64,000 nucleotides of DNA from an uncultured Eubacteriales bacterium (GTDB lineage Bacteria > Bacillota > Clostridia > Oscillospirales > Ruminococcaceae). Every line of letters begins with the position of its first letter. Position 1 is the stretch's first letter. Positions 1 through 64,000 of the stretch are shown here, piece by piece. The notes below the pieces were generated by a model. The model made no database searches, was not told the origin of the DNA, and was given only the letters and a program-made list of their open reading frames with translations. Where the stretch lies: contig OMXI01000001.1 in NCBI GenBank assembly GCA_900314975.1, positions 62,001 to 126,000 of the forward strand. Reading direction: 5' to 3'. A program made the translations under genes and the position numbers.

Positions 1-72
1 ATACATATGCTTTCAAGGCATAAATACGAAATTGTTGCCGCAGGCAAAAAAGTACTTGACAGGCTTGAATAA
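1..72 (+). CDS. C-terminal end of an unknown protein (partial)
   Basis: An open frame enters from the left edge and ends at TAA (70-72), giving about 23 residues, mostly charged at the end (KKVLDRLE). Its start and function lie outside the window and I do not recognise it. The consensus promoter of the downstream tRNA-Pro overlaps its last codons and stop, so the tRNA can be transcribed independently. With so few codons it could also be a chance frame. Confidence 0.45.
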   Translation: MHMLSRHKYEIVAAGKKVLDRLE

Positions 73-84
73 AAATGGTATAAT
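56..84 (+). promoter_or_regulatory. Promoter of tRNA-Pro
   Basis: TTGACA (56-61), a 17-bp spacer and TATAAT (79-84) form a perfect vegetative sigma promoter, 11 bp before the tRNA 5' end. The -35 box lies inside the end of the upstream reading frame. Confidence 0.9.
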
Positions 85-95
85 ATTTTGGTAAT

Positions 96-169
96 CGGGG
101 TGTGGCGCAGATTGGTAGCGCGCTTCCTTGGGGTGGAAGAGGTCGTCGGTTCAAATCCGGTCACTCCGA
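96..169 (+). tRNA. tRNA-Pro (GGG)
   Basis: A cloverleaf can be folded. The acceptor arm CGGGGTG pairs with CACTCCG, the anticodon stem CTTCC pairs with GGAAG around the loop TTGGGGT (anticodon GGG), and the T loop is GGTTCAAATCC. The discriminator is A and CCA is not encoded, so the CCA-adding enzyme must supply it. It reads proline CCC/CCU codons. Confidence 0.93.
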
Positions 170-178
170 CTCAAAAGA

Positions 179-212
179 AGAGTCCTTCGCTTTATGCGCG
201 GGACTTTTTTTA
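179..212 (+). terminator. Intrinsic terminator after tRNA-Pro
   Basis: AGTCC and GGACT form the outer stem, with an inner CGC/GCG, and a run of T follows directly. It ends the single-gene tRNA-Pro transcript. Confidence 0.75.
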
Positions 213-240
213 TTGCACAAAAAAGAGGCAAGAACTTATA

Positions 241-268
241 TCTTACCTCTTACCTCTTACATCTTACC
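241..268. repeat. Heptanucleotide tandem repeat (TCTTACC)4
   Basis: Four direct copies of a 7-bp unit, TCTTACC, TCTTACC, TCTTACA, TCTTACC, are followed by a partial TCT. A degenerate copy may precede them at 234-240. The array sits just beyond the stop codon (274) of the minus-strand gene and beyond the tRNA terminator. Confidence 0.85.
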
Positions 269-273
269 TCTGT

Positions 274-831
274 TTACCATCTGTCCTCGCAGTCGGCTAT
301 CATTTTCTGCACTTCCTCGTTATTGTACAGACCCAGATCAAACAGCCTGTCGACCTGTTTTTTTGTTATCTTTCCTGTCAGCGAGTAAACAAACTGTCCG
401 TGTTCGCGCTGTGTGCCGTCCCACGAATCTATTATTTTCAGCCAGCCAGCCTTGCCAAGCGTTCTCTCGGGCAGCTCTGCCCCGGGAAAAAATTTCTCGC
501 AAAGCATTACGGCGGCTTTTGTATGGTTGGTATAGTTGCAGGAATATGTGTCTCCGTCGGGTGACATCCAGCCGAGCTTGAAGGTATCCTGATTCTTAAA
601 GAACATCTCTTCAAGTGTCAGCGGGCAGCCGTCGGACTCGACTATTTTGACAAACATATAATCCTTATCGGTGAATCGGAAATAGCCGCTTTCGCCTGTA
701 AGCACGACGGGAAGCTGCTCTTTGGAAATCATTTTTTCAAACTTTGTTCCCTTTAATGATTTGAGAGTATCGCAGTAATCATAGTAATAATAGCCCGTTT
801 CGGACTTATATATTGCGTATTTACGCTTCAA
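274..831 (-). CDS. Hypothetical protein, 185 aa
   Basis: I do not recognise the family. The start is TTG at 831, chosen because a strong GGAGGGAG ribosome-binding site lies 5-6 nt upstream and no better start follows. The protein is probably soluble, with no signal peptide or membrane helix. It is rich in tyrosine near the N terminus (YYYYDY) and has several Trp and Cys residues. It faces tRNA-Pro convergently, and an AT-rich 200-bp gap separates it from the divergent phosphoesterase gene. No partner gene suggests a role. Confidence 0.7.
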   Translation of the reverse strand: MKRKYAIYKSETGYYYYDYCDTLKSLKGTKFEKMISKEQLPVVLTGESGYFRFTDKDYMFVKIVESDGCPLTLEEMFFKNQDTFKLGWMSPDGDTYSCNYTNHTKAAVMLCEKFFPGAELPERTLGKAGWLKIIDSWDGTQREHGQFVYSLTGKITKKQVDRLFDLGLYNNEEVQKMIADCEDRW

Positions 832-1002
832 GCGAACTCCCTCCTCTTCAAAAAGAATAAATGATCAAAATGAACAATAATCTCTAATTATTTAATATAA
901 CATTATTTTTTCACTTATGCAAGTGTTTTTTTGAATTTTTGAGGATTTTTTTCATTTTTCTTACTTAAATTTATGAAATTTTCGTGAAGAGGCAAAAGTG
1001 TA

Positions 1003-1031
1003 TTGTAAAATCCGAAAAAATGTGGTAAAAT
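1003..1031 (+). promoter_or_regulatory. Promoter of the YfcE-type phosphoesterase
   Basis: TTGTAA (1003-1008), a 17-bp spacer and TAAAAT (1026-1031) preceded by TGG (extended -10). The predicted start site near 1038 lies downstream of an in-frame GTG at 1032, so that GTG cannot be used. This supports the TTG start at 1071. Confidence 0.65.
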
Positions 1032-1070
1032 GTGAGTGAATTAAGACACGGTCAACGGAGGTTAGTAAAA

Positions 1071-1547
1071 TTGCGAGTTGTAGTTTTTTCCGATACGCAC
1101 GGCAATATGGCTGCTGCGGATAAAATAGTTTCTGACAATATTTCCTGCGACCACTTTATCTTTCTGGGCGACGGAATAAACGATGTGGAGATACTGCGCT
1201 CAAAGTATCCCGATAAGAGCTTTTTCTGTGTTGCGGGCAACTGTGACAAGTGCAGTGCGCCGACATCTATGGTGATTGAGCTTTTCAACACGCGTATTCT
1301 TTTAACGCACGGTCATCTTTTAGGCATCAGCGAGGGTACGGACGAGCTTGTCAAGCTCGCTAAAAAAGAAAAAGTCGCATTTGCGCTTTTCGGGCACACA
1401 CACAAAAGATATTACAAGCAGGAACACGGGATATACCTTCTTAACCCCGGCAGTGCGTCACTGCCAAAGGACGACCTTCCGCCTTCATGTGCATTTATGG
1501 ACATTACGCCATACGGCATAAACTGTATGCTTATTGACCTTACATAA
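1071..1547 (+). CDS. YfcE/MJ0936-type metallophosphoesterase
   Basis: A 158-residue calcineurin-like phosphoesterase of the small YfcE/MJ0936 family. These are cytoplasmic, metal-dependent phosphodiesterases with poorly defined natural substrates. The metal-binding motifs appear in order: SDTHGN at the N terminus, GDG, GNCD, then GHTHK near residue 110 and a terminal NPGS. Length matches the family. I chose TTG at 1071 because GGAGG lies at 1057-1061, nine nt upstream, and the protein then begins MRVVVFSDTHG as expected. It is a single-gene unit ended by the terminator at 1552-1590. Confidence 0.88.
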   Translation: MRVVVFSDTHGNMAAADKIVSDNISCDHFIFLGDGINDVEILRSKYPDKSFFCVAGNCDKCSAPTSMVIELFNTRILLTHGHLLGISEGTDELVKLAKKEKVAFALFGHTHKRYYKQEHGIYLLNPGSASLPKDDLPPSCAFMDITPYGINCMLIDLT

Positions 1548-1551
1548 CTGC

Positions 1552-1590
1552 TGTCCCCTGCGGTACTGTTCTGCACGGGGACATTTTATT
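1552..1590 (+). terminator. Intrinsic terminator after the phosphoesterase
   Basis: TGTCCCC (1552-1558) pairs with GGGGACA (1577-1583), extended by TGC/GCA inside, followed by TTTTATTT. It separates the gene from the surface-protein gene. Confidence 0.8.
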
Positions 1591-1646
1591 TGAACGGCGA
1601 TATGCTAAATTTTAAAACAAATCAAGTTAACGAGGAGACAGTTCAG

Positions 1647-4600
1647 ATGAAGAAAAAGATACTTGCGGCGCTGCTTGCAATGGGTATGGTATTTATGCAG
1701 GCGGCTTATCTGCCGGATGTTTTTGAACAAGGCGGCAGTGCATATGCGATTGAGGGCGAGCTGGAGGATTATTCTTACAGCACGCTTGAGGACGGCACGC
1801 TGAAGCTTACATACTGCGATGTACAGGACGGGAATGTTGTTATCCCCGCGCAGATAGGCGGTAAGACGGTAAGTGCTTTAGGAAAGGATCTGTTCAGGGA
1901 CAACAAAATAATCAAGGCTGTTACGATACCTGACAGCATAAAGAAAATCGGTGCATTTGCGTTCAGCGGCTGCGATGCGCTTGAAAGCGTAAGTATGCCG
2001 TACGCTCTTACGGATATCGGGGAAAAGGCTTTCCACGGGACAAAGTGGATAGACAAGGTAACTGCGGCGGACGGACTTGCTGTTGTAAACGGAGTGCTTA
2101 TCGAGGCGGCAGATACAAATGCGGTAAGCGCGGCTATCCCTGACGGCGTGAAAGTCGTAGGCGAAGGCGCTTTTGCGGAGATGACAAAGCTGACGGACAT
2201 TAGTATCCCTGCAAGTGTTACGGCACTTATGGACGATGCTTTCAGAAACTGCACGGCACTGAAAAGCATCGTCGTGCCGAAAACTGTTACGGGCTTGCGC
2301 TATCACGCGCTGGGTTACAAATATGCATCGGGCGTTTACAGCAAAATCGACGGGTTCAGAATTTTCTGTTATAATGGTACGGGTGCACAGAACTACTCAA
2401 AGTGGAACAGTCTTGACTATCTGCTGATAGACGAAGTGCCCGAAAGGATATACGGCAAAGACAGGTTTGAGACAGCTTTCGGTGTGGCAGATGCAATGCG
2501 CTGTGCAAACGGCGGAAGCAAATTCAAGAACGTTATTATCGCATCGGGAATGGATTTTGCCGATGCATTGAGTGCGGCATATCTTGCAAAGGTGAAAAAT
2601 GCACCGATTATCCTTGCGGCTGATTTTGCGCTTGACAGGGTCGCAAAATACGTTAAGGCAAATTCAGACGCGAATGCGACGGTTTACATAATCGGCGGAA
2701 ATGCTGCCGTTTCATCAAACACGGAAAAGGCTCTGGGCGGCTTGAAAACTATACGTATTGCAGGTCCGAACAGATATCTTACCAATCTTTTGGTACTTAA
2801 CGAGGCTGGGGTGAGCAGCGAGGAGCTGCTCGCGGTTTCGGGACTTGACTATGCAGACGCTCTTTCGGCATCGGCTGTGGGCAAGCCTATACTGCTGGTA
2901 CCGACGAACTCCCTGCTTGCTAACCAGCAGTCTTATCTGAAAACGCTCACGAGCAAAAGTGCGGTCATTATCGGCGGCACGGGCGCGGTAAGCAGCAGCG
3001 TTCAGACACAGCTTGGCGCGGCGATAGCAAACGTCATCCGTGTAGGCGGTGCAGACAGGTACGAGACATCTGCAAAGGTCGCTGAAAAGTACTTCCCCAA
3101 CGCGCAGTCGGTAATGCTTTCGTACGGCATAAACTACCCCGACGGTCTGTGCGGCGGACCCTTGGCTATGAAGCACTCGATGCCTTTACTGCTTTGCACA
3201 GGCAGCAGCTTTATCGCTGCAAAGAACTATGCGGTCAAGGCAATGCCGACAAAGGCGGTCGTCCTCGGTGGACAGACGCTTGTAACTGACGAGGCAGTAA
3301 GAGCTATACTCAGCACAGGCATTACTGCTACGCACACAACAAGCAGCATAAGCCTGAATTGGAAGAGCGTATATGGTGCGCAAAAGTACGATATTCTTGA
3401 GGTAACAGGCTCAAAGAGAAGGCTTGGAACGGTAAGCGGCACAAGCTTTACATACACACTCGGTTCTGCGCAGACGCAGAAAATCGAGGTAATACCGCTT
3501 AAAGCTGACTCAAGCGCTATAACAGAAAGCATTATGTTCATCGTAACGGGTACTGACCCTGCGGCTGTAAGCGGTCTGCGTGCAGTCAGCGTATCATCAA
3601 GCACTGCACAAATCACCTGGAACGATACAAGTCACACTTCATATCAGGTTTACCGCAAAATAAACGGCACATTTACGCTCGTGGGCACAACGTCATCGAA
3701 CAGGTTCACGGATACCTCGCTCAAAGATGATTCAAACTACGAATACATGGTAAGATGTATGTTTGCAGAAGGCAGCGGAGAAAAGCATTACGGTGCATGC
3801 AGCTCTGTGCTCAAGCTCAAGACCGTACCCGCTACCCCTGTATTTACCGAATGCTCGTCGGGCTTTAACAGTATTACTCTGCGGTGGGTAAAGTCAAGCG
3901 ACATAACCACATACTATGCCTCTATCTGTAAAAACGGTACGTGGTACACTTACTCAACGACGAACAACTACTATGTGTTCAGCAATCTTACGCGCAGCAC
4001 ATCGTATCAGTTCAGGCTGTACGGTGTAAAGACCGTCAGCGGTACGAAATACAATACAAACACAGCAAGCTGCACGCTCGCTACCGATTCAACGGTAAAG
4101 AGCAAGACGGCGTTCAAGATATACGCTTCGCCGAGCACATCTGCACAGGTGGTTTACAGCGGAGGTGCAGGTATAGTACTCACACGAAAGGGCGTTTACA
4201 GCACAAGCTGGTACAAGGTTTATCTGCCGGGCACAACAAGCGGAAGCTTTGGCTACGTGCCTGCAAGTCAGGTGGCTGGATATGTGAACCTTAATTTCTC
4301 ACCGATAGCACAGCTTGGCTGGGCAGGCGGAAAGCCTATGCCTACGGGCTGCGAAACGACAGCTCTTGCTACACTGCTTGCCTGCCACCTCGGACTGCCG
4401 TGTACAAAGAATCTGCTTGCTGACAGCTTCCTCACTATTGTGGGATATGTAGTCGGTGACCCGCACTATGCATCCTGGGGAAGCCCTTACGACAGTAATG
4501 CATACGGTGTTATGTCTCCCGCGCTTGCGGAAACGGCTAACAGGTTCCTTAAATCCATCGGCGTGAGAGACCAGTACCAGATAGACGTTCACCTTGACAA

Positions 4601-4982
4601 TGACCCGAATATGAGCTGGCACAAGCTCGACACGGGTACTATAACGCACACCACGGGACTTGACCTTGCAGGGCTCAAGAGCGAGCTTGAAAAGGGGCAC
4701 GCGGTTCAGATATGGTGGATAACACGAGGCGCTGACCCTGATTCGTATGTAACGTTCAACATACAGCGCGGTCAGAGATACTCGCACGACGGCACGGGAA
4801 CATACAAGTTCACGTGGGTCGGCACACAGCACGGCTCGGTATTATCGGGGTATGACGAGACCACAGGCAACTTTATAATTGCCGACGTGGGCTGGGGCTA
4901 CACGGTTTATCACTCTATGAGCCATTTTATGAAGATCTACACTGCACAGGGCAGACAATCTATCGTAATATATAAGAAATAA
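1647..4982 (+). CDS. Secreted multidomain protein: LRR, CWB2 repeats, FN3, SH3-like, C39-type peptidase
   Basis: An 1,111-residue exported protein, with ATG 1647 after GAGGAGA. Rough order: a signal peptide (MKKKIL, a hydrophobic stretch, then AYA near residue 34); BspA-type leucine-rich repeats (about 50-230); three cell-wall-binding-2 repeats (about 263-550) with the hallmarks GKDRFET, GPNRYLT and GGADRYET; fibronectin-III-like modules (about 560-810); an SH3-like module (about 812-880); and a papain-like domain resembling Peptidase_C39_2 (about 882-1111). Candidate catalytic residues are Cys902 (in TGCETT) and His1062 (in TQHGS), with a downstream ADVGWG. CWB2 repeats tether proteins non-covalently to wall polymers in Clostridia. 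Inference: a surface peptidase that processes proteins or peptidoglycan-linked peptides, with LRR/FN3 for binding. It is monocistronic, with its own terminator. Confidence 0.85.
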   Translation: MKKKILAALLAMGMVFMQAAYLPDVFEQGGSAYAIEGELEDYSYSTLEDGTLKLTYCDVQDGNVVIPAQIGGKTVSALGKDLFRDNKIIKAVTIPDSIKKIGAFAFSGCDALESVSMPYALTDIGEKAFHGTKWIDKVTAADGLAVVNGVLIEAADTNAVSAAIPDGVKVVGEGAFAEMTKLTDISIPASVTALMDDAFRNCTALKSIVVPKTVTGLRYHALGYKYASGVYSKIDGFRIFCYNGTGAQNYSKWNSLDYLLIDEVPERIYGKDRFETAFGVADAMRCANGGSKFKNVIIASGMDFADALSAAYLAKVKNAPIILAADFALDRVAKYVKANSDANATVYIIGGNAAVSSNTEKALGGLKTIRIAGPNRYLTNLLVLNEAGVSSEELLAVSGLDYADALSASAVGKPILLVPTNSLLANQQSYLKTLTSKSAVIIGGTGAVSSSVQTQLGAAIANVIRVGGADRYETSAKVAEKYFPNAQSVMLSYGINYPDGLCGGPLAMKHSMPLLLCTGSSFIAAKNYAVKAMPTKAVVLGGQTLVTDEAVRAILSTGITATHTTSSISLNWKSVYGAQKYDILEVTGSKRRLGTVSGTSFTYTLGSAQTQKIEVIPLKADSSAITESIMFIVTGTDPAAVSGLRAVSVSSSTAQITWNDTSHTSYQVYRKINGTFTLVGTTSSNRFTDTSLKDDSNYEYMVRCMFAEGSGEKHYGACSSVLKLKTVPATPVFTECSSGFNSITLRWVKSSDITTYYASICKNGTWYTYSTTNNYYVFSNLTRSTSYQFRLYGVKTVSGTKYNTNTASCTLATDSTVKSKTAFKIYASPSTSAQVVYSGGAGIVLTRKGVYSTSWYKVYLPGTTSGSFGYVPASQVAGYVNLNFSPIAQLGWAGGKPMPTGCETTALATLLACHLGLPCTKNLLADSFLTIVGYVVGDPHYASWGSPYDSNAYGVMSPALAETANRFLKSIGVRDQYQIDVHLDNDPNMSWHKLDTGTITHTTGLDLAGLKSELEKGHAVQIWWITRGADPDSYVTFNIQRGQRYSHDGTGTYKFTWVGTQHGSVLSGYDETTGNFIIADVGWGYTVYHSMSHFMKIYTAQGRQSIVIYKK

Positions 4983-4987
4983 CACAA

Positions 4988-5019
4988 AGAGATGCTCACG
5001 CCCGGGCATCTCTTTTTTT
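4988..5019 (+). terminator. Intrinsic terminator after the surface protein
   Basis: AGAGATGC (4988-4995) pairs with GCATCTCT (5006-5013), followed by seven T. Confidence 0.9.
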
Positions 5020-5041
5020 GTAAAATCATACACTCTTTTCA

Positions 5042-5070
5042 TTGACAAATCAAAGATAAATTGATATAAT
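5042..5070 (+). promoter_or_regulatory. Promoter of the HD-GYP gene
   Basis: TTGACA (5042-5047), 17 bp, TATAAT (5065-5070): a perfect consensus, giving a leader of about 45 nt. Confidence 0.9.
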
Positions 5071-5120
5071 TATCTTGGTGTATTATTCTCCCTTGCGGAA
5101 AAGAAAGAGGTGCAATACCT

Positions 5121-6815
5121 TTGACGTTTTTTTACGACCTGATGCTTGCGCTGTCTCTTGTACTGTCGGCAGTTTATCTGTTTATGTGGCACAGGCATTT
5201 TGATGTTCATATAACGCTTGTATTCACACTTGCGCCTATTACTAACCTTGGATTTTCGCTGTTTGCACGCTCGCAGAATCTGCAGGAGGCTCTTGTGGCG
5301 CAAAAGCTTTCATATATCGGCGGTTCGTATTTGCTGATGTTTATCATGTTTATGGTATTCAGCCTTTGCCATATTAAGCTGAACCGTTTGCTGCGAGTCG
5401 CATTTATGCTTTTGAGTACGGTGATGTACGGCTTTGTTCTGACGATAGGCTTTTCGGATATCTTCTACAAGTCGACCACGACATTTGAGATAGTCGACGG
5501 AAATGCCAAGCTGAACAAGGACTACGGCTTTATGCACACCTTGTTTTTTACCGTTGTTATTGCGTACTTTACACTCACCTTATTTGCTATTGTATATAGC
5601 TATTTAAGGAAAAACCAGGTTTCCAGAAAGATGATATATCTTTTGTTCCTGTCGGAAGTTGTGGCGATAGCGGCTTACTTCTCTGGAAGAAGCGTTATCG
5701 AAAACATTCAGCTTTTGCCTGCGGCGTATGTGTTCGGTCAGGCGATGTATCTTATCATTGTTTACAAAATCGGTCTTTACAACGTCACGGATACGGCTAT
5801 TGACTCTATGGTCGAATCGGGCGACACGGGATTTGTTTCGATAGACTTTAAAAAGAAGTATCTGGGCAGCAATAAAACAGCCAGAAAGATTTTCCCGTTC
5901 CTTGAAAAGCTCACTGTTGACAAGTCGATAACCAAAAGCGACGATGTAAACAATACGTTCGTAAAATGGCTTGACGAGTTCAACGAGGACGACAGCAAAA
6001 ATAAGCTGTACTACGAAAAAGACGGCAAGATATACCTTGTGAACATCACTTACCTTTTTGATGGGCGCAAAAACAAAGGCTATCAGTTCTTTATTACAGA
6101 CGACACAAAGAACCAGCAGTACATAAAGCTTATCAACTCGTTCAATGACGAGCTGCGAAACGAGGTCTATGAAAAGACCAATCACATCATTGAGATGCAC
6201 GACAAGCTGGTAATCAGCATGGCGACCATGGTTGAAAGCAGAGACAACTCAACGGGCGGTCACATCAAGAGAACGAGCATGGGTGTAAAGCTACTGACAG
6301 ACGAGATGAAAAAGGCACATTATGCTAATCTGCACGAGGATTTCTACAGCCGCATAATAAAGGCTGCGCCTATGCACGACCTTGGAAAGATAGCTGTAGA
6401 CGATGCGATACTTCGCAAGCCAGGCAAATACACTGCTGAAGAATACGAGCAGATGAAAAAACACGCTGCGGAGGGTGCAAAGATAGTTCACCAGATACTT
6501 GAAGGCACTGACGACCTTGAATTCCACGTAATTGCGGAGAATGTCGCACACTACCACCACGAGCGCTGGGACGGCTCGGGCTATCCGTGCGGTCTTAAGG
6601 CGGACGAGATTCCGATCGAGGCGCGCATTATGGCTATTGCCGATGTTTACGATGCGCTTGTGAGCAAGAGAGTATACAAAGAAAAAATGTCATTTGAGCA
6701 AGCGAATAAAATCATTCTTGAAGGTATGGGAACGCAGTTTGACAAAATGCTTGAACCGTTCTATATGCGTGCAAGACCAAAGCTTGAGGAGTATTACAGC
6801 TCAATAGAGTGCTAA
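5121..6815 (+). CDS. Membrane HD-GYP domain phosphodiesterase
   Basis: A 564-residue membrane signalling protein. Residues 1 to about 215 form seven or eight hydrophobic segments resembling a histidine-kinase-type 7TM sensor. Residues about 220-350 form a PAS-like cytoplasmic linker. The C-terminal HD-GYP domain carries the His419-Asp420 pair (MHDLGK), AHYHHERWDGSGYP (Gly487-Tyr488-Pro489) and ARIMAIADVYDAL. HD-GYP enzymes hydrolyse cyclic di-GMP or related dinucleotides. The intact HD and GYP signatures suggest activity, with the membrane part probably sensing an extracellular or membrane cue. The start is TTG at 5121 with AAAGAGG ten nt upstream. It is a single-gene unit between a perfect promoter and a hairpin terminator, and no GGDEF gene is in the window. 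Confidence 0.88.
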   Translation: MTFFYDLMLALSLVLSAVYLFMWHRHFDVHITLVFTLAPITNLGFSLFARSQNLQEALVAQKLSYIGGSYLLMFIMFMVFSLCHIKLNRLLRVAFMLLSTVMYGFVLTIGFSDIFYKSTTTFEIVDGNAKLNKDYGFMHTLFFTVVIAYFTLTLFAIVYSYLRKNQVSRKMIYLLFLSEVVAIAAYFSGRSVIENIQLLPAAYVFGQAMYLIIVYKIGLYNVTDTAIDSMVESGDTGFVSIDFKKKYLGSNKTARKIFPFLEKLTVDKSITKSDDVNNTFVKWLDEFNEDDSKNKLYYEKDGKIYLVNITYLFDGRKNKGYQFFITDDTKNQQYIKLINSFNDELRNEVYEKTNHIIEMHDKLVISMATMVESRDNSTGGHIKRTSMGVKLLTDEMKKAHYANLHEDFYSRIIKAAPMHDLGKIAVDDAILRKPGKYTAEEYEQMKKHAAEGAKIVHQILEGTDDLEFHVIAENVAHYHHERWDGSGYPCGLKADEIPIEARIMAIADVYDALVSKRVYKEKMSFEQANKIILEGMGTQFDKMLEPFYMRARPKLEEYYSSIEC

Positions 6816-6820
6816 AATGC

Positions 6821-6860
6821 AAAAGTCCGGCTGACCGTTTAAGGTGAGTCGGACTTTTTT
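6821..6860. terminator. Bidirectional terminator between the HD-GYP gene and spoIVA
   Basis: An inverted repeat, AAAAGTCCG (6821-6829) and CGGACTTTTT (6850-6859), has T runs on both sides. It lies between two convergent stop codons. Confidence 0.85.
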
Positions 6861-6889
6861 GGTGCTTTGCAAAGTATAAGGCTTTTGTG

Positions 6890-8365
6890 TCAGAGGATAA
6901 AACAGATAAGTCCCGAACAGCCCTCGTTTATCATACGTTCTATCGTTTCGCGCAAGCGGTTGCGGGCATCGGCAGGCAGCTTGTTCATTTTGGTGTGCAA
7001 GCCCTCGTTGACAAGTTCGTGCAGGGATTTGCCGAAGATGTTGGACTCCCATATCTTTTCGGGGGAATCCTCAAAATCGTTGAGCATATAAAGCACAAGC
7101 TCCTCGGATTGCTTTTCGCTGCCAACTATTGGAGCGACCTCGGTATTGACGGTGGTTTTGAGCATATGTATTGCGGGCGCGGTAGCTTTAAGGCGTATGC
7201 CGTACTTGCTGCCCTGCTTTAGTATCTCGGGTTCGTCAAGTGTCAGCTCCTGCATTGAGGGCATTACTATGCCGTAGCCTGTTGCCTCCATTTCGTCGAT
7301 AGCATTGGCGTACTTGTCAAAGCGCTGTCTGACCTTTACAAGCTCCATTATACTGTTCATCAGACCGTTCTCGTCGCTGACCTCAAGCCCTGTTGCCTCG
7401 CCGATGACCTTGAAAAACAGTGACGGCTGAAGCTGTGCGTTTACGGTGGCACTCCCCTCTCCCAAGTCGATACCCGAAACTGATGCTGCGTTTATATACT
7501 CGCACTGTGAGAGAGAATCGGCAAGTGCTGTAATATCACGCAGGTTTCTGACCTCTGCGGCGGCAGTTCTGATATGCTCAAAGACTGCCTGCTTGAGCCA
7601 GTGTCCCTTTTCAAGCGAGTTTATCCAGTTCGGCATTGAGATATTGACCTCTTTTACAGGGAAGGCATAAAGCACCTGCGTAAGTATCTGCCTTATGTCG
7701 TCTTCGTCAAGGTCGATACAGCTTACGGGCATAACAGGTGCGCCGTATTTTTCCGTAAGGTCGCTGCACAGTTTTATCACATCTTTGTCGGTCGGGTCAA
7801 GGCTGTTCATCAGCACGACAAACGGCTTATTGATGCTTTGCAGCTCTTTTATCACGCGCTGCTCGCACTCCTCGTACTCGTCACGCGGAAGGTCGGTTAT
7901 GCTGCCGTCTGTGGTGACGACAAGACCTATGGTCGAGTGCTGGGTAATGACCTTTTCGGTGCCGACCTCTGCTGCCATGTTGAACGGCACCGGCTCGTCA
8001 AACCACGGTGTATCGACCATTCGCGGCGAATCGTTCTCGATATAGCCGATAGCGCTGGGGATTATATAGCCCACGCAGTCTATCATACGCACATTGAAGC
8101 TCGCGCCGCCGTCAATGGTTACTCTGACTGCCTCCTCGGGAATGAATTTCGGCTCGGTGGTCATTATCGTTTTGCCCGCAGAGGACTGCGGCAGCTCGTC
8201 GATTGCGCGTTCCTTGCGAAAGTCGCTCTCGATATTGGGTATAACGAACTGCTCCATAAACCTGTTGATAAATGTGGATTTGCCCGTGCGCACGGGTCCT
8301 ACCACACCGATATATATATCACCGCCCGTTCTTTCGGCGATGTCTGCATAAATGTCTTGTGCCAT
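6890..8365 (-). CDS. spoIVA: Stage IV sporulation protein A (spore coat assembly ATPase)
   Basis: A 491-residue SpoIVA of full family length. It has a TRAFAC-like N-terminal ATPase domain with Walker A GPVRTGKS (residues 23-30) and a switch region around DCVGY. A long middle domain follows, and the C terminus ends in the hydrophobic EGCSGLICFIL motif that anchors the protein to the forespore membrane. In Bacillus it polymerises under ATP hydrolysis into the coat basement layer. ATG 8365 follows GGAGG. It lies 13 bp downstream of the SPOCS/LysM gene on the same strand, so both are probably expressed in the mother cell. This is a strong marker of sporulation ability. Confidence 0.97.
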   Translation of the reverse strand: MAQDIYADIAERTGGDIYIGVVGPVRTGKSTFINRFMEQFVIPNIESDFRKERAIDELPQSSAGKTIMTTEPKFIPEEAVRVTIDGGASFNVRMIDCVGYIIPSAIGYIENDSPRMVDTPWFDEPVPFNMAAEVGTEKVITQHSTIGLVVTTDGSITDLPRDEYEECEQRVIKELQSINKPFVVLMNSLDPTDKDVIKLCSDLTEKYGAPVMPVSCIDLDEDDIRQILTQVLYAFPVKEVNISMPNWINSLEKGHWLKQAVFEHIRTAAAEVRNLRDITALADSLSQCEYINAASVSGIDLGEGSATVNAQLQPSLFFKVIGEATGLEVSDENGLMNSIMELVKVRQRFDKYANAIDEMEATGYGIVMPSMQELTLDEPEILKQGSKYGIRLKATAPAIHMLKTTVNTEVAPIVGSEKQSEELVLYMLNDFEDSPEKIWESNIFGKSLHELVNEGLHTKMNKLPADARNRLRETIERMINEGCSGLICFIL

Positions 8366-8378
8366 TATCTGTACCTCC

Positions 8379-9944
8379 TCAATTCATAAGCGGGATAAGC
8401 AGCATTCCGCTGTGCGCCGTGCTGCCTGTGTCAAGCTCGTTCTCCTCCATTATTGCGGTAACGGATGTAGAATATTTCTTGGCTATATCCCATATATCGT
8501 CCTGCTCGCTGCAGTAGCAAAGCTTTACAGCGCAGCCGTCGTCACGCTTTTTGGGGCTGTCGGTCTTTACGGTTATATCACTCAAAAGCTGCTTTGCGGC
8601 GCTTGATGAAATATCTGCTCTTATTACGAGTTCTGCTGTGACATCTGCACTGTCGGGCTGTGTTATCCTGTATTCGCAGCCCTTAACGCAGACGCTTGGT
8701 TCGCAGATACAGGACGCAGCAGTGTCAAACTGTTCGGGCAGCGCAACGGTATGTTCAAACGGCTCCTGCGTTTCAAGAAAAACTGGTGTTCCGTTTTCGG
8801 TCTTTGCAAGCAGACTGAACTTGACGTTGCCGCTGATGACGAATGCATTTTGCTCGTCATCTATACGCACACCTGTGTTGTCGACACTTGCCCAGCTGTC
8901 GTAAACGCACTGTATGTTTTCATCGGGGCATTTAACGGCTGCGGTGACGACTTTGTTCTGCTCTATGGCTATCGGAACGCTTTCAAGGCTGCCGTCGGCA
9001 GTTTTCAAATCACATTCATAGCAGGTAGAGTATGCGTCTGTAACGACATCTGCGGTCTCGTACCTGACCGCCTCGCAGCTTACAAGCATTACAAGCTCAC
9101 ATTCAAGAGATGTCTGCGAATCGGCTGCGGGCATTATCTCGCAGCTTGAGGGAGTTATCCTCACGCTTGCCTCAAAGCTCTCGTCTATGCCGTCAACGTC
9201 GATTATCTGGCTGAACGGGACTGTGAATTTCATAGCAGATATGGTATCCTCGCCCGAAGAATCAACGCAGGTATAAAGCATTGTAAGATGTGCATCGCCC
9301 TTTGTGACCAGCTTGCCTGCTATCATCTTCTGCTCGGCAGGCTCGATAAAGCAGTCGGTCCTTATAACCTGTGTTACGGGCGGCTTGTCGGGCGCAAGCT
9401 CAAGCTGTTCTATGACGGTTACGCGCTTATCGGCTGTAAGGCGCTTTGCAGGGTATGTGAGCAGCTGCTTTTTCAGCTGTATGCTGCACCCTGATGCACC
9501 TGTTATGATGCTTTGCTTTTTCTCACACACTACCCTTACGCGTGAGGTGACTGCGCCGCGTATATCAAGTCTGCGTGGGCTGATAACACGGCAGTTTACA
9601 TAATCGCACCTTGATGTGATAAACACCGACGGGCTTGGGCAGTTGTCGGTAAGGTCAAGCGATTTGGTATAGTTCATTTTCTGCACTATGCAGTTTACCT
9701 TGCTGTCGCCCTCGCTGCAGTACAGCACTCTTGCGCTAACGCCAAGCTCAAATGTCAGCTTTCCGCCGTTTATCGTCTGTGACATCACACGGGTATCGAC
9801 CTCGCATTTGAGTATTCTGAAAATATCCGCGCAGTAGTCAGGCAGTACAAAGTCTTTTTCCACCGACTGTTCCACGCTGGTATCAAGTACGGTCTGACCT
9901 GCGCAGAATGTTTGCCGTTCAAGCTTAAATTCCATTGTATCCAT
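8379..9944 (-). CDS. SPOCS (DUF3794) and LysM domain sporulation protein
   Basis: A 521-residue protein with DUF3794/SPOCS domains, recognisable from VDTRVM and SARVLYC at the N terminus and related segments in the middle. A C-terminal LysM (about 470-521, DDIWDIAKKYSTSV, ending LLIPLMN) follows. Proteins of this architecture are typical of clostridial spore coat or exosporium and may bind spore cortex or cell wall through LysM. ATG 9944 is preferred over TTG 9950 because the GGAGG sits only three nt from the TTG. It is the first gene of a unit with spoIVA. No clear SigE or SigK promoter could be matched by eye; an isolated TATAAT lies at 10011-10016 on this strand. Confidence 0.85.
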   Translation of the reverse strand: MDTMEFKLERQTFCAGQTVLDTSVEQSVEKDFVLPDYCADIFRILKCEVDTRVMSQTINGGKLTFELGVSARVLYCSEGDSKVNCIVQKMNYTKSLDLTDNCPSPSVFITSRCDYVNCRVISPRRLDIRGAVTSRVRVVCEKKQSIITGASGCSIQLKKQLLTYPAKRLTADKRVTVIEQLELAPDKPPVTQVIRTDCFIEPAEQKMIAGKLVTKGDAHLTMLYTCVDSSGEDTISAMKFTVPFSQIIDVDGIDESFEASVRITPSSCEIMPAADSQTSLECELVMLVSCEAVRYETADVVTDAYSTCYECDLKTADGSLESVPIAIEQNKVVTAAVKCPDENIQCVYDSWASVDNTGVRIDDEQNAFVISGNVKFSLLAKTENGTPVFLETQEPFEHTVALPEQFDTAASCICEPSVCVKGCEYRITQPDSADVTAELVIRADISSSAAKQLLSDITVKTDSPKKRDDGCAVKLCYCSEQDDIWDIAKKYSTSVTAIMEENELDTGSTAHSGMLLIPLMN

Positions 9945-10023
9945 TTTCAAAAGCCTCCTGTTTCTCGTTGAGTTTTGCCTGCTAAAACAATATATTCGGC
10001 TTTTGCGGATATTATACCGACGG

Positions 10024-10060
10024 CAATAAAAAAAGAACCGAATGGCGATTTCGGTTCTTT
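10024..10060 (-). terminator. Intrinsic terminator after the YgjP-type gene
   Basis: On the minus strand AAAGAACCGAA pairs with TTCGGTTCTTT, followed by a T run. The 5' arm overlaps the TAA stop codon of the gene at 10059-10061. Confidence 0.88.
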
Positions 10061-10751
10061 ATTCATTCATTATGCTGCGCAGTCTTTTCCAATCGGGGCA
10101 GTACAGTGAAACCATATCCCAGAACGCTTTGCTGTGGTCCATATGCTTAATATGGCAAAGCTCGTGAACGCACACATACTCGATACACTCTCGCGGGAAC
10201 TGCACGGTTTTATAGTTTATCGCGATATTGCCCTTTGCGCTGCACGAGCCCCAGCGCGATGTCATTGATTTTACCGTGACCTTTGAAGGATACAGCCCTA
10301 CCCTTTGGCACATTGCGTTCATACAGTCAGTAATGGTTTTATATGCAAGCTCGTTTATAAAGGCATCGACCTGCGCTTTTTTGTAGCTTTGTGTGCTTTC
10401 GGGACGCACGGCTGTGACAAGCTCGTCTTCATCGAGATACGGCTTGAAATACTTCTCGCTGCATCTGTAGCTGATAGTATAGATTTTTCCGAGCAGCCTT
10501 ATTCTTTCGCCCTGCGCGTAGGTTTGCGGCAGACCGATACGGCTGCTGTTTTTTTGCTTTTGAGAGATTATCCACTCGCTGTTTGAGATAATCAAATCGT
10601 TTATCTCTTTATTTGAATATCCGTACGGCACGCGCACACGAAGCTCGTTCTCCACAAATGCAAGCGAAAGAGTTCTTCGTCTGCCGACATCAAGCACGAA
10701 CGGCTGAACGGTTCCGTCGGGCAAACGGATAGTATACTTTTGTCTGCTCAT
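10059..10751 (-). CDS. YgjP-like zinc metallopeptidase (M48/WLM type)
   Basis: A 230-residue cytoplasmic protein of the YgjP/DUF45 family. The C-terminal half holds SMTSRWGSCS, typical of this family, and the zinc-binding helix HELCHIKHMDHSKAFW with the two HExxH histidines. YgjP proteins are predicted metal-dependent hydrolases, often found near restriction or housekeeping genes, and their substrate is not settled. Its ATG at 10751 overlaps the TGA of the upstream SH3 protein by one base (TGATG), so the two are translationally coupled. Confidence 0.87.
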   Translation of the reverse strand: MSRQKYTIRLPDGTVQPFVLDVGRRRTLSLAFVENELRVRVPYGYSNKEINDLIISNSEWIISQKQKNSSRIGLPQTYAQGERIRLLGKIYTISYRCSEKYFKPYLDEDELVTAVRPESTQSYKKAQVDAFINELAYKTITDCMNAMCQRVGLYPSKVTVKSMTSRWGSCSAKGNIAINYKTVQFPRECIEYVCVHELCHIKHMDHSKAFWDMVSLYCPDWKRLRSIMNE

Positions 10752-11242
10752 CAGTACAGAAATGATGACTGGATATAGCCTGTAAGCTGACCAGTGACAT
10801 TGAGGAAGGTTACCTTTGACCAGCCGCTGTCAAGCGTTTCAAGCACATCTACCTCGATATTTGGCGACATAACTATGACGTTCTCTGCCTGCTCGTCAGG
10901 CTCTTGCTTAAGGTATGTAACATCAAGCACTTTCATTTTGACGACTGCCTGCGTTGTAGTTGCTGGTGTGGTGGTCGTCGGCGGTGCGGTAGTTGTAACG
11001 GGTACTGTGGTCGTTACTGCACCAGGGACTGCGCTGTTATCGGATGATACGGTCTGCGTTGCGGATATAGTTGCTGTGTCGATACCCTCTGCCATAGTTT
11101 TTGAATTGCTGACAAAAAGTGCTTTTGACACAAGCACGACAACGCACATCAAAAATATGCCCAACACAACGATAGCAGCTGCGCCTCTGGGGTTTATCTT
11201 TGCCACGATAGGCGTTTTTCTTTTACGGACATTCTTGTTCAT
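10751..11242 (-). CDS. Membrane-anchored SH3-like domain protein
   Basis: A 163-residue protein with a basic cytoplasmic N terminus, one membrane helix (about 23-45), a Thr/Pro-rich linker (about 75-105, mainly TTT and TP repeats) and a C-terminal SH3-like domain (about 108-163, with EPDEQAENV and LDSGWSKV). The topology places the SH3 domain outside, where such domains usually bind wall peptides. ATG 11242 has GGAGT upstream; an ATG six codons earlier is less well placed. It is first in a two-gene unit with the metallopeptidase, transcribed from a perfect promoter at 11286-11314. Confidence 0.8.
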   Translation of the reverse strand: MNKNVRKRKTPIVAKINPRGAAAIVVLGIFLMCVVVLVSKALFVSNSKTMAEGIDTATISATQTVSSDNSAVPGAVTTTVPVTTTAPPTTTTPATTTQAVVKMKVLDVTYLKQEPDEQAENVIVMSPNIEVDVLETLDSGWSKVTFLNVTGQLTGYIQSSFLY

Positions 11243-11285
11243 ATATTTGACTCCAGACATAAAGAGTGATAATTCTGCACTTTTA

Positions 11286-11314
11286 ATTATATTCCTTTAC
11301 GGCTTTTTTGTCAA
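11286..11314 (-). promoter_or_regulatory. Promoter of the SH3 protein and YgjP unit
   Basis: Minus-strand TTGACA (11309-11314), 17 bp, TATAAT (11286-11291): a perfect consensus. Confidence 0.9.
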
Positions 11315-11332
11315 TAGATGTTTTATGGCACA

Positions 11333-11360
11333 AAAAAAGTGCGCCCGAAAGCGCACTTTG
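11333..11360 (-). terminator. Intrinsic terminator after the zinc-ribbon protein
   Basis: AAAGTGCGC pairs with GCGCACTTT around TTTCGG, with a seven-T run on the minus strand. It lies between the gene end and the next promoter. Confidence 0.9.
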
Positions 11361-11369
11361 CAGTTGATA

Positions 11370-12296
11370 TTAAACAGGCTTTCCGCAGCCTTTGCAGAAC
11401 TTTGCATTCTCTGCAAGAACGGTACCGCACTCGGGGCAGACCTTTGGAAGTCCTGCAGCGGGCTGCTCGGTCTTTTCGGTAATCGGTGCGAAGGTATCTG
11501 CATCGTTCTTTTCAGGCTTGGGCATAAAGGTATTTACCTCGTCCATAAGCGGCGCGCTTGCGGGTACTGCTGTATCCTGCGGTCTTGCGAACGGCGACTG
11601 TGTATTGCCGCTTAATGCGCCGAAAGGTGCTGTGCCAAAACCGCCCATAGTGTTGTTATTGTTGTTAAAGCCCTGCGGCTGACCAAAGCCCTGATTCATA
11701 TTCTGATTGAACTGATTCTGCGGTGCAAAGCCCTGCTGTACAGGCTTTTGCTTTACCTTGACGGGAACGTAGGTAACCTCTGTCGGCTTTTCGCCCGATG
11801 CTTTGACTACGAGCATAAGTCCGCAAAGTAAGAACAGTACAGCTGCGCAAAGCGGCAGGATGTATACCAGGATGATACACAGATCGCGGAACTTGAGGTT
11901 GTCTGCGCCGTTGGAATAATACTTATGTGCGCCCGACTTAAAGTAGTCAAGCATATCAATAAACGGTGCGATAGAAACAACTACAGGAACAAGCACATAA
12001 AGTGAGCCAAAGCCCTGACCGATGTTCTTCTTGCGCTTTGAGCTGAACGCTGCTACCATAAGCACAACGGACATTACAAGGAACAAGAGCGAATACTGTG
12101 ATGATACGATATAGCTCTTAAAGGTCTTTACAAGGAGATAGTCGATCTTATTGCTGAAGATCATGTTGTAGATCAGCTTGCCCAGAGGCTCCAAAAGCGA
12201 GCCGATAAGGGCGATAACGAGTGCTATGATACTGAAAACACGGATAATGCCGTTTGCATTGGTAAGCTTTTTGTAGGCTCTGTTTATGGTATCCAT
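11370..12296 (-). CDS. Four-helix membrane protein with C-terminal zinc ribbon
   Basis: A 308-residue protein of unknown function. It shows four hydrophobic segments (about 15-45, 65-85, 98-118 and 140-168), then an Asn/Gln/Gly-rich flexible stretch (about 190-215, including NNNNN), and a C-terminal zinc ribbon with CPECG and CKGCG. This combination (membrane bundle, low-complexity tail, treble-cysteine ribbon) is common in Clostridia but uncharacterised. ATG 12296 is chosen because GGAAAGGA lies about ten nt upstream; a TTG at 12317 sits within that site. The gene has its own promoter, located inside the trailer of yfhO. Confidence 0.75.
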   Translation of the reverse strand: MDTINRAYKKLTNANGIIRVFSIIALVIALIGSLLEPLGKLIYNMIFSNKIDYLLVKTFKSYIVSSQYSLLFLVMSVVLMVAAFSSKRKKNIGQGFGSLYVLVPVVVSIAPFIDMLDYFKSGAHKYYSNGADNLKFRDLCIILVYILPLCAAVLFLLCGLMLVVKASGEKPTEVTYVPVKVKQKPVQQGFAPQNQFNQNMNQGFGQPQGFNNNNNTMGGFGTAPFGALSGNTQSPFARPQDTAVPASAPLMDEVNTFMPKPEKNDADTFAPITEKTEQPAAGLPKVCPECGTVLAENAKFCKGCGKPV

Positions 12297-12317
12297 ATTT
12301 TTATCTGTCCTTTCCAA

Positions 12318-12352
12318 TAAAAAAATCAGAGGCGAGAGCTTGTCTCACCTCT
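12318..12352 (-). terminator. Terminator of the csbB-like/yfhO unit
   Basis: Minus-strand hairpin AGAGG-GAGA...TCTC-CCTCT (12328-12352), followed by a seven-T run (12319-12325). The start site predicted from the promoter at 12356-12384 falls inside the 5' arm. Confidence 0.8.
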
Positions 12353-12355
12353 AAT

Positions 12356-12384
12356 ATTTTAACGCATATAAATACCTTTGTCAA
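12356..12384 (-). promoter_or_regulatory. Promoter of the zinc-ribbon protein
   Basis: Minus-strand TTGACA (12379-12384), 17 bp, TAAAAT (12356-12361). Transcription would begin near 12349, within the terminator stem of the upstream unit. Confidence 0.8.
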
Positions 12385-12436
12385 TAGTTAATAAAAAATA
12401 TTATTATCAAAACAGGTCACAAAATGCGGTAATCTG

Positions 12437-15385
12437 TCATTCGTCGGCAGGCGCTTGTTCATCGCTTTCGCACTCGTCGGGCAAAGGCTCTGATTCGGGC
12501 TCGCTTGGCTCCCCGGTATCATCAGATTCCTCGTCTGTCTGTTCCTGCTGCGCATCTGCCTCGTCATCGGGTTCATCTTGTGGAAGGTCATCGGGATTAA
12601 GCTGTACCTTTTTGAGCAGATGCCCTGCAAAGTTTATCTTTTTGACTTCCGAGAGGAACACGAACACCAGCAGTACGATTCCGAAGCCTGTAATGATAAG
12701 CGAATCGACATAATACTTTGGCAGGAACTTAAAGGTTATCTTGTTTTCGCCCTGCTCAAGAGGAACAATTATCAGACTGTCAAGCACCTTTTCCTGCTTG
12801 ACCTGCTTGCCGTTGACCTCAATTGTCCAGCCCTGCTCGTAGGGAATGGTAGTGAACAGGTACTGTCCGTCGGTTTCGGCTGTTGCGGTCGCTTCGATAT
12901 AGGTATCTTCAAACTTGGTGATATCCATTACTCTTTCCCGGAGCTTTGCGCAATCCTGTGAGAAGGTATCGTAGTCAAACGAGCAGAAGATATAATCCTT
13001 CCAGAATGCTTCGTTATCCTTATTGTCGATAGTGACTCTGACCCTTATAGTCTGACCCTCGTAGAAATCGCCGAGCTTGAGTATGGAGTAGTTGTCTCCC
13101 ACAAAGAACTGACCTGCAAAATCCATTGGCGTCATCATTTCGCTGTAGGTCTTTTCGTCCTGCACCCAAACGTTGCAGTTGCGCTCGTATACGGTCGGGA
13201 AATACATATAAAGCCCGCTGTCGCTGTCCATTTTCACGAGATAGTCAACGTGCGAATCGGTGACGGCGGTATTATCGACATAATACTTTGTATGTCCGTC
13301 AACGAGAGTTTCCTTGAACACGTTGTTAAGCTCTGCTTCCTCGCAGTCAAGCCTTGTGAAATAGCGCTTGTTCTTGCCTGTGAGGGCGCTGAACACGGCA
13401 TTCTGATTGGCAAACGGGTCATCATCGGTAAGCACGACATCAAAAATCTGCGTTCCCGTTACCATGCCAAGACCCAGCGCGTTGGGGTTGCGGTAGAACT
13501 TATAGGTAGAATCGTGCTGTTTAGTTTCGGTGGTGAGCTTATACTCATCAGGAATGTGTATCCTTGAATCAACGTAGGTGGTATTTCCCGTTTTCTCCAT
13601 AAGGTACCTTATATCAAACAGCGCGTCTGTAAGGTAGGTCGCACCGTCATACTTGGTATAGTGACCGCCGTAGGCATAGCCCATTCTCTGAAGCATTTTC
13701 AGCGCGGGCGCGTTCATGGTAGAGCTTGAATGTGACACTCCCTTATAACCCGAGCCGATAGGGTCGTTTACTGTGCGGTGGAAGTTAGCTTCCATACGGT
13801 AGAAAGGGTCTTTATCAAAGTCCTCAATGGTTTTGACTGCCGCTCTTAAATCGGTAAAATACGGCTGATATGACGAATACTTGCTGTAGGCAACGTTTTT
13901 GTCTATCTTGCGGAAGGTATCTACGGCATTGGCATAAAGCTCAAAGCACATTACGCCCGCAAAGGCGACAGACACTATCTTTGACTTGGGGTATTTTCTC
14001 AAAAGGTGTATGAACAAAAAGCACACGCTCAATGCTATCATACCCACCCATATACCCTGAAGCACTACGGAATTCTTTCCGTCGACGGTAGTTGACTCGA
14101 ATATCTGGAAATGCTTATAGTTTTCACGCTCGCACCAGAACAGGAATATCATCAGTCCCGCGTAGACTCCGCCGACATTTTTCATTGTGATGCCGTCGAG
14201 GTTTTCAAAGGCTCTGAACGCCATATAGATCATCATAAACGAGAAGATGAAGGAATATCTGAACGGGAGCCACTGCGGTACCTGAAAGCCGTGCATTGCC
14301 ATATCCGCGGGCTTGATGTACATAAGTATTACAAGCAGTGCGGTAAGCACGCCGTTTGCGGTCTTTTCCTTTATGGTTATCTTTGTGTTCATAAAGAACA
14401 GCGGTACAAGGATAAGCGCGGCTGTCGAGCAGTATATCATTGGCAAGCCCTCGGGATAGACCGTATCGTAGGACATCGGGAAGAGCTTGGTCGCAAAGGT
14501 CAGAAAATCAAACTGCGTTGCAAGCGAGAAATCAGGCGTTGTAAAGTCAAATTTTCCGAGCTTGAGCGAGTTATAGACAGGGATCAGTACGAAAGAAGCA
14601 CACATAAGCGCGACTAACGTTCCGATACAGAAATAAAAGCACTTTTTAAAGAAATGCTGCGGGAGCTTTCTGTCGTTGTTTGAAAGGCAGGTATAGCAGA
14701 AATAGAAGAAAGTGAAAATACCCACCATGTAGCCGATATAAAAATGCGCTATGAACATCAGTGCAAGCGGTATGATGTATGGCAGCATTACGCCGTTGTT
14801 AACGAGCTTATTGACGCCCACGCATATAAGCGGCAGCAGTATAAGTGCATCAAGCCACATCGGGTCCATAAGCTGAACGACCATATAGCCCATAAGCGCA
14901 TAGACTGTCGGAAAAACTATAAGAGAGAGCTTTTTAGGCTCGCACGGCGATATCTTTTTAAGGAAAAATCTGAACGTTACAGCAGCTGAACCCACCTTTG
15001 CAAGCTGCACTATCATTATAGATACAGGCATCATTGCCCGCGGCAGCAGGTAGATTATAAGCATATACGGACTTGCGAGGTAATACGCAAAGATACCGAA
15101 CATTTCGCCGCTCAGATTGCGCGACCAGTCGTAGATGAAGCTGCCGTCGCCCCAGAAGGCATCGCGGTAAGCCTCGTAGTAGTAGACATACTGACCGTTG
15201 AGGTCAAGCACAAGTGCAGAGTTATCGCCAAAGGGAAATACCTTGAACACGGCATATGCCGCGAACAGTATCGCTGTGGGCAGAAAGAACGCTGCAAAGT
15301 ACCAGCGCTTATCATAGAACCAATGCCGCAGGCGCTGTGCAAAGCTGCCGTTTGCAGCTATTGACTTGTTTATCACTTCTTCCAT
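12437..15385 (-). CDS. yfhO: YfhO family multi-spanning membrane protein (probable GT-C glycosyltransferase)
   Basis: A 982-residue YfhO family protein with about a dozen membrane helices, mainly between residues 28 and 500, one near 900, and a large extracytoplasmic region between. The N-terminal loop after helix 1 carries DLNGQYVYYYEAYRD, typical of the family and consistent with a GT-C acidic motif. In Bacillus subtilis, YfhO transfers GlcNAc from the undecaprenyl-phosphate carrier made by CsbB to lipoteichoic acid. Here the start overlaps the end of a CsbB-like gene by 13 bp, matching that pair. The polymer modified in this organism is inference. An unusual Asp/Glu/Gln/Pro-rich tail of about 55 residues ends the protein. 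Confidence 0.9.
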   Translation of the reverse strand: MEEVINKSIAANGSFAQRLRHWFYDKRWYFAAFFLPTAILFAAYAVFKVFPFGDNSALVLDLNGQYVYYYEAYRDAFWGDGSFIYDWSRNLSGEMFGIFAYYLASPYMLIIYLLPRAMMPVSIMIVQLAKVGSAAVTFRFFLKKISPCEPKKLSLIVFPTVYALMGYMVVQLMDPMWLDALILLPLICVGVNKLVNNGVMLPYIIPLALMFIAHFYIGYMVGIFTFFYFCYTCLSNNDRKLPQHFFKKCFYFCIGTLVALMCASFVLIPVYNSLKLGKFDFTTPDFSLATQFDFLTFATKLFPMSYDTVYPEGLPMIYCSTAALILVPLFFMNTKITIKEKTANGVLTALLVILMYIKPADMAMHGFQVPQWLPFRYSFIFSFMMIYMAFRAFENLDGITMKNVGGVYAGLMIFLFWCERENYKHFQIFESTTVDGKNSVVLQGIWVGMIALSVCFLFIHLLRKYPKSKIVSVAFAGVMCFELYANAVDTFRKIDKNVAYSKYSSYQPYFTDLRAAVKTIEDFDKDPFYRMEANFHRTVNDPIGSGYKGVSHSSSTMNAPALKMLQRMGYAYGGHYTKYDGATYLTDALFDIRYLMEKTGNTTYVDSRIHIPDEYKLTTETKQHDSTYKFYRNPNALGLGMVTGTQIFDVVLTDDDPFANQNAVFSALTGKNKRYFTRLDCEEAELNNVFKETLVDGHTKYYVDNTAVTDSHVDYLVKMDSDSGLYMYFPTVYERNCNVWVQDEKTYSEMMTPMDFAGQFFVGDNYSILKLGDFYEGQTIRVRVTIDNKDNEAFWKDYIFCSFDYDTFSQDCAKLRERVMDITKFEDTYIEATATAETDGQYLFTTIPYEQGWTIEVNGKQVKQEKVLDSLIIVPLEQGENKITFKFLPKYYVDSLIITGFGIVLLVFVFLSEVKKINFAGHLLKKVQLNPDDLPQDEPDDEADAQQEQTDEESDDTGEPSEPESEPLPDECESDEQAPADE

Positions 15386-16326
15386 TTGTATCCTCCGCCG
15401 CTGAATGTGTCTTTTCTGACTATCTCTTTTATTATGTACCTCGGGCGCTGTTTTATCTCTTCATATATCTTTGAGATGTAAAATCCGATTATTCCGAGGC
15501 TGAACATTATGATGCTTGATGTGAAAAGCTGCAAAATGATGACTGTGGAGAATCCCGCAGATGCGTCACCGAAAAATTTGTTGTAAAGGGTGTTGATGCC
15601 CATTATCACCGAGATGATGAACGTGATGATACCGCAAACGGTGACTATCTGAAGCGGTGCGGATGTGAACGAGGTGATGTTGTTGAGCGCAAACTTTATC
15701 AGCTTGCCGACCGTCCACTTGCTTTCGCCGACCTCTCTGTCGCGCACATCAAAGTACACCTGCTCGGTCTTGTAGCCTACCCAGCTTGACATGGCTCTGA
15801 AAAACGTAAGGCGCTCGGGCATTGCGTTGAGCGAGTCGACCACTGCTCTGTCCATCAGCTTGAAATCGCTCGCGGCGCGCATATCAAGCCCGCTGGAGCC
15901 GTTTATCATTTTGTAGAAAAGGTGCGAAAAGGCTTTGTAGACAAAGTTTTCTTTTCCCCTTGACTTTTTTCTGCCCTCGACAACATCTACGTCGTTGTTC
16001 TTCCAGATGTTGTACATTTCTATGATGACCTCGGGCGGAAACTGCAGATCGCAGTCAAGCAATACGCAGGCATCGCCCTTTGCGACTTCAAGTCCTGCGA
16101 AGATAGCACTTTCCTTACCGAAGTTCCTTGAAAAGTTCACGCCGACTATATGCTGCCTTGACTGTGCAAGACCGTTTATCATTTCCCACGTTTTATCGCT
16201 CGAGCCGTCATTTACAAATACAAGCTCGTAATCTATGGCGTTATCCTCAAGAAGCTGTGACACTGTATCAGCCGCTCTTACAACGTTGCCCTCCTCGTTA
16301 TAGCTCGGTATTATAACAGAAAGCAA
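15373..16326 (-). CDS. GT2 glycosyltransferase, CsbB/GtrB type (undecaprenyl-phosphate sugar synthase)
   Basis: A 317-residue membrane-attached family 2 glycosyltransferase. It starts MLSVIIPSYNEEGNV, carries FVNDGSSD and the metal-binding LLDCDLQFPP, and ends in two membrane helices (about 230-255 and 265-295) and a basic tail. Enzymes of this type load a single sugar onto undecaprenyl phosphate at the cytoplasmic face. The true start is TTG 16326, with AAGGGGAG eight nt upstream; the in-frame extension is not translated because it lacks a ribosome site. It is coupled to yfhO by a 13-bp overlap and driven by a perfect promoter at 16384-16412. Confidence 0.9.
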   Translation of the reverse strand: MLSVIIPSYNEEGNVVRAADTVSQLLEDNAIDYELVFVNDGSSDKTWEMINGLAQSRQHIVGVNFSRNFGKESAIFAGLEVAKGDACVLLDCDLQFPPEVIIEMYNIWKNNDVDVVEGRKKSRGKENFVYKAFSHLFYKMINGSSGLDMRAASDFKLMDRAVVDSLNAMPERLTFFRAMSSWVGYKTEQVYFDVRDREVGESKWTVGKLIKFALNNITSFTSAPLQIVTVCGIITFIISVIMGINTLYNKFFGDASAGFSTVIILQLFTSSIIMFSLGIIGFYISKIYEEIKQRPRYIIKEIVRKDTFSGGGYKWKK

Positions 16327-16383
16327 TTTATTCTCCCCTTTCTGCGTCCTGAATGCAGGCGCAAATATATTACATGCTCTTTT

Positions 16384-16412
16384 ATTATATAACATAAATA
16401 CCTTATTGTCAA
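16384..16412 (-). promoter_or_regulatory. Promoter of the csbB-like/yfhO unit
   Basis: Minus-strand TTGACA (16407-16412), 17 bp, TATAAT (16384-16389): a perfect consensus. Confidence 0.9.
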
Positions 16413-16485
16413 TCTTTTTGGACAGTTAATGTGGCGCGTGCGCAGACGGATATGTTATATTTCCTTTAAAAGTGCGCCTTTGTGC

Positions 16486-16514
16486 TTGACAAGCGCAAAT
16501 GTTTGTGATATAAT
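16486..16514 (+). promoter_or_regulatory. Promoter of the ileS T-box transcript
   Basis: TTGACA (16486-16491), 17 bp, TATAAT (16509-16514): a perfect consensus. It gives a leader of about 270 nt before ileS. Confidence 0.92.
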
Positions 16515-16520
16515 TTTTCT

Positions 16521-16746
16521 ATATTTGAAAGACTGTGACGAAGACAGTATGCTTTGACGGGAACGTTTCAGCGAGCCGTATGACAGTGCGAGTGCGGCAC
16601 AAGTACCATAAGCAGAATATCACTTCCGAGTTGCAAGGCTGAAAAAGCAGTAAGCCGCGCCGTTTCTTTTCGCGTTAGGAAAAGCTCGTACTATCACGTA
16701 TGATGAAAACAGGTGGTTGCGTAAGCTATGCTTTCGTCCTTTTTTC
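16521..16746 (+). promoter_or_regulatory. T-box riboswitch (isoleucine) upstream of ileS
   Basis: The leader has T-box landmarks. A Stem I base contains GACTGTGACGAAGACAGTATG (shown here in part as GACGAAGACAG). A specifier-loop candidate ATC (16619-16621, isoleucine) lies in GAATATCACTTCCGAG. The T-box bulge region AGGTGGTTGCG (16711-16721) includes TGGT, which can pair with the ACCA end of tRNA-Ile. A terminator closes with CGTCCT and a T run (16735-16745). Uncharged tRNA-Ile should favour the antiterminator and allow ileS transcription. The core is TGGTTGCG rather than the usual TGGNACCGCG, so the antiterminator is slightly non-canonical. Confidence 0.88.
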
Positions 16747-16794
16747 TGGGGCGGGAGTTTTTTTATTGTAAACTTTTGAAAGGAAAGAAAAGCC

Positions 16795-19700
16795 ATGTAC
16801 AAAAAAGTCTCGACAGACCTGAACTTTGTTCAGAGAGAAAAGCAGATCGAAAAATTCTGGGACGAGAACAACATCTTTGAAAAGAGCATTGATTCGCGCC
16901 GGAAGGGTGAATCATATGTATTCTATGACGGACCTCCGACGGCTAACGGCAAGCCGCACATCGGTCACGTTCTCACCCGTGCTATCAAGGATATGATACC
17001 GCGATACCACACAATGAAGGGTAAAATGGTTCCGAGAAAAGCAGGCTGGGACACTCACGGTCTGCCTGTTGAGCTGGAGGTTGAAAAGACCCTTGGCATT
17101 GACGGAAAGGATCAGATAGAAGAGTACGGACTTGAGCCTTTTATCAAAATGTGCAAGGAGTCGGTATGGAAATACAAGGGCATGTGGGAGGAGTTCTCCT
17201 CGGCTGTAGGCTTCTGGGCTGATATGGAAAACCCGTATGTTACTTACCACAATGATTTTATCGAGTCGGAGTGGTGGGCACTCAAGCAGATATACGACAA
17301 GGGACTGCTGTACAAGGGCTTCAAGATAGTCCCCTACTGCCCAAGGTGCGGAACTCCGCTTTCTTCTCACGAGGTGGCACAGGGCTACAAGACTGTAAAA
17401 GAGCGCTCGGCTATCGTACGTTTCAAGATAAAGGACAAGGACGAGTATTTCCTTGCGTGGACAACTACGCCGTGGACACTGCCTTCAAACGTTGCGCTGT
17501 GCGTAAACCCGTCTGACACTTACTGCAAGGTAAAGGCTGCTGACGGATACACATACATTATGGCGCAGGCACTGCTTGACACGGTGCTGGGAAGTCTTGC
17601 AAAGGACGGCGAAGCAGCTTACGAGGTGCTTGAGACTTATGTGGGCAAAGACCTTGAAAGAATGGAATACGAGCCTTTGTTTGAATGTGCGGGCATTAGC
17701 GCTGAAAAGCAGGGCAAAAAGGGACATTTCGTTACCTGCGACGACTATGTATCTATGACAGACGGTACAGGTATCGTTCATATCGCGCCTGCTTTCGGTG
17801 AGGACGATGCAAGAATAGGCAGAGCTTATGACCTGCCGTTTGTTCAGTTCGTTAACGCAAAGGGCGAGATGACAGAGGAAACGCCTTACGCCGGACTGTT
17901 TGTAAAGAAGGCAGACCCCGAGGTACTCAAAGACCTTGATGCGCAGGGCAAGCTGTTTGCTGCGCCGAAGTTCGAGCACGAGTATCCGCACTGCTGGAGA
18001 TGCAACTCCCCTCTTATCTACTACGCAAGAGATTCCTGGTTCATCAAGATGACCGACGTTAAGGACAGACTTATCGCCAATAACAACACTATCAACTGGA
18101 TACCTGAAAACATTGGCTCCGGACGTTTCGGCGACTGGCTGAAAAACGTTCAGGACTGGGGCATTTCAAGAAACAGATACTGGGGCACACCACTGAACAT
18201 ATGGGAGTGCGAGTGCGGTCACAGGCACTCTGTAGGGTCTATCGAGGAGCTTAAGTCTATGTCGGACAACTGCCCTGACGATATCGAGCTGCACAGACCG
18301 TATATTGACGCTGTAACTATCAAGTGTCCAAAGTGTGGCAAGCAGATGAAGAGAGTTCCGGAGGTTATTGACTGCTGGTTTGACTCGGGCTCAATGCCTT
18401 TCGCACAGCACCACTACCCGTTTGAGAACAAGGAGCTGTTCGAGAGCCAGTTCCCTGCTGACTTTATCTCCGAGGCTGTTGACCAGACAAGAGGCTGGTT
18501 CTACTCGCTGCTGGCTATATCGACGCTTATCTTTGACAAGGCTCCATACAAGAACGTAATTGTACTCGGTCTTGTTCAGGACGAGAACGGACAGAAGATG
18601 TCAAAGTCAAAGGGCAACGCTGTTGACCCGATGGAAGCTTTACAGACATACGGTGCTGATGCTATCAGATGGTATTTCTACACCAACTCTGCTCCGTGGC
18701 TGCCAAACAAGTTCCACGGTAAAGTGGTTACAGAGGGACAGAGAAAGTTTATGGGCACGCTGTGGAATACATATGCTTTCTACATTCTCTATGCGGATAT
18801 AGACAAGTTTGACCCGACAAAGTACGAAATCGAATACGACAAGCTGTCTGTAATGGACAAGTGGATCCTCTCAAAGATGAATTCTATGATAAAGGCTGCT
18901 GACGACAACCTTGCAAATTACAGGATACCCGAGGCTGCAAAGGCTATGCAGGAGTTTGTTGATGACCTTTCCAACTGGTATGTAAGACGCGGACGTGAAA
19001 GATACTGGGCACAGGGTATGAGCCAGGATAAGATAAATGCTTATATGACGCTGTACACGGCTCTTGTAAATCTTTGCAAGGTCGCTGCTCCGATGGTTCC
19101 GTTTATTACCGAGGAAATATATCAGAACCTTGTGAGAAACGTTGACAAGGACGCTCCCGAGAGCATTCACCTTTGCCTGTACCCAGAGGCCGACGAAAAG
19201 ATGATCGACAAGCAGCTTGAAAGCGATATGGACGAGGTGCTTGACATAGTTGTTCTGGGAAGAAGTGCAAGAAACGGCTCAAATCTCAAGAACAGACAGC
19301 CTTTGAGCGTTATGTACGTTTGTGCAGACCACGTTCTTGACAGTTTCTACACGGATATTATCAGAGACGAGCTGAACGTCAAGGAGGTTGTATTTACACA
19401 GGATGCATCCTCGTACATCGACTACAAGTTCAAGCCGCAGCTCAAGACGCTCGGACCGAAGTTCGGCAAGAACCTTGGCGAGATTAGAAATAACCTTGCA
19501 GAGCTTGACGGTCACAAGGCTATGGCAGAGCTTGACAGCACGGGATTCCTCAAGATGAACATTTCAACCGGCGAGATAACTCTGTCAAAGGAAGATGTGC
19601 TTATTGAATCGCAGCAGAAGGACGGCTTCTTCACGCTCACAGAGGGCAGAGTTACGGTTGCGCTCAGCACGACACTGACAGATGAGCTTATTGAGGAAGG

Positions 19701-19944
19701 CTTTGTAAGAGAGATCACCAGCAAGATCCAGACGATGCGTAAGGATTCGGGCTTTGAGGTAATGGACCACATCAACATCTATCTCACGGGCAACGACAAG
19801 CTCACAGAGCTGGTCAAGAAAAACGCAGAGCAGATAAGCCGCGACGTACTTGCGCAGGATATCAGGTTTGGCGAGACGGCTGAGAACTCAAAGGAGTGGG
19901 ATATCAACGGCGAGAAGGTCACTATCGGCGTTATAAGGCTCTAA
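16795..19944 (+). CDS. ileS: Isoleucyl-tRNA synthetase
   Basis: A 1,049-residue class I synthetase charging tRNA-Ile. Visible motifs are HIGH (residues 55-58, in GKPHIGHV), WDTHGLPVE, the editing-domain segment WTTTPWTLPSN, KMSKS (601-605) and DLSNWYVRRGRERYW of the anticodon-binding domain. Length and the sequence around HIGH resemble the long, eukaryote-like IleRS type 2 that several Clostridia carry in place of type 1. Type 2 enzymes are often less sensitive to mupirocin, which is an inference here. ATG 16795 follows AAAGGAAAG. The gene is monocistronic, controlled by the T-box leader and ended by the terminator at 19955-19988. Confidence 0.98.
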   Translation: MYKKVSTDLNFVQREKQIEKFWDENNIFEKSIDSRRKGESYVFYDGPPTANGKPHIGHVLTRAIKDMIPRYHTMKGKMVPRKAGWDTHGLPVELEVEKTLGIDGKDQIEEYGLEPFIKMCKESVWKYKGMWEEFSSAVGFWADMENPYVTYHNDFIESEWWALKQIYDKGLLYKGFKIVPYCPRCGTPLSSHEVAQGYKTVKERSAIVRFKIKDKDEYFLAWTTTPWTLPSNVALCVNPSDTYCKVKAADGYTYIMAQALLDTVLGSLAKDGEAAYEVLETYVGKDLERMEYEPLFECAGISAEKQGKKGHFVTCDDYVSMTDGTGIVHIAPAFGEDDARIGRAYDLPFVQFVNAKGEMTEETPYAGLFVKKADPEVLKDLDAQGKLFAAPKFEHEYPHCWRCNSPLIYYARDSWFIKMTDVKDRLIANNNTINWIPENIGSGRFGDWLKNVQDWGISRNRYWGTPLNIWECECGHRHSVGSIEELKSMSDNCPDDIELHRPYIDAVTIKCPKCGKQMKRVPEVIDCWFDSGSMPFAQHHYPFENKELFESQFPADFISEAVDQTRGWFYSLLAISTLIFDKAPYKNVIVLGLVQDENGQKMSKSKGNAVDPMEALQTYGADAIRWYFYTNSAPWLPNKFHGKVVTEGQRKFMGTLWNTYAFYILYADIDKFDPTKYEIEYDKLSVMDKWILSKMNSMIKAADDNLANYRIPEAAKAMQEFVDDLSNWYVRRGRERYWAQGMSQDKINAYMTLYTALVNLCKVAAPMVPFITEEIYQNLVRNVDKDAPESIHLCLYPEADEKMIDKQLESDMDEVLDIVVLGRSARNGSNLKNRQPLSVMYVCADHVLDSFYTDIIRDELNVKEVVFTQDASSYIDYKFKPQLKTLGPKFGKNLGEIRNNLAELDGHKAMAELDSTGFLKMNISTGEITLSKEDVLIESQQKDGFFTLTEGRVTVALSTTLTDELIEEGFVREITSKIQTMRKDSGFEVMDHINIYLTGNDKLTELVKKNAEQISRDVLAQDIRFGETAENSKEWDINGEKVTIGVIRL

Positions 19945-19954
19945 AAACAACATC

Positions 19955-19988
19955 AGCGGTGAAGGCTATATGCTTTCACCGCTTTTTC
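19955..19988 (+). terminator. Intrinsic terminator after ileS
   Basis: AGCGGTGAA (19955-19963) pairs with TTCACCGCT (19975-19983), followed by TTTTT. Confidence 0.92.
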
Positions 19989-20035
19989 ATTGCTATAAAA
20001 CTTCCCTGCCGACAGCTGAAGCGCTGCGACAGCCG

Positions 20036-20064
20036 AAAAAAAACTCCCACGAGATTTGTGGGAG
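20036..20064 (-). terminator. Minus-strand terminator of the candidate small RNA
   Basis: CTCCCAC (20044-20050) pairs with GTGGGAG (20058-20064), and eight T follow on the minus strand (20036-20043). On the plus strand no T run follows, so it works only leftward, where no coding gene ends. Confidence 0.85.
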
Positions 20065-20229
20065 CCAAAAAATAAAAAATTATAGGGGAGAAGTTGTAGA
20101 TAAATCTACAACCAAATATATGAAGGCCTGGGGTAAAAGCCAACATACCAAAGTTGTTATAGGAAAACCCTTTCGTTTTCCTTGTTAATATAATAGCCTA
20201 TTCATATGAACAGGATATTAAAACTTTTT
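20036..20229 (-). ncRNA. Candidate structured small RNA of about 194 nt
   Basis: No reading frame explains this stretch, but it is bounded like a gene on the minus strand: a promoter at 20236-20264 and an intrinsic terminator at 20036-20064. Between them lie the palindrome TTCATATGAA (20201-20210), the hairpin AGGAAAAC...GTTTTCCT (20161-20182), a stem combining TATG/CATA with GGC/GCC (20120-20146 region), and an 8-bp hairpin GTTGTAGA-TTTA-TCTACAAC (20093-20112). U-rich sequence near the 3' end could pair with the A-rich 5' end to close the molecule. Length and architecture recall widespread clostridial RNAs such as raiA or 6S, but I cannot assign it by eye. Confidence 0.6.
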
Positions 20230-20235
20230 ACGTAT

Positions 20236-20264
20236 ATTATGAATTTTGTTGAATTTACTGTTAA
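20236..20264 (-). promoter_or_regulatory. Promoter candidate for the minus-strand small RNA
   Basis: Minus-strand TTAACA (20259-20264), 17 bp, CATAAT (20236-20241), each box five of six to consensus. It overlaps the plus-strand -35 region of rsmE, so the two promoters face away from each other and may compete. Confidence 0.55.
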
Positions 20265-20277
20265 ACTATGTTATACT
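20249..20277 (+). promoter_or_regulatory. Promoter of rsmE
   Basis: TTGAAT (20249-20254), 17 bp, TATACT (20272-20277), about 60 nt before the start codon. Confidence 0.75.
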
Positions 20278-20336
20278 AAATTTGTAGAAAACCTTTTCGG
20301 ATATATAAAATTTAATAATTGTTACAGGAGGTAAAA

Positions 20337-21062
20337 ATGCCACGATTTTTTGCGCAAAAGCGCGCTTTTTCGGGAACATCTGTTACGCTTGAAAAGCCTG
20401 ATTCGATACATATCGGCAGGAGTCTTCGCATGCGTATCGGCGATGAAATAACCGTATGCTGTGAGAGTGAGGAGTACAGCTGCCGTATAAAGTCAATATC
20501 GGACGAAAATGTCGTATGTGATATAATTTCCTCGGAAATAAGCCGCAGCGAGCCTGATATAAAGGTCACGCTGTTTCAGGCTGTGCCAAAGGGTGACAAG
20601 CTGGATACTATTGTACAAAAGGCTGTTGAACTGGGCGTGACAAACATCTGCCCTGTTCTGACGAGCCGCTGCGTTGCAAGACCAACGCAAAAGGATTTTG
20701 AAAAGAAGCGCGAACGCTTGCAGAGGATAGCTCTTGAGGCTGCAAAGCAGTGCGGGCGCGGTATCATACCGCAGGTCAGCGGTCTGCTCACGCTCGAACA
20801 GGCATCTGAACAGCTGGCTGAAAACGACTTCCCTCTTATCTGCTACGAATGCGGCGGCGTTAGCTTTGGCAGTGTCGGGCTGAAAAATGATTCCAGCATT
20901 GGAATTTTTATCGGCAGCGAAGGCGGATTTGAAAAGAGCGAGGTAGAGCTTTGCACATCAAAGGGTGCAACGGCTATCGGGCTCGGACCGCGGATACTGC
21001 GCTGTGAGACTGCACCGCTCGCTGCACTGAGCATTGTAATGAACCTGACGGGGAATATGTAG
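20337..21062 (+). CDS. rsmE: 16S rRNA (uracil-1498-N3)-methyltransferase RsmE
   Basis: A 241-residue SPOUT-class methyltransferase that methylates U1498 of 16S rRNA with S-adenosylmethionine. A PUA-like N-terminal domain (PRFFAQKRAF) leads to the knotted catalytic domain with KGDKLDTIVQKAVELGV, the SAM-loop segment IFIGSEGGFEKSEVE and the terminal LGPRILRCETAPLAAL. Length is normal. ATG 20337 follows a perfect AGGAGG at seven nt; an upstream in-frame start would overlap that site. It is probably monocistronic, and no clear terminator follows. Confidence 0.95.
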   Translation: MPRFFAQKRAFSGTSVTLEKPDSIHIGRSLRMRIGDEITVCCESEEYSCRIKSISDENVVCDIISSEISRSEPDIKVTLFQAVPKGDKLDTIVQKAVELGVTNICPVLTSRCVARPTQKDFEKKRERLQRIALEAAKQCGRGIIPQVSGLLTLEQASEQLAENDFPLICYECGGVSFGSVGLKNDSSIGIFIGSEGGFEKSEVELCTSKGATAIGLGPRILRCETAPLAALSIVMNLTGNM

Positions 21063-21130
21063 TAATTAGTCAATCGGGACAAAAGCTTTTAAAAAAAATA
21101 TACATTTTGCAAGAAATGTACAAAAAGTGC

Positions 21131-21159
21131 TTGATTTTTTGTGGCGAATGTGTTATACT
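21131..21159 (+). promoter_or_regulatory. Promoter of the small acidic membrane protein
   Basis: TTGATT (21131-21136), 17 bp, TATACT (21154-21159). Confidence 0.75.
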
Positions 21160-21211
21160 GTATGTAATCTAATTTATTGTTAGAAATCAATTCAAAGGAG
21201 TGTATTTGATT

Positions 21212-21439
21212 ATGTCCACTATTTTTAAGATTCTTGCTGTTGTTGGTGCAGTAGCAGTTGCTGTTGCAGCTTTCCTGGCTTTCAAGAAGCACAAGGAGCT
21301 TGAGGACTACGATTATGAGGACCTCGATGACGATTTTGATGATTGCTGCGATTGCGATGATTGCAAAGAGACAACAGACGACGCTGAGGCTGATCTCGAC
21401 AAGGTCGAGGACGCTGTTGAGGACGTTGACAAGGACTAA
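21212..21439 (+). CDS. Small membrane protein with acidic, Cys-rich tail
   Basis: A 75-residue protein of unknown function. Residues 4-26 form one membrane helix (Ile/Ala/Val-rich), followed by a KKHK stop-transfer and a very acidic cytoplasmic tail. The tail contains CCDCDDC (four closely spaced Cys among Asp) and then a regular Asp/Glu/Ala/Val helix. The single-helix-plus-charged-tail layout recalls YtxH-like proteins, but the Cys cluster is unusual and could bind a metal. ATG 21212 has AAAGGAG eleven nt upstream; TTG 21206 is a possible alternative. It has its own promoter and terminator, so it is a deliberate single-gene unit. Confidence 0.75.
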   Translation: MSTIFKILAVVGAVAVAVAAFLAFKKHKELEDYDYEDLDDDFDDCCDCDDCKETTDDAEADLDKVEDAVEDVDKD

Positions 21440-21452
21440 TTCAAGACTTGCA

Positions 21453-21482
21453 AGGGATCCGCTTTATGCGGGTCCTTTTTTT
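21453..21482 (+). terminator. Intrinsic terminator after the small acidic protein
   Basis: AGGGATCCGC and GCGGGTCCTT pair around TTTAT, followed by a run of T. Confidence 0.85.
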
Positions 21483-21499
21483 GTTTAAAAGACACAACA

Positions 21500-21526
21500 A
21501 AAGGGCTTACATACAGCAAGCCCTTT
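21500..21526. terminator. Terminator after ptsH
   Basis: AAAGGGCTT (21500-21508) and AAGCCCTTT (21518-21526) form a stem between convergent genes, with a T-rich flank on the minus strand. Confidence 0.75.
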
Positions 21527-21543
21527 GTTTTATCGTATGTTTA

Positions 21544-21816
21544 TTAGCGAGCGTCCTCTGAAAAACCGCTGTCAACCAGGTCAACCAGACCCTTTACAGC
21601 ATCCTCTTCATCAGCGCCGTCAGCGATGATCCTGATTGTAGTGCCGCCTACGATACCAAGAGAAAGGATACCGAGAAGGCTCTTTGCGTTTACTCTTCTC
21701 TCCTCTTTCTCGATCCAGATAGATGACTTGAACTCGTTAGCCTTCTGGATAAAGAATGTTGCAGGACGAGCGTGAAGACCTACCTGATTCTGAACAACAA
21801 CGTCTTTTACGAACAT
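21544..21816 (-). CDS. ptsH: HPr family phosphocarrier protein
   Basis: A 90-residue HPr. It has the phospho-acceptor His15 in GLHARPA and a Ser46 in KSLLGI, the HPr-kinase site used for catabolite control in Firmicutes, so it can serve both sugar transport and regulation. No ptsI or EII genes are adjacent; it stands alone with a good promoter at 21900-21928 and a terminator at 21500-21526. ATG 21816 follows GGAGAG. A 70-90 nt leader precedes it. Without ptsI nearby, a mainly regulatory role is possible. Confidence 0.93.
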   Translation of the reverse strand: MFVKDVVVQNQVGLHARPATFFIQKANEFKSSIWIEKEERRVNAKSLLGILSLGIVGGTTIRIIADGADEEDAVKGLVDLVDSGFSEDAR

Positions 21817-21899
21817 AATAATCTCTCCATTTCATTATTATCTTTTGGTAAAAACACAATATTTACAGGTTTGCATATCCCTTTCACCTGATATATAGT

Positions 21900-21928
21900 A
21901 TTATACTCTCAAAAAATTGTTTCGTCAA
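21900..21928 (-). promoter_or_regulatory. Promoter of ptsH
   Basis: Minus-strand TTGACG (21923-21928), 17 bp, TATAAT (21900-21905). Between here and trmD (22109) I see no gene, only AT-rich sequence. Confidence 0.85.
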
Positions 21929-22108
21929 CGCAAAAATTAGACAAACAGTATATTTTTGCGATATTTTTGTATGTATCAACTAAAATGAGTCAACTAATGC
22001 TGTTTGTTTTGTTTATTCTGTACAGAAAATGTGGTCTGAAAAGGCGAAACGTACAAAAGTTCTTAACATCTTTGTCAAGTCTAAACAAAGAGATTAGATT
22101 TTTATGAA

Positions 22109-22834
22109 TTATTCTTCGCCATTTTTGTGTAAAATTGCTAAATCGGCAGGGGTAAGCTCGACCTTTTCAAGCAGCTCGGGTCTTTTTTTCTGCGTGATAA
22201 GAAGTGCCTGCTCGTGCCGCCATTTGAGTATATTTGCGTGGTGTCCCGAAAGCAGTACCTGCGGCACCTGCTTATCGTGCCATATTTCAGGGCGGGTGTA
22301 CTGCGGATACTCCAAAAGCCCGTTATAGTGGCTCTCGTCCTCGTAGCAGTCGGCTTTGGAGAGGGTACCATCAAGCATTCTGACCACGCTGTCGACAAGC
22401 ACAAGTGCAGGCAGCTCGCCACCTGTAAGCACATAGTCGCCGATGGATATCTCCTCGTCAACTATCTCCTCGATAACACGCTCGTCAACGCCCTCATAGT
22501 GACCGCAGAGGATAAATATATCGTCAAGCTGCGAAAGCTCCTTTGCGCGCTGCTGCGTGAGCGTTCTGCCCTGCGGGGACATATAGATAACGTGCGGCTT
22601 TCTGCCCTCGGTGACGGCTTTGAAGCAGTTGTAGACAGGCTCGCACTGCATAAGCATGCCCTGTCTTTCGCTGTACGGAGTATCGTCTACCCTGCGGTGC
22701 TTATCAAGCGTATAGTCACGGATATTGTGGCATTTGACCGTAAAGATGCCCTTGTCTCTGGCTCTGCCCACAACGCTCTGGGAGAGGTAATTCTCAAGCA
22801 TTTCAGGGAAAAGCGTTGCTATATCAATTCTCAT
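22109..22834 (-). CDS. trmD: tRNA (guanine-37-N1)-methyltransferase TrmD
   Basis: A 241-residue SPOUT methyltransferase that makes m1G37 in tRNAs, preventing frameshifting. The knot motifs are clear: YMSPQGRTL, LCGHYEGVDERV and ISIGDYVLTGGELPA. The loop that normally reads GGGxGM is SERQGM here (residues 55-60), so two or three of the usual glycines are missing while Gly59 is kept. The rest of the protein and its length are normal, so it is likely active. It is third in rimM-VOC-trmD, an arrangement that usually has rimM and trmD adjacent. Confidence 0.96.
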   Translation of the reverse strand: MRIDIATLFPEMLENYLSQSVVGRARDKGIFTVKCHNIRDYTLDKHRRVDDTPYSERQGMLMQCEPVYNCFKAVTEGRKPHVIYMSPQGRTLTQQRAKELSQLDDIFILCGHYEGVDERVIEEIVDEEISIGDYVLTGGELPALVLVDSVVRMLDGTLSKADCYEDESHYNGLLEYPQYTRPEIWHDKQVPQVLLSGHHANILKWRHEQALLITQKKRPELLEKVELTPADLAILHKNGEE

Positions 22835-22847
22835 ATCAATTTCCTTT

Positions 22848-23228
22848 TCAGACTGTTAGTTCTATCCTGTTGCCCTGTGCATCTTCAATGCAGCTTTCGT
22901 AATAGCCGTCGCCTGTTGTTCTCGGGCCGCTAATTACGGTATAGCCGTCATTTTTAAGTCTTTGGGTCAGACTGTCTACCGCTTCGGCGCTGCCAAGGCT
23001 GAAAGATATATGTGCAAATCCCAAAGAATCTGAGGTCTGCTTACCGGTGATACTTGGCTTTGACATTATCTCAAGCCTTGCACCCTCATCAAAATCAAGG
23101 AAATACGAGCAAAAGCCTGTTTTCTGATTACGGTACAGCTTTCCCGAGCGCGCACCAAAGTATTTTTCATAAAACGACCTTGCGGCTTCAAGGTCTGAGT
23201 AATAGATCGCTGCATGAACTATCTTCAC
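22848..23228 (-). CDS. VOC (glyoxalase/bleomycin-resistance fold) family protein
   Basis: A 126-residue single-module vicinal-oxygen-chelate protein. The two beta-alpha-beta-beta-beta halves are visible: VHAAIYYSDLEAARSFYEKYFG, LEIMSKP, FAHISFSLG, GYTVISGPR and the terminal GNRIEL. Metal-ligand candidates are His5, the Glu of LEIM, the His of FAHIS and the Glu of NRIEL. Its substrate is unknown; relatives include glyoxalase I and antibiotic-sequestering proteins. GTG 23228 is the likely start, one base after the TGA of rimM with a GGAGG-like site inside rimM. It sits between rimM and trmD and is probably cotranscribed with them. Confidence 0.85.
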   Translation of the reverse strand: MKIVHAAIYYSDLEAARSFYEKYFGARSGKLYRNQKTGFCSYFLDFDEGARLEIMSKPSITGKQTSDSLGFAHISFSLGSAEAVDSLTQRLKNDGYTVISGPRTTGDGYYESCIEDAQGNRIELTV

Positions 23229-23229
23229 G

Positions 23230-23748
23230 TCACCTGACCTCCTCTGCGCCCTCGAACAGCCCTTCAAGCGGTGTTATAAGCATTTCACCGCCCTGGATAT
23301 CTGTCTGCTTTACAACTTCCTTTATCGCGGGGATATAGTACATCTTGCCGTCAGGTGCTTTAATATGGTACACGTCGTTTGCGCCTGTCTGCGTAACATC
23401 GGTTATCTCGCCGTAAACTCTGCCCGAATCTGCGTCCTTTACGGCAAGCCCGATAAGGTCTTGTATAAAATATGCGCCCTCTTCAAGCTCGACATCGTCT
23501 CTGTCAAGGTAAAGCACTCTGTTGCGCAGTTTTTGTGCATCGTTGGCGGTATCTGTGCCTTTTATCTTCATTACCACTATATTCTTGGCTACACGCGCGT
23601 GTTCTACCTCAATGGGTGTCCCGCTTTTATAATAAAGTGTATCCAGCTCGCACAAAAGCTGCGGGTCGTCGCACCAAGGCTGAACCTTGACCTCGCCTTT
23701 AATGCCGAACACAGAAACTATTTTACCCGTTTCAATGAGCTTTTTCAT
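23230..23748 (-). CDS. rimM: Ribosome maturation factor RimM
   Basis: A 172-residue RimM that binds ribosomal protein S19 and assists maturation of the 30S head. The N-terminal domain carries GKIVSVFGIKGEVKVQPW and the C-terminal PRC-barrel carries YFIQDLIGL, GEITDVTQTGANDVY and the terminal GEMLITPLEGL. Length matches the family. ATG 23748 follows AGGAGT. It heads a three-gene unit with a VOC protein and trmD, transcribed from the promoter at 23781-23809. Confidence 0.95.
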   Translation of the reverse strand: MKKLIETGKIVSVFGIKGEVKVQPWCDDPQLLCELDTLYYKSGTPIEVEHARVAKNIVVMKIKGTDTANDAQKLRNRVLYLDRDDVELEEGAYFIQDLIGLAVKDADSGRVYGEITDVTQTGANDVYHIKAPDGKMYYIPAIKEVVKQTDIQGGEMLITPLEGLFEGAEEVR

Positions 23749-23780
23749 ACACGCACTCCTCTTTTTTTAATTCTTTGATT

Positions 23781-23809
23781 AGTATAGCACACCTTTAAAC
23801 ATATTTCAA
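23781..23809 (-). promoter_or_regulatory. Promoter of rimM
   Basis: Minus-strand TTGAAA (23804-23809), 17 bp, TATACT (23781-23786). Confidence 0.8.
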
Positions 23810-23818
23810 GGCGGAAAA

Positions 23819-24015
23819 TTGACAGAGTTAACAAAAATTTTAATAATTACAAAATGGTTACGAAAAGCAGCGCAATGAGTGTGCAAAACAGCGCGGAAAT
23901 CGCTGTACAGGCTTGCCTTTAACAGAAAATTAACACATACAGCGGTCAAATGTGTTACAATTTGTAATATCTAATTGCATTCGCTCGGCGTTTGTCTAAA
24001 ATGACAAACTTTTTT
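23819..24015 (+). other. Structured 400-bp intergenic region, possible small RNA or leader
   Basis: No coding frame stands out between rimM (23748) and the PucR-type gene (24160). On the plus strand there is a promoter-like TTGACA (23819-23824) with AATAAT 17 bp later. A hairpin AACACAT...ATGTGTT lies around 23932-23957, the dyad TTACAA-T-TTGTAA at 23955-23967, and the hairpin GTTTGTC-TAAAAT-GACAAAC (23990-24009) is followed by six T. Together they could define a short plus-strand RNA of about 160 nt. Evidence is from pattern only. Confidence 0.35.
23990..24015 (+). terminator. Terminator-like hairpin upstream of the PucR-type gene
   Basis: GTTTGTC (23990-23996) pairs with GACAAAC (24003-24009) and is followed by TTTTTT (24010-24015). 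The stem is AT-rich and therefore weak. Confidence 0.5.
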
Positions 24016-24037
24016 GCACATTTTTACTATATAGCAC

Positions 24038-24066
24038 TTGCAAAATGGATTTGTTTTTGTTATAAT
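24038..24066 (+). promoter_or_regulatory. Promoter of the PucR-type regulator
   Basis: TTGCAA (24038-24043), 17 bp, TATAAT (24061-24066), giving a leader of about 87 nt. Confidence 0.8.
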
Positions 24067-24159
24067 AGTGTTATGTTACAAAAGTGTGCTCGTTTGTCAC
24101 GGGTACATTCAGCAAATTAACAATGCGAACAATATTTATGCAAGTAGAGGAGAAATACT

Positions 24160-25245
24160 ATGTCAAACAGATTATTTCAGAGTGTTGTACACCAGATGCG
24201 TGATACTATCGATTGTGTAATCGGTGTTATCGACGAAACTGCAACTATCATTGCTTGTTCCGAGTTGGCTCAAATCGGTACGACAAATGAGTTCGTGTCT
24301 CTTGACTTAGGCGAATCCCACGACGTTTTTGTGCGTGACGGCTATACCTACAAGCCGTTCGGCGCTCACATGAAGCCGGACTACGCTGTATTTGTCGAGG
24401 GTACTGACGAGGTTGCAGCAAAGTATGCAAGTATTCTTGCTATCACCCTTTCAAGCATCAAGCAGTATTATGATGAAAAGTATGACAGAAACAACTTCAT
24501 TAAAAATGTTGTGCTTGACAATGTTCTCCCGGGCGACGTTCACGTTAAAGCCCGTGAGCTCCACTTCAGCAGTGATAATTCACGCGTTGTTCTTTTGATA
24601 AGGATAGTTTCTTCAAACGACGTTCCCGCTTATGACGTTATTCAGAACCTGTTCCCTGACAAGAACAAGGACTTTGTATTCAATATCACGGAGTCTGATA
24701 TCGTACTTGTCAAGGAGGTTACGAGCGGAGTTGAGTCAAAGGACCTCGAAAAGCTCGCAAGATCAATTTCAGACACCCTTTCAAGTGAGTTCTATACCCG
24801 CGTAAATGTTGGTATCGGTACTGTTATACAGGGTGTGAGAGACCTCGCAAGAAGCTTTAAAGAGGCACAGATCGCGCTTGAGGTCGGCAAGGTATTCGAT
24901 ACTGACAAGAATATCGTTTCCTATGACAACCTCGGTATTGCAAGACTTATCTATCACCTTCCTACTACACTTTGCGAAACGTTCTTAAGAGAAGTTTTCA
25001 AGAAAGGCTCTATCGAGTCTCTTGACCACGAGACACTGTTCACTATACAGAAGTTCTTTGAGAACAATCTGAACGTTTCGGAAACATCAAGGAAGCTGTT
25101 CGTACACAGAAATACCCTTGTGTACAGACTTGAAAAAATCAAAAAGCTGACGGGACTTGACCTCAGAGAGTTTGACCATGCTATCATCTTCAAGATAGCT
25201 CTTATGGTCAAAAAGTATCTTGCCGCTAACCCGGTCAAGTTCTGA
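24160..25245 (+). CDS. PucR/CdaR-type helix-turn-helix regulator
   Basis: A 361-residue cytoplasmic protein. The N terminus (about 1-110) is an unclassified sensor-like region. The middle (about 140-270) resembles the GGDEF-related domain of CdaR/PucR proteins, with GIGTVIQGVRDLARSFKEAQIALEVG. The C terminus (about 295-355) is the PucR helix-turn-helix with NLNVSETSRKLFVHRNTLVYRLEKI. Such proteins usually control metabolic operons in response to a small molecule. Here it lies 44 bp upstream of ftsE with no terminator between, so it may regulate, or be cotranscribed with, the FtsEX-hydrolase module. ATG 24160 follows AGAGGAG. Confidence 0.85.
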   Translation: MSNRLFQSVVHQMRDTIDCVIGVIDETATIIACSELAQIGTTNEFVSLDLGESHDVFVRDGYTYKPFGAHMKPDYAVFVEGTDEVAAKYASILAITLSSIKQYYDEKYDRNNFIKNVVLDNVLPGDVHVKARELHFSSDNSRVVLLIRIVSSNDVPAYDVIQNLFPDKNKDFVFNITESDIVLVKEVTSGVESKDLEKLARSISDTLSSEFYTRVNVGIGTVIQGVRDLARSFKEAQIALEVGKVFDTDKNIVSYDNLGIARLIYHLPTTLCETFLREVFKKGSIESLDHETLFTIQKFFENNLNVSETSRKLFVHRNTLVYRLEKIKKLTGLDLREFDHAIIFKIALMVKKYLAANPVKF

Positions 25246-25289
25246 TCTGACTATTTCCCTTCGGCCTAATTATAAGGCGGTGTAAAATT

Positions 25290-25973
25290 TTGGTAGAGTT
25301 TAAAGATGTGTCCGTTACATACTCAAGCGGTGTGGACGCATTAAACAAGGTCAATCTCAAAATCAACGACGGCGATTTCGCTTTCGTTGTCGGTCCCTCG
25401 GGTGCCGGAAAATCCACGCTTATCAAGCTGATACTAAAAGAGATAGATGCCACAACAGGCACGGTATTGGTAAACGGATTCAACCTGAGAAAACTAAAGA
25501 GAAAAAAGGTTCCTGCGCTTCGCCGCACTATCGGCGTTGTATTTCAGGACTTCAGACTTATACCGACGATGACGGTGTATGAGAATATCGCTTTTGTACT
25601 GCGTGTTATCGACGCACCTGCAAAGTACATCAGAAGCAGAGTCCCCTACGTTATCAGCCTGGTCGGTCTTTCAAAAAAAGCAAAGAGCTACCCTACCGAG
25701 CTTTCGGGCGGTGAGCAGCAGCGTGTTGCACTCGCAAGAGCGCTTGTAAATGACCCGCAGCTTATTATTGCGGACGAGCCTACAGGTAACATTGACCCTG
25801 AGCTTTCTTATGAAATCGTTGAGCTTCTCAAAGGTATCAATGAATGCGGCACTACTATTCTTATGGTAACACACGAGCATGACCTTGTGCGTTACTTCGG
25901 AGGACGCATTATCAATATCAACAAGGGAAACATTCAGTTCGACGAATTTATAGGAGGTTCCAATGAAAATTAG
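25290..25973 (+). CDS. ftsE: Cell division ABC ATPase FtsE
   Basis: A 227-residue ATPase that with FtsX forms the FtsEX complex, which gates peptidoglycan hydrolases at the septum or sidewall. Walker A GPSGAGKS (35-42), Q-loop FQDFRL, signature LSGGEQQRVALARAL and Walker B LIIADEPTGNID are all intact. The start is TTG 25290, nine nt after AAGGCGGT, as the protein then begins MVEFKDVSVTY like its homologues. It overlaps ftsX by 11 bp. Confidence 0.96.
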   Translation: MVEFKDVSVTYSSGVDALNKVNLKINDGDFAFVVGPSGAGKSTLIKLILKEIDATTGTVLVNGFNLRKLKRKKVPALRRTIGVVFQDFRLIPTMTVYENIAFVLRVIDAPAKYIRSRVPYVISLVGLSKKAKSYPTELSGGEQQRVALARALVNDPQLIIADEPTGNIDPELSYEIVELLKGINECGTTILMVTHEHDLVRYFGGRIININKGNIQFDEFIGGSNEN

Positions 25974-26868
25974 CAGTTTTAATTACCTGATACGTCAGGG
26001 CTTCAAAGGAATCTGGCGCAACAAGATGATGACATTCGCATCGTTTTGTATTCTTCTCGTTTCGCTTATTATGGTAGGCTTTGCGATACTCGTTTCGATA
26101 AACCTTGATAAAGTCATAGGCAATATCGAGGAAAAGAGCGAGGTAGTGGTTGTTGTTAAGGACAAGGTTTCAAAGCAGTCGATGACTGATTTGCAGCTTA
26201 AAATCGAGGATATCCCGAATGTCAGCGAGCTGAGGCTTTACAGCCGTGAGCAAGCCTGGAAGGACATGATGGAGAAAATGACCGAGGCACAGAGGGATTA
26301 CTTCAAATATGCTGATGACAATCCGCTGCCCGATGTTTTCAGACTCAAGGTAAAGGACATTCAGAAGATGAACGACACCACGGCACAGATTGAGACGTTT
26401 GAAGGCGTTGAATCGGTGCAGTCCCCTACCGAGTTTGCTGATATTCTTATCAGTTTCAGACGTATTTTCGTTATTGTTGCCATTGCTATAGTTATAGCTC
26501 TGGTACTTGTTTCACTTATTATCATTTCAAATACTACAAGAGCAAGCGTTTTTGCAAGGCGCAAGGAAATCAACATTATGAAGTATGTCGGTGCGACCAA
26601 CAGCTTTATAAGGATACCTTTCTTTATCGAGGGTATGGTCGTAGGACTTCTTGCATCGTGCTGCGCATTGTTCATTACCAAGTTTGCTTATGAAGGCGTT
26701 TATAACATACTTACCAACGACTACAAGCTGTTCGGTGTGTTCGGTCTGAACAACATCTACTCGTTTGATTCGATGCTGCTTCCCGTAACGGTATCCTATC
26801 TTGTAGCGGGCGCGTTTATCGGCGCTATCGGTACGTCAATAAGCACAGGCAAGCATTTGAAGGTTTAA
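25963..26868 (+). CDS. ftsX: Cell division permease-like protein FtsX
   Basis: A 301-residue membrane partner of FtsE. Helix 1 is at about 25-48, then comes an extracellular loop (about 50-165) that in other species contacts the hydrolase or its adaptor. Three further helices lie at about 170-195, 225-245 and 270-292. FARRKEINIMKYVGATNSFI is the typical cytoplasmic coupling segment between helices 2 and 3. ATG 25963 follows AGGAGG inside the end of ftsE. The next gene encodes an EnvC-like M23 hydrolase, the expected client. Confidence 0.96.
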   Translation: MKISSFNYLIRQGFKGIWRNKMMTFASFCILLVSLIMVGFAILVSINLDKVIGNIEEKSEVVVVVKDKVSKQSMTDLQLKIEDIPNVSELRLYSREQAWKDMMEKMTEAQRDYFKYADDNPLPDVFRLKVKDIQKMNDTTAQIETFEGVESVQSPTEFADILISFRRIFVIVAIAIVIALVLVSLIIISNTTRASVFARRKEINIMKYVGATNSFIRIPFFIEGMVVGLLASCCALFITKFAYEGVYNILTNDYKLFGVFGLNNIYSFDSMLLPVTVSYLVAGAFIGAIGTSISTGKHLKV

Positions 26869-26938
26869 TAAAAATCAGGCGGCAGTTTGGGCATTTGCCT
26901 GACCTGCCACTGTTTTGTGTAATATTTTGGAGGAAAAC

Positions 26939-28366
26939 GTGAAAAGGTTATCTTTGTTGAAAAGATGTCTGGCGTGCGCTGTTTCGGCGGTGCTGTGCCT
27001 TTCACTTATGGTATACAGCGGCAGAAACGGTGAAAACGTGCAGTCCGCATCGGCTATAAGCGAGGAAGCACAGCAGAACGAAAACGAGATCTCCGAGGCT
27101 CAGAAGCAAATACAGGAGCTTATGGATCAGCAAAAGCAGCTTGATTCGCAGATACAGCAGGCACAGGGCGACATCAAAAAAGAGGAAGAGACACAAAAGG
27201 CAATCAACAAGCAGATAGAAACTGTTCAGAAAACTATTCTTGCGCTGGAAACCTCGATAACAGAGCTTAACGGTCAGATAAGCGAGCTTACTACCGATAT
27301 TGAAAAAAGCGAAATTGAGATAATCAAAAAGCGCGAGGAGATAGACACAGGCACGGACGAGTTCAAAAAGAGACTGCGTGCGCTGTACATAGTAGGCGAT
27401 GATTCATATTCAAGCATGATAGCAGGGTCTACGGATTTCTACGATATGCTGATGAAGCTGGAGCTTGTTAAGAGAGTCGCTAACCACGACAACGAGATGA
27501 TAGATAATCTTATCTCTCTGAAGGCGCAGTTTGAGGCTGACAAGAAGGAGCTTGAGGGCAAAAAGGCTACGCTTGAGGAAAACAAGAAAAAGCTTGAGGA
27601 TCAGCAAAAGAGTCACGAGACCCAGAGGGCAAAGCTTCAGGACCTGATGAACAAGAGCAAGGAACAGGTCAAGAAGCTTGAAGAACAGAAAAAATACTAC
27701 GAGGAAAACAAAGCAAAGGTTCAGAAGGATCAGAGCAGCTTTGAGGACGAGCTTGCCAAGCTGTACAAAGAGCGCGAGGCTATCAGGGTAAAGGAAGAGC
27801 AGGAGCGTTTGAGAAAAGAGGAAGAGGAGCGTCAGCGCCAGCTTCTTTTGCAGCAACAGCAGTGGCAGCAACAGCAACAATGGCAGCAACAACAGCAGTG
27901 GCAGCAACAACAGCAGCAACAGCAGCAAACGACAACAGGCAGCGGTCAGCTTGCATGGCCTGTGCCGGGCTACTACGGAATCACTTCGGAGTTCGGTCCG
28001 AGGTGGGGCTCTAACCACAACGGTATGGATATTTGCTCGTACGGCATAATGGGCGCTAACATCTGCGCGGCTGCACCGGGAACGGTAATACGTGTTGAGA
28101 ACCTTTGTCCTCACAATTATGGCAAGGATTACTCCTGCGGCTGCGGCGGCGGATACGGAAGATACTGTATTGTTGACCACGGCAACGGCTTGTGGACACT
28201 GTACGGTCATCAGACAAATGTTAGCTGTTATGTAGGTCAGAAGGTCAATACGGGCGATGTACTCGGTCAGGTCGGTTCTACAGGCTGGTCAACAGGCGCT
28301 CACCTGCATTTTGAGGTAAGACTCAACAATGTTGCGGTGAACCCGAGATTGTTCCTGAACATATGA
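26939..28366 (+). CDS. EnvC-like M23 peptidase with coiled coils (FtsEX-linked murein hydrolase)
   Basis: A 475-residue exported protein. It has a signal peptide (about 1-38), long coiled coils (about 40-120 and 180-300, Gln/Glu/Lys-rich), a Trp/Gln repeat linker (about 302-331, WQQQQQ units) and a C-terminal LytM/M23 domain. His360 and Asp364 (NHNGMD) and His455-x-His457 (HLHFEV) are present, so zinc binding looks intact, unlike the inactive EnvC of E. coli. It should cut peptide cross-links when released by FtsEX, like CwlO or PcsB systems. The M23 domain carries an unusual Cys-rich insertion (Cys390, 400, 402, 410). GTG 26939 follows GGAGG; an upstream TTG lacks a ribosome site. Confidence 0.9.
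   Translation: MKRLSLLKRCLACAVSAVLCLSLMVYSGRNGENVQSASAISEEAQQNENEISEAQKQIQELMDQQKQLDSQIQQAQGDIKKEEETQKAINKQIETVQKTILALETSITELNGQISELTTDIEKSEIEIIKKREEIDTGTDEFKKRLRALYIVGDDSYSSMIAGSTDFYDMLMKLELVKRVANHDNEMIDNLISLKAQFEADKKELEGKKATLEENKKKLEDQQKSHETQRAKLQDLMNKSKEQVKKLEEQKKYYEENKAKVQKDQSSFEDELAKLYKEREAIRVKEEQERLRKEEEERQRQLLLQQQQWQQQQQWQQQQQWQQQQQQQQQTTTGSGQLAWPVPGYYGITSEFGPRWGSNHNGMDICSYGIMGANICAAAPGTVIRVENLCPHNYGKDYSCGCGGGYGRYCIVDHGNGLWTLYGHQTNVSCYVGQKVNTGDVLGQVGSTGWSTGAHLHFEVRLNNVAVNPRLFLNI
27844..27933 (+). repeat. In-frame CAG/CAA repeat coding WQQQQQ units
   Basis: An imperfect minisatellite of about 18-bp units (TGG followed by CAG/CAA codons) encodes three Trp-Gln blocks and a longer Gln run in the linker of the M23 hydrolase. 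Unit length is a multiple of three, so copy-number change would keep the frame. Confidence 0.85.
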
Positions 28367-28372
28367 TCATTG

Positions 28373-28402
28373 AGAGGTCGGTTTAAATACTGACCTCTTT
28401 TT
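28373..28402 (+). terminator. Terminator after the M23 hydrolase
   Basis: AGAGGTC (28373-28379) pairs with GACCTCT (28392-28398), extended by GGT/ACT, followed by TTTT. It closes the ftsE-ftsX-hydrolase unit. Confidence 0.85.
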
Positions 28403-28404
28403 AC

Positions 28405-28433
28405 TTGCTTTGACAAGAGTTTTGTGGTATACT
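28405..28433 (+). promoter_or_regulatory. Promoter of pepF
   Basis: TTGCTT (28405-28410), 17 bp, TATACT (28428-28433). Confidence 0.65.
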
Positions 28434-28468
28434 GAATGTGAAGATTTTAACAGACAGGAGAATATACA

Positions 28469-30268
28469 ATGAGTGAAGAAAAACGCACACCGAAAAGAAG
28501 CGAGGTCGATGAAAAGTTCAAGTGGGCAATAAACGACATCTACGCTGACGACGAGCTTTGGGCAAAGGACCTTGAAAGGCTCAAGGGATTTATTACCGTT
28601 TTGCCGCAGTACAAGGGAAAGCTGGCGCAGAGCGCTGACACACTGTATGAGTATATGCAGATGTGCGACGAGATATCCGTGCTGGGCGACAGCCTTGTGA
28701 ACTACGCGCAGAGAAAAAGCGACGAGGACACCACGGTTGCAAAATATCAGAATATGATCGGACAGGTAATGAACGTGTTTATGCAGGTGAACTCGGCGGG
28801 CAGCTTTGAAACGCCTGAGCTTATTGCTATTGAGCAGTCTGTGCTTGATAAGATGTTTGAAAACAAGCCAGAGCTTGATCTTTACAGGCGTAAGCTGGAG
28901 CTGATAAGGTTAAAGAAAGACCACGTGCTTTCGGAAGCAGAGGAAAAGATCCTTGCGCTGACCTCGGAGATGGGCAGCTCCCCCGAAAACATTTTCTCGA
29001 TGTTTTCAGATGCAGACATTACCTTCCCCGATGCTGTGGACAAGGACGGCAAGGCACATCAGGTAACGCACTCGACGTACATTCCGCTGGTACAGTCAAG
29101 CGACAGGGCTTTGAGAAAGTCGGCTTTTGAGTCGATGTACTCGACATACGAGAGGTTCAAAAACACCTGCGCGGCTACCCTGGGTGCGCAGATAAAGGCG
29201 GTCAATTTCTACGCCAAGGCAAGAAAGTACAAATCGAGCCTTGAGGCTTCCCTTTCGGCGAACGAGATACCGACGCAGGTTTATCACAATCTTATTGACG
29301 CTGTACATGATAATCTGCACTATATGTATGACTATGTGGCGCTGCGCAAAAAGCTGCTCGGTGTTGATGAACTGCACTTTTATGATCTGTACACGCCTGT
29401 TGTGAGCGACTTTGATATGCAGATAACTTTTGAACAGGCAAAGGAAACTGTGCTCAAGGCGCTTGCACCTATGGGCGAGGACTATCTTAAGATAATCAAA
29501 GAGGGCTTTGACAACCGCTGGATAGACGTGTACGAAAACGAGGGCAAGACAAGCGGTGCGTACTCTGCGGGGGCGCGGGTACACCCGTATGTGCTTTTGA
29601 ATCACAAGGACACGCTCAACTGTATGTTTACGCTGATTCACGAAATGGGTCACGCGGTGCACTCGTATCTTTCAAACAAGACGCAGCCGATTTGCTACAG
29701 CGACTACTCTATCTTTGTTGCCGAGGTCGCTTCGACCTGCAACGAGGCACTTCTGATGCGGTATCTGCTCAAAAACGCAAAGGACAAGACGGAAAAGGCG
29801 TACCTTATAAACTACTTCCTGGAGATGATACGCACAACGCTTTACAGGCAGACTATGTTTGCGGAGTTTGAGCTGAAGATAAACGAGCTTGTATCGCAGG
29901 GCGAGAGTCTTACAGCACAGACGCTGTGCGCGATGTACAAAGACCTCAATAAGCTGTACTTTGGTGACGACATCGTGCTTGACGAGCAGATAAGTCTTGA
30001 ATGGGCGCGTATACCGCACTTTTACTATGACTACTACGTTTACCAGTACGCGACGGGAATCGCTGCGGCTATTGCTCTTTCTTCGAGGATACTCAAAGAG
30101 GGCGAGAGCGCGGTAAAGGACTACATCGGATTTTTGTCGGGCGGCTGCTCGAAAGACCCTATCTCTCTGCTTCGCGGTGCAGGTGTAGATATGGCGACAG
30201 CAAAGCCTGTGAATGACGCACTTGAGGTATTCGGTGATTTGATAAAGGAAATGGACAGCTTGTTCTGA
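28469..30268 (+). CDS. pepF: Oligoendopeptidase F (M3 family)
   Basis: A 599-residue cytoplasmic zinc peptidase that degrades short peptides. The catalytic helix is HEMGHAVHSY (near residue 391), followed by the family's downstream Glu in VAEVASTCNEALL and the C-terminal FYYDYYVYQYATG. Length is that of PepF. ATG 28469 follows ACAGGAG. It forms its own unit with a terminator at 30278-30309. Confidence 0.95.
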   Translation: MSEEKRTPKRSEVDEKFKWAINDIYADDELWAKDLERLKGFITVLPQYKGKLAQSADTLYEYMQMCDEISVLGDSLVNYAQRKSDEDTTVAKYQNMIGQVMNVFMQVNSAGSFETPELIAIEQSVLDKMFENKPELDLYRRKLELIRLKKDHVLSEAEEKILALTSEMGSSPENIFSMFSDADITFPDAVDKDGKAHQVTHSTYIPLVQSSDRALRKSAFESMYSTYERFKNTCAATLGAQIKAVNFYAKARKYKSSLEASLSANEIPTQVYHNLIDAVHDNLHYMYDYVALRKKLLGVDELHFYDLYTPVVSDFDMQITFEQAKETVLKALAPMGEDYLKIIKEGFDNRWIDVYENEGKTSGAYSAGARVHPYVLLNHKDTLNCMFTLIHEMGHAVHSYLSNKTQPICYSDYSIFVAEVASTCNEALLMRYLLKNAKDKTEKAYLINYFLEMIRTTLYRQTMFAEFELKINELVSQGESLTAQTLCAMYKDLNKLYFGDDIVLDEQISLEWARIPHFYYDYYVYQYATGIAAAIALSSRILKEGESAVKDYIGFLSGGCSKDPISLLRGAGVDMATAKPVNDALEVFGDLIKEMDSLF

Positions 30269-30277
30269 TACAGTTTT

Positions 30278-30309
30278 CAGCGCTCGAAAAACGGGCGCTG
30301 ATTTTTTTT
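30278..30309 (+). terminator. Terminator after pepF
   Basis: CAGCGC and GCGCTG form the stem with inner CG pairs around AAAAA, followed by eight T. Confidence 0.9.
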
Positions 30310-30312
30310 GTA

Positions 30313-30341
30313 TTGACATAAGCTGACAACAGTGATAAAAT
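30313..30341 (+). promoter_or_regulatory. Promoter of the two-component operon
   Basis: TTGACA (30313-30318), 17 bp, TAAAAT (30336-30341), directly after the pepF terminator. Confidence 0.85.
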
Positions 30342-30375
30342 TTATAGCGATATCAGCAAAAAAAGGAGAAACAAT

Positions 30376-30972
30376 ATGGCACGGATACTTATAACCGAGG
30401 ACGATATTACTATACGCAGCGCTGTTGAGGTGATACTTGCAGACAACGGCTTTGAAACGGTGAGTGCAACAAACTGCGCGCAGGCTGTTGAAAGGTTTGA
30501 CGGGTGCGATGTATGCCTGCTTGACCTTATGCTGCCGGGAGGCAGCGGCTTTGATGTTCTCAAAAAAATCAGAGAAAGCAGCAATATGCCTGTGATAATT
30601 ATTTCGTGTATGGACAATAATTCGGACATAGCAAAGGGGCTTGACATGGGTGCTGACGACTATGTTACAAAGCCTTTCTCGGGGCAGGTGCTTGTTTCAA
30701 GGATAAATGCCCTTCTGCGCCGAAGCAGCGGTTTTGAAAGTGGTATTCCAAGCGGTTTGACCGCAACGGAGCAGCGGCTTTACAGCTATTTTACACTCAA
30801 CAAAGGGCGTGTGCTGACAAGAGAGCAGCTGCTTGCGCATATGTGGGACAGCAAGGGAGAGTTTGTTTCGGACAACACGCTGTCGGTTGCGATAAACAGG
30901 ATACGCTCAAAGCTCACGGGCAAGGGCAGGATAGTTACTGTGAAGGGAGTAGGCTACAAATGGGACGACTGA
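30376..30972 (+). CDS. OmpR-family response regulator
   Basis: A 198-residue response regulator. The receiver domain has the acidic pocket EDD (8-10), phospho-acceptor Asp50 (CLLDLMLPGG) and KPF. It is joined to a winged-helix domain with LTREQLLAHMWD and KGVGYKW. At 198 residues it is about 25 shorter than usual, because the N-terminal strands of the DNA-binding domain and the linker are abbreviated, as in some BceR/VraR-like Firmicute regulators of peptide-antibiotic defence. Its end overlaps the kinase start by 13 bp. It probably acts on the promoter at 32181-32214. Confidence 0.93.
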   Translation: MARILITEDDITIRSAVEVILADNGFETVSATNCAQAVERFDGCDVCLLDLMLPGGSGFDVLKKIRESSNMPVIIISCMDNNSDIAKGLDMGADDYVTKPFSGQVLVSRINALLRRSSGFESGIPSGLTATEQRLYSYFTLNKGRVLTREQLLAHMWDSKGEFVSDNTLSVAINRIRSKLTGKGRIVTVKGVGYKWDD

Positions 30973-32171
30973 TAAAGACGCTCGAAAACCGCACGGCGCT
31001 GGTGTTTTTTGCGGTATCGGCGGTGCTTTGTGCGGTAACGTTCGGGGTGTGCTTATGGGCTGTGTCGTACTCGTCAAAGGATGTACAGACGCAGGTATGC
31101 GAGCATATGCTTGCAGCAGCGGGCAGGCTTTCGCAAAGCGGTGAACTGACAGACGAGCAGATCGCGAGAGCCTTTACACAGGATGATAAAAGCTATATAA
31201 AGGCGGGCGAAGCTGTGCTGTCGGACTACGGATTTAAGGCAGGTACGGGCAGAGGGTTTGAGTATGCCTACTCGCTGTCTGTGCTGCCGTGTGCTGTTGC
31301 AGCTGTCGGGGTTTTTGCGTGCGCACTGTTTGGGTGTGCGTGCTTTATGCATCTTTTCGGGAACATAAGAAAGCTGACTGTATCAGCGGAAAACAAGCAA
31401 AAAAGCCTTGACGATTTTTCCGACCGTGAGCTTTTGCTGCTTTCGGAACAGGTAGGCAGGCTTATTGCAGAGCGCGAACGCTCGATAAGGCAGATATCGG
31501 AGGAAAAGCTGTACCTTGTGCAGTATTTGCAGGATTTTTCGCACCAGATAAAAACGCCTGCTGCAGGGCTTACGCTGAACAATGAGATCTACCGCACTCA
31601 CCCGATGAACAGGCAGGAGATGTCGGGGTATCTTGACCGCGACAAGATGTGCATTGAGCGCATAAGCAAGCTGTGTACGCAGTCGCTGAAGCTGGCAAGG
31701 CTTGAAGCGGGCGCGGTGGAGTTTGACATAAAGCAGGGCAGCGTTTTGCAGATAGCGCAAAAGGCTTGTGCGGCACTTATTGAACTTGCGGCAAAAAATC
31801 ACACGCAGATAGAGATAGAGATTTTGCAGGAAATAATGCTTGATTGTGATGAAACGTGGCTTTGCGAGGCTGTATCAAATCTTGTCAAGAACGCGTGCGA
31901 GCATACAAAGGGCGGAAAGGTAACTATCACGGCAAAGCAGACTCCCCTTTCTACAGAAATAATAATTGCAGACAACGGCGAGGGTATAGCTGACGAGGAT
32001 ATACCGCAGCTGTTCAGGAGATTTTATTCTAAATCGGCAGCGACAGACCCTTCGGCAGTCGGTATCGGAATGTCGATCTCCCAAAAGATAGTACAGGGAC
32101 TGGGCGGAAAAATGTATATAAACTCGGCAGTTGGAAAGGGAACGCAGATAAGGCTGGAATTTTTAAAATAA
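30960..32171 (+). CDS. Sensor histidine kinase
   Basis: A 403-residue membrane kinase. Two helices (about 11-33 and 100-123) flank an extracytoplasmic loop of roughly 65 residues. A HAMP-like linker is followed by the H-box FSHQIKTPAAGL with His195, the N-box NLVKNACEH, and G-boxes DNGEGI and GIGMSISQKIV. It phosphorylates the adjacent regulator. The extracellular loop is longer than in the intramembrane-sensing BceS kinases, so it may sense directly rather than rely only on the transporter. ATG 30960 overlaps the regulator gene by 13 bp, and the same operon arrangement continues into an ABC transporter. Confidence 0.93.
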   Translation: MGRLIKTLENRTALVFFAVSAVLCAVTFGVCLWAVSYSSKDVQTQVCEHMLAAAGRLSQSGELTDEQIARAFTQDDKSYIKAGEAVLSDYGFKAGTGRGFEYAYSLSVLPCAVAAVGVFACALFGCACFMHLFGNIRKLTVSAENKQKSLDDFSDRELLLLSEQVGRLIAERERSIRQISEEKLYLVQYLQDFSHQIKTPAAGLTLNNEIYRTHPMNRQEMSGYLDRDKMCIERISKLCTQSLKLARLEAGAVEFDIKQGSVLQIAQKACAALIELAAKNHTQIEIEILQEIMLDCDETWLCEAVSNLVKNACEHTKGGKVTITAKQTPLSTEIIIADNGEGIADEDIPQLFRRFYSKSAATDPSAVGIGMSISQKIVQGLGGKMYINSAVGKGTQIRLEFLK

Positions 32172-32180
32172 AATTTCGTT

Positions 32181-32214
32181 TTGTAACGTTATTGTAAGAT
32201 TGGCGTGTTATTAT
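32181..32214 (+). promoter_or_regulatory. Probable response-regulator operator and promoter of the ABC transporter
   Basis: A direct repeat TTGTAA (32181-32186) and TTGTAA (32192-32197), 11 bp apart, is followed by an extended -10 TGT-TATTAT (32206-32214). There is no good -35; the repeat overlaps that position. OmpR-type regulators bind direct repeats one helical turn apart in just this geometry to activate transcription. The likely binder is the regulator at 30376. Confidence 0.65.
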
Positions 32215-32245
32215 CAAAACAGGAAATCAAAAGGAAGTGCTTGGT

Positions 32246-32938
32246 ATGGAAAAAGAGATAATGATAAGCGCTGATGAGCTTACAAAGACTTTCGGGACGG
32301 GCGAGAAAAAGGTCACTGCTGTGGACGGGATAAGCCTTGAAATTTACAAGGGCGAATTCGTCGCTGTTACGGGAGAATCGGGCAGCGGAAAATCCACGCT
32401 GCTCAATCTGCTGGGCGGTCTTGACAAGCCGGACACTGGCAGCATAACCGTTGACGGCAGGGAGATAACCAAGCTCAAGGACTCAAAGCTCGCACAGTAC
32501 AGGCGCAGGTACTCGGGGTTTGTGTTCCAGTTTTACAATCTGATAAGCGTGCTCAACGTTGAGGAGAATCTCTCTCTGCCGCTTGACCTTGACAGCAAAA
32601 ACGTGGACAAGGCACGGCTCGACGAGCTGCTGGAGGTTTTAAAGCTGACAGACAAGCGCTACTGCTATGCCTCGCAGCTTTCGGGCGGACAGCAGCAGAG
32701 AGTTGCTATCGGCAGGGCTGTTATGGCACAGCCGCCCTGCATTTTTGCGGACGAACCGACGGGCAACCTTGACAGCGCAAATTCGCGCGAGATAGTTTCG
32801 CTGTTCAAGCGCCTTATCGAAAAGTACGGCACTACTGTTGTGCTTGTAACGCACGATAAGAATGTCGCAGCCGAGGCAGACAGAGTGATAAAGATGCGGG
32901 ACGGCAAAATAGTTGACGAGAGGGTGATAAGGCTATGA
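32246..32938 (+). CDS. ABC transporter ATP-binding protein (MacB/BceA type)
   Basis: A 230-residue ATPase with Walker A GESGSGKS, LSGGQQQRVAIGRAV, and Walker B CIFADEPTGNLDS followed by a His-switch VTHDK. It belongs to the LolD/MacB/BceA group that pairs with FtsX-like permeases, often for peptide-antibiotic removal or signalling rather than classic transport. ATG 32246 lies eight nt after AAGGAAG. Its last codons overlap the permease start by 4 bp. It is probably transcribed both with the kinase operon and from the regulated promoter just upstream. Confidence 0.94.
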   Translation: MEKEIMISADELTKTFGTGEKKVTAVDGISLEIYKGEFVAVTGESGSGKSTLLNLLGGLDKPDTGSITVDGREITKLKDSKLAQYRRRYSGFVFQFYNLISVLNVEENLSLPLDLDSKNVDKARLDELLEVLKLTDKRYCYASQLSGGQQQRVAIGRAVMAQPPCIFADEPTGNLDSANSREIVSLFKRLIEKYGTTVVLVTHDKNVAAEADRVIKMRDGKIVDERVIRL

Positions 32939-35931
32939 GCAGGCTGTTTCTTATCACTTGGCGGTGGATGAAAAAGGACCGCAAAAGAACGCTGCTGTCT
33001 TTCTTGTCGATACTGCTTGCGGTGTATATGATGACGGTGCTGGGGATATATTTCAGCTCGACCGTGTCATTTTTGCGCTCAAATGAAAAATACGAAAACG
33101 GCAGCTATCACGTTAAATTCCACTGCGAGAATGAACAGCAGGCGAAGCAGGTCTCGCAGAACGCTGCCGTTTCGCAAAGCGGCAGGCTCTATGAGGCACA
33201 GTACGGTTTTGTACAGGACTATCTTGATAAATACAAGGACAAGGTCAAGGGAGCAAGCGAGTTTTATCTGCCGACATTTACGCTAAATGGCAAAAGCGCT
33301 GTCAGTCCCAATTTTTACAGCTATGTTTCGGGCGATGCGCTGAGCTTGTCGGGCACTGACAGACTGCTCCGAGGCAGGCTGCCCGAAAAAGCGGGTGAGA
33401 TCACTATGTCATCTTGGGTGCTGCAAAACAGAGACCTTGATATAGGCGATACTGTCGTTTTCAGATACGAGGTCAGAAAAGGCACCGTGACATACTCGGA
33501 GTACAAAGAAAAAATGGTGCCTAAAAAAGACGACCCGAATGATATGACCAACGAAAAGGTCTACACGTTCAAGGACAGGTCGGAGGATGCGTGGCTGATA
33601 ATCAACAATTTTGTCACGCAGATAAGCAGTGTATACAGCAGGAATATGTATAGCATTGATAAGTACACAGAAGCATTAAGTAATATAAGGTATCTGTTCA
33701 CTCTCAGCGACAGAGTGGAAAAGGACGAGCTGTGGAGCTGGGGATATAAGCTTGGCGACCACAGCCTGCAAGCATTTGAGGACAGAGAATTTATGGAGGC
33801 TCAGGCAAAGACCTACGGCGAGCCTGTCGAGGCGATAGAATACAAAGCAACGATCGTCGGCATATCTGAGTTTTCTTTTGCAGGCTATCTGTATGAGGAC
33901 GACGAGCAGGCAAAAAAGCTGTTCCCAGTTGTAAGCTGTGACTGCTATACACGCATAAGCGACGGGCTTGACATTGACGACGAGGCAGAACAGATAAAGA
34001 AAACAGTCGGCTTGAACGACACATACAAGCGTGGCGCATTTTACGAGTATGAGTCGACCGCAGAAGAACACGATATACTGCTTTTCTACGAGGGCAGAAG
34101 TCTTTACAATCCTAACCTGTCAGACCCGACGATAATTCTCGGTGTGTTTGCGGTGATACTTGCGGTATTCGTTTTCTTTGCAAGGCTTATCATAAATAAT
34201 GCCTTTGAGCTTTCCTCGGCGTACAGGCTGTCGCAGTACAGCTCGCTCAAAACCGTCGGCGTTTCTAACGGTCAGATGTTTGTAATGGTAATGGGCGAAT
34301 GTCTGCTCTACCTTATTGCTGCGCTGCCTATTGCGGTGGGGCTTGCTTTTGCAACGGGCAAGGCGATAATCTCAAAGATAATGTCGATAAAGATATTTGA
34401 TGCGCTTTACGGAAGCGGTGTAACGGACAAATTCTTTAAGCTTGAAATATCTGCGCCGATAATGGTGCTTGTTATTGCGATAACTGTTTTTTCGGTGCTG
34501 CTGTCGGCATACGCCGCTGCGATAAGAATGATAAAGATGCCTGCTGTGCAGACCCGTGCTGCCGACGGCACCAAGCCGCCAAGGGCTGTAAAACGCAAGT
34601 GGCTGTCAAAAAGGCTGTTCGGGTTCAGCGCGGGGTACGCGATAAGAAGCGCGTTCAGAAAGAAGATGCGGTTTTTCATCACGATGCTTGCGGCTGTCGT
34701 CAGCGCGACGCTGGTAATAACTATCGCGGCGCTTATCTATGCGGTGGATAAGTCGGACAATAAGATATACTTCCCCGACGATGTAGATTTTACCGCACAG
34801 ATAGAAAGCAAATTCAACGAGCAGTCAAATATATCAGATGATTACAAAGCGCTTTACGATTCGGGGCTTTTCAGAATGATAATGACCCCTACAAGAAGCT
34901 TCAGCTGCTGGGACAAGGATAACAGCTGGGACAGGAGCTTTATCAGCGATGAGCTGAACAAAGACGGTTTTGAGATAAAGTTCACCGCCGTGACGCGCGA
35001 AAGCTATAAACAGATAAATAGCGATATCAGCTACGATGAGCTTGTGCAAAAGGGCGGTGTACTGCTTTGCAGCAAGATATACAAGCCCGATGACTACTCT
35101 GAAAAATGGGTCGAGAGCGGCGACACAATGAAAAGTGTTCCTGACAGGATAACAGTTCAGATAACAAGCGGGAACAGAGAGAGCGGCGATACGAAGTCAC
35201 GTGATTTTACGTTTGATGTAAGCGGAACGTACACTGTTAAACCAAATGATCAGCAGTATGAGTTTATTTCCGACCACAGTCTTACGGCGATAGTTCCGAT
35301 AGACAATTTCTATGAGCTTTTCAATTGGGTCGTGTTTATAGATGAAGATTTGACAGCTGCTGATTACAATAACTTTACGACAGATTATCCGATGGACAGA
35401 CTGTCGGTTGGGCTTGTTGTCAAAGACGGCAGGCAGGACGAGGCGGAAAAGTTCCTGCAGGAAAGCTTCGGCAGCAGGGCAGAGATAACCAGCAATGTTG
35501 CTCAAAAGCAGACGCTTGAAAGGTCGGCAAAGGCGCTGCGGATAGCCGGACTGTCGCTTGCGGTGATAGTGTTTGCGGTGGCAATGATAAATGTTGCCTC
35601 GACCTCGGCGACTGAAATGGTCAACAGGCGGCGCGAGCTTTCAATGCTGCGTGCCTGCGGAATGTCGCTGCGGCAGGTTTTCAAGACGCTGCGGATAGAG
35701 GTGCTGTTCTACTCGTGTGTATCTACGGCGATAAGCACTCTTATCGGCACAGCAGCGGCGTCGGTGATTTTTAAGCTGATAGACGAAAACGCAAAGCCTG
35801 CAGGTCTGCCGTTTACAGCGGTGATAGCAGTGTTCGGGCTTATGGCTGCGGTGATGATGTGTGCATATCTGCTGCCGCTGCGCAATATGTCGCACTCGCA
35901 GATAGCGCAGGATATACGAATGAAAGAATAA
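32935..35931 (+). CDS. Large FtsX-like ABC permease with extracellular domains
   Basis: A 998-residue permease, partner of the preceding ATPase. Helix 1 is at about 17-38, followed by a large extracellular domain (about 40-395). Three helices (about 398-420, 445-470 and 500-525) form the first FtsX core. A second half has a helix (about 575-600), another extracellular domain (about 605-855) and a final core (about 865-890, 920-945 and 955-980). FtsX repeats with this duplication are typical of Firmicute peptide-resistance or lipid-handling transporters. The substrate is unknown, and the two big ectodomains suggest binding of a large or amphipathic ligand. It is the last gene of the operon. 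Confidence 0.9.
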   Translation: MSRLFLITWRWMKKDRKRTLLSFLSILLAVYMMTVLGIYFSSTVSFLRSNEKYENGSYHVKFHCENEQQAKQVSQNAAVSQSGRLYEAQYGFVQDYLDKYKDKVKGASEFYLPTFTLNGKSAVSPNFYSYVSGDALSLSGTDRLLRGRLPEKAGEITMSSWVLQNRDLDIGDTVVFRYEVRKGTVTYSEYKEKMVPKKDDPNDMTNEKVYTFKDRSEDAWLIINNFVTQISSVYSRNMYSIDKYTEALSNIRYLFTLSDRVEKDELWSWGYKLGDHSLQAFEDREFMEAQAKTYGEPVEAIEYKATIVGISEFSFAGYLYEDDEQAKKLFPVVSCDCYTRISDGLDIDDEAEQIKKTVGLNDTYKRGAFYEYESTAEEHDILLFYEGRSLYNPNLSDPTIILGVFAVILAVFVFFARLIINNAFELSSAYRLSQYSSLKTVGVSNGQMFVMVMGECLLYLIAALPIAVGLAFATGKAIISKIMSIKIFDALYGSGVTDKFFKLEISAPIMVLVIAITVFSVLLSAYAAAIRMIKMPAVQTRAADGTKPPRAVKRKWLSKRLFGFSAGYAIRSAFRKKMRFFITMLAAVVSATLVITIAALIYAVDKSDNKIYFPDDVDFTAQIESKFNEQSNISDDYKALYDSGLFRMIMTPTRSFSCWDKDNSWDRSFISDELNKDGFEIKFTAVTRESYKQINSDISYDELVQKGGVLLCSKIYKPDDYSEKWVESGDTMKSVPDRITVQITSGNRESGDTKSRDFTFDVSGTYTVKPNDQQYEFISDHSLTAIVPIDNFYELFNWVVFIDEDLTAADYNNFTTDYPMDRLSVGLVVKDGRQDEAEKFLQESFGSRAEITSNVAQKQTLERSAKALRIAGLSLAVIVFAVAMINVASTSATEMVNRRRELSMLRACGMSLRQVFKTLRIEVLFYSCVSTAISTLIGTAAASVIFKLIDENAKPAGLPFTAVIAVFGLMAAVMMCAYLLPLRNMSHSQIAQDIRMKE

Positions 35932-35964
35932 GACAAAGGACAAAAGATACTATACGGTTTTACT

Positions 35965-36007
35965 AATGCCGATATCTGCAAAAGCGCAGGTGTCGGCATT
36001 GCCTTTT
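35965..36007 (+). terminator. Terminator after the ABC permease
   Basis: AATGCCGA and TCGGCATT form the outer stem with an inner CTGC/GCAG, followed by GCCTTTTT. Confidence 0.85.
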
Positions 36008-36070
36008 TACGCAGTAAAGCTTGCAATAATCGAGATAAGTTGTGCAATATCCCAAAAAAGCTCAAAAGCG

Positions 36071-36099
36071 TTGACTTTGCGGCGCTGATGTAGTATTAT
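36071..36099 (+). promoter_or_regulatory. Promoter of the flippase gene
   Basis: TTGACT (36071-36076), 17 bp, TATTAT (36094-36099). Confidence 0.8.
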
Positions 36100-36134
36100 A
36101 GTTTTGTATGTAAAATAACGAAAGAAGATAAAAA

Positions 36135-37589
36135 ATGGAACAAAAACAACAGAAACAAAGCTTTTTAAAGCACTTTACCATTATCGGCGGCGGCACGGTG
36201 ATAAATATGCTGCTGGGTCTGCTGACAGAGCCTATAATCACGCGCCTTGTTGACCCATCGGATAACGGTAAATACGGCATTTTCAATATGTACTCCAGCC
36301 TTGCGGTAATGGTGCTTTGCATAGGTCTTGACCAGGCGCTCGTAAGGTACTACTACGAAAAGGACACGGACGATTACAAGCGCTCGCTGCTTTCAAAGTG
36401 CATTGTGATACCTGTTCTGCTTTGCCTTGCGGTAAGCGGAATTGTTATGGCTCTTTCGATAAGCGGTCTGGTGAAGTTCAAATTTGACCCGCTGATAATG
36501 GGGATACTTTGCATTTTCACGCTGTTTCAGCTTATCTACCGATTCAGTCTGCTGCTGGTGCGGCTTGAATACAAAAGCAAGCTGTACTCGCTGCTCAACA
36601 TCATTCACAAGCTGATGTATCTTGCGGCGGTGTTCCCGCTGATATTCCTTTTCAAGCACAATCACGTTATGGCGCTGGTTATATCGACCACTATTGCGTC
36701 GTTTGTATGCTTGTTCACGAGCATTACAGCGAACAGGCGGCTGTGGAAGCCGCACACTGACAAAAGCGCGTGTGAGACTCCGCGAAAGGAGCTTATGCGC
36801 TTTGGCTATCCGTACATTCTTTCTATGGGGCTTGCGACGCTGTTTTCGGCTATCGACAAGATATCGCTGGACATTTACAGGACAGACCACGAGATTGGCG
36901 TTTACACATCTGCGATAACGCTGATAAACGTTTTTGCGATAATACAGACCACCTTCAACACGCTATGGCAGCCGATGTCGGTCGAGCATTACACAAAAGA
37001 CCCCGAAGACAAGTCGTTCTACCAGCAGGGCAACCAGCTTATAACGATAGTAATGTTCTTTATCGGCTTGTCGCTGATACTTTTTAAAGACCTTTTTGTG
37101 TATATTCTTGGCGCAAAATACCGCGAGGCTGCGACGATACTTCCCTTTTTATGCTTTAATCCGATAATGTACACTATCTCTGAAACGACGGTCAGCGGAC
37201 TTGTTTTCAAGAAAAAGAGCATGATGCAGATAGTTGTATCTGCCGGTGCGTGCGCGACAAACATAATCGGAAACATGATACTTGTGCCCAGGCTTGGCGG
37301 CAAGGGTGCGGCAATCTCGACGGGTATTTCGTACATAGTTTTCTTCACGCTGCGCACGGTGCTGTCAAACAGGTATTTCTACGTTGATTTCAAGCTGGGC
37401 AGGTTCTACACGCTGACGTTTGCGGTGGTGCTGTACTGCTTCTACAACACGTTTTTCAAGTTCGGCATACTGACGATTGTAGGTTATATTGCCTGCGTTG
37501 CTTTGCTCGTGGTGCTTTACTTTGGCAGCGTAAAATGGGGACTTTCCTATCTGTCAAAGGGTCTGAAAAAGATACTGCACAAAAAATAA
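36135..37589 (+). CDS. Wzx/PST-type polysaccharide flippase (MOP superfamily)
   Basis: A 484-residue membrane protein with about fourteen helices of the Wzx/RfbX family, which flips undecaprenyl-linked oligosaccharides across the membrane. The N terminus (TIIGGGTVINMLLGL followed by EPIITRLVDPSDNGKYGIF) and RFGYPYILS-like middle segment (RFGYPYIL) are typical. It stands alone, with its own promoter, about 9 kb from the glycan operon at 46.2-54.6 kb that lacks a flippase. It could serve that pathway, but this is inference from absence. Confidence 0.88.
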   Translation: MEQKQQKQSFLKHFTIIGGGTVINMLLGLLTEPIITRLVDPSDNGKYGIFNMYSSLAVMVLCIGLDQALVRYYYEKDTDDYKRSLLSKCIVIPVLLCLAVSGIVMALSISGLVKFKFDPLIMGILCIFTLFQLIYRFSLLLVRLEYKSKLYSLLNIIHKLMYLAAVFPLIFLFKHNHVMALVISTTIASFVCLFTSITANRRLWKPHTDKSACETPRKELMRFGYPYILSMGLATLFSAIDKISLDIYRTDHEIGVYTSAITLINVFAIIQTTFNTLWQPMSVEHYTKDPEDKSFYQQGNQLITIVMFFIGLSLILFKDLFVYILGAKYREAATILPFLCFNPIMYTISETTVSGLVFKKKSMMQIVVSAGACATNIIGNMILVPRLGGKGAAISTGISYIVFFTLRTVLSNRYFYVDFKLGRFYTLTFAVVLYCFYNTFFKFGILTIVGYIACVALLVVLYFGSVKWGLSYLSKGLKKILHKK

Positions 37590-37593
37590 GTAC

Positions 37594-37632
37594 AAAAAAA
37601 CGGACTGCTGTACTGCAATGGTACAACAGTCC
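37594..37632 (-). terminator. Terminator after clpX
   Basis: GGACTG and CAGTCC with inner TGTAC/GTACA form a hairpin (37602-37632). A seven-T run follows on the minus strand, and a weaker T-rich stretch on the plus strand may also serve the flippase gene. Confidence 0.85.
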
Positions 37633-37640
37633 TTATTGTT

Positions 37641-38906
37641 TTACTGTGCGATATCAAGAGGCTTTCTCTTGATTTCGGGCGGTGCGTCATCGGTAACGCA
37701 GTCGGCATTTATCTTGATAGATACGATGCTTTCGTCGCTTGGCGCATCAAACATTATCTTTGTGAGTATCCTTTCAACTATTGCGCGCAGACCTCTTGCA
37801 CCTGTTTTCTGTGCGATAGTCTTTTTAGCTATCTCGCGCATAGCCTCGTCGGTTACCTCAAAGTCGATATTATCCAGCTTGAACAGCTTGGTATACTGCT
37901 TTATCAGCGAGTTCTTCGGCTCGGTGAGGATTCGGCAGAGCGCGTCCTCGTCAAGCTCGTCAAGCACGGTGATAACAGGCAGTCTGCCGACAAGCTCGGG
38001 AACGATTCCGTACTTTACAAGGTCGTGCGGGAGGACTTTTTTCATTATGTCCCTCTCGTCGTCCTTTTTCTTTATCGCGCTGCCAAAACCCAGCGATGAC
38101 GAATCGGTTCTTTTCTGTATCAGCTTTTCAAGTCCGTCAAATGCGCCGCCGCAGATGAACAGGATATTCTTGGTGTCTACCTGAATAAACTCCTGATGCG
38201 GATGCTTTCTTCCACCCTGTGGCGGAACGTTTGAAACAGTGCCTTCGACGATCTTCAAAAGCGCCTGCTGAACGCCCTCACCGCTTACGTCACGCGTGAT
38301 AGAGGTATTCTCGGACTTTCTTGCTATCTTATCAATTTCGTCTATATAGATGATGCCCTGCTGTGCAGCCTCGACATTATAGTCCGCAGCCTGAATAAGT
38401 CTTGTGAGGACATTCTCAACGTCGTCGCCTACATAGCCTGCCTCGGTGAGCGTGGTGGCATCTGCGATAGCAAACGGTACATTAAGCAGCCTTGCAAGCG
38501 TCTGCGCAAGCAGCGTTTTGCCTGTACCCGTAGGTCCGAGCAGCAGCACGTTGCTCTTTTGTATCTCGACATCGTCGTCATCGGTGAGAGACATTATACG
38601 CTTATAGTGGTTGTAAACAGCCACGGAAAGCGCTATCTTCGCGTCGTCCTGTCCGATAACGTACTGGTCAAGGACCGCCTTTATCTGCGAGGGCTTTTTG
38701 AGGTCTATCATTCCAAAGCGCTCTGGCGAGGTTTTCTTTGACATTCTGCTCTTTGACGAGGGCAAGCCGTTCTGCTCTGCAAGCAGGTCATAGCAATACA
38801 GCACACACTCGTCGCATATATGCGTATTTCCTGCGGAGAACATACTTGTTACCCTGCTTTCCGGTTTGCCGCAGAAGCAACACTTTTTCTGGTCGTTGTT
38901 AGCCAT
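37641..38906 (-). CDS. clpX: ATP-dependent protease unfoldase ClpX
   Basis: A 421-residue AAA+ unfoldase feeding ClpP. The N-terminal zinc finger has Cys9, Cys12, Cys31 and Cys34. Walker A is GPTGTGKT (124-131), Walker [11 protein letters not shown], and the pore loop GYVGDDV and sensor [10 protein letters not shown] are present. Length is standard. It is last in tig-clpP-clpX, 33 bp after clpP, a conserved order in Firmicutes. Confidence 0.98.
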
Positions 38907-38939
38907 ATCAATCCATACCTTTCCGGCATTTTATACATC

Positions 38940-39530
38940 TTATCTCTTGGTGATTACCTTATCGATAAGTCCGTACTCCAAAGCCTGCTGAGCGGTCATA
39001 TAGTTATCGCGCTCGGTGTCGATATTTATCTGCTCTATCGGCTTGCCTGTATTCTCGGCAAGAATTCTGTTGAGCTTTTCTCTTGTAGCGACCATATGGT
39101 CGGAATGTATCTTGATATCGGTACACTGTCCCGAAAGTCCGCCGCCTGCGATAAGAGGCTGGTGGATAAGGATCTCACTGTTGGGAAGTGCAAATCTCTT
39201 GCCCTTTGCGCCGCTTGAAAGCAGGAACGCGCCCATTGACGCTGCCATGCCCACGCAGATAGTCGATACATCACACTTGATATACTGCATTGTATCGTAG
39301 ATAGCCATACCTGCTGTTATTGAGCCTCCGGGGCTGTTGATGTACAGGTCGATATCTTTTTCGGGATCCTGTCCCTCAAGGTACAAAAGCTGTGCTACAA
39401 CCACGCTTGCGACTGCATCGTCGACCGCGTCGCACAGCATTATTATTCTGTCGTTGAGAAGTCTTGAAAAGATATCATAGCTTCTTTCTCCGCGGCTGGT
39501 CTGCTCCACTACATAAGGTATCAATGCCAT
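38940..39530 (-). CDS. clpP: ATP-dependent Clp protease proteolytic subunit
   Basis: A 196-residue serine peptidase forming the barrel of ClpXP. Ser98 (GMAASMGAF) and His123 (LIHQP) are visible, and the catalytic Asp lies in the DTERD segment near residue 172. The hydrophobic N terminus (IPYVVEQ) is the usual propeptide and axial-loop region. ATG 39530 follows GGAGG. It lies between tig and clpX. Confidence 0.98.
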
Positions 39531-39604
39531 ATTATTTGCCTCCTTGTTCCGCCTGTTTTTACACAGGTCGGTATGTACAGGGCTATGCCCTTTTTAAGTG
39601 TGTT

Positions 39605-39630
39605 AGAGCTGCCGTTTTATCAGCAGCTCT
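39605..39630 (-). other. Hairpin between tig and clpP
   Basis: AGAGCTGC (39605-39612) pairs with GCAGCTCT (39623-39630) just after the tig stop. No T run follows on the minus strand, so it is more likely an mRNA processing or stability element than a terminator. Confidence 0.5.
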
Positions 39631-39642
39631 ATTGTATGCATA

Positions 39643-40929
39643 TTACTTTTCCTTGATAACTGCGCTGTCCTTTACAAGCTCTACTGCCTTGCCTACAGCG
39701 ATATCCTTCTTGACATCCTCTTCGCTTATATACTTCTTGACCTCGTCGAGCTTCATCTTGTACTGGTCAGCTATCTTCTGCATTTCCTGCGCAGCCTCGT
39801 CGTCGGTTACCTCGATGTTTTCAAGCTTTGCGATCTTTTCAAGTGCAAGACGCAGCTTTACCTGCTTTTCAGCCTGCTCCTTATATGCCTTCTTAACAGT
39901 TTCGATATCCTGACCTGTGAACTTGCAGTACATTTCCATTGTGATGCCCTGCGGTGCAAGTCTCTGCTCGAGATCCATCATCATCTCGTTGACTCTGTTA
40001 TCGAACATTACCTGTGGGATCTCTGCGGTCATCTTCTCAACGACCTTATCCATAAGAGCGTCCTCAACGTCGTGGTCAGCGTGGTGCTGTGCGTGCTCTT
40101 CAAGCTTCTTTCTTACGTCAGCCTTATACTCCTCAACTGTATCGAACTCAGTTGCGTCCTTTACCATTTCATCGTCAAGCTCCGGGATCTCCTTCTTTGT
40201 GATGCCCTTGAGCTTGATCTTGAATACAACAGGTGCGCCCTTGAGGTCTTCTACCTGGTAGTCCTCGGGGAAGGATACATTGATATCAAACTCCTCACCG
40301 ATGTTATGACCAGCGACCTGCTCCTCAAAGCCCGGGATAAACTGACCGCTGCCAAGACCGAGAGTAAAGTCCTCTGCCTTGCCGCCGTCAAAAGCTACGC
40401 CGTCCTTGAAGCCTTCAAAGTCGATAACAACGTCATCGCCCATTTCAGCGGCTCTGTCGTCAACTGTGATGACTCTTGCATTCTTTTCTCTGAGAGCGTC
40501 AGCCTGCTTGTCAACGTCCTCGTCAGTTACAGTCTTGACCTCTTTTTCAACTTCTATACCCTTATAGTCACTAATTTCAACCTCAGGCTTTGTGATAACT
40601 GTTGCCTTGATCTTTACGCCGTCAGCCTTGGAGATATCTGTGATCTCAACGTCAGGTCTTGCAACTATCTCAAGTCCGGACTCCTTAACAGCGTCGTCGA
40701 CCTCCTGCGGATAGAGGATATTTACGGCTGTCTCAAAAAATACCTCTTCGCCGTACTCTCTCTCGATGAGCTTTCTCGGAGCCTTGCCCTTACGGAAGCC
40801 TGCGATCTGGATCTTGTTCTTCTCTCTCTGGTAAGCCTTCTGGATACCCTCCTCGAACTTTTCGGCAGATATCTCTATCTCCAGCTCGTACTTATTGGTT
40901 TCAACGTTGTTTGTAGCTTTTAAACTCAT
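39643..40929 (-). CDS. tig: Trigger factor (ribosome-associated chaperone, peptidyl-prolyl isomerase)
   Basis: A 428-residue trigger factor that meets nascent chains at the ribosome. The N-terminal ribosome-binding signature is GFRKGKAPRKLIE. The central FKBP-type PPIase domain holds GDDVVIDFEGFKDGVAF and FIPGFEEQVAGHNIGEE, and an alpha-helical C-terminal cradle follows. ATG 40929 is chosen over an upstream in-frame ATG because GGAGG lies upstream at normal spacing. An extended -10 (TGA-TATAAT, minus strand, 40963-40968) lies upstream. It heads tig-clpP-clpX. Confidence 0.97.
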   Translation of the reverse strand: MSLKATNNVETNKYELEIEISAEKFEEGIQKAYQREKNKIQIAGFRKGKAPRKLIEREYGEEVFFETAVNILYPQEVDDAVKESGLEIVARPDVEITDISKADGVKIKATVITKPEVEISDYKGIEVEKEVKTVTDEDVDKQADALREKNARVITVDDRAAEMGDDVVIDFEGFKDGVAFDGGKAEDFTLGLGSGQFIPGFEEQVAGHNIGEEFDINVSFPEDYQVEDLKGAPVVFKIKLKGITKKEIPELDDEMVKDATEFDTVEEYKADVRKKLEEHAQHHADHDVEDALMDKVVEKMTAEIPQVMFDNRVNEMMMDLEQRLAPQGITMEMYCKFTGQDIETVKKAYKEQAEKQVKLRLALEKIAKLENIEVTDDEAAQEMQKIADQYKMKLDEVKKYISEEDVKKDIAVGKAVELVKDSAVIKEK

Positions 40930-40962
40930 TTTAAATTCCTCCAATATAAATATATCTTATTC

Positions 40963-40991
40963 ATTATATCATATAACCGCTGCTTTTTCCA
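40963..40991 (-). promoter_or_regulatory. Promoter of tig
   Basis: Minus-strand TATAAT (40963-40968) preceded by TGA as an extended -10. The -35 (TGGAAA, 40986-40991) is weak at 17 bp spacing. Confidence 0.6.
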
Positions 40992-40999
40992 GCGTTTTT

Positions 41000-41710
41000 T
41001 TACGTTTTGTCACTTTGCACAATTTTAGTAATATCCATTGGGTCAAAATGCAAAAAATCAGCGGATACGAGCTGATATGTTATGCCGTCGCGAGTGCCGT
41101 TTATGGCGAATGCGTGGGTATTTCCGTGAAGATGCCCGTAAAAGCAGTTTTTTATTTCGTACTTATGCAGCACCTCAAGGATATCGAGGTTACAGTTATT
41201 GGCATAAACAGGCGGATAATGCAGGAACACTATCGGTTCAAGGTCTTTATCAAGTGCCGATCTTATCGAAAGTTCAAGGCGGATAGCCTCTCTTGCTATC
41301 ACCTTGGCATCAGCGGGCTCGCTGTCGTCATTTATCCAGCCGCGAGTGCCGCATACTGCGCTGCTGCCGATCTGATAATGGTCATTCTGCACAAGGCGGA
41401 GAGTTTTGAAGCCGTTGTCAGCCCAGAATTTCTCGACCTTGCTGCGCGTACTCCACCAAAGGTCGTGATTGCCTTTCAGGAATACCTTTGTGCCGTTAAG
41501 TTTTTCGATGAACTCAAAATCTTTAAGCGAGTCCTCTATCTTCAATGCCCAGGAGATATCCCCGGGAACTATGACTGTATCATCTGCTCTGACCTTGTTT
41601 TGCCAGTTATCGCGGAGCCTGTTTACATAGTTGTCCCAGCCGCCGAAGATGTCCATTGGCTTATTGACACCAAGCGGCAGGTGAAGGTCTGCTATTGCAA
41701 ATACGCTCAA
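41000..41710 (-). CDS. Calcineurin-like metallophosphoesterase
   Basis: A 236-residue two-metal phosphoesterase with motifs IADLHL, VPGDISWAL, LKGNHDLWW, FLHYPP and YGHLHGNTH in order. The substrate is unknown; this subgroup is a cytoplasmic predicted phosphohydrolase common in Clostridia. The start is TTG 41710, nine nt after GGAGG; the in-frame GTG at 41719 overlaps that site. It lies upstream of tig on the same strand, with a separate tig promoter between. Confidence 0.88.
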   Translation of the reverse strand: MSVFAIADLHLPLGVNKPMDIFGGWDNYVNRLRDNWQNKVRADDTVIVPGDISWALKIEDSLKDFEFIEKLNGTKVFLKGNHDLWWSTRSKVEKFWADNGFKTLRLVQNDHYQIGSSAVCGTRGWINDDSEPADAKVIAREAIRLELSIRSALDKDLEPIVFLHYPPVYANNCNLDILEVLHKYEIKNCFYGHLHGNTHAFAINGTRDGITYQLVSADFLHFDPMDITKIVQSDKT

Positions 41711-41791
41711 TAATTTCACCTCCGGCTAAATAATCGAAATGAAAATGCACATAATAAAGAGTGCAGGACACTGCAAAAAGGAGTGATATCA

Positions 41792-41956
41792 ATGGATAAG
41801 GAAAAGATACAGGGCATTAACTGTGATGTAAGCAGCTGTGTTTACAACAGAAACTCTCACGAGTGCGTTGCAGGCAGGATAGACGTTTGCTGCACCTGCT
41901 CAGAGCCTGACTGCTGTGACGAGACACAGTGCAAGACTTTCAAGGCAAGAGACTGA
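41792..41956 (+). CDS. Small Cys-rich DUF1540 protein
   Basis: A 54-residue protein that is easily missed. It has nine cysteines: INCDVSSC, HECVAG, VCCTCSEPDCCD and QCKTFK. The pattern matches DUF1540, a small probable metal-binding domain found in spore-forming Firmicutes, often duplicated. ATG 41792 follows AAAAGGAG at a good distance. It is the only plus-strand gene among minus-strand neighbours and probably has its own promoter, which I could not define. The high Cys content suggests a zinc knuckle or a role in spores, which is inference. Confidence 0.85.
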   Translation: MDKEKIQGINCDVSSCVYNRNSHECVAGRIDVCCTCSEPDCCDETQCKTFKARD

Positions 41957-41975
41957 CAGCCTTTTGTGAAAGAGA

Positions 41976-41996
41976 CCGCCTGAACGAGTCAGGCGG
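41976..41996. terminator. Hairpin between the DUF1540 gene and thrC
   Basis: CCGCCTGA (41976-41983) pairs with TCAGGCGG (41989-41996) between two convergent genes. The stem is strong, but the T runs are poor on both strands (TCTCTTT on the minus side). Confidence 0.6.
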
Positions 41997-42007
41997 TACA
42001 TAAGATA

Positions 42008-43498
42008 TCAGATGCCAAGTGTTTCAAAGACAAAGTTCTTCATCTCGGTCTTGTCGATGACCTTATCAAAGCGAACGCTCTTGCTCTTAAGTGCGGCAAG
42101 CGACTGCGGAACAGGCAGCTTTGAGCATTCTGCCAGCTCGTCGACGAGGTCGAACTCGTCCTTATCGGTATCCTTGCCGATTGCGGAAAGCACGCTGCCC
42201 GAGAACTTATACGGGCTTGCGGTAGATGCGATGATAGTCTTTGTCTTATCGCCTGTTGCCTTTACATAATCCTCGTAGACCTTTACTGCAACGGCTGTAT
42301 GTGTATCGCAGGTATAGGAGAATTTCTCGTAATACTCCTTGATAGTTGCCTTTGTCTGCTCGTCGTTGCAGCAGCCTGCGTAGAACTCGTCAAACAGAGC
42401 CTTTTTAACGCTGTCGGTAACCTCGTATCTGCCTGTGCTTGCAAGTGCGCCGAACCACTCTCTTATCTGTGCGTCATTCTCGCCGCAGAGAAGATAGAGA
42501 AGTCTTTCAAGGTTAGAGGAGATAAGGATATCCATTGACGGAGAGATAGTTGCGTGGAACTGTCTGTTTCTGTCATAGACACCAGTGGTGAGAAAATCTG
42601 TCAGCACGTTGTTTGCATTTGATGCGCAGATGAGCTTATTAACGGGAACGCCCATATGCTTTGCATAGTAGCCTGCGAGGATATTGCCGAAGTTTCCTGT
42701 AGGAACGACGATATTTATCTTTTCGCCCTCGTCTATCTGACCGTCGGCAAGCAGCTGTGCATAAGCGGATACATAGTAAACGATCTGCGGTGAAAGTCTG
42801 CCCCAGTTGATAGAGTTTGCAGAGGAGAACATAAAGCCGTTCTCGCCGAGCTTATTCTTTATCTCGTCATTTGTGAAGATAGCCTTTACGCCGTTCTGGG
42901 CATCGTCGAAATTGCCCTTGATAGCGCATACGCCGACGTTGCTGCCCTCCTGCGTGGTCATCTGCTTTTTCTGCATAGCGGAAACGCCGTTATCTGGATA
43001 GAACACGAGGATAGAGGTACCCTCTACGTCCTTGAAGCCCTCAAGTGCAGCCTTGCCTGTATCGCCCGATGTTGCAACAAGGATAACGACCTTTTTATCG
43101 AGGTTTATCTTTTTGGTCGCAGTTGTGAGCAGGTACGGCAGTATCTGAAGCGCCATATCCTTGAACGCGCAGGTAGGACCATGCCACAGCTCGAGCATAT
43201 ATGTGCCGTCGAAGAGATGTGCTATCTCTGCGATATTGTCCGAGTCAAAGCTCTTGGTGTTATACGCGCCGTCAACGCAGTATGCTATCTCTGCCTCGGT
43301 ATAGTCGGTGAGGAACTTTGAGAAAACAAACTTTGCTCTCTCACGGTAGTCCATACCGCCGAGCATTTTGATATCGTCCATTGTGATTGACGGTATCTCG
43401 CTTGGAACAAACAGTCCTCCGTCAACAGAGATGCCCTGCGCGATCGCCTGTGCAGAGGTTACGTTCACCGATGAATCTCTTGTGCTTTTGTAATACAT
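42008..43498 (-). CDS. thrC: Threonine synthase
   Basis: A 496-residue PLP enzyme converting O-phosphohomoserine to threonine. The long, type-1 form has WHGPTCAFKDMALQ with the PLP lysine, VATSGDTGKAALEG, and GNFGNILAGYYAKHMG. Length matches the fungal/gamma-type enzyme used by many Clostridia. ATG 43498. It is last in lepB-rbgA-rnhB-yraN-thrC, an operon mixing secretion, ribosome, DNA and amino-acid functions. It shares the homoserine branch with metA at 57.5 kb. Confidence 0.97.
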   Translation of the reverse strand: MYYKSTRDSSVNVTSAQAIAQGISVDGGLFVPSEIPSITMDDIKMLGGMDYRERAKFVFSKFLTDYTEAEIAYCVDGAYNTKSFDSDNIAEIAHLFDGTYMLELWHGPTCAFKDMALQILPYLLTTATKKINLDKKVVILVATSGDTGKAALEGFKDVEGTSILVFYPDNGVSAMQKKQMTTQEGSNVGVCAIKGNFDDAQNGVKAIFTNDEIKNKLGENGFMFSSANSINWGRLSPQIVYYVSAYAQLLADGQIDEGEKINIVVPTGNFGNILAGYYAKHMGVPVNKLICASNANNVLTDFLTTGVYDRNRQFHATISPSMDILISSNLERLLYLLCGENDAQIREWFGALASTGRYEVTDSVKKALFDEFYAGCCNDEQTKATIKEYYEKFSYTCDTHTAVAVKVYEDYVKATGDKTKTIIASTASPYKFSGSVLSAIGKDTDKDEFDLVDELAECSKLPVPQSLAALKSKSVRFDKVIDKTEMKNFVFETLGI

Positions 43499-43515
43499 AA
43501 TTATACGACCTTTCC

Positions 43516-43899
43516 TTACTGATTGCTGCCGTCGAACGCATTCACATAGTATTTCAAATGCTTGACGGCATTATCCGAGACTGTAACGACTGCCACATCA
43601 AAGCGGCACTGCTTACAGTTCTTCATTACCTCGTCAATATATCTTTGCGCCGCGGCGACAAGGCGCTTTTTCTTGGTGGGAGTTATTGCATCCTCGCCCT
43701 GCTCAAGAGGGTTCTCTTTGCGCGTTTTGACCTCGACAAATGCGGTCACATCACCCTTTGATGCGATGATATCTATTTCTCCGCCGCGCACGGTATAGTT
43801 GCGCTCAAGTATCGCATAACCGTGGCGCACAAGGAACTCGGCGGTCGCCTGCTCGCCGATATCACCTATTTTTCTGCTATTTCTCTGATAGTTTTGCAT
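43516..43899 (-). CDS. yraN: YraN family (UPF0102) endonuclease-like protein
   Basis: A 127-residue protein of the YraN/UPF0102 family, with a restriction-endonuclease-like fold: GEQATAEFLVRHGY, GGEIDIIA and FVEVKTRK give the D-ExK catalytic pattern. It is predicted to act on DNA; its cellular role is unclear. It overlaps rnhB by 23 bp, the common rnhB-yraN order in Firmicutes. ATG 43899. Confidence 0.93.
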   Translation of the reverse strand: MQNYQRNSRKIGDIGEQATAEFLVRHGYAILERNYTVRGGEIDIIASKGDVTAFVEVKTRKENPLEQGEDAITPTKKKRLVAAAQRYIDEVMKNCKQCRFDVAVVTVSDNAVKHLKYYVNAFDGSNQ

Positions 43900-44488
43900 A
43901 ATACTTTTTCAAAAAGCTTGGTCTGTGTATCGGGCTTGCGCCGTGCTTATCGAGCATTTCATAGTGCAGCTTTGTGCCGTAGCCTTTATGCTTTTCAAAC
44001 TGCCATTGCGGGTACTGCTCTGCCAATTCAAGCATATATCTGTCCCTTGCGACCTTGGCAAGAATAGATGCCGCTGCTATGCACTGCGACTTTGCATCGC
44101 CGCCAACAACTGCTATCACTTTTTCTTCAAGCTGCGGAGTTTTGTTGCCGTCGATAAGGCAGATATCGGGCTTAACGGGCAGGTCTTCTACTGCTCTTTT
44201 CATAGCAAGCATCGCACTTTGCAGGATATTGATGCTTTCTATCTCCTCGACGCTCGCCCGCTTTATCGACCAGTACAGTGCTTTTTCCTTTATCTCGTCA
44301 AAGAGCTTTTCGCGCTTTTTTTCAGTCAGCTTTTTACTGTCGTTTATGCCCTCAATGACGGTGTCCTTATCAAAGACAACCGCTGCGGCAAAAACGTCGC
44401 CTGCGAGAGGTCCTCTGCCTGCTTCATCGCAGCCGCAGACAAGCGGATATTCTTTTTGGTACTGCTTATCAAACTCTGCAAGGGTCAT
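43877..44488 (-). CDS. rnhB: Ribonuclease HII
   Basis: A 203-residue RNase HII that removes RNA from RNA-DNA hybrids and misincorporated ribonucleotides. GCDEAGRGPLAGDV holds the first catalytic acids, with SKKLTEKKR, LIDGNK and DAKSQCIAAASILAKVARD downstream. ATG 44488 follows AAGGTGAT; an upstream ATG at 44521 lies within rbgA and is not needed. It sits five bp after the rbgA stop and overlaps yraN. Confidence 0.96.
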   Translation of the reverse strand: MTLAEFDKQYQKEYPLVCGCDEAGRGPLAGDVFAAAVVFDKDTVIEGINDSKKLTEKKREKLFDEIKEKALYWSIKRASVEEIESINILQSAMLAMKRAVEDLPVKPDICLIDGNKTPQLEEKVIAVVGGDAKSQCIAAASILAKVARDRYMLELAEQYPQWQFEKHKGYGTKLHYEMLDKHGASPIHRPSFLKKYYAKLSEK

Positions 44489-44492
44489 TTTA

Positions 44493-45395
44493 TCACCTTT
44501 TATTTGGTTTTGGCTGTTCAAGAGTCATTCTGCCTATCTTGCCGCTGCGGTACTCGTCAAGGACGGTATCTGCGGCTCTTTGCGTATTTATCTCTCCACC
44601 CGAAACAAGAAAGCCTCTTTTTCTGCCTATTCTTTCAAGTATCTCAAATCCCACAACGCAGCCGATAGTTTCGTCATCGCACGGCGGGATATCGCCTGTT
44701 GTGATGCCGTAGCGCGCTTCAAGCAGGTCGTTGTAATTGTCCTTCAAAAACTCCAGCAATCTGCACGCAAGGAACTCGGTATCCATTATCTGATCCTTTA
44801 CTGCGCCCGTGAAAGCAAGTCTTTCACCGACCAGCTTATCCTCAAACTTCGGCCAGAGAACTCCCGGCATATCAAGCAGCTCAAAGCCTTCATCAAGGCT
44901 CACCCACTGCTTACCCTTTGTAACGCCGGGTCTGTCCTCGACCTTTGCCATTTTTGAGCCTGCGAGGCGGTTTATAAACGATGATTTGCCTACGTTGGGG
45001 ATACCGACTATCATTATGCGTATGGGTCTGCCTGTCATACCCTTGGCGTCCCACTTTGCGATATCGTCTTTGAGTATCTGTTTAAGCTCGGAATAGAACC
45101 TGTTAACGTTCTTGCCGCTGCGGCAGTCGGTAGCTATTGCTCTGACTCCATTATTCTTATACCACTCTATCCAGCGCTCCGTCATATTTGCGTCGGCTGA
45201 ATCTGCTTTATTCAAAAGCACAAGACGCGGCTTTGAGCCGACTATCTTTTTTATCTCGGGATTCCTGCTGGAATATGGTATCCTTGCATCTGTTATTTCG
45301 ACCACGGCATCGACCAGCTTCATATTTGAAGCCATTATTCGCCGTGTTTTAGCCATATGTCCGGGGAACCACTGGACACGTGCTGCTTCGCTCAT
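44493..45395 (-). CDS. rbgA: Ribosome biogenesis GTPase RbgA (YlqF)
   Basis: A 300-residue circularly permuted GTPase needed for late assembly of the 50S subunit. The motif order is permuted: G4 NKAD, then G1 GIPNVGKSSF, then G3 DMPG. The N terminus WFPGHMAKT is diagnostic. ATG 45395 follows AAAGGTG. It is second in the lepB operon, a layout seen widely in Firmicutes. Confidence 0.96.
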   Translation of the reverse strand: MSEAARVQWFPGHMAKTRRIMASNMKLVDAVVEITDARIPYSSRNPEIKKIVGSKPRLVLLNKADSADANMTERWIEWYKNNGVRAIATDCRSGKNVNRFYSELKQILKDDIAKWDAKGMTGRPIRIMIVGIPNVGKSSFINRLAGSKMAKVEDRPGVTKGKQWVSLDEGFELLDMPGVLWPKFEDKLVGERLAFTGAVKDQIMDTEFLACRLLEFLKDNYNDLLEARYGITTGDIPPCDDETIGCVVGFEILERIGRKRGFLVSGGEINTQRAADTVLDEYRSGKIGRMTLEQPKPNKR

Positions 45396-45414
45396 TATTT
45401 CACCTTTGCCTTTA

Positions 45415-46050
45415 TTACTTTATCTTGCCCAGCTTTTTGAACGGATAAAGTCTGAATATCGCATGACCGAGAACGTCTTTATTATCGATAAAGCCTATTG
45501 TTCTGCTGTCGGTCGAATTGTTTCTGTTATCGCCCATTACAAACACCTGTCCGTCGGGTACTTTGTACTCGTAAACGCCCTCGGAGGTCTGGAATTTGGG
45601 GTCGAACATACCCTTGTTTATCATTGTGCCGTTGATATGCTCGTTGCTTATCTCCTTACCGTTGACAAACACCTTGTTTACGTTATAGTCTATCTTTACC
45701 GTATCGCCGCCGACACCGATAACGCGCTTGATTATCGTTTTATTAAGCACCCGGCTGTTTACGACAACTATATCGTCGCGCTTTGGCGTATAATTCAGAT
45801 GGGTTATGATGACCCTGTCCTTATCGTCGAGGGTCTGATTCATCGACGCGCCCTCGACTGTGACGATACGCAGAAAGAATATAAAAATAAGTATGATGAC
45901 AAACATAGCAAAGACGAACGATTCCACCCAATCGAGTACCTCGTTGAATATGCTGACAGGCTCGTCTTCCTGAAGGTCTGCGGGGGCGGCTTGTTTTGCA
46001 AGCTTGATATCTTCTTCGCTGACCTTTATAGTCTTTTTTTCTTCGTTCAT
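45415..46050 (-). CDS. lepB: Signal peptidase I
   Basis: A 211-residue membrane protease that cleaves Sec signal peptides outside the membrane. One N-terminal helix (about 43-62) precedes the catalytic Ser69 (GASMNQTL) and Lys108 (IIKRVIG), with the C-terminal box GDNRNNSTDSR. ATG 46050 follows AAGGGG; an in-frame ATG upstream has no ribosome site. It is driven by TTGTAA-17-TATAAT (46085-46113), first in its operon. Confidence 0.96.
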   Translation of the reverse strand: MNEEKKTIKVSEEDIKLAKQAAPADLQEDEPVSIFNEVLDWVESFVFAMFVIILIFIFFLRIVTVEGASMNQTLDDKDRVIITHLNYTPKRDDIVVVNSRVLNKTIIKRVIGVGGDTVKIDYNVNKVFVNGKEISNEHINGTMINKGMFDPKFQTSEGVYEYKVPDGQVFVMGDNRNNSTDSRTIGFIDNKDVLGHAIFRLYPFKKLGKIK

Positions 46051-46084
46051 GGTGAACCCCTTAAAAATATTTTTACACCATAAT

Positions 46085-46113
46085 ATTATAACAAAAATCA
46101 ATGCAGATTACAA
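46085..46113 (-). promoter_or_regulatory. Promoter of the lepB operon
   Basis: Minus-strand TTGTAA (46108-46113), 17 bp, TATAAT (46085-46090). Confidence 0.8.
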
Positions 46114-46165
46114 GTGTTTTGTGCAAAAAAACACATTCAGTACAATTATTTTTTACACTTTGAAT

Positions 46166-46198
46166 AAAAGAAAAACGCCTGCCCGTTAATTCGGGCAG
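46166..46198 (-). terminator. Terminator of the glycan operon
   Basis: CTGCCCG (46179-46185) pairs with CGGGCAG (46192-46198), followed on the minus strand by a T-rich tract. It ends the operon that begins at 54.7 kb. Confidence 0.85.
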
Positions 46199-46209
46199 AC
46201 GGTATTGTA

Positions 46210-47352
46210 TCAGACAAGCTTAATAAGTTCACTTACGACCTTTTGTATATCCTCGTCGGACTTATATGGGTCAAGCGGGAGACTCAGAACTCTGTCACAT
46301 ATCTCGTCTGTGACCTCACAATCGGCAACTGCGCTGTCTGTGCCTTCAAAAGCGCCCTGGCAGTGCATAGGCTTGATGTAGTAGATCATAGTCGGGATAC
46401 CCAGAGCCTTCATTTCGCTCTGGATCTTTTCTCTGTCGGCACCCTTTGGCAGCTGAATAGTGTACTGCGCCCACGAGCTGTAAAAGCCCTGCTTGATAAC
46501 AGGCAGCACCATTCCCTTTTCAAGCGCACCTGCGGCTGTGAAAAGCTCGGTATACTTTGCTGCGACCTTGTTGATGTCCTCAAGCTCGTACTTTTTGAAA
46601 GCGTCGAACTTAACGTCAAGCACGCACGCCTGAACGGTATCAAGTCTGCTGTTTACGCCGACACGGATATTGTCGTACTTGCTGCTGCCCTTGCCGTGAA
46701 CGGCATAGCTTCTGATAAGGTCAGCCCACTCGTCGTTATCCGTAAATACTGCGCCGCCGTCGCCGTAGCAGCCAAGAGGCTTTGCGGGGAAGAAGCTGGT
46801 AGTAGATATATCGCCAAAGCCGCAGGCGGTCTTTCCGCCAAGCTTGCCGCCAAAGCCCTGTGCGCCGTCTTCAAGCAGCAGCAGGTCATACTTTTTGCAT
46901 ATCTTCTTTATCTCGTCAAAGTCGGCAGGCAGACCGAAGAGGTCAACTGCGACAACTGCTTTAAGGTTATACTTGCCCTCGTCCTTTGCTTTGATTATCG
47001 CCTTTTCGAGCTTGACGGGGTCGATATTGTAGGTATCCCTGCACACATCGACAAAAATTGGTGTTGCGCCCTCGTAGGCAACTATCTCGCCGCTTGCGAA
47101 GTATGTAAAATCGGGAACGAAAACCGCGTCGCCCTCGCCGATACCCCACGCCATTACTGCAAGGGAAAGGGCATCTGTGCCGTTAGCGCAGGTTATGCAG
47201 TGCTTTACGCCGACATACTCTGCAAGTGCTTTTTCAAGGTCTTTAACAGGTGCGCCGCCGATAAACTGTGCATTTGCGCAGGCTGTCTGCACCTTGCTGT
47301 CGATATCTGTTTTAAGTACCTGATACTGTTTTTTAAGGTCTCTGAATTCCAT
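46210..47352 (-). CDS. DegT/DnrJ/EryC1 aminotransferase (WbpE-like)
   Basis: A 380-residue PLP-dependent sugar aminotransferase. LVEDGAQ-type LLLEDGAQGFGG and the PLP lysine segment SFFPAKPLGCYGDGGA are visible. In the Pseudomonas Wbp pathway this enzyme converts a UDP-3-keto-GlcNAcA to the 3-amino sugar. It directly follows the N-acetyltransferase with no gap, and the oxidoreductase and dehydrogenase precede that, so the WbpE-like role is inferred from context. ATG 47352 overlaps its upstream neighbour's stop region. It is the last gene before the terminator at 46166-46198. Confidence 0.9.
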   Translation of the reverse strand: MEFRDLKKQYQVLKTDIDSKVQTACANAQFIGGAPVKDLEKALAEYVGVKHCITCANGTDALSLAVMAWGIGEGDAVFVPDFTYFASGEIVAYEGATPIFVDVCRDTYNIDPVKLEKAIIKAKDEGKYNLKAVVAVDLFGLPADFDEIKKICKKYDLLLLEDGAQGFGGKLGGKTACGFGDISTTSFFPAKPLGCYGDGGAVFTDNDEWADLIRSYAVHGKGSSKYDNIRVGVNSRLDTVQACVLDVKFDAFKKYELEDINKVAAKYTELFTAAGALEKGMVLPVIKQGFYSSWAQYTIQLPKGADREKIQSEMKALGIPTMIYYIKPMHCQGAFEGTDSAVADCEVTDEICDRVLSLPLDPYKSDEDIQKVVSELIKLV

Positions 47353-47919
47353 TTATTTCACCTCGAGGATAGTATCCTCACTCTTTTCAAATTTTCTTTT
47401 GCAGTCCGGGCAGACAAGGTCTTTGTCAAGCACCTGTCCGCACTCGCAGGTCCAGCCTATCTGTCTTGCGGGAACGCCTGCCATAAGGGCGTGCGCGGGA
47501 ACGTTCTTGGTAACGACTGCGCCTGCGGCGATAGTGCAGTACTCGCCGAGGGTATGACCGCAGACTATCGTTGCGTTAGCGCCTATAGTTGCATCGTGCT
47601 TTACGAGCGTTTTCTTATACCCTGCGTGACCCTTGGGGTATCTTGTTCTTGGGGTAAGGTCATTTGTGAAAACGCAGGAAGGACCGCAGAAAACGTAGTC
47701 CTCCAGTTCAACGCCCTCGTAGAGAGAAACGTTATTCTGCACCTTGACATTATTGCCGACCTTTACGTTATTGGAGATGTTGACGTTTTGTCCGAAAGAG
47801 CAGTTCTCGCCGATAACTGCGCCTTTCTGCACGTGGCAGAAGTGCCATATCTTTGTGCCTTTGCCTATCTGCACACCGTCATCAACGTAGCTTGACTCGT
47901 GAAGAAAATAATCAGCCAT
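47353..47919 (-). CDS. Hexapeptide N-acetyltransferase (WbpD-like) with C-terminal zinc ribbon
   Basis: A 188-residue left-handed beta-helix acyltransferase. The hexapeptide repeats run through most of the protein ([39 protein letters not shown]). It resembles WbpD, which N-acetylates the 3-amino group of UDP-GlcNAc3NA. The C-terminal 35 residues form a zinc ribbon, CECG and CPDC, not universal in the family. Its ATG overlaps the TAA of the oxidoreductase (TAATG). Confidence 0.88.
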
Positions 47920-48992
47920 TAAAATTCACCTTTCATATCGATGCTTGCAAAGTCTTTAAGAGGCAGCTTTACAGGCTCGCCTGTTTTCTGGCTCTTATAT
48001 ATCGCAAGGATCATTTCAAGTGCATTTCTGCCCGCAACTGCGTCAACATACGGCTGTCTGTCGTTGTTTATCGCGTCGATTACGTCTGCGAAAAGGCTTG
48101 TATGACCATTGCCGTAGACGTTGCTGGTCGCCTCTTTGAGTCCCTTGTTTTCCTGGTCTGCATCGCTCTCGTCGGCAAAATCCCACACGTCGATATTGTT
48201 GGTTGAGGTACCGCCTATCTTAACGGTTCCCTTTTCGCCGAAGATGTACAGAGTCTCTTCAAGGTTCTTGGGGTATACGTTTGTAGTGCCCTCAATTGTT
48301 GCAACAGCGCCGTTTTTGAACTTAACGACTGCCATACCGATATCCTCTGCCTCGAGGTAATCGTGGAACTGCTGCCTGGTAGCGCCGTAAACCTCGTCGA
48401 CCTCGTTGCCAAACATCCAGCGAAGCAGGTCGATGCCGTGAATGCACTGATTCATAAGGCATCCGCCGTCCTGTGCCCAGGTACCGCGCCATTTTGCCTG
48501 ATCGTAGTAACTGTGGTTTCTGTTCCAGCGGACGTGGATAGAGCCGTGTGAAAGTCTGCCGAAGCGTCCCGACTCAAGTGCCTTTCTGGTTTTCTGAACA
48601 GCGACATTGAATCTGTTCTGGTGGCAGGCGCAGACCTTGACGTTCTTCTCTTTAGAGCGTCTGATGATCTCGTCTGCATCAGCCATATTCATAGCCATTG
48701 GTTTTTCGATGATGACGTTTATTCCCTTGTCGATGCAGTACAGAGCTATCTCTGCGTGAGGACCGCTCTCGGTAGCGATACTTACAAGTGTCGGCTTTAT
48801 TTCCTCGAGCATCACCTTATAATCGGTATATCTTTTGATGCTCTCGTCCTTTTCAAGACCGTGCTTTGCGAGAAGCTCCTCCATTTTCTCGGGAAGAACG
48901 TCGCACACAGCGGCAATTTCAAGCTTATTGTTTACAGCGGCTTTTATATGATTGGTGGAAATTCTTCCACAGCCTATCAGTGCGTATTTCAT
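47919..48992 (-). CDS. Gfo/Idh/MocA oxidoreductase (WbpB-like)
   Basis: A 357-residue NAD-dependent sugar oxidoreductase. The Rossmann start is [22 protein letters not shown] is the family's substrate-site lysine region, and [23 protein letters not shown] follows. In the Wbp pathway this type oxidises the C3 hydroxyl of UDP-GlcNAcA. It sits 17 bp after the dehydrogenase and overlaps the acetyltransferase, consistent with that role. ATG 48992 follows GGAGGAG. Confidence 0.9.
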
Positions 48993-49009
48993 TGACTTTG
49001 CTCCTCCAA

Positions 49010-50323
49010 TTAAAGAACTTCGATATTATCTCTCGGATGGATATTCTTCATTACGTTCTTGGTATCGAATATAGCCTTTGCGTTCTGCTGGACCATAGCA
49101 TAGTCAACGTTTGTATGTGCGCAGGTTATCATAACGAGGTCTGCATCCTTTACGACCTCGGGGGTAAGCTCGGGTATGCTCTTGCCTGTTTCGCCGTAGC
49201 CCTTGAACTCGGGTACCCACGGGTCAAAGTATGTAACCTCTGCGCCGACCTTTTTAAGCTCCTTGATAACTCTGATAGCAGGGCTTTCTCTGTAGTCGTC
49301 GATATCCTGCTTGTAAGCTACGCCCAGAACAAGCACCTTTGCGCCGTTGATAGCCTTTTTATGTCTGTTGAGGATATGCATAGCTCTTTCTACGCAGTAA
49401 GCAGGCTGACCGTCGTTGATAACCATACTGTTCTCGATAAGGGTGGTATGGAACCCGTACTCACGAGCCTTCCAGGTGAGGTAGTATGGGTCGAGCGGAA
49501 TGCAGTGACCGCCAAGTCCGGGACCCGGATAGAATGCCTGGAAGCCGTAAGGCTTTGTTTTAGCGGCATCGATAACGTCCCACACGGAAATGCCCATTTC
49601 CTTGCAAAGTCTGCCTATTTCATTTACAAGACCGATATTGATGTTTCTGTATGTATTTTCAAGGATCTTTTCCATTTCTGCAACGGCAGGGTTGTTAACG
49701 GTGAATACCTCGCCCTCGAGCACTGCTCTGTACATTGCGGAGATGACCTCTGCGGCATCGTCGCCGATAGCACCGACTACCTTTGGAGTGTTCTTTGTCT
49801 TATAGATAAGGTTGCCCGGGTCTACTCTCTCTGGGCTGAAACCGAGGTAGAAATCCTCGCCGCACTTAAGTCCAGAACCCTCTTCGAGAATAGGCTTGAT
49901 AAGTTCCTCGGTCGTGCCCGGGTAAGTGGTCGATTCAAGAACTACCATTGTGCCTTTTTTGAGGTACTTGGAAACTGCGGTAGCGGAATCACGCACATAG
50001 CTGATATCAGGCTCCTGATGTGCATCAAGCGGTGTAGGAACGCAGATAGCAACAAAGTCAACGTCCTTTATGAAACTGAAATCTGTAGTCGCTTCAAGCT
50101 GCTTGTTCTTAACAAGGTCTGCAAGGTCGGAATCAACAACGTCACCTATGTAGTTCTTTCCTGCATTGACCATATCGACCTTTGCTTTCTGAACGTCAAA
50201 GCCGATTGTCTTAAAGCCAGCCTTTGCTTTCTCGACTGCAAGCGGAAGTCCGACATAACCCAGACCTACGACACCTGCAATGATTTTCTTTTCTGCGATT
50301 TTTTTGAGCAATTCCTGTTTCAT
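49010..50323 (-). CDS. UDP-N-acetylglucosamine 6-dehydrogenase (WbpA/WecC type)
   Basis: A 437-residue UDP-sugar dehydrogenase making a uronic acid. The NAD site is VGLGYVGLPLAVEKAKAGF, the catalytic Cys lies in GPGLGGHCIPLDPYYL, and ESTTYPGTTEE and CAHTNVDY complete the family pattern. The context of a C3 oxidoreductase, aminotransferase and acetyltransferase suggests UDP-GlcNAc as substrate, giving UDP-GlcNAcA. A ManNAc enzyme is the alternative. ATG 50323. Confidence 0.92.
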   Translation of the reverse strand: MKQELLKKIAEKKIIAGVVGLGYVGLPLAVEKAKAGFKTIGFDVQKAKVDMVNAGKNYIGDVVDSDLADLVKNKQLEATTDFSFIKDVDFVAICVPTPLDAHQEPDISYVRDSATAVSKYLKKGTMVVLESTTYPGTTEELIKPILEEGSGLKCGEDFYLGFSPERVDPGNLIYKTKNTPKVVGAIGDDAAEVISAMYRAVLEGEVFTVNNPAVAEMEKILENTYRNINIGLVNEIGRLCKEMGISVWDVIDAAKTKPYGFQAFYPGPGLGGHCIPLDPYYLTWKAREYGFHTTLIENSMVINDGQPAYCVERAMHILNRHKKAINGAKVLVLGVAYKQDIDDYRESPAIRVIKELKKVGAEVTYFDPWVPEFKGYGETGKSIPELTPEVVKDADLVMITCAHTNVDYAMVQQNAKAIFDTKNVMKNIHPRDNIEVL

Positions 50324-50396
50324 ACTATTTCATTCACCTTTCGTAAATAAATTTATCTATCCTATGCTCTGATGAAACAAAGCAATTTTTGACTTG

Positions 50397-51515
50397 TCAA
50401 AGTGTTTTGTAAAGGGCTGTGAGCTTTTGCGAAACGCCCTTGGGAGAATAGTTTTCCACGGCAAAGCCGTGTATTTTTTTGCGGTCATAGCTATTTGCCG
50501 TGAGCATCATTTTGTCCATTGCCTTTGCAAGCGAATCGGCATCTTCGTTTTCGCAAAGCAGACCGTTGTGTTCATTCACAAAATCCTGCGGACCGCCGCA
50601 TTTTGTTGCGATAACGGGAAGCCCTGCACACATTGCCTCGATAAACGAGACACCGAACGTTTCGGACTTTGATGCAAGCACGAACGCGTCGCTTTGTGCA
50701 TACTCCTTTGCTATCACTTCGCGCACCTGGTGACCTTTGAAGTGTACCCTGTCAGCCACGCCGAGATTTTCGCACAAGGAGATAAGCTCTGCCCTTTTAA
50801 CGCCGTCACCGAAAACGGTTAGTTGTGCGTTATTGTTTTGCAGCTTTGAGAATGCTTTGAAAAGCAGCTCAAAGTTTTTGACATCTACAAGGTTACCGCA
50901 GGAGACGAACCTGAAGCTGCTCTCTCCGCTGCCTTGCGATATACTGCTGAAAGCGTCCGTATCAACGACGTTTCCTATCACCTCGGGCTGAATGCCCGTT
51001 GATGCTTTGATATTTTGTGCAAGCCTGCTGCTGACCGCGATGACCTTATCTGCGGCGAGGTAGGCTTTTTTCGCCTGCGTGAGATTTTTTTCGTCGGGCT
51101 TTTCGGTATTCATCAGTGACGAATGCTCTGTGACTACGAACTTTGCGACTGTATCACCGAGCGCACCTGCAAAGCAGCTTGCAATTTCGGTAAAGTGCGC
51201 GTGGACGACATCGGGCTGCCAGCCGTCGCCGCATATCCATTTGAGCGCAGCTCTTGCTGCTTTTGTACCGCAGCTTTCGGAAAGCCTTGAGGGCAGCATA
51301 CTGCTGAATGAATTGACAGTAACGCAGTGCATTGAGTCTGCCGCGAACAGCTTTGCGCCGCTTGGTCTTATGCTTTTGACCGAGCGCAAGTCAAGCGTTG
51401 CTATCCTTACGTCGCAGCCTGCGGCTTTGAGCGCTTTAGCCTGGTCAAGCTCGAATGTACCTATCCTGTTCTCACCAAACGAATTGTAGCCTCTTGCGCA
51501 CACAAGTATTTTCAA
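50397..51515 (-). CDS. Family 4 glycosyltransferase
   Basis: A 372-residue GT-B fold enzyme adding a sugar to the lipid-linked glycan. Near the C terminus are SDAFVLASKSETFGVSFIEAMCAGLPVIATKCGG, showing the ExFGxxxxEAMxxGxPV motif. The start is TTG 51515, after AAAGGGGAT. It is fourth in the glycan operon, between another GT4 and the sugar dehydrogenase. Donor sugar and acceptor cannot be read from sequence. Confidence 0.93.
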   Translation of the reverse strand: MKILVCARGYNSFGENRIGTFELDQAKALKAAGCDVRIATLDLRSVKSIRPSGAKLFAADSMHCVTVNSFSSMLPSRLSESCGTKAARAALKWICGDGWQPDVVHAHFTEIASCFAGALGDTVAKFVVTEHSSLMNTEKPDEKNLTQAKKAYLAADKVIAVSSRLAQNIKASTGIQPEVIGNVVDTDAFSSISQGSGESSFRFVSCGNLVDVKNFELLFKAFSKLQNNNAQLTVFGDGVKRAELISLCENLGVADRVHFKGHQVREVIAKEYAQSDAFVLASKSETFGVSFIEAMCAGLPVIATKCGGPQDFVNEHNGLLCENEDADSLAKAMDKMMLTANSYDRKKIHGFAVENYSPKGVSQKLTALYKTL

Positions 51516-51552
51516 GGTTTTATCCCCTTTATCGCTTTATCAAAAATGCTCT

Positions 51553-52674
51553 TTACTCGCCGAGAACTTTCTTATACACCTGCATCAGCTTTCTTTCCTG
51601 TGATGCCCAGTTGTACTTTTCTCTGACGATACGCTTGCCGTTTTCACCCATCTGCCTGTAGAGCTGTTCGTCCTCGGTGAGCTTGATAATTGCGTCTTTA
51701 AGCGCCTGCTCGTCGTTGTATCTGATACAGATACCTGCATTGTTTCCCTCGACGATTTTTTTCCACAGCTTAAAGTCTGAACAAATGACGGGCAGACCTG
51801 CATTCATAGCCTCAAACAGCTTGGTGTTGCCGATAGTACCCAGCATACCGCCTGTATTGTGGCTCGGTTTGAGCAGCGCCATACCTATGCCCGCTTTATG
51901 CAGAGCCTCCTGCACCTGTGCGAATGGAACGGAGCCGTGATAGTTTACCTTTTCCCAGCCTTTGAGGGTCTTTATCTCGTCAAGGCAGCCGTCGTCGGAA
52001 CTGCCGTACAGCTCGTATGTAACGCCGTCTAAATCGGCGATAGCGTTAACGATATTATTATGCGTCCACTGGTACTGTATACCGCCCGCAAAGAAGAGCG
52101 ATTTTGCAAACTTTTCGCAGCCGTCGAACTGCTTTTCAAACTCCTCGTCGATGATAGGATAGTTGGTTATCATAGCGACATTTGGGTTATACCTCTTTAG
52201 TTTTGCGACGATATGCGGCGTAGTGGTTATAATATAGCTGCACTTTTTAAGGACTGTTTTCTGCACCACGTCATATACGCTTTTTGCGCCTATTCTGACG
52301 GGCACGGGCATATACTCTTTATCAAGGATACTGTCCGCAACGTCCTCGTGCGAGTCAAAGATAACTTTTTTACCTTTCTTCACGAAAGCGCCCACGAACT
52401 GAAGCAGCTCGGGGTCATGAAAATGATAGACGTCGGCATTTACCTTGAGTGCTTTTTTAGCGACGGCTCTGGAGAACTCAAGCATTCTCTCTTTTCTTGA
52501 GGAAGGCATTTCGCCCGCGCCGATAACGCGAACGTTGTTTTTTGTACAGCTGTCCCCCTGCGCTACAAGATAGACCTTATAATCGGGGTTCTTTGCAAGC
52601 GAGGTACACTCTTTTTCAAATATTCTGACATCTGTGCTTTTATGTGCGCTTGTGACGTGACATATCTTATACAT
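51553..52674 (-). CDS. Family 4 glycosyltransferase
   Basis: A 373-residue GT-B enzyme. The N terminus MYKICHVTSAHKSTDVRIFEKEC is that of the group including capsule and teichuronic-type transferases, and the donor-binding part holds GNTKLFEAMNAGLPVICSDF. ATG 52674 follows AAGGAG and overlaps the end of the priming transferase by 8 bp, so the longer in-frame extension is unlikely. Third in the operon; it probably adds the second sugar. Confidence 0.92.
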   Translation of the reverse strand: MYKICHVTSAHKSTDVRIFEKECTSLAKNPDYKVYLVAQGDSCTKNNVRVIGAGEMPSSRKERMLEFSRAVAKKALKVNADVYHFHDPELLQFVGAFVKKGKKVIFDSHEDVADSILDKEYMPVPVRIGAKSVYDVVQKTVLKKCSYIITTTPHIVAKLKRYNPNVAMITNYPIIDEEFEKQFDGCEKFAKSLFFAGGIQYQWTHNNIVNAIADLDGVTYELYGSSDDGCLDEIKTLKGWEKVNYHGSVPFAQVQEALHKAGIGMALLKPSHNTGGMLGTIGNTKLFEAMNAGLPVICSDFKLWKKIVEGNNAGICIRYNDEQALKDAIIKLTEDEQLYRQMGENGKRIVREKYNWASQERKLMQVYKKVLGE

Positions 52675-53419
52675 CAGCTTTTCTCCTTGTGCAAGGTCTG
52701 CGCCTGCGGCTTTTAATTTTATCCTTTTTGGAAAAGTCGATACCTGCGACCGCAAACACGGTCATGAACATTATTTTCAATTCATTAAGCAGGCTGAACT
52801 CTCTTATTGCTTTGAGGTTATATTTCATCTTTTCGGGAAGTATCTTTTCGACGTAGGTCTTATCAACGTCTGCTGCGTTTTCGAGCAGCTTGTCCTCATC
52901 CTTGTAAAAGATGCTTGCCTGCGAGGTAACTCCCGCAGGGAGAAGCAGCGTAGCTTTCATTTCGGGGGTGTATTTATCAACATACTTTGGCACCTCGGGT
53001 CTTGTGCCGACAAACGACATCGTGCCTCTGAAAACGTCGATAAGCTGACAGATCTCGTCAAGTCTGAACTTTCTTATCATACTGCCGACTTTTGTTATTC
53101 TGCTGTCGTTGCCAACAGTGACCTGCGTACCCATTTTATCGGCATTGTTGACCATAGTTCTGAACTTGAATATGCGAAAATGCTTTTTATACTGCGTAAC
53201 TCTCTCCTGTCTGAAAAAGACGGGACCCTCGGAGTCTTTCTTTATTGCGACTGCAAGTACGAGGAAAACGGGAGAGAGCAGTATCAGCATTACCGACGAA
53301 GCGACGATATCAAACGCTCTTTTCACCGCAAGGCTGAAACGCTTTTTTTGCAGTATGTTGTAATACTTTCGCACCTGAGGGGTTTTCATATCCTCGGGCA
53401 GCTGTTCCCATTTTTTCAA
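52667..53419 (-). CDS. Priming sugar transferase (undecaprenyl-phosphate phosphoglycosyltransferase)
   Basis: A 250-residue monotopic phosphoglycosyltransferase (PglC/WcaJ family) that puts the first sugar-phosphate on undecaprenyl phosphate. A re-entrant membrane helix (about 33-58) with KRAFDI precedes the conserved GPVFFRQERV, KFRTM and LDEICQLIDVFRG and SFVGTRPE segments. The C terminus is very basic (SRRRRP). It overlaps the aminotransferase stop by 4 bp. It commits this operon to a lipid-linked glycan. Confidence 0.94.
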   Translation of the reverse strand: MKKWEQLPEDMKTPQVRKYYNILQKKRFSLAVKRAFDIVASSVMLILLSPVFLVLAVAIKKDSEGPVFFRQERVTQYKKHFRIFKFRTMVNNADKMGTQVTVGNDSRITKVGSMIRKFRLDEICQLIDVFRGTMSFVGTRPEVPKYVDKYTPEMKATLLLPAGVTSQASIFYKDEDKLLENAADVDKTYVEKILPEKMKYNLKAIREFSLLNELKIMFMTVFAVAGIDFSKKDKIKSRRRRPCTRRKADV

Positions 53420-54630
53420 CGGATATACTCCTTAACTGTTTTTACATAGCAATCTGCTACATACTCGACCTGTTCATCGGTCAGGCAGGTATGAAGCGGA
53501 AGCGTTATCTCGTTTTCATATTTAGCGTAGGCGTTGGGGAAATCCTTGATATCAAATCCCAGCTCCTTATATGCGGTAAACATAGGCAGCGGCTTATAGT
53601 GAACGTTAGTCGCAACGCCCAGCTCTGCCATTTTTACGATTATCTCATTTCTCTGCTCGGGTGTGATTCCCGGTACTCTTGTCAGGTAAAGGTGACCTGA
53701 TGATTCGTACTTGTCTGTATAGTGTTCAAGCACTCTGATACCAATAGGTTTAAACTTTTCGTCGTAATACTTTACGATATCCTTGCGTCTTTTAAGGATG
53801 CTGTCGTATCTTTCAAGCTGCTTTAGTCCGACTGCGGCAGCCATATCGGTCATATTGCATTTATACCAGGTGCCGATTATATCATACTCCCACGAGCCGA
53901 GCTTTGATTTTGCAAGTGCATCCTTGTTCTGACCGTGCAGACTGAACAGCTGAAGCTGCTTATATATCGATTCGTCATCAAAGCCGTCAATAGTTTTCCA
54001 GGTAAGTGCGCCGCCCTCTGCGGTAGTAAGGTTCTTTACTGCGTGGAAGCTGAACGCACTGAAATCGCCTATAGCGCCTGTTTTCACGCCGTTTCTTGTT
54101 GCGCCGAGCGAATGGGCGGTATCGGCATTGACTGAAATTCTGCCCATAGCCTTCTGAATAACGTTTGAAGGTCTGAACAGGCTCTTTTTGCGCTGCACTA
54201 TATCAAACACTCTGTCATAGTCGCAGGGAATGCCTGCAACGTCAACGGGAATTATGACCTTGGTTTTTTCATTTACAGCTTTTTCGAGCGCGTCGTAGTC
54301 CATTTCAAAGCTGTCCTTGCGCGTATCGATAAGCACGAGCTTTGCGCCTACGTGGGAAACGACTGATGCTGATGCTGTATATGTATAGGCGGTAGTTATT
54401 ACCTCGTCGCCCTCGCCTACGCCGAGCAGTCTCAAAGCGAGCTCTGCACAGGCCGTCTGCGAATTAAGGCAGCACGCCATTTTGGTACCTACATAGTCGG
54501 CGATATTCTTTTCAAACTGTTTGGTTCTCGGTCCTGTGGTTATCCAGCCAGAGCGCAGTGCCTCTACGACTTCATCGATCTCTGCCTGTGTTATATCCGG
54601 TGGAGAAAACGGTACTTTCATTGTCATCAT
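53416..54630 (-). CDS. DegT/DnrJ/EryC1 aminotransferase (EpsN/PglE-like)
   Basis: A 404-residue PLP sugar aminotransferase; the PLP lysine is in SFHAVKNLTTAEGG. It belongs to the group making 4-amino sugars such as those in bacillosamine or Eps synthesis. Next to a PglC-type priming transferase this suggests an amino sugar at the reducing end, but the 4,6-dehydratase and acetyltransferase expected for bacillosamine are not in this window. ATG 54630 is first in an ATGATG pair after GGATTGG. It is the first gene of the glycan operon. Confidence 0.92.
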   Translation of the reverse strand: MMTMKVPFSPPDITQAEIDEVVEALRSGWITTGPRTKQFEKNIADYVGTKMACCLNSQTACAELALRLLGVGEGDEVITTAYTYTASASVVSHVGAKLVLIDTRKDSFEMDYDALEKAVNEKTKVIIPVDVAGIPCDYDRVFDIVQRKKSLFRPSNVIQKAMGRISVNADTAHSLGATRNGVKTGAIGDFSAFSFHAVKNLTTAEGGALTWKTIDGFDDESIYKQLQLFSLHGQNKDALAKSKLGSWEYDIIGTWYKCNMTDMAAAVGLKQLERYDSILKRRKDIVKYYDEKFKPIGIRVLEHYTDKYESSGHLYLTRVPGITPEQRNEIIVKMAELGVATNVHYKPLPMFTAYKELGFDIKDFPNAYAKYENEITLPLHTCLTDEQVEYVADCYVKTVKEYIR

Positions 54631-54741
54631 TATCCAATCCTGTAATTATTGTCTCACATTATTTTTGATTTATCCCCTGTGCGATGCACCCATAAATTTC
54701 TTTGCCAAAAACTGCTTGCGGGCGCAACACATCACGATATA

Positions 54742-54770
54742 ATGATACTACAAAAAGTCCATAATGTCAA
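54742..54770 (-). promoter_or_regulatory. Promoter of the glycan operon
   Basis: Minus-strand TTGACA (54765-54770), 17 bp, TATCAT (54742-54747), giving a leader of about 105 nt. The leader has only short hairpins (TTGC-GCCC-GCAA, GTGC-ATC-GCAC). The stretch 54771-54913 holds an isolated dyad, TCGGA...TCCGA, and otherwise nothing I can name. Confidence 0.8.
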
Positions 54771-54913
54771 CCTTTTCAAGCCTTTTTTCGTATTATTGCA
54801 CAATAGCTTTCGGACGCTTATCCGAATTTTGTTGCATTATTAGTACGAGTATGGCAAATGTCCGAAAAATCACGCAATTTGAAACATTTACGAAACGCTG
54901 ATTTCACACAAAC

Positions 54914-54948
54914 ATAAAAAAAGAGAATGCGGTAAAAACCACATTCTC
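54914..54948 (-). terminator. Terminator after tRNA-Leu
   Basis: Minus-strand GAGAATG-TGG pairs with CCG-CATTCTC around TTTTTA, followed by a seven-T run. Confidence 0.88.
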
Positions 54949-54950
54949 CA

Positions 54951-55034
54951 TGCCGCTGACCGGGGTCGAACCGGTACGGTATTTCTACCGAGGGATTTTA
55001 AGTCCCTTGCGTCTGCCTGTTCCGCCACAGCGGC
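54951..55034 (-). tRNA. tRNA-Leu (TAA)
   Basis: On the minus strand the acceptor GCCGCTG pairs with CAGCGGC, the anticodon loop CTTAAAA gives TAA, a class II variable arm (CGGTAG...CTACCG-like, with ACCG pairing) is present, and the T arm is CCGGTTCGACCCCGG. The discriminator is A and CCA is not encoded. It reads UUA/UUG leucine codons. Confidence 0.95.
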
Positions 55035-55048
55035 TGACCGACTTGATT

Positions 55049-55077
55049 ATTATACATCACTTCAAGGTGATTGTCAA
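55049..55077 (-). promoter_or_regulatory. Promoter of tRNA-Leu
   Basis: Minus-strand TTGACA (55072-55077), 17 bp, TATAAT (55049-55054): a perfect consensus, right after the stop codon of the AraC gene. Confidence 0.92.
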
Positions 55078-55085
55078 GCGCAGTT

Positions 55086-55919
55086 CTAATTATCACTTAT
55101 GCAGTTGAGGGCTCTGAACTCGGCAGGTGAAATGCCCTCGTGCTTTTTGAAAACGCTGCAGAAGTAGCTGCAATCGTTATACCCGACTATCTGGGCGATA
55201 TCGTTGACGGTATACTTATCCTCAAGCAGCATAAGCTTTGCCTGACAGGTGCGCCTTTTTGCGAGATACTCAAACGGGCGCATAGCATAGCAGTCCTTGA
55301 AAAGTCTGCAAAGGTACTGCGGTGAAACATCGATAATTGCAGACAGCTTATCAAGTGAAAGATCCGACTGGTAGTTGCCCTCGATATAGTCGATAACAGG
55401 CGCGAGCTGCGCGAATTTTTGTCCGTCCGACGATTCGGACTCGATATTTATCTGCTTATGCAGCAGCATAAGCAAGTCGTACGCAAGCGCTGAACAGTCG
55501 CTTACGACGGCATTTCCGCCCTCACGGACGGTATTCATCACGGCAAGTATCTTTCTTGCGGGAGTTTCGTGGTCGGACAGCTTTTCGCAGCGCAGCTTTG
55601 TGAGCTTTACGCTTTCAAGCAGTTCGCCGATACTGCTGCCGTCGAGGTCAACGCAAATAAGCTGCCATCTTGTATCGGTAGGTACAAGCTCGTGCGGCAC
55701 GCCTGCAGGGATATACACAAAGTCGCCCGAAAGCACGTTGCAGCGCTTATTCGCTGTCACCACCCTGCCGCTGCCTTCGCTGCATATAAATAACTGGTGG
55801 TAAGGATATCCGTCCTCTCTGCGCACGATGCCGTCAAGCTCTCTCACGCCGACGCCGCTTACGCATATCGGCAGGGACTTGGTATCGCTGCAGACAGGAT
55901 AACAGTACGAGGTCATCAT
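55086..55919 (-). CDS. AraC family transcriptional regulator
   Basis: A 277-residue regulator. An N-terminal cupin-like ligand domain (SGDFVYIPAGVPHELVP) precedes the C-terminal double helix-turn-helix (about 175-272) with LDKLSAIIDVSPQYLCRLF and VNDIAQIVGYNDCSYF, then KKHEGISPAEFR. Such regulators usually respond to sugars. No obvious target operon is adjacent, as glyA is upstream and tRNA-Leu downstream. It has its own promoter at 55963-55991, and ATG 55919 follows AAGGGTG. Confidence 0.93.
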   Translation of the reverse strand: MMTSYCYPVCSDTKSLPICVSGVGVRELDGIVRREDGYPYHQLFICSEGSGRVVTANKRCNVLSGDFVYIPAGVPHELVPTDTRWQLICVDLDGSSIGELLESVKLTKLRCEKLSDHETPARKILAVMNTVREGGNAVVSDCSALAYDLLMLLHKQINIESESSDGQKFAQLAPVIDYIEGNYQSDLSLDKLSAIIDVSPQYLCRLFKDCYAMRPFEYLAKRRTCQAKLMLLEDKYTVNDIAQIVGYNDCSYFCSVFKKHEGISPAEFRALNCISDN

Positions 55920-55962
55920 AACACCCTTTCAGTTGTTTAATATCTTTTATAGATGTATTATG

Positions 55963-55991
55963 ATGATAGCACATTTTTTTCGATTTGTCAA
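55963..55991 (-). promoter_or_regulatory. Promoter of the AraC-type regulator
   Basis: Minus-strand TTGACA (55986-55991), 17 bp, TATCAT (55963-55968). Confidence 0.8.
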
Positions 55992-56013
55992 CACCATATC
56001 ACGCAAAACCGAC

Positions 56014-56045
56014 ATAAAAATAAGAGGACAGAAATGTGTCCTCTT
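56014..56045 (-). terminator. Terminator after glyA
   Basis: AAGAGGACA (56022-56030) pairs with TGTCCTCTT (56037-56045), then ATTTTTAT on the minus strand. Confidence 0.85.
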
Positions 56046-56063
56046 ACTGATGATATGTTTAAT

Positions 56064-57311
56064 TTATTCGTACAGTGGATATCTCTTGCATATCTCGTTA
56101 ACGCCTGCTCTGATTTTGTCGGCGCTGTTCTCAAAATCGGATGCTGTGAGGTAGATGTACTCTGCGATAAGCTCCATATCCTCCTCAACGAGACCTCTTG
56201 TTGTAACGGCAGGAGTACCGATACGAACGCCGCTTGTGATGAACGGGCTTTGCGGATCGTTGGGGATAGCGTTCTTATTAACTGTGATGAACACCTCGTC
56301 GAGTTTCTTTTCAAGCTCCTTGCCTGTTACGTTGAACGGGCGAAGGTCAACGAGCATAAGGTGGTTATCGGTACCGCCTGAAACGAGGTCAAAGCCTCTC
56401 TTGAGCAGACCCTTTGCAAGAGCGTCGGCATTTGCAACTATCTGCTTGCCGTACTCCTTGAACTCGGGCTTGAGAGCCTCGCCGAGACATACAGCCTTGC
56501 CTGCGATAACGTGCATAAGAGGACCGCCCTGTGTACCCGGGAAGATAGCCTTATTGAACTTCTTTGCAAGTTCTTCGCTGTTGGTGAGTATCATACCGCC
56601 TCTTGGTCCGCGCAGAGTTTTGTGAGTAGTTGTAGTAACAACGTCTGCATACGGTATCGGAGATGGATGCATACCCGCAGCTACGAGACCTGCGATATGT
56701 GCCATATCGACCATAAAGTATGCGCCGACTTCCTTGGCAACGTTTGAGATCCTCTCAAAATCTATAACTCTCGGATAAGCAGATGCGCCTGCTACGATAA
56801 GCTTTGGCTTGTTTTCCTTTGCGAGCTTTTCAAGCTGGTCATAGTCGATATATCCGTCATCGGTAAGTCCGTAAGGAACGAAGTTGTAGTTCTTACCGCT
56901 CATATTAACGGGTGAACCGTGGGTAAGGTGTCCGCCTGCGTCAAGGCTCATACCCATAATGGTATCGCCGACATCGCAAAGTGCGAAATACACAGCCATA
57001 TTTGCCTGTGCGCCAGAGTGAGGCTGAACGTTTGCAAACTTGCAGCCAAACAGCTTGCAGGCTCTGTCGATAGCGATATTCTCCACAACGTCAACACACT
57101 CGCAGCCGCCGTAGTATCTCTTGGAAGGATAGCCCTCTGCGTACTTATTGGTGAGCGCGCTGCCCATAGCTGCCATAACAGCGGGCGAAACGATATTTTC
57201 GCTTGCGATAAGCTCAAGATTCCTCTTTTGTCTTGCAAGCTCGGCAGCCATTGCCTTACCAACCTCGGGGTCAAAGCCCTCAACAAATCCGATAGTGTCA
57301 AGAATTTTCAT
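56064..57311 (-). CDS. glyA: Serine hydroxymethyltransferase
   Basis: A 415-residue PLP enzyme interconverting serine and glycine with tetrahydrofolate, the main source of one-carbon units. The PLP lysine is in [14 protein letters not shown], and [19 protein letters not shown] and HIAGLVAAG are visible. ATG 57311 follows AAAAGGAG; an in-frame start 30 bp upstream is less likely. It is monocistronic, with a promoter at 57358-57386. Confidence 0.98.
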
Positions 57312-57357
57312 TTCCACAAACTCCTTTTCGATTATTGTCATTAAAATAACCTTTTCT

Positions 57358-57386
57358 ATTATAAACTATTTTTCAGCAAATAGCAA
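57358..57386 (-). promoter_or_regulatory. Promoter of glyA
   Basis: Minus-strand TTGCTA (57381-57386), 17 bp, TATAAT (57358-57363). Confidence 0.8.
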
Positions 57387-57467
57387 TAACTTTTTTTGAA
57401 TTTTGCAGATTATTTTCATTTAGCGCCCGCTATGTTTAACATTTTATGAAATCAGCGTGCGCAGGGG

Positions 57468-57496
57468 TTGCAATTGGCACAAAAAAGTGCTATAAT
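57468..57496 (+). promoter_or_regulatory. Promoter of metA
   Basis: TTGCAA (57468-57473), 17 bp, TATAAT (57491-57496). The leader is only about 30 nt, so no SAM riboswitch or T-box precedes metA. Confidence 0.82.
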
Positions 57497-57531
57497 GGAC
57501 TTTCAGAATATCAAAGAAAGGCGGAATATGC

Positions 57532-58455
57532 ATGCCTATCAAGATACCTAACGACCTACCTGCGTTCCAGACGCTTGAGGACGAGAATATATTTGTTATT
57601 GGCAACGAGAGGGCTTTGCATCAGGATATACGTGCGCTGAAGATAGCCATTGTCAATCTGATGCCTGACAAGATATCTACGGAAACGCAGCTTTTGCGGC
57701 TTTTGAGCAACACTCCCCTGCACGTTGACATTGACCTTGTGCAGATGAACCACGTTTCAAAGAACACCTCGCAGGAGCATATGCTTGCTTTCTACAAGGG
57801 GTTTGATGAGATCAAAGAGAATCGCTACGACGGGCTTATCGTCACGGGTGCGCCTGTTGAGCTTATGGATTTTGAGCAGGTGGACTACTGGGACGAGCTT
57901 TGCGAGGTTTTTGAGTGGTCAAAGACCAATGTTTTCTCGACAATACACATTTGCTGGGGTGCGCAGGCGGGGCTTTACTACCATTACGGCATACCCAAAT
58001 ACCAGCTTGAAAGCAAGATGTTCGGTGATTTCAGGCACCGCAATCTGAAGCGCAAGCACCCGATTTTAAAGGGCTTCGGCGACACGTTCCACTGCCCTCA
58101 CTCGAGGCATACGGAGGTGCGCAAGGAAGATGTAGAAAAGGTCGATGACCTTGTGATACTTACAGAGTCCAAGGAGGCAGGTCTGCATATGCTTGCAGAC
58201 AAGTCAGAGCGCAACTACTACATTTTCGGGCATTGGGAGTATGACCGTGACACGCTGGCAAAGGAATATTTCCGTGACCTTGACCGCAAGCTGAAGATCG
58301 ATATGCCGCAGCACTACTTCCCTAACGACGATGTGACCAAAACGCCTAATTTCGACTGGGCTTGCTCGGCAAATCTGGCATACGCCAACTGGCTCAACTA
58401 CTGCGTATATCAGAAGACGCCGTACGATTTGGCAGAACTTGAAAAATACAAGTAA
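57532..58455 (+). CDS. metA: Homoserine O-acyltransferase MetA, probably acetyl-specific
   Basis: A 307-residue enzyme activating homoserine for methionine synthesis. The nucleophile is Cys141 in HICWGAQAG, with His-Glu residues in the C-terminal FGHWEYD region. In this family one residue sets the acyl donor: Gly in the E. coli succinyl enzyme, Glu in the B. cereus acetyl enzyme, both at E. coli position 111. Here the aligned residue is Glu110 (TGAPVELM), so O-acetylhomoserine is the likely product despite the MetA fold. ATG 57532 follows AAAGGCGG. Confidence 0.95.
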   Translation: MPIKIPNDLPAFQTLEDENIFVIGNERALHQDIRALKIAIVNLMPDKISTETQLLRLLSNTPLHVDIDLVQMNHVSKNTSQEHMLAFYKGFDEIKENRYDGLIVTGAPVELMDFEQVDYWDELCEVFEWSKTNVFSTIHICWGAQAGLYYHYGIPKYQLESKMFGDFRHRNLKRKHPILKGFGDTFHCPHSRHTEVRKEDVEKVDDLVILTESKEAGLHMLADKSERNYYIFGHWEYDRDTLAKEYFRDLDRKLKIDMPQHYFPNDDVTKTPNFDWACSANLAYANWLNYCVYQKTPYDLAELEKYK

Positions 58456-58460
58456 AAGAA

Positions 58461-58500
58461 AAAGAACTGTACAGAAATTTGTACAGTTCTTTGTTTTTTT
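58461..58500. terminator. Terminator after metA, shared with the DAK2 gene
   Basis: A 13-bp perfect stem, AAAGAACTGTACA and TGTACAGTTCTTT, around GAAATT is followed by TGTTTTTTT. It lies between convergent stop codons. Confidence 0.92.
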
Positions 58501-60130
58501 ATTCAACTGAAATGTAGTAGTAGTAAACGGGCTGACCTCCGTTGATAAGGTTGACCTCAAGGTTTGTGAACTTGGCGCTCACCTGCTTATACAGCGCCTC
58601 GGCAGCCTCGTCGGTAACATCTGCACCGTAGAGAATGGTGATGAACGCTGAATCGCCCTTTACGAGTTTTTTGGTGAGCTTATAGGCAGCTTTCTGCAAG
58701 TCTCTTTCGACAAGTGCGAGCTTGCCGTTTTCCATACAAAGTATCTCGCCCTTTTTGATAGCGTGACCTTCAAAGTCACTGTCTCTTGCGGCAAAGGTAA
58801 CGGAACCTGTTGACACTCTTTCAAGCGCAGCCGTCATTTCCTTGCGGTTGGCGTTGAAATCGGCATCAGGGTCAAATGCGAGCATAGCTGACATTCCCTG
58901 TGGGATAGTTCTGGTCTGAAGCACGCAAACCTTTCTGTCGGCAAGCTTTACAGCCTGCTCGGCAGCCATGATGATATTCTTATTGTTAGGCAGCACGAAA
59001 ACTATCTCTGCGGGACAGGACTCTATTGCAGCGAGGATATCCTCGGTCGACGGGTTCATTGTCTGTCCGCCTTTGACGATACAGTCAACACCGACATCTC
59101 TGAACATAGCCTCTATGCCGTTGCCTGCTGCGACAGCTACAAAGCCGTACTGTTTTTCGGGCTTTGCGGGAACAAACTGCTGCTTGACCTCCTGCTGCTT
59201 TGCTTCATGCTGGAGCTTCATATTCTCTATCTTCGGCAGGTTGATATAACCGAACTCAAGGCCTTTCTGGATCGCTTTACCCGGATCGTTGGTATGTACG
59301 TGTACCTTGATTATCTCGTCATCGTCGACAACGACAACGCAGTCGCCTATCGTTTCAAGGTAAGCGCGCAGCTTTGACGGGTCTGCGCAGTCTTTTTTCT
59401 TGGTGATAAGCATTTCGGTGCAGTATGTAAAGGTTATCTCCTGGTCAAACTCGCCCACTGCAGATGCGAATGTTTCGACGGTGACCTTTTTCTTTTCAGC
59501 CTTTTCCGCCTGTACTATCTCGCCGCCGTTGAAAACGTCTCTGATAGCCTCAAAGATGATAAGCAAGCCTTTTCCGCCTGCGTCAACTACGCCTGCTTTA
59601 GCAAGTGCGGGCAGCAGCTTCGGAGTCTCCTCAAGTGACCTTGCAGCCTGCGTGCAGACCTCCTCCATAATAACGCACGGGTCATTGGTGGAGTGCAGAG
59701 TCTCTCTTGCTTTCTCGGCAGACTCTCTCACGACTGTGAGGATAGTACCCTCGGTTGGTTTCATTACCGATTTATACGCGCCCTTTACGCCGTTTTCAAG
59801 GCTTACCACAAGGTCCTCGGCAGACATTTTCTCCTTGCCCGACAGACCCTTTGAAAAGCCTCTGAAAATAAGGGAAAGGATAACGCCTGAGTTTCCTCTT
59901 GCGCCGCGCAGAAGTGCAGAAGCCATTGTTTTTGTGACCTCTGAACAGTCCACATCGTTCTTCATTTTGTTAAGCTCGGGCAGAGCATTGCCTATGGTCA
60001 TAGACATATTCGTTCCCGTATCGCCGTCCGGCACTGGGAAAACGTTCAGCTCGTCCACTGATTTTTTCTGATTTGCAATACTGTGTGCCGCACTTATAAA
60101 TGCGTCACGAAGCATACTTCCTTCTATCAC
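58499..60130 (-). CDS. DAK2/DhaL-domain kinase subunit, YloV/FakA type
   Basis: A 543-residue cytoplasmic protein. The N-terminal DhaL nucleotide-binding domain has VFPVPDGDTGTNMSMT and LLRGARGNSGVILS. A central region and a C-terminal domain (VFVLPNNKNIIMAAEQA) match FakA/YloV, the ATP-binding half of fatty acid kinase that needs a FakB lipid-binding partner, not seen here. GTG 60130 lies nine nt after GGAGG and fits the family start MIDGxML. It is cotranscribed with the Gls24-type gene upstream, the usual yloU-yloV order. Confidence 0.93.
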   Translation of the reverse strand: MIEGSMLRDAFISAAHSIANQKKSVDELNVFPVPDGDTGTNMSMTIGNALPELNKMKNDVDCSEVTKTMASALLRGARGNSGVILSLIFRGFSKGLSGKEKMSAEDLVVSLENGVKGAYKSVMKPTEGTILTVVRESAEKARETLHSTNDPCVIMEEVCTQAARSLEETPKLLPALAKAGVVDAGGKGLLIIFEAIRDVFNGGEIVQAEKAEKKKVTVETFASAVGEFDQEITFTYCTEMLITKKKDCADPSKLRAYLETIGDCVVVVDDDEIIKVHVHTNDPGKAIQKGLEFGYINLPKIENMKLQHEAKQQEVKQQFVPAKPEKQYGFVAVAAGNGIEAMFRDVGVDCIVKGGQTMNPSTEDILAAIESCPAEIVFVLPNNKNIIMAAEQAVKLADRKVCVLQTRTIPQGMSAMLAFDPDADFNANRKEMTAALERVSTGSVTFAARDSDFEGHAIKKGEILCMENGKLALVERDLQKAAYKLTKKLVKGDSAFITILYGADVTDEAAEALYKQVSAKFTNLEVNLINGGQPVYYYYISVE

Positions 60131-60149
60131 GGGATATTTCCTCCAGTCA

Positions 60150-60500
60150 TCAGTTGTTGATCATTTCGTCGATAAACACATTCACGGATTTTACGCTGAC
60201 ACCAGCCTGCTCCTGCAGGACGTAGGTGACCTTGTGTATTATGCTCTCGACAATGGCGCCAACATTTACACCATAGTTTACCGTTATATGCAGATCAACC
60301 ACCAGCTGCTCTCCGTCCTGACGGATTATAACGCCCTTGGTGGTGTTTTCCTTTTTGAGCACGGCTCTCACGCCCTGTTTTGCGCCGTAGGCATTAAGCC
60401 CTGCTACGCCGAAGCAGCTTTCTGCAGTATTGGAAATAAGCTGTCTTAAATACGCTGTTGAAATGCCGATAGTTCCAAGATGGTTCTTGTATTTTATCAT
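60150..60500 (-). CDS. Asp23/Gls24 family protein (YloU type)
   Basis: A 116-residue Gls24/Asp23 protein. GTIGISTAYLRQLISNTAES, VVDLHITVNYGVNV and VKSVNVFIDEM are typical. Members are linked to alkaline or envelope stress and fatty-acid kinase function. ATG 60500 follows AAAGGAG. It begins the unit with the DAK2 gene from TTGAAA-17-TATAAT at 60554-60582. Confidence 0.93.
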   Translation of the reverse strand: MIKYKNHLGTIGISTAYLRQLISNTAESCFGVAGLNAYGAKQGVRAVLKKENTTKGVIIRQDGEQLVVDLHITVNYGVNVGAIVESIIHKVTYVLQEQAGVSVKSVNVFIDEMINN

Positions 60501-60553
60501 GATAACACTCCTTTAACCGCACTACAAATTATTTGGCAATACCTATTCAATTC

Positions 60554-60582
60554 ATTATATCACATATAATTACGTTTTTCAA
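60554..60582 (-). promoter_or_regulatory. Promoter of the Gls24/DAK2 unit
   Basis: Minus-strand TTGAAA (60577-60582), 17 bp, TATAAT (60554-60559), located just beyond the comF stop. Confidence 0.82.
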
Positions 60583-60614
60583 GCCCTTAACAGATTTTTT
60601 AGAGTTAGCAGCCT

Positions 60615-61340
60615 CTAACTATCTTCATACCGTCTTTCTTCAAGCTTTGCAGCTGCGATACACACGGCAACAACGCGCTTTGCTCCCATTTGCTTAAGGC
60701 ACTTTGCGCAGGCATTCACGGTAGCGCCCGTGGTATACACATCGTCGCAAAGGATAACCGTTTTGCCCTTGACTGCGTTATGCTTCGGGTTCGGGAAATA
60801 ACTGGACTGCGCATCTGTGACTCTATCTGCCTTTGAGAGCTTATGGTGCTCGGTCAGACTCGGCGAATGGAGCAAAAGGTGCGCATCAAACGGCTTATCA
60901 AGGCTTTGGGAGAGGCACTTTGCGATTATCTCCGCCTGGTTATATCTGCGCTTTCGCAGTTTCTTTTTCGACATAGGCACGCTCGTCACGAGGTCTGCTT
61001 TGTCTGCAATACCGAGCTTTTCAAGCTGCTTTTTCAAAAGGCTTGCGCTGTACTCGGCGAGGTTGACCGCTTTATTATGCTTGAGCGCGTAAATCGCGTT
61101 TATTGTGGGCTGCTCGTAATAAAACAGCGCTATGCAGTTATCAAACGCAAGCTGCGAATGGTCTGAACAGACATTCCTGCCGCAAACGCTGCAAAGCTCG
61201 TCGGCTGCAAGGTGCATTCTGCTTTTGCACTCGTTGCACAAGAGCATATCCCACTTAATCAGCTTTGAGCAGGCGGGGCATCTGTTTGGCAGAAAGATAT
61301 CGGTTATGTATTTTCTGACGCTGTGCAGGCTGACTTTCAT
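60615..61340 (-). CDS. comF: ComF family phosphoribosyltransferase-like protein
   Basis: A 241-residue ComF-type protein. The N-terminal double zinc finger has CPAC, CNEC and CSVC clusters. The C-terminal half is a phosphoribosyltransferase fold with PRPP loop VILCDDVYTTGAT. ComF supports uptake of single-stranded DNA in natural transformation in other Firmicutes, but many non-competent Clostridia keep it. ATG 61340 lies 16 bp after recD2. Confidence 0.92.
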   Translation of the reverse strand: MKVSLHSVRKYITDIFLPNRCPACSKLIKWDMLLCNECKSRMHLAADELCSVCGRNVCSDHSQLAFDNCIALFYYEQPTINAIYALKHNKAVNLAEYSASLLKKQLEKLGIADKADLVTSVPMSKKKLRKRRYNQAEIIAKCLSQSLDKPFDAHLLLHSPSLTEHHKLSKADRVTDAQSSYFPNPKHNAVKGKTVILCDDVYTTGATVNACAKCLKQMGAKRVVAVCIAAAKLEERRYEDS

Positions 61341-61355
61341 TTCACCACTTCCCGT

Positions 61356-63614
61356 TTACTCCAAAGCAAGCTCGTCCTCGTCGTCCTCGGAAACAAGCTC
61401 CTGGATCATACATTTCAGCGCGGTGATGCGCGTATTGCTGTTAAGGCTGCGTATCATTGTATTAAAAAGCGTTGTTGAGCCAATAACGATGAGCATTTTT
61501 TTCGCTCTGGTGACTGCGGTATAGAGCAGATTGCGGTAATAAAGCCTTTCAGAGCCGCCATAGAGCGTAAGCACTACATAATCAAACTCCGAGCCCTGAC
61601 TTTTATGCACGGTTATTGCATATGCAAGCACAATATTATCGAGCATAGTGGTGCTGTACACCGCTACCCTGCCGTCAAAGTTTATTTCGCAGATGCCAAG
61701 GACCTTATTGACCTTTTCGATATATCCGATATCGCCGTTGATGATGCCTGCGCCGCTTTCCTCTGCGCCGTCGTCGGTTTTTCTTTTCCACTGTATCTGG
61801 TAATCGTTCTTTATCTGCATGACCTTATCGCCTGTGCGAAAAATCATGCCGCGGCTTTTTATCTCGCTTTTGCCTGCCATTTTGGGATTGAGCAGCTGCT
61901 GAAGCGTTTTGTTAAGCTCAGCAGTGCCTGCGGGTCCCATATGGGTAGGGGTGATAAGCTGCATATCCTGCATCGGTGAGATGCCGTACTTTTCGGGCAG
62001 CCTTGTGCCGAACAGGTCGCACACGAGCTGTGAAACTCCCGCAGGGTCGGTGCGCTGCATAAAGAAAAAGTCGCTGCCCTCTGACCTGTCTGTAAGGTCG
62101 ACAGGCTCACCCTCGACAATGCTGTGGGCATTGACGACGATTTTGGACTTTTTGGCTTGTCTGAAAACCTCCGTCAGACGCACAACGGACATTGCACCGC
62201 TGTCGATGATATCTTTAAGCACATTGCCTGCACTGACAGACGGCAGCTGGTCGCTGTCGCCCACAAGCACGAGTTTGCAGTTTATGCTGACCGCACGCAG
62301 CAGAGCCTCAAAAAGCTGTGCGTCCACCATTGACATTTCGTCGATGATAAGCGCGTCGCAGTCGAGCATATCGTTTTCGTTCTTTTTGAAATGGGTAACG
62401 CCGTCGCTGACGAACTGCGCTTCAAGCAGGCGGTGGATAGTTTTGGCTTCAAAGCCTGTAAGGTCGCTGATTCGCTTTGCGGCTCTGCCTGTAGGCGCGC
62501 AGATAAACACCTCAAGTCCCTGCTGCTGATACAGCGAGATTATCGCATTGAGCGTTGTCGTTTTGCCCGTACCCGGACCGCCCGTGAGCACAAGAAAGCC
62601 CTTTGAAAGCGCAAGGTTGATAGCCTCTCTTTGCTTTTGCTCGTACTGTATGCCGTTATTTTGCTCCTCAAGGTCGATGACCGCGGAAAAGTCGGTCTGC
62701 GTATCGTATGTAAGCTGGCGCATAAGGCACAGACGGCGCGCGATAAAGCTTTCCGCGGTGAAGAGGCTGCGCAGCATTATATGCTTTTTTCTGTCTATTT
62801 CGTAGCAGAAAAGCATTTCGTCGTCGAGCCTTGTACGAAGTGCGTGCTTGAACTGTTCACTCGTTATCCCAAGGTATTTTGTGGTCTGCTTGCCCAGCGC
62901 CGTAATAGGCATAGCGGTGTTTCCCTCGTCTGCCTGTCTGTTGAGGACGAACTCCATATAGGCGATAGTTCTGTGCTCGCTGTCCGCTGCGACACCGAGC
63001 TTTCGCGCGAGCGTGTCAGCCTCCTCAAATGGCATAGCGACAAGCGGCGAACAAAGGGCATATGGGTTTGACTGTATCATTTCAAGTGCGTGCTCTCCCC
63101 AATTGTTCCACGCGCGGTAGCCGTAATCGGCGCTGATGCTGTGGTTTTTCAAGAATGTGAGCAGGCTGCGCACTTTGTTTGTTTCGGCAAAGCCGTCATG
63201 TATTTTTTTTGCGGTCTTTTTGGAGATACCCTCGACCTGTGTGAGCTTCATATGGTCATTCTCTATCACATCAAAGGAGTTTTCGCCGAAAAGGTCTACG
63301 ATACGCCGTGCGACCACCGCCTTCAAGCCCTTGATAACGCCGCTTGAAAGGTATTTGAAAATGCCCTCTGTTGAGGCGGGAAGCTGCGGGTAGCAGACAT
63401 CTGCTCTGAACTGCAGACCGTATTTTGCGCTTGTTTCGTAGCTGCCTTCAACGGTTATCATTTCGCCCTCCTGCACGTCGGCAAGATTGCCCGTTACGGA
63501 TTCAAGGGCATCGCCTGTATCGAGCATTATTACACCGTATGCGGAATTATCACTTTTGAAGACTACACAGTCTACCACACCTTTAAGGGTGATACGCTCT
63601 TTTTCGGCACTCAC
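61356..63614 (-). CDS. recD2: ATP-dependent DNA helicase RecD2
   Basis: A 752-residue SF1B 5'-3' helicase. The N-terminal OB and helix-hairpin-helix region (GVVDCVVFKS and QVEGISKKTAKKIHDGF) precedes the motor with Walker A GGPGTGKT, DEMSMVD, VGDSDQLPSV and HKSQGSEFD. RecD2 acts in repair outside RecBCD, matching Firmicutes that lack that complex. GTG 63614 is taken as the start because AAAGGAG ends 11 nt upstream; the earlier GTG at 63626 overlaps that site. It lies between a small membrane protein and comF. Confidence 0.96.
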   Translation of the reverse strand: MSAEKERITLKGVVDCVVFKSDNSAYGVIMLDTGDALESVTGNLADVQEGEMITVEGSYETSAKYGLQFRADVCYPQLPASTEGIFKYLSSGVIKGLKAVVARRIVDLFGENSFDVIENDHMKLTQVEGISKKTAKKIHDGFAETNKVRSLLTFLKNHSISADYGYRAWNNWGEHALEMIQSNPYALCSPLVAMPFEEADTLARKLGVAADSEHRTIAYMEFVLNRQADEGNTAMPITALGKQTTKYLGITSEQFKHALRTRLDDEMLFCYEIDRKKHIMLRSLFTAESFIARRLCLMRQLTYDTQTDFSAVIDLEEQNNGIQYEQKQREAINLALSKGFLVLTGGPGTGKTTTLNAIISLYQQQGLEVFICAPTGRAAKRISDLTGFEAKTIHRLLEAQFVSDGVTHFKKNENDMLDCDALIIDEMSMVDAQLFEALLRAVSINCKLVLVGDSDQLPSVSAGNVLKDIIDSGAMSVVRLTEVFRQAKKSKIVVNAHSIVEGEPVDLTDRSEGSDFFFMQRTDPAGVSQLVCDLFGTRLPEKYGISPMQDMQLITPTHMGPAGTAELNKTLQQLLNPKMAGKSEIKSRGMIFRTGDKVMQIKNDYQIQWKRKTDDGAEESGAGIINGDIGYIEKVNKVLGICEINFDGRVAVYSTTMLDNIVLAYAITVHKSQGSEFDYVVLTLYGGSERLYYRNLLYTAVTRAKKMLIVIGSTTLFNTMIRSLNSNTRITALKCMIQELVSEDDEDELALE

Positions 63615-63631
63615 TCGGCACGGCACTCCTT

Positions 63632-63967
63632 TCAGTTATCATTCATTCCCAGAAAGTCTGCAATGTCTGAAACATCGACGGCTCGGACTATGCCAAACTG
63701 CCTTTCAAGACTTTCTGCTTTGGTTCTTATTTCGTCATTGTGAGAGGTCAGCAGGATAATGTCACGCATACACTCCTTGCCTGCAATGACCTCCTCCCAA
63801 TAACAGCCCTTGACCAGCATTTCAAGCTCGCGCTCGGTGCAGGTGCAGGGTATAAGAAGATAGCTTTTTACTCTGCGCCTGCATCTGTCGAGCCTTACGG
63901 CTTTATAGCAGAAGATACCTATGACTGCAAGCGCGATAAAAGCTGTTATTATTACACTGTAAAGCAT
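63632..63967 (-). CDS. Small membrane protein, unknown function
   Basis: A 111-residue protein with one N-terminal helix (about 4-24, IITAFIALAVIGIF) and a cytoplasmic domain that begins with basic residues (DRCRRRVKS) and contains CTCTERELEM and VVDVSDIADFLG-like (AVDVSDIADFLG). I do not recognise the family. ATG 63967 follows GGAGGTGAG. It ends six bp before the recD2 ribosome site, so the two are probably cotranscribed. Confidence 0.75.
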   Translation of the reverse strand: MLYSVIITAFIALAVIGIFCYKAVRLDRCRRRVKSYLLIPCTCTERELEMLVKGCYWEEVIAGKECMRDIILLTSHNDEIRTKAESLERQFGIVRAVDVSDIADFLGMNDN

Positions 63968-64000
63968 ATGCTCACCTCCGTACATTTTGCTTTATGATAT

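Follow-up and report, generated by a model that had tools for sequence, protein, structure and literature searches.

CiaR is a regulator of the OmpR family. The csRNAs of the CiaR system in Streptococcus have promoters with the direct repeat TTTAAG-N5-TTTAAG (or NTTAAG-N5-TTTAAG) ten nt before the -10 element, and an unpaired stretch between hairpins which is complementary to Shine-Dalgarno sequences; an anti-start-codon CAU is present in the unpaired seed of 53 of the 61 csRNAs, according to PMC3091779. In a second described type, RsaE/RoxS, unpaired C-rich regions can base-pair with Shine-Dalgarno sequences, and its control by the two-component systems ResDE/SrrAB was seen as a conserved promoter motif (PMC4409812).

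A locus with several similar properties was found in the window analyzed here, a stretch of 64,000 nt from an uncultured member of the family Ruminococcaceae. It lies between two plus-strand genes, ileS (ending at 19944) and rsmE; these names were taken from a first-pass annotation, and the Pfam tRNA synthetase and RNA methyltransferase domains of the two products agree with them. The same annotation had proposed an unannotated, structured RNA gene of about 194 nt on the minus strand. Conservation, covariation, an intrinsic terminator and strand-specific G-U pairs all agree with such a gene, and we consider it strongly supported that the minus strand from 20183 to 20036 contains a previously unannotated gene for a structured small RNA. 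Its length is about 148 nt rather than 194 nt, because the conserved -10 element (20195–20190) sits 46 nt further downstream than the one proposed before; the start at 20183 was placed 7 nt past this element. The features are as follows (positions are those of the window unless a contig is given).

20036–20183, minus strand: small RNA gene of about 148 nt (conservation, covariance-model matches, covariation and fold; predicted 5' end)
20190–20195, minus strand: -10 element TATTAT (aligned genus promoters)
20205–20264, minus strand: six 6-bp units, probable response-regulator operator (coordinates, genus alignment and the box at the regulator gene)
20161–20182, minus strand: P1, the 5' hairpin, whose sequence varies between species (fold)
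20118–20148, minus strand: P2, a conserved hairpin, GUAUG..GGCUU-UUACCCC-AGGCC..CAUAU, with a C-rich loop (alignment, fold and covariation)
20092–20113, minus strand: P3, a hairpin of variable sequence and conserved shape (covariation)
20067–20093, minus strand: linker CUUCUCCCCUAUAAUUUUUUAUUUUUU, proposed anti-ribosome-binding-site seed and U-rich Hfq site (alignment, unpaired probability and complementarity)
20036–20066, minus strand: intrinsic terminator, hairpin 20066–20042 and U tract 20043–20036 (terminator scan, fold and covariation)
20337–21062, plus strand: rsmE, the divergent neighbor, ATG at 20337 (Pfam RNA methyltransferase domain, 170.5 bits)
G000:C16:4974-5648, minus strand: response regulator gene in the genome of the window, with a histidine kinase gene after it, at about 4990–3470 (locus L150, G000:C16:3470-5648)

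Like the csRNAs with CiaR, this RNA has a candidate regulator of the OmpR family. It is also a small intergenic RNA ended by a terminator, its promoter has 6-bp direct repeats with N5 spacing at about 9–10 nt from a TATTAT-like -10 element, and an unpaired anti-Shine-Dalgarno stretch is located between its hairpins, all as described in PMC3091779 for the csRNAs. On the other hand, its repeats are TTCACA-N5-AACACA-like instead of TTTAAG-N5-TTTAAG and the linker of the window has no CAU (compared with the same paper); it is single-copy in its own genome, belongs to another lineage with a different putative regulator, and has no Rfam match. With RsaE/RoxS and the C-rich Rsa RNAs of Staphylococcus aureus, the locus shares C-rich unpaired anti-Shine-Dalgarno regions, and with RsaE/RoxS a two-component control which is suggested here by a conserved promoter motif (features as given in PMC4409812). 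It differs from RsaE/RoxS in lacking an Rfam match in the window and in 20 related loci, in its promoter box and, presumably, its regulator, and in having been detected in just one family of the sampled order. Our best reading is that this RNA may work like the csRNAs and RsaE/RoxS and belongs to neither.

The first-pass annotation had left open whether the RNA was a known clostridial class (6S or raiA) or a new one. No Rfam 15 family was found at gathering score in the window, in L001 or in the 20 related loci, and raiA was rejected on these scans. The RNA resembles 6S RNA in being structured, of similar size and present in the same genome, but the window has no match to RF00013, and the genome contains a separate 6S RNA (L002, G000:C49:50828-51038, minus strand, 62.5 bits). 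The best low-threshold Rfam match, to STnc380 (E-value 0.006, 19946–20040), was rejected, as it covers the ileS terminator read from the minus strand; like it, the other 11 low-threshold matches were below gathering score, and they were treated as chance.

To describe the distribution of this RNA, we used both nucleotide searches and a covariance model. The former detected it in 27 of the 29 genomes of the genus, the two without a match being 76% and 70% complete. The model, built from the 27 genus members, matched 41 of 396 family genomes, belonging to 12 of 126 genera (counted by E-value). The matches L146, L148 and L149 have scores of about 40 bits or less and no promoter box, so we set them aside as doubtful, leaving nine trusted genera. 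In a draw across the order, two of 394 genomes matched, namely the genome of the window and G105, whose match is weak and doubtful. The conservation across relatives which the first-pass annotation had named as a check was thus found (27 of 29 and 41 of 396 genomes), and within the reach of the filters used the RNA seems to be limited to part of one family. Its DNA is single-copy in its own genome, and only two genomes of the genus gave nucleotide matches at more than one place: G020, where the second, weak match is the methyltransferase start region discussed below, and G021, which has two similar copies (L005 and L029, on contigs C3 and C11), each at a contig end. The latter probably reflect an assembly or strain-mixture effect.

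Folding of the longer stretch suggested by the first-pass annotation (197 nt) gave -58.3 kcal/mol compared with a mean of -34.0 for shuffled sequences (z = -6.2; 0 of 200 shuffles as low). The predicted 148-nt transcript folds at -44.5 kcal/mol into four hairpins: P1, P2, P3 and the terminator. In an alignment of 60 members (58 distinct), 96.6% of the 1412 cells of 26 modeled pairs are standard-paired, versus 34–54% for slid versions of the pairing, and compensatory changes on both sides were observed in 23 of the 26 pairs, the covariation in homologues which had been suggested as a further check; the alignment was fitted to the covariance model, which favors the structure somewhat. None of 500 shuffles reached any of the five measures used. 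Removal of the four weakest rows left 54 rows, of which 96.9% of cells are paired and 21 pairs are changed on both sides. In addition, 102 cells are G-U pairs on the minus strand, which would be A-C mismatches if read on the plus strand; together with the terminator, they fix the strand of the RNA as minus.

The individual hairpins differ in what is conserved. P1 is absent in two of the 27 genus members folded (L018 and L020). P2 has changes on both sides in seven of ten pairs among the 60 members, and its loop usually contains ACCCC, the C-run being lost in some members (e.g., L142). The sequence of P3 is quite different between genera while its pairing is kept, with compensatory changes in all nine modeled pairs. 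The terminator, which the first-pass annotation had recognized on the minus strand, has nine stem pairs (20066–20042) followed by eight T (20043–20036) and compensatory changes in all seven modeled pairs. As had also been pointed out, no credible protein gene of that strand ends there: the only open reading frame of at least 40 amino acids across the terminator is an unconserved 56-aa frame (19976–20146). A separate, strong plus-strand terminator of ileS is located at 19955–19983 (12 pairs). Two further elements of the earlier model were not retained: the alignment has no conserved GGGG partner for the suggested CCCC/GGGG pseudoknot, and an A-rich/U-rich closing pair would need DNA upstream of the predicted start.

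Between P3 and the terminator lies a near-constant linker, unpaired except for its first bases. All 27 genus members have an identical core, UCUCCCCUAU, which 55 of the 60 members contain (L147–L149 are among those without it); a longer stretch, UUCUCCCCUAUAAUUU, is matched exactly by 22 of the 27 and by 43 of the 60. Unpaired probability around the core has a median of 0.90 and exceeds 0.7 in 55 of 60 members. The A/U-rich stretch AUAAUUUUUUAUUUUUU precedes the terminator hairpin and U8, a feature of Hfq-type sRNAs. An Hfq gene was detected in 27 of the 29 genus genomes; the two genomes without a match are 83% and 70% complete.

We then compared the promoters of the 27 genus members, which have TATTAT-, TATCAT- or TATATT-like boxes at the aligned -10 position. 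Upstream of this element the window contains six units (TTAACA, TTCAAC, TTCATA, CGTAAA, TTAATA and TTCATA) in steps of 10–11 bp, the last of which ends 9 bp upstream of the -10 element, and exact TTHAYA matches in the genus promoters peak at -47 and -25. The first-pass annotation had assigned the RNA promoter to TTAACA-17-CATAAT. Both hexamers exist (20264–20259 and 20241–20236, with a 17-nt spacer), but they sit in the conserved repeat array and the conserved -10 element is the TATTAT at 20195–20190, so their promoter role was rejected. Promoter-like matches are common locally (12 found vs. 6.0 expected in 4 kb). The array of the window itself is degenerate, with a score of 13.7 for the weight matrix described below, and an exact triple-repeat pattern has no match in the genome of the window.

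A search of the 29 genus genomes with the pattern TTTTCACAN5WACACA revealed 16 matches, 13 of which are at the RNA gene, whereas the reversed control had none. One of the other three (L068) immediately precedes the gene of an OmpR-family response regulator, after which comes a histidine kinase gene. Orthologs of this regulator (at least 86% identity) were found in all 29 genomes. Its best NCBIfam model is PhoB, below cut-off (217.5 of 296.2 bits), and that of the kinase is WalK, far below cut-off; among the 25 models listed for each protein no curated cut-off was reached, and ResD is not among the 25 listed for the regulator.

A 19-bp weight matrix built from RNA promoters alone was run on the regions upstream of the regulator orthologs (up to 300 nt). 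Scores of at least 10.9 were obtained in 16 of the 29 genomes and of at least 19.0 in seven, including 21.7 in the genome of the window; the genomes are related, and such promoter counts are not independent. In comparison, 572,920 positions in 122 other stretches yielded 16 matches at 10.9 or more (two of which are true promoters of the RNA itself, in the window and L155), two at 14.3 or more and none at 19 or more, and the 99.9th percentile of 1740 shuffled scores was 14.3. TCAC-N7-ACACA could be seen by eye in 23 of the 29 regulator upstream regions, with a TATAAT-like -10 element at similar distance, but seven of these 23 promoters score only 5.8–8.3, inside the shuffled range. The reverse strand scores higher for the regulator promoter L090, and L099 offers only 164 nt of upstream sequence. 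In five genomes (L094–L098) no box was found within 1.5 kb of the regulator gene; the RNA promoters of these genomes hold some of the best boxes. Outside the genus, 19 of 33 RNA loci reach 10.9 or more, in six of 11 other genera, and 14 stay below it. Comparative evidence establishes a box common to the RNA promoters and the regulator gene, and we infer that the regulator binds it.

Possible targets were analyzed by complementarity to the linker. The mRNA of a methyltransferase stands out as the best candidate; the gene is on G000:C46, with an ortholog on G020:C11, and the proteins are 88% identical in the two genomes and belong to Pfam Methyltransf_25 (65.5 bits). The linker pairs in silico with the start region in G000 (L236, G000:C46:22751-22770, minus strand) at -27.7 kcal/mol, in an uninterrupted run of 16 pairs that continues past a mismatch, and with that in G020 (L030, G020:C11:30678-30703) at -30.5 kcal/mol, with about 25 pairs and one bulged base, the 27-nt linker being identical in the RNAs of both genomes. 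None of 1000 shuffles of either start region was as low. With a 34-nt stretch of the RNA, the values were -36.1 (G000) and -36.8 kcal/mol (G020); of 3862 other windows of 90 nt, a single one was as low, the RNA's own antisense (L155), the next being -27.3. In the predicted duplex the linker would mask the ribosome-binding site, which lies a few bases ahead of the ATG; this complementarity was seen in two close species only.

More general searches were less selective. AGGGGAGA-N1-12-ATG occurs at 105 places in six genomes, L236 being one of them, from which 60 candidate open reading frames of at least 40 amino acids were obtained (one at the RNA gene and one counted twice). Apart from the methyltransferase, one orthologous pair recurs among them (G000 and G006), which we take to be a HAD-type hydrolase. 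The 12-mer TTATAGGGGAGA was found at 30 places in the 29 genomes, six of them outside the RNA gene, and such outside matches are no commoner than for the reversed control (six vs. nine).

Taken as a whole, the C-rich strand, the U-rich stretch, the terminator and U tail, the presence of Hfq, the two-component-type promoter and the start region with strong complementarity suggest an sRNA which acts in trans by blocking ribosome-binding sites. We estimate a probability of about 0.68 that the RNA is a trans-acting sRNA under two-component control, probably assisted by Hfq, whose linker pairs with ribosome-binding sites and lowers translation. The OmpR-family regulator (G000:C16:4974-5648) would bind the array at 20264–20205 and activate the TATTAT promoter, and may regulate itself through one such box at C16:5826-5808; a box in front of the gene of the regulator itself usually indicates autoregulation. 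In the folded RNA two C-rich stretches would remain single-stranded, the loop of P2 (UUACCCC) and, most importantly, the linker, and the U-rich part and terminator tail are probably where Hfq sits. Pairing of the linker with purine-rich ribosome-binding sites would then result in less translation.

The choice of regulator is the part of this model for which the strongest competitor exists. It is unlikely, though worth considering, that the RNA works as proposed while a PhoP/PhoB-type or a second OmpR-family regulator drives both promoters. The 11-bp direct repeats of the array resemble PhoP boxes, a second related regulator (43–58% identity) is present in 26 of the 29 genomes at the E-value used, and five genomes have no box at the regulator gene; against this, the box is located at the C16 regulator's own gene, and the array was absent from 13 pstS-like loci examined as a control for the Pho regulon. 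The latter comparison covers pstS as the only Pho gene, with some of the 13 loci overlapping one gene and a PstS match in only eight of 29 genomes, one of them above the curated cut-off. A function by protein binding, in which the RNA serves as a sponge or as a ligand of polymerase or of a regulator and the constant linker is a protein site, appears improbable. Many pairing seeds are shorter than the constant segment of this RNA, and target candidates are confined to two close species, which would suit a protein site; however, in these two species almost all of the linker can pair with the methyltransferase start region, the RNA has no repeated motif as in sponges, and it is present in a single copy in its own genome.

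The position next to rsmE raises the question of whether transcription or regulator binding here mainly controls this divergent gene by promoter interference. Of 60 RNA loci, 47 have RsmE in a flank, in every case divergent, as do 26 of 29 genus loci (IleS only eight), and a promoter-like site of rsmE (20249–20277, plus strand) overlaps the repeat array. But RsmE was not seen next to the remaining 13 of 60 loci, for some of which the flanking sequence is short, the RNA of G011 (L024) keeps array, seed and structure with no RsmE in its 1.5-kb flanks, and interference needs neither covarying hairpins nor a constant linker, so that we regard a mainly cis-acting role as quite improbable. Hardly any weight can be given to the idea that the transcript is an mRNA whose small peptide begins at the P2 AUG (MLAFTPSLHI...), even though the frame is open for 56 amino acids in the window and many genus members share the first ten residues: across genomes the frame from this AUG runs from one to 369 residues, UCUCCCC falls in all three frames, and eight of 60 rows, four of them the weakest matches, have no AUG at this place. 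A coding role of the transcript was rejected on these observations. As for the earlier suggestion that the promoters of the RNA and rsmE overlap and couple the two genes, the overlap with the promoter-like site of rsmE is that of the repeat array; regulatory coupling is possible.

Returning to the trans-acting sRNA, a broader and more tentative proposal, to which we give somewhat less than even odds, is that an autoregulated two-component system uses it, as its direct output, to silence a regulon including the methyltransferase through a near-constant anti-ribosome-binding-site strand of up to about 25 nt, that this circuit evolved independently as a counterpart of CiaR-csRNA and ResD-RoxS, and that the position of the array lets the regulator tune rsmE. 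If true, another lineage would make a C-rich anti-ribosome-binding-site RNA by a two-component system, suggesting that this circuit design arises repeatedly. The model names a concrete regulator, operator, seed, chaperone and first target, each of which can be tested.

The RNA family is apparently undescribed. No description of it was recognized among the matches listed for literature on Ruminococcus/Ruminococcaceae sRNAs and gut metatranscriptome small RNAs, and the main texts of three genome-wide discovery papers (PMC11109978, PMC8632094 and PMC8040213) do not contain "Ruminococc", a bare prediction in the supplementary motif lists of the last being possible. The locus adds a well-supported RNA family to a group of gut and rumen bacteria whose sRNA circuits were the subject of none of the papers among the matches listed.

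Several additional sites were observed in the course of these searches. The remaining two matches to the promoter pattern are both in G009: L067 (G009:C12:71683-71701) adjoins a hydrolase gene, which we take to be SleB-like, and L078 (G009:C26:157105-157123) is directly upstream of what is presumably an HD-domain gene; these genes may possibly be further members of the regulon. Finally, a 14-nt complement of the seed is located just before the start of a gene in G021 (L261, G021:C7:29153-29164, minus strand), presumably a lipoprotein gene, on the same contig as the response regulator gene and about 2.7 kb away from it.
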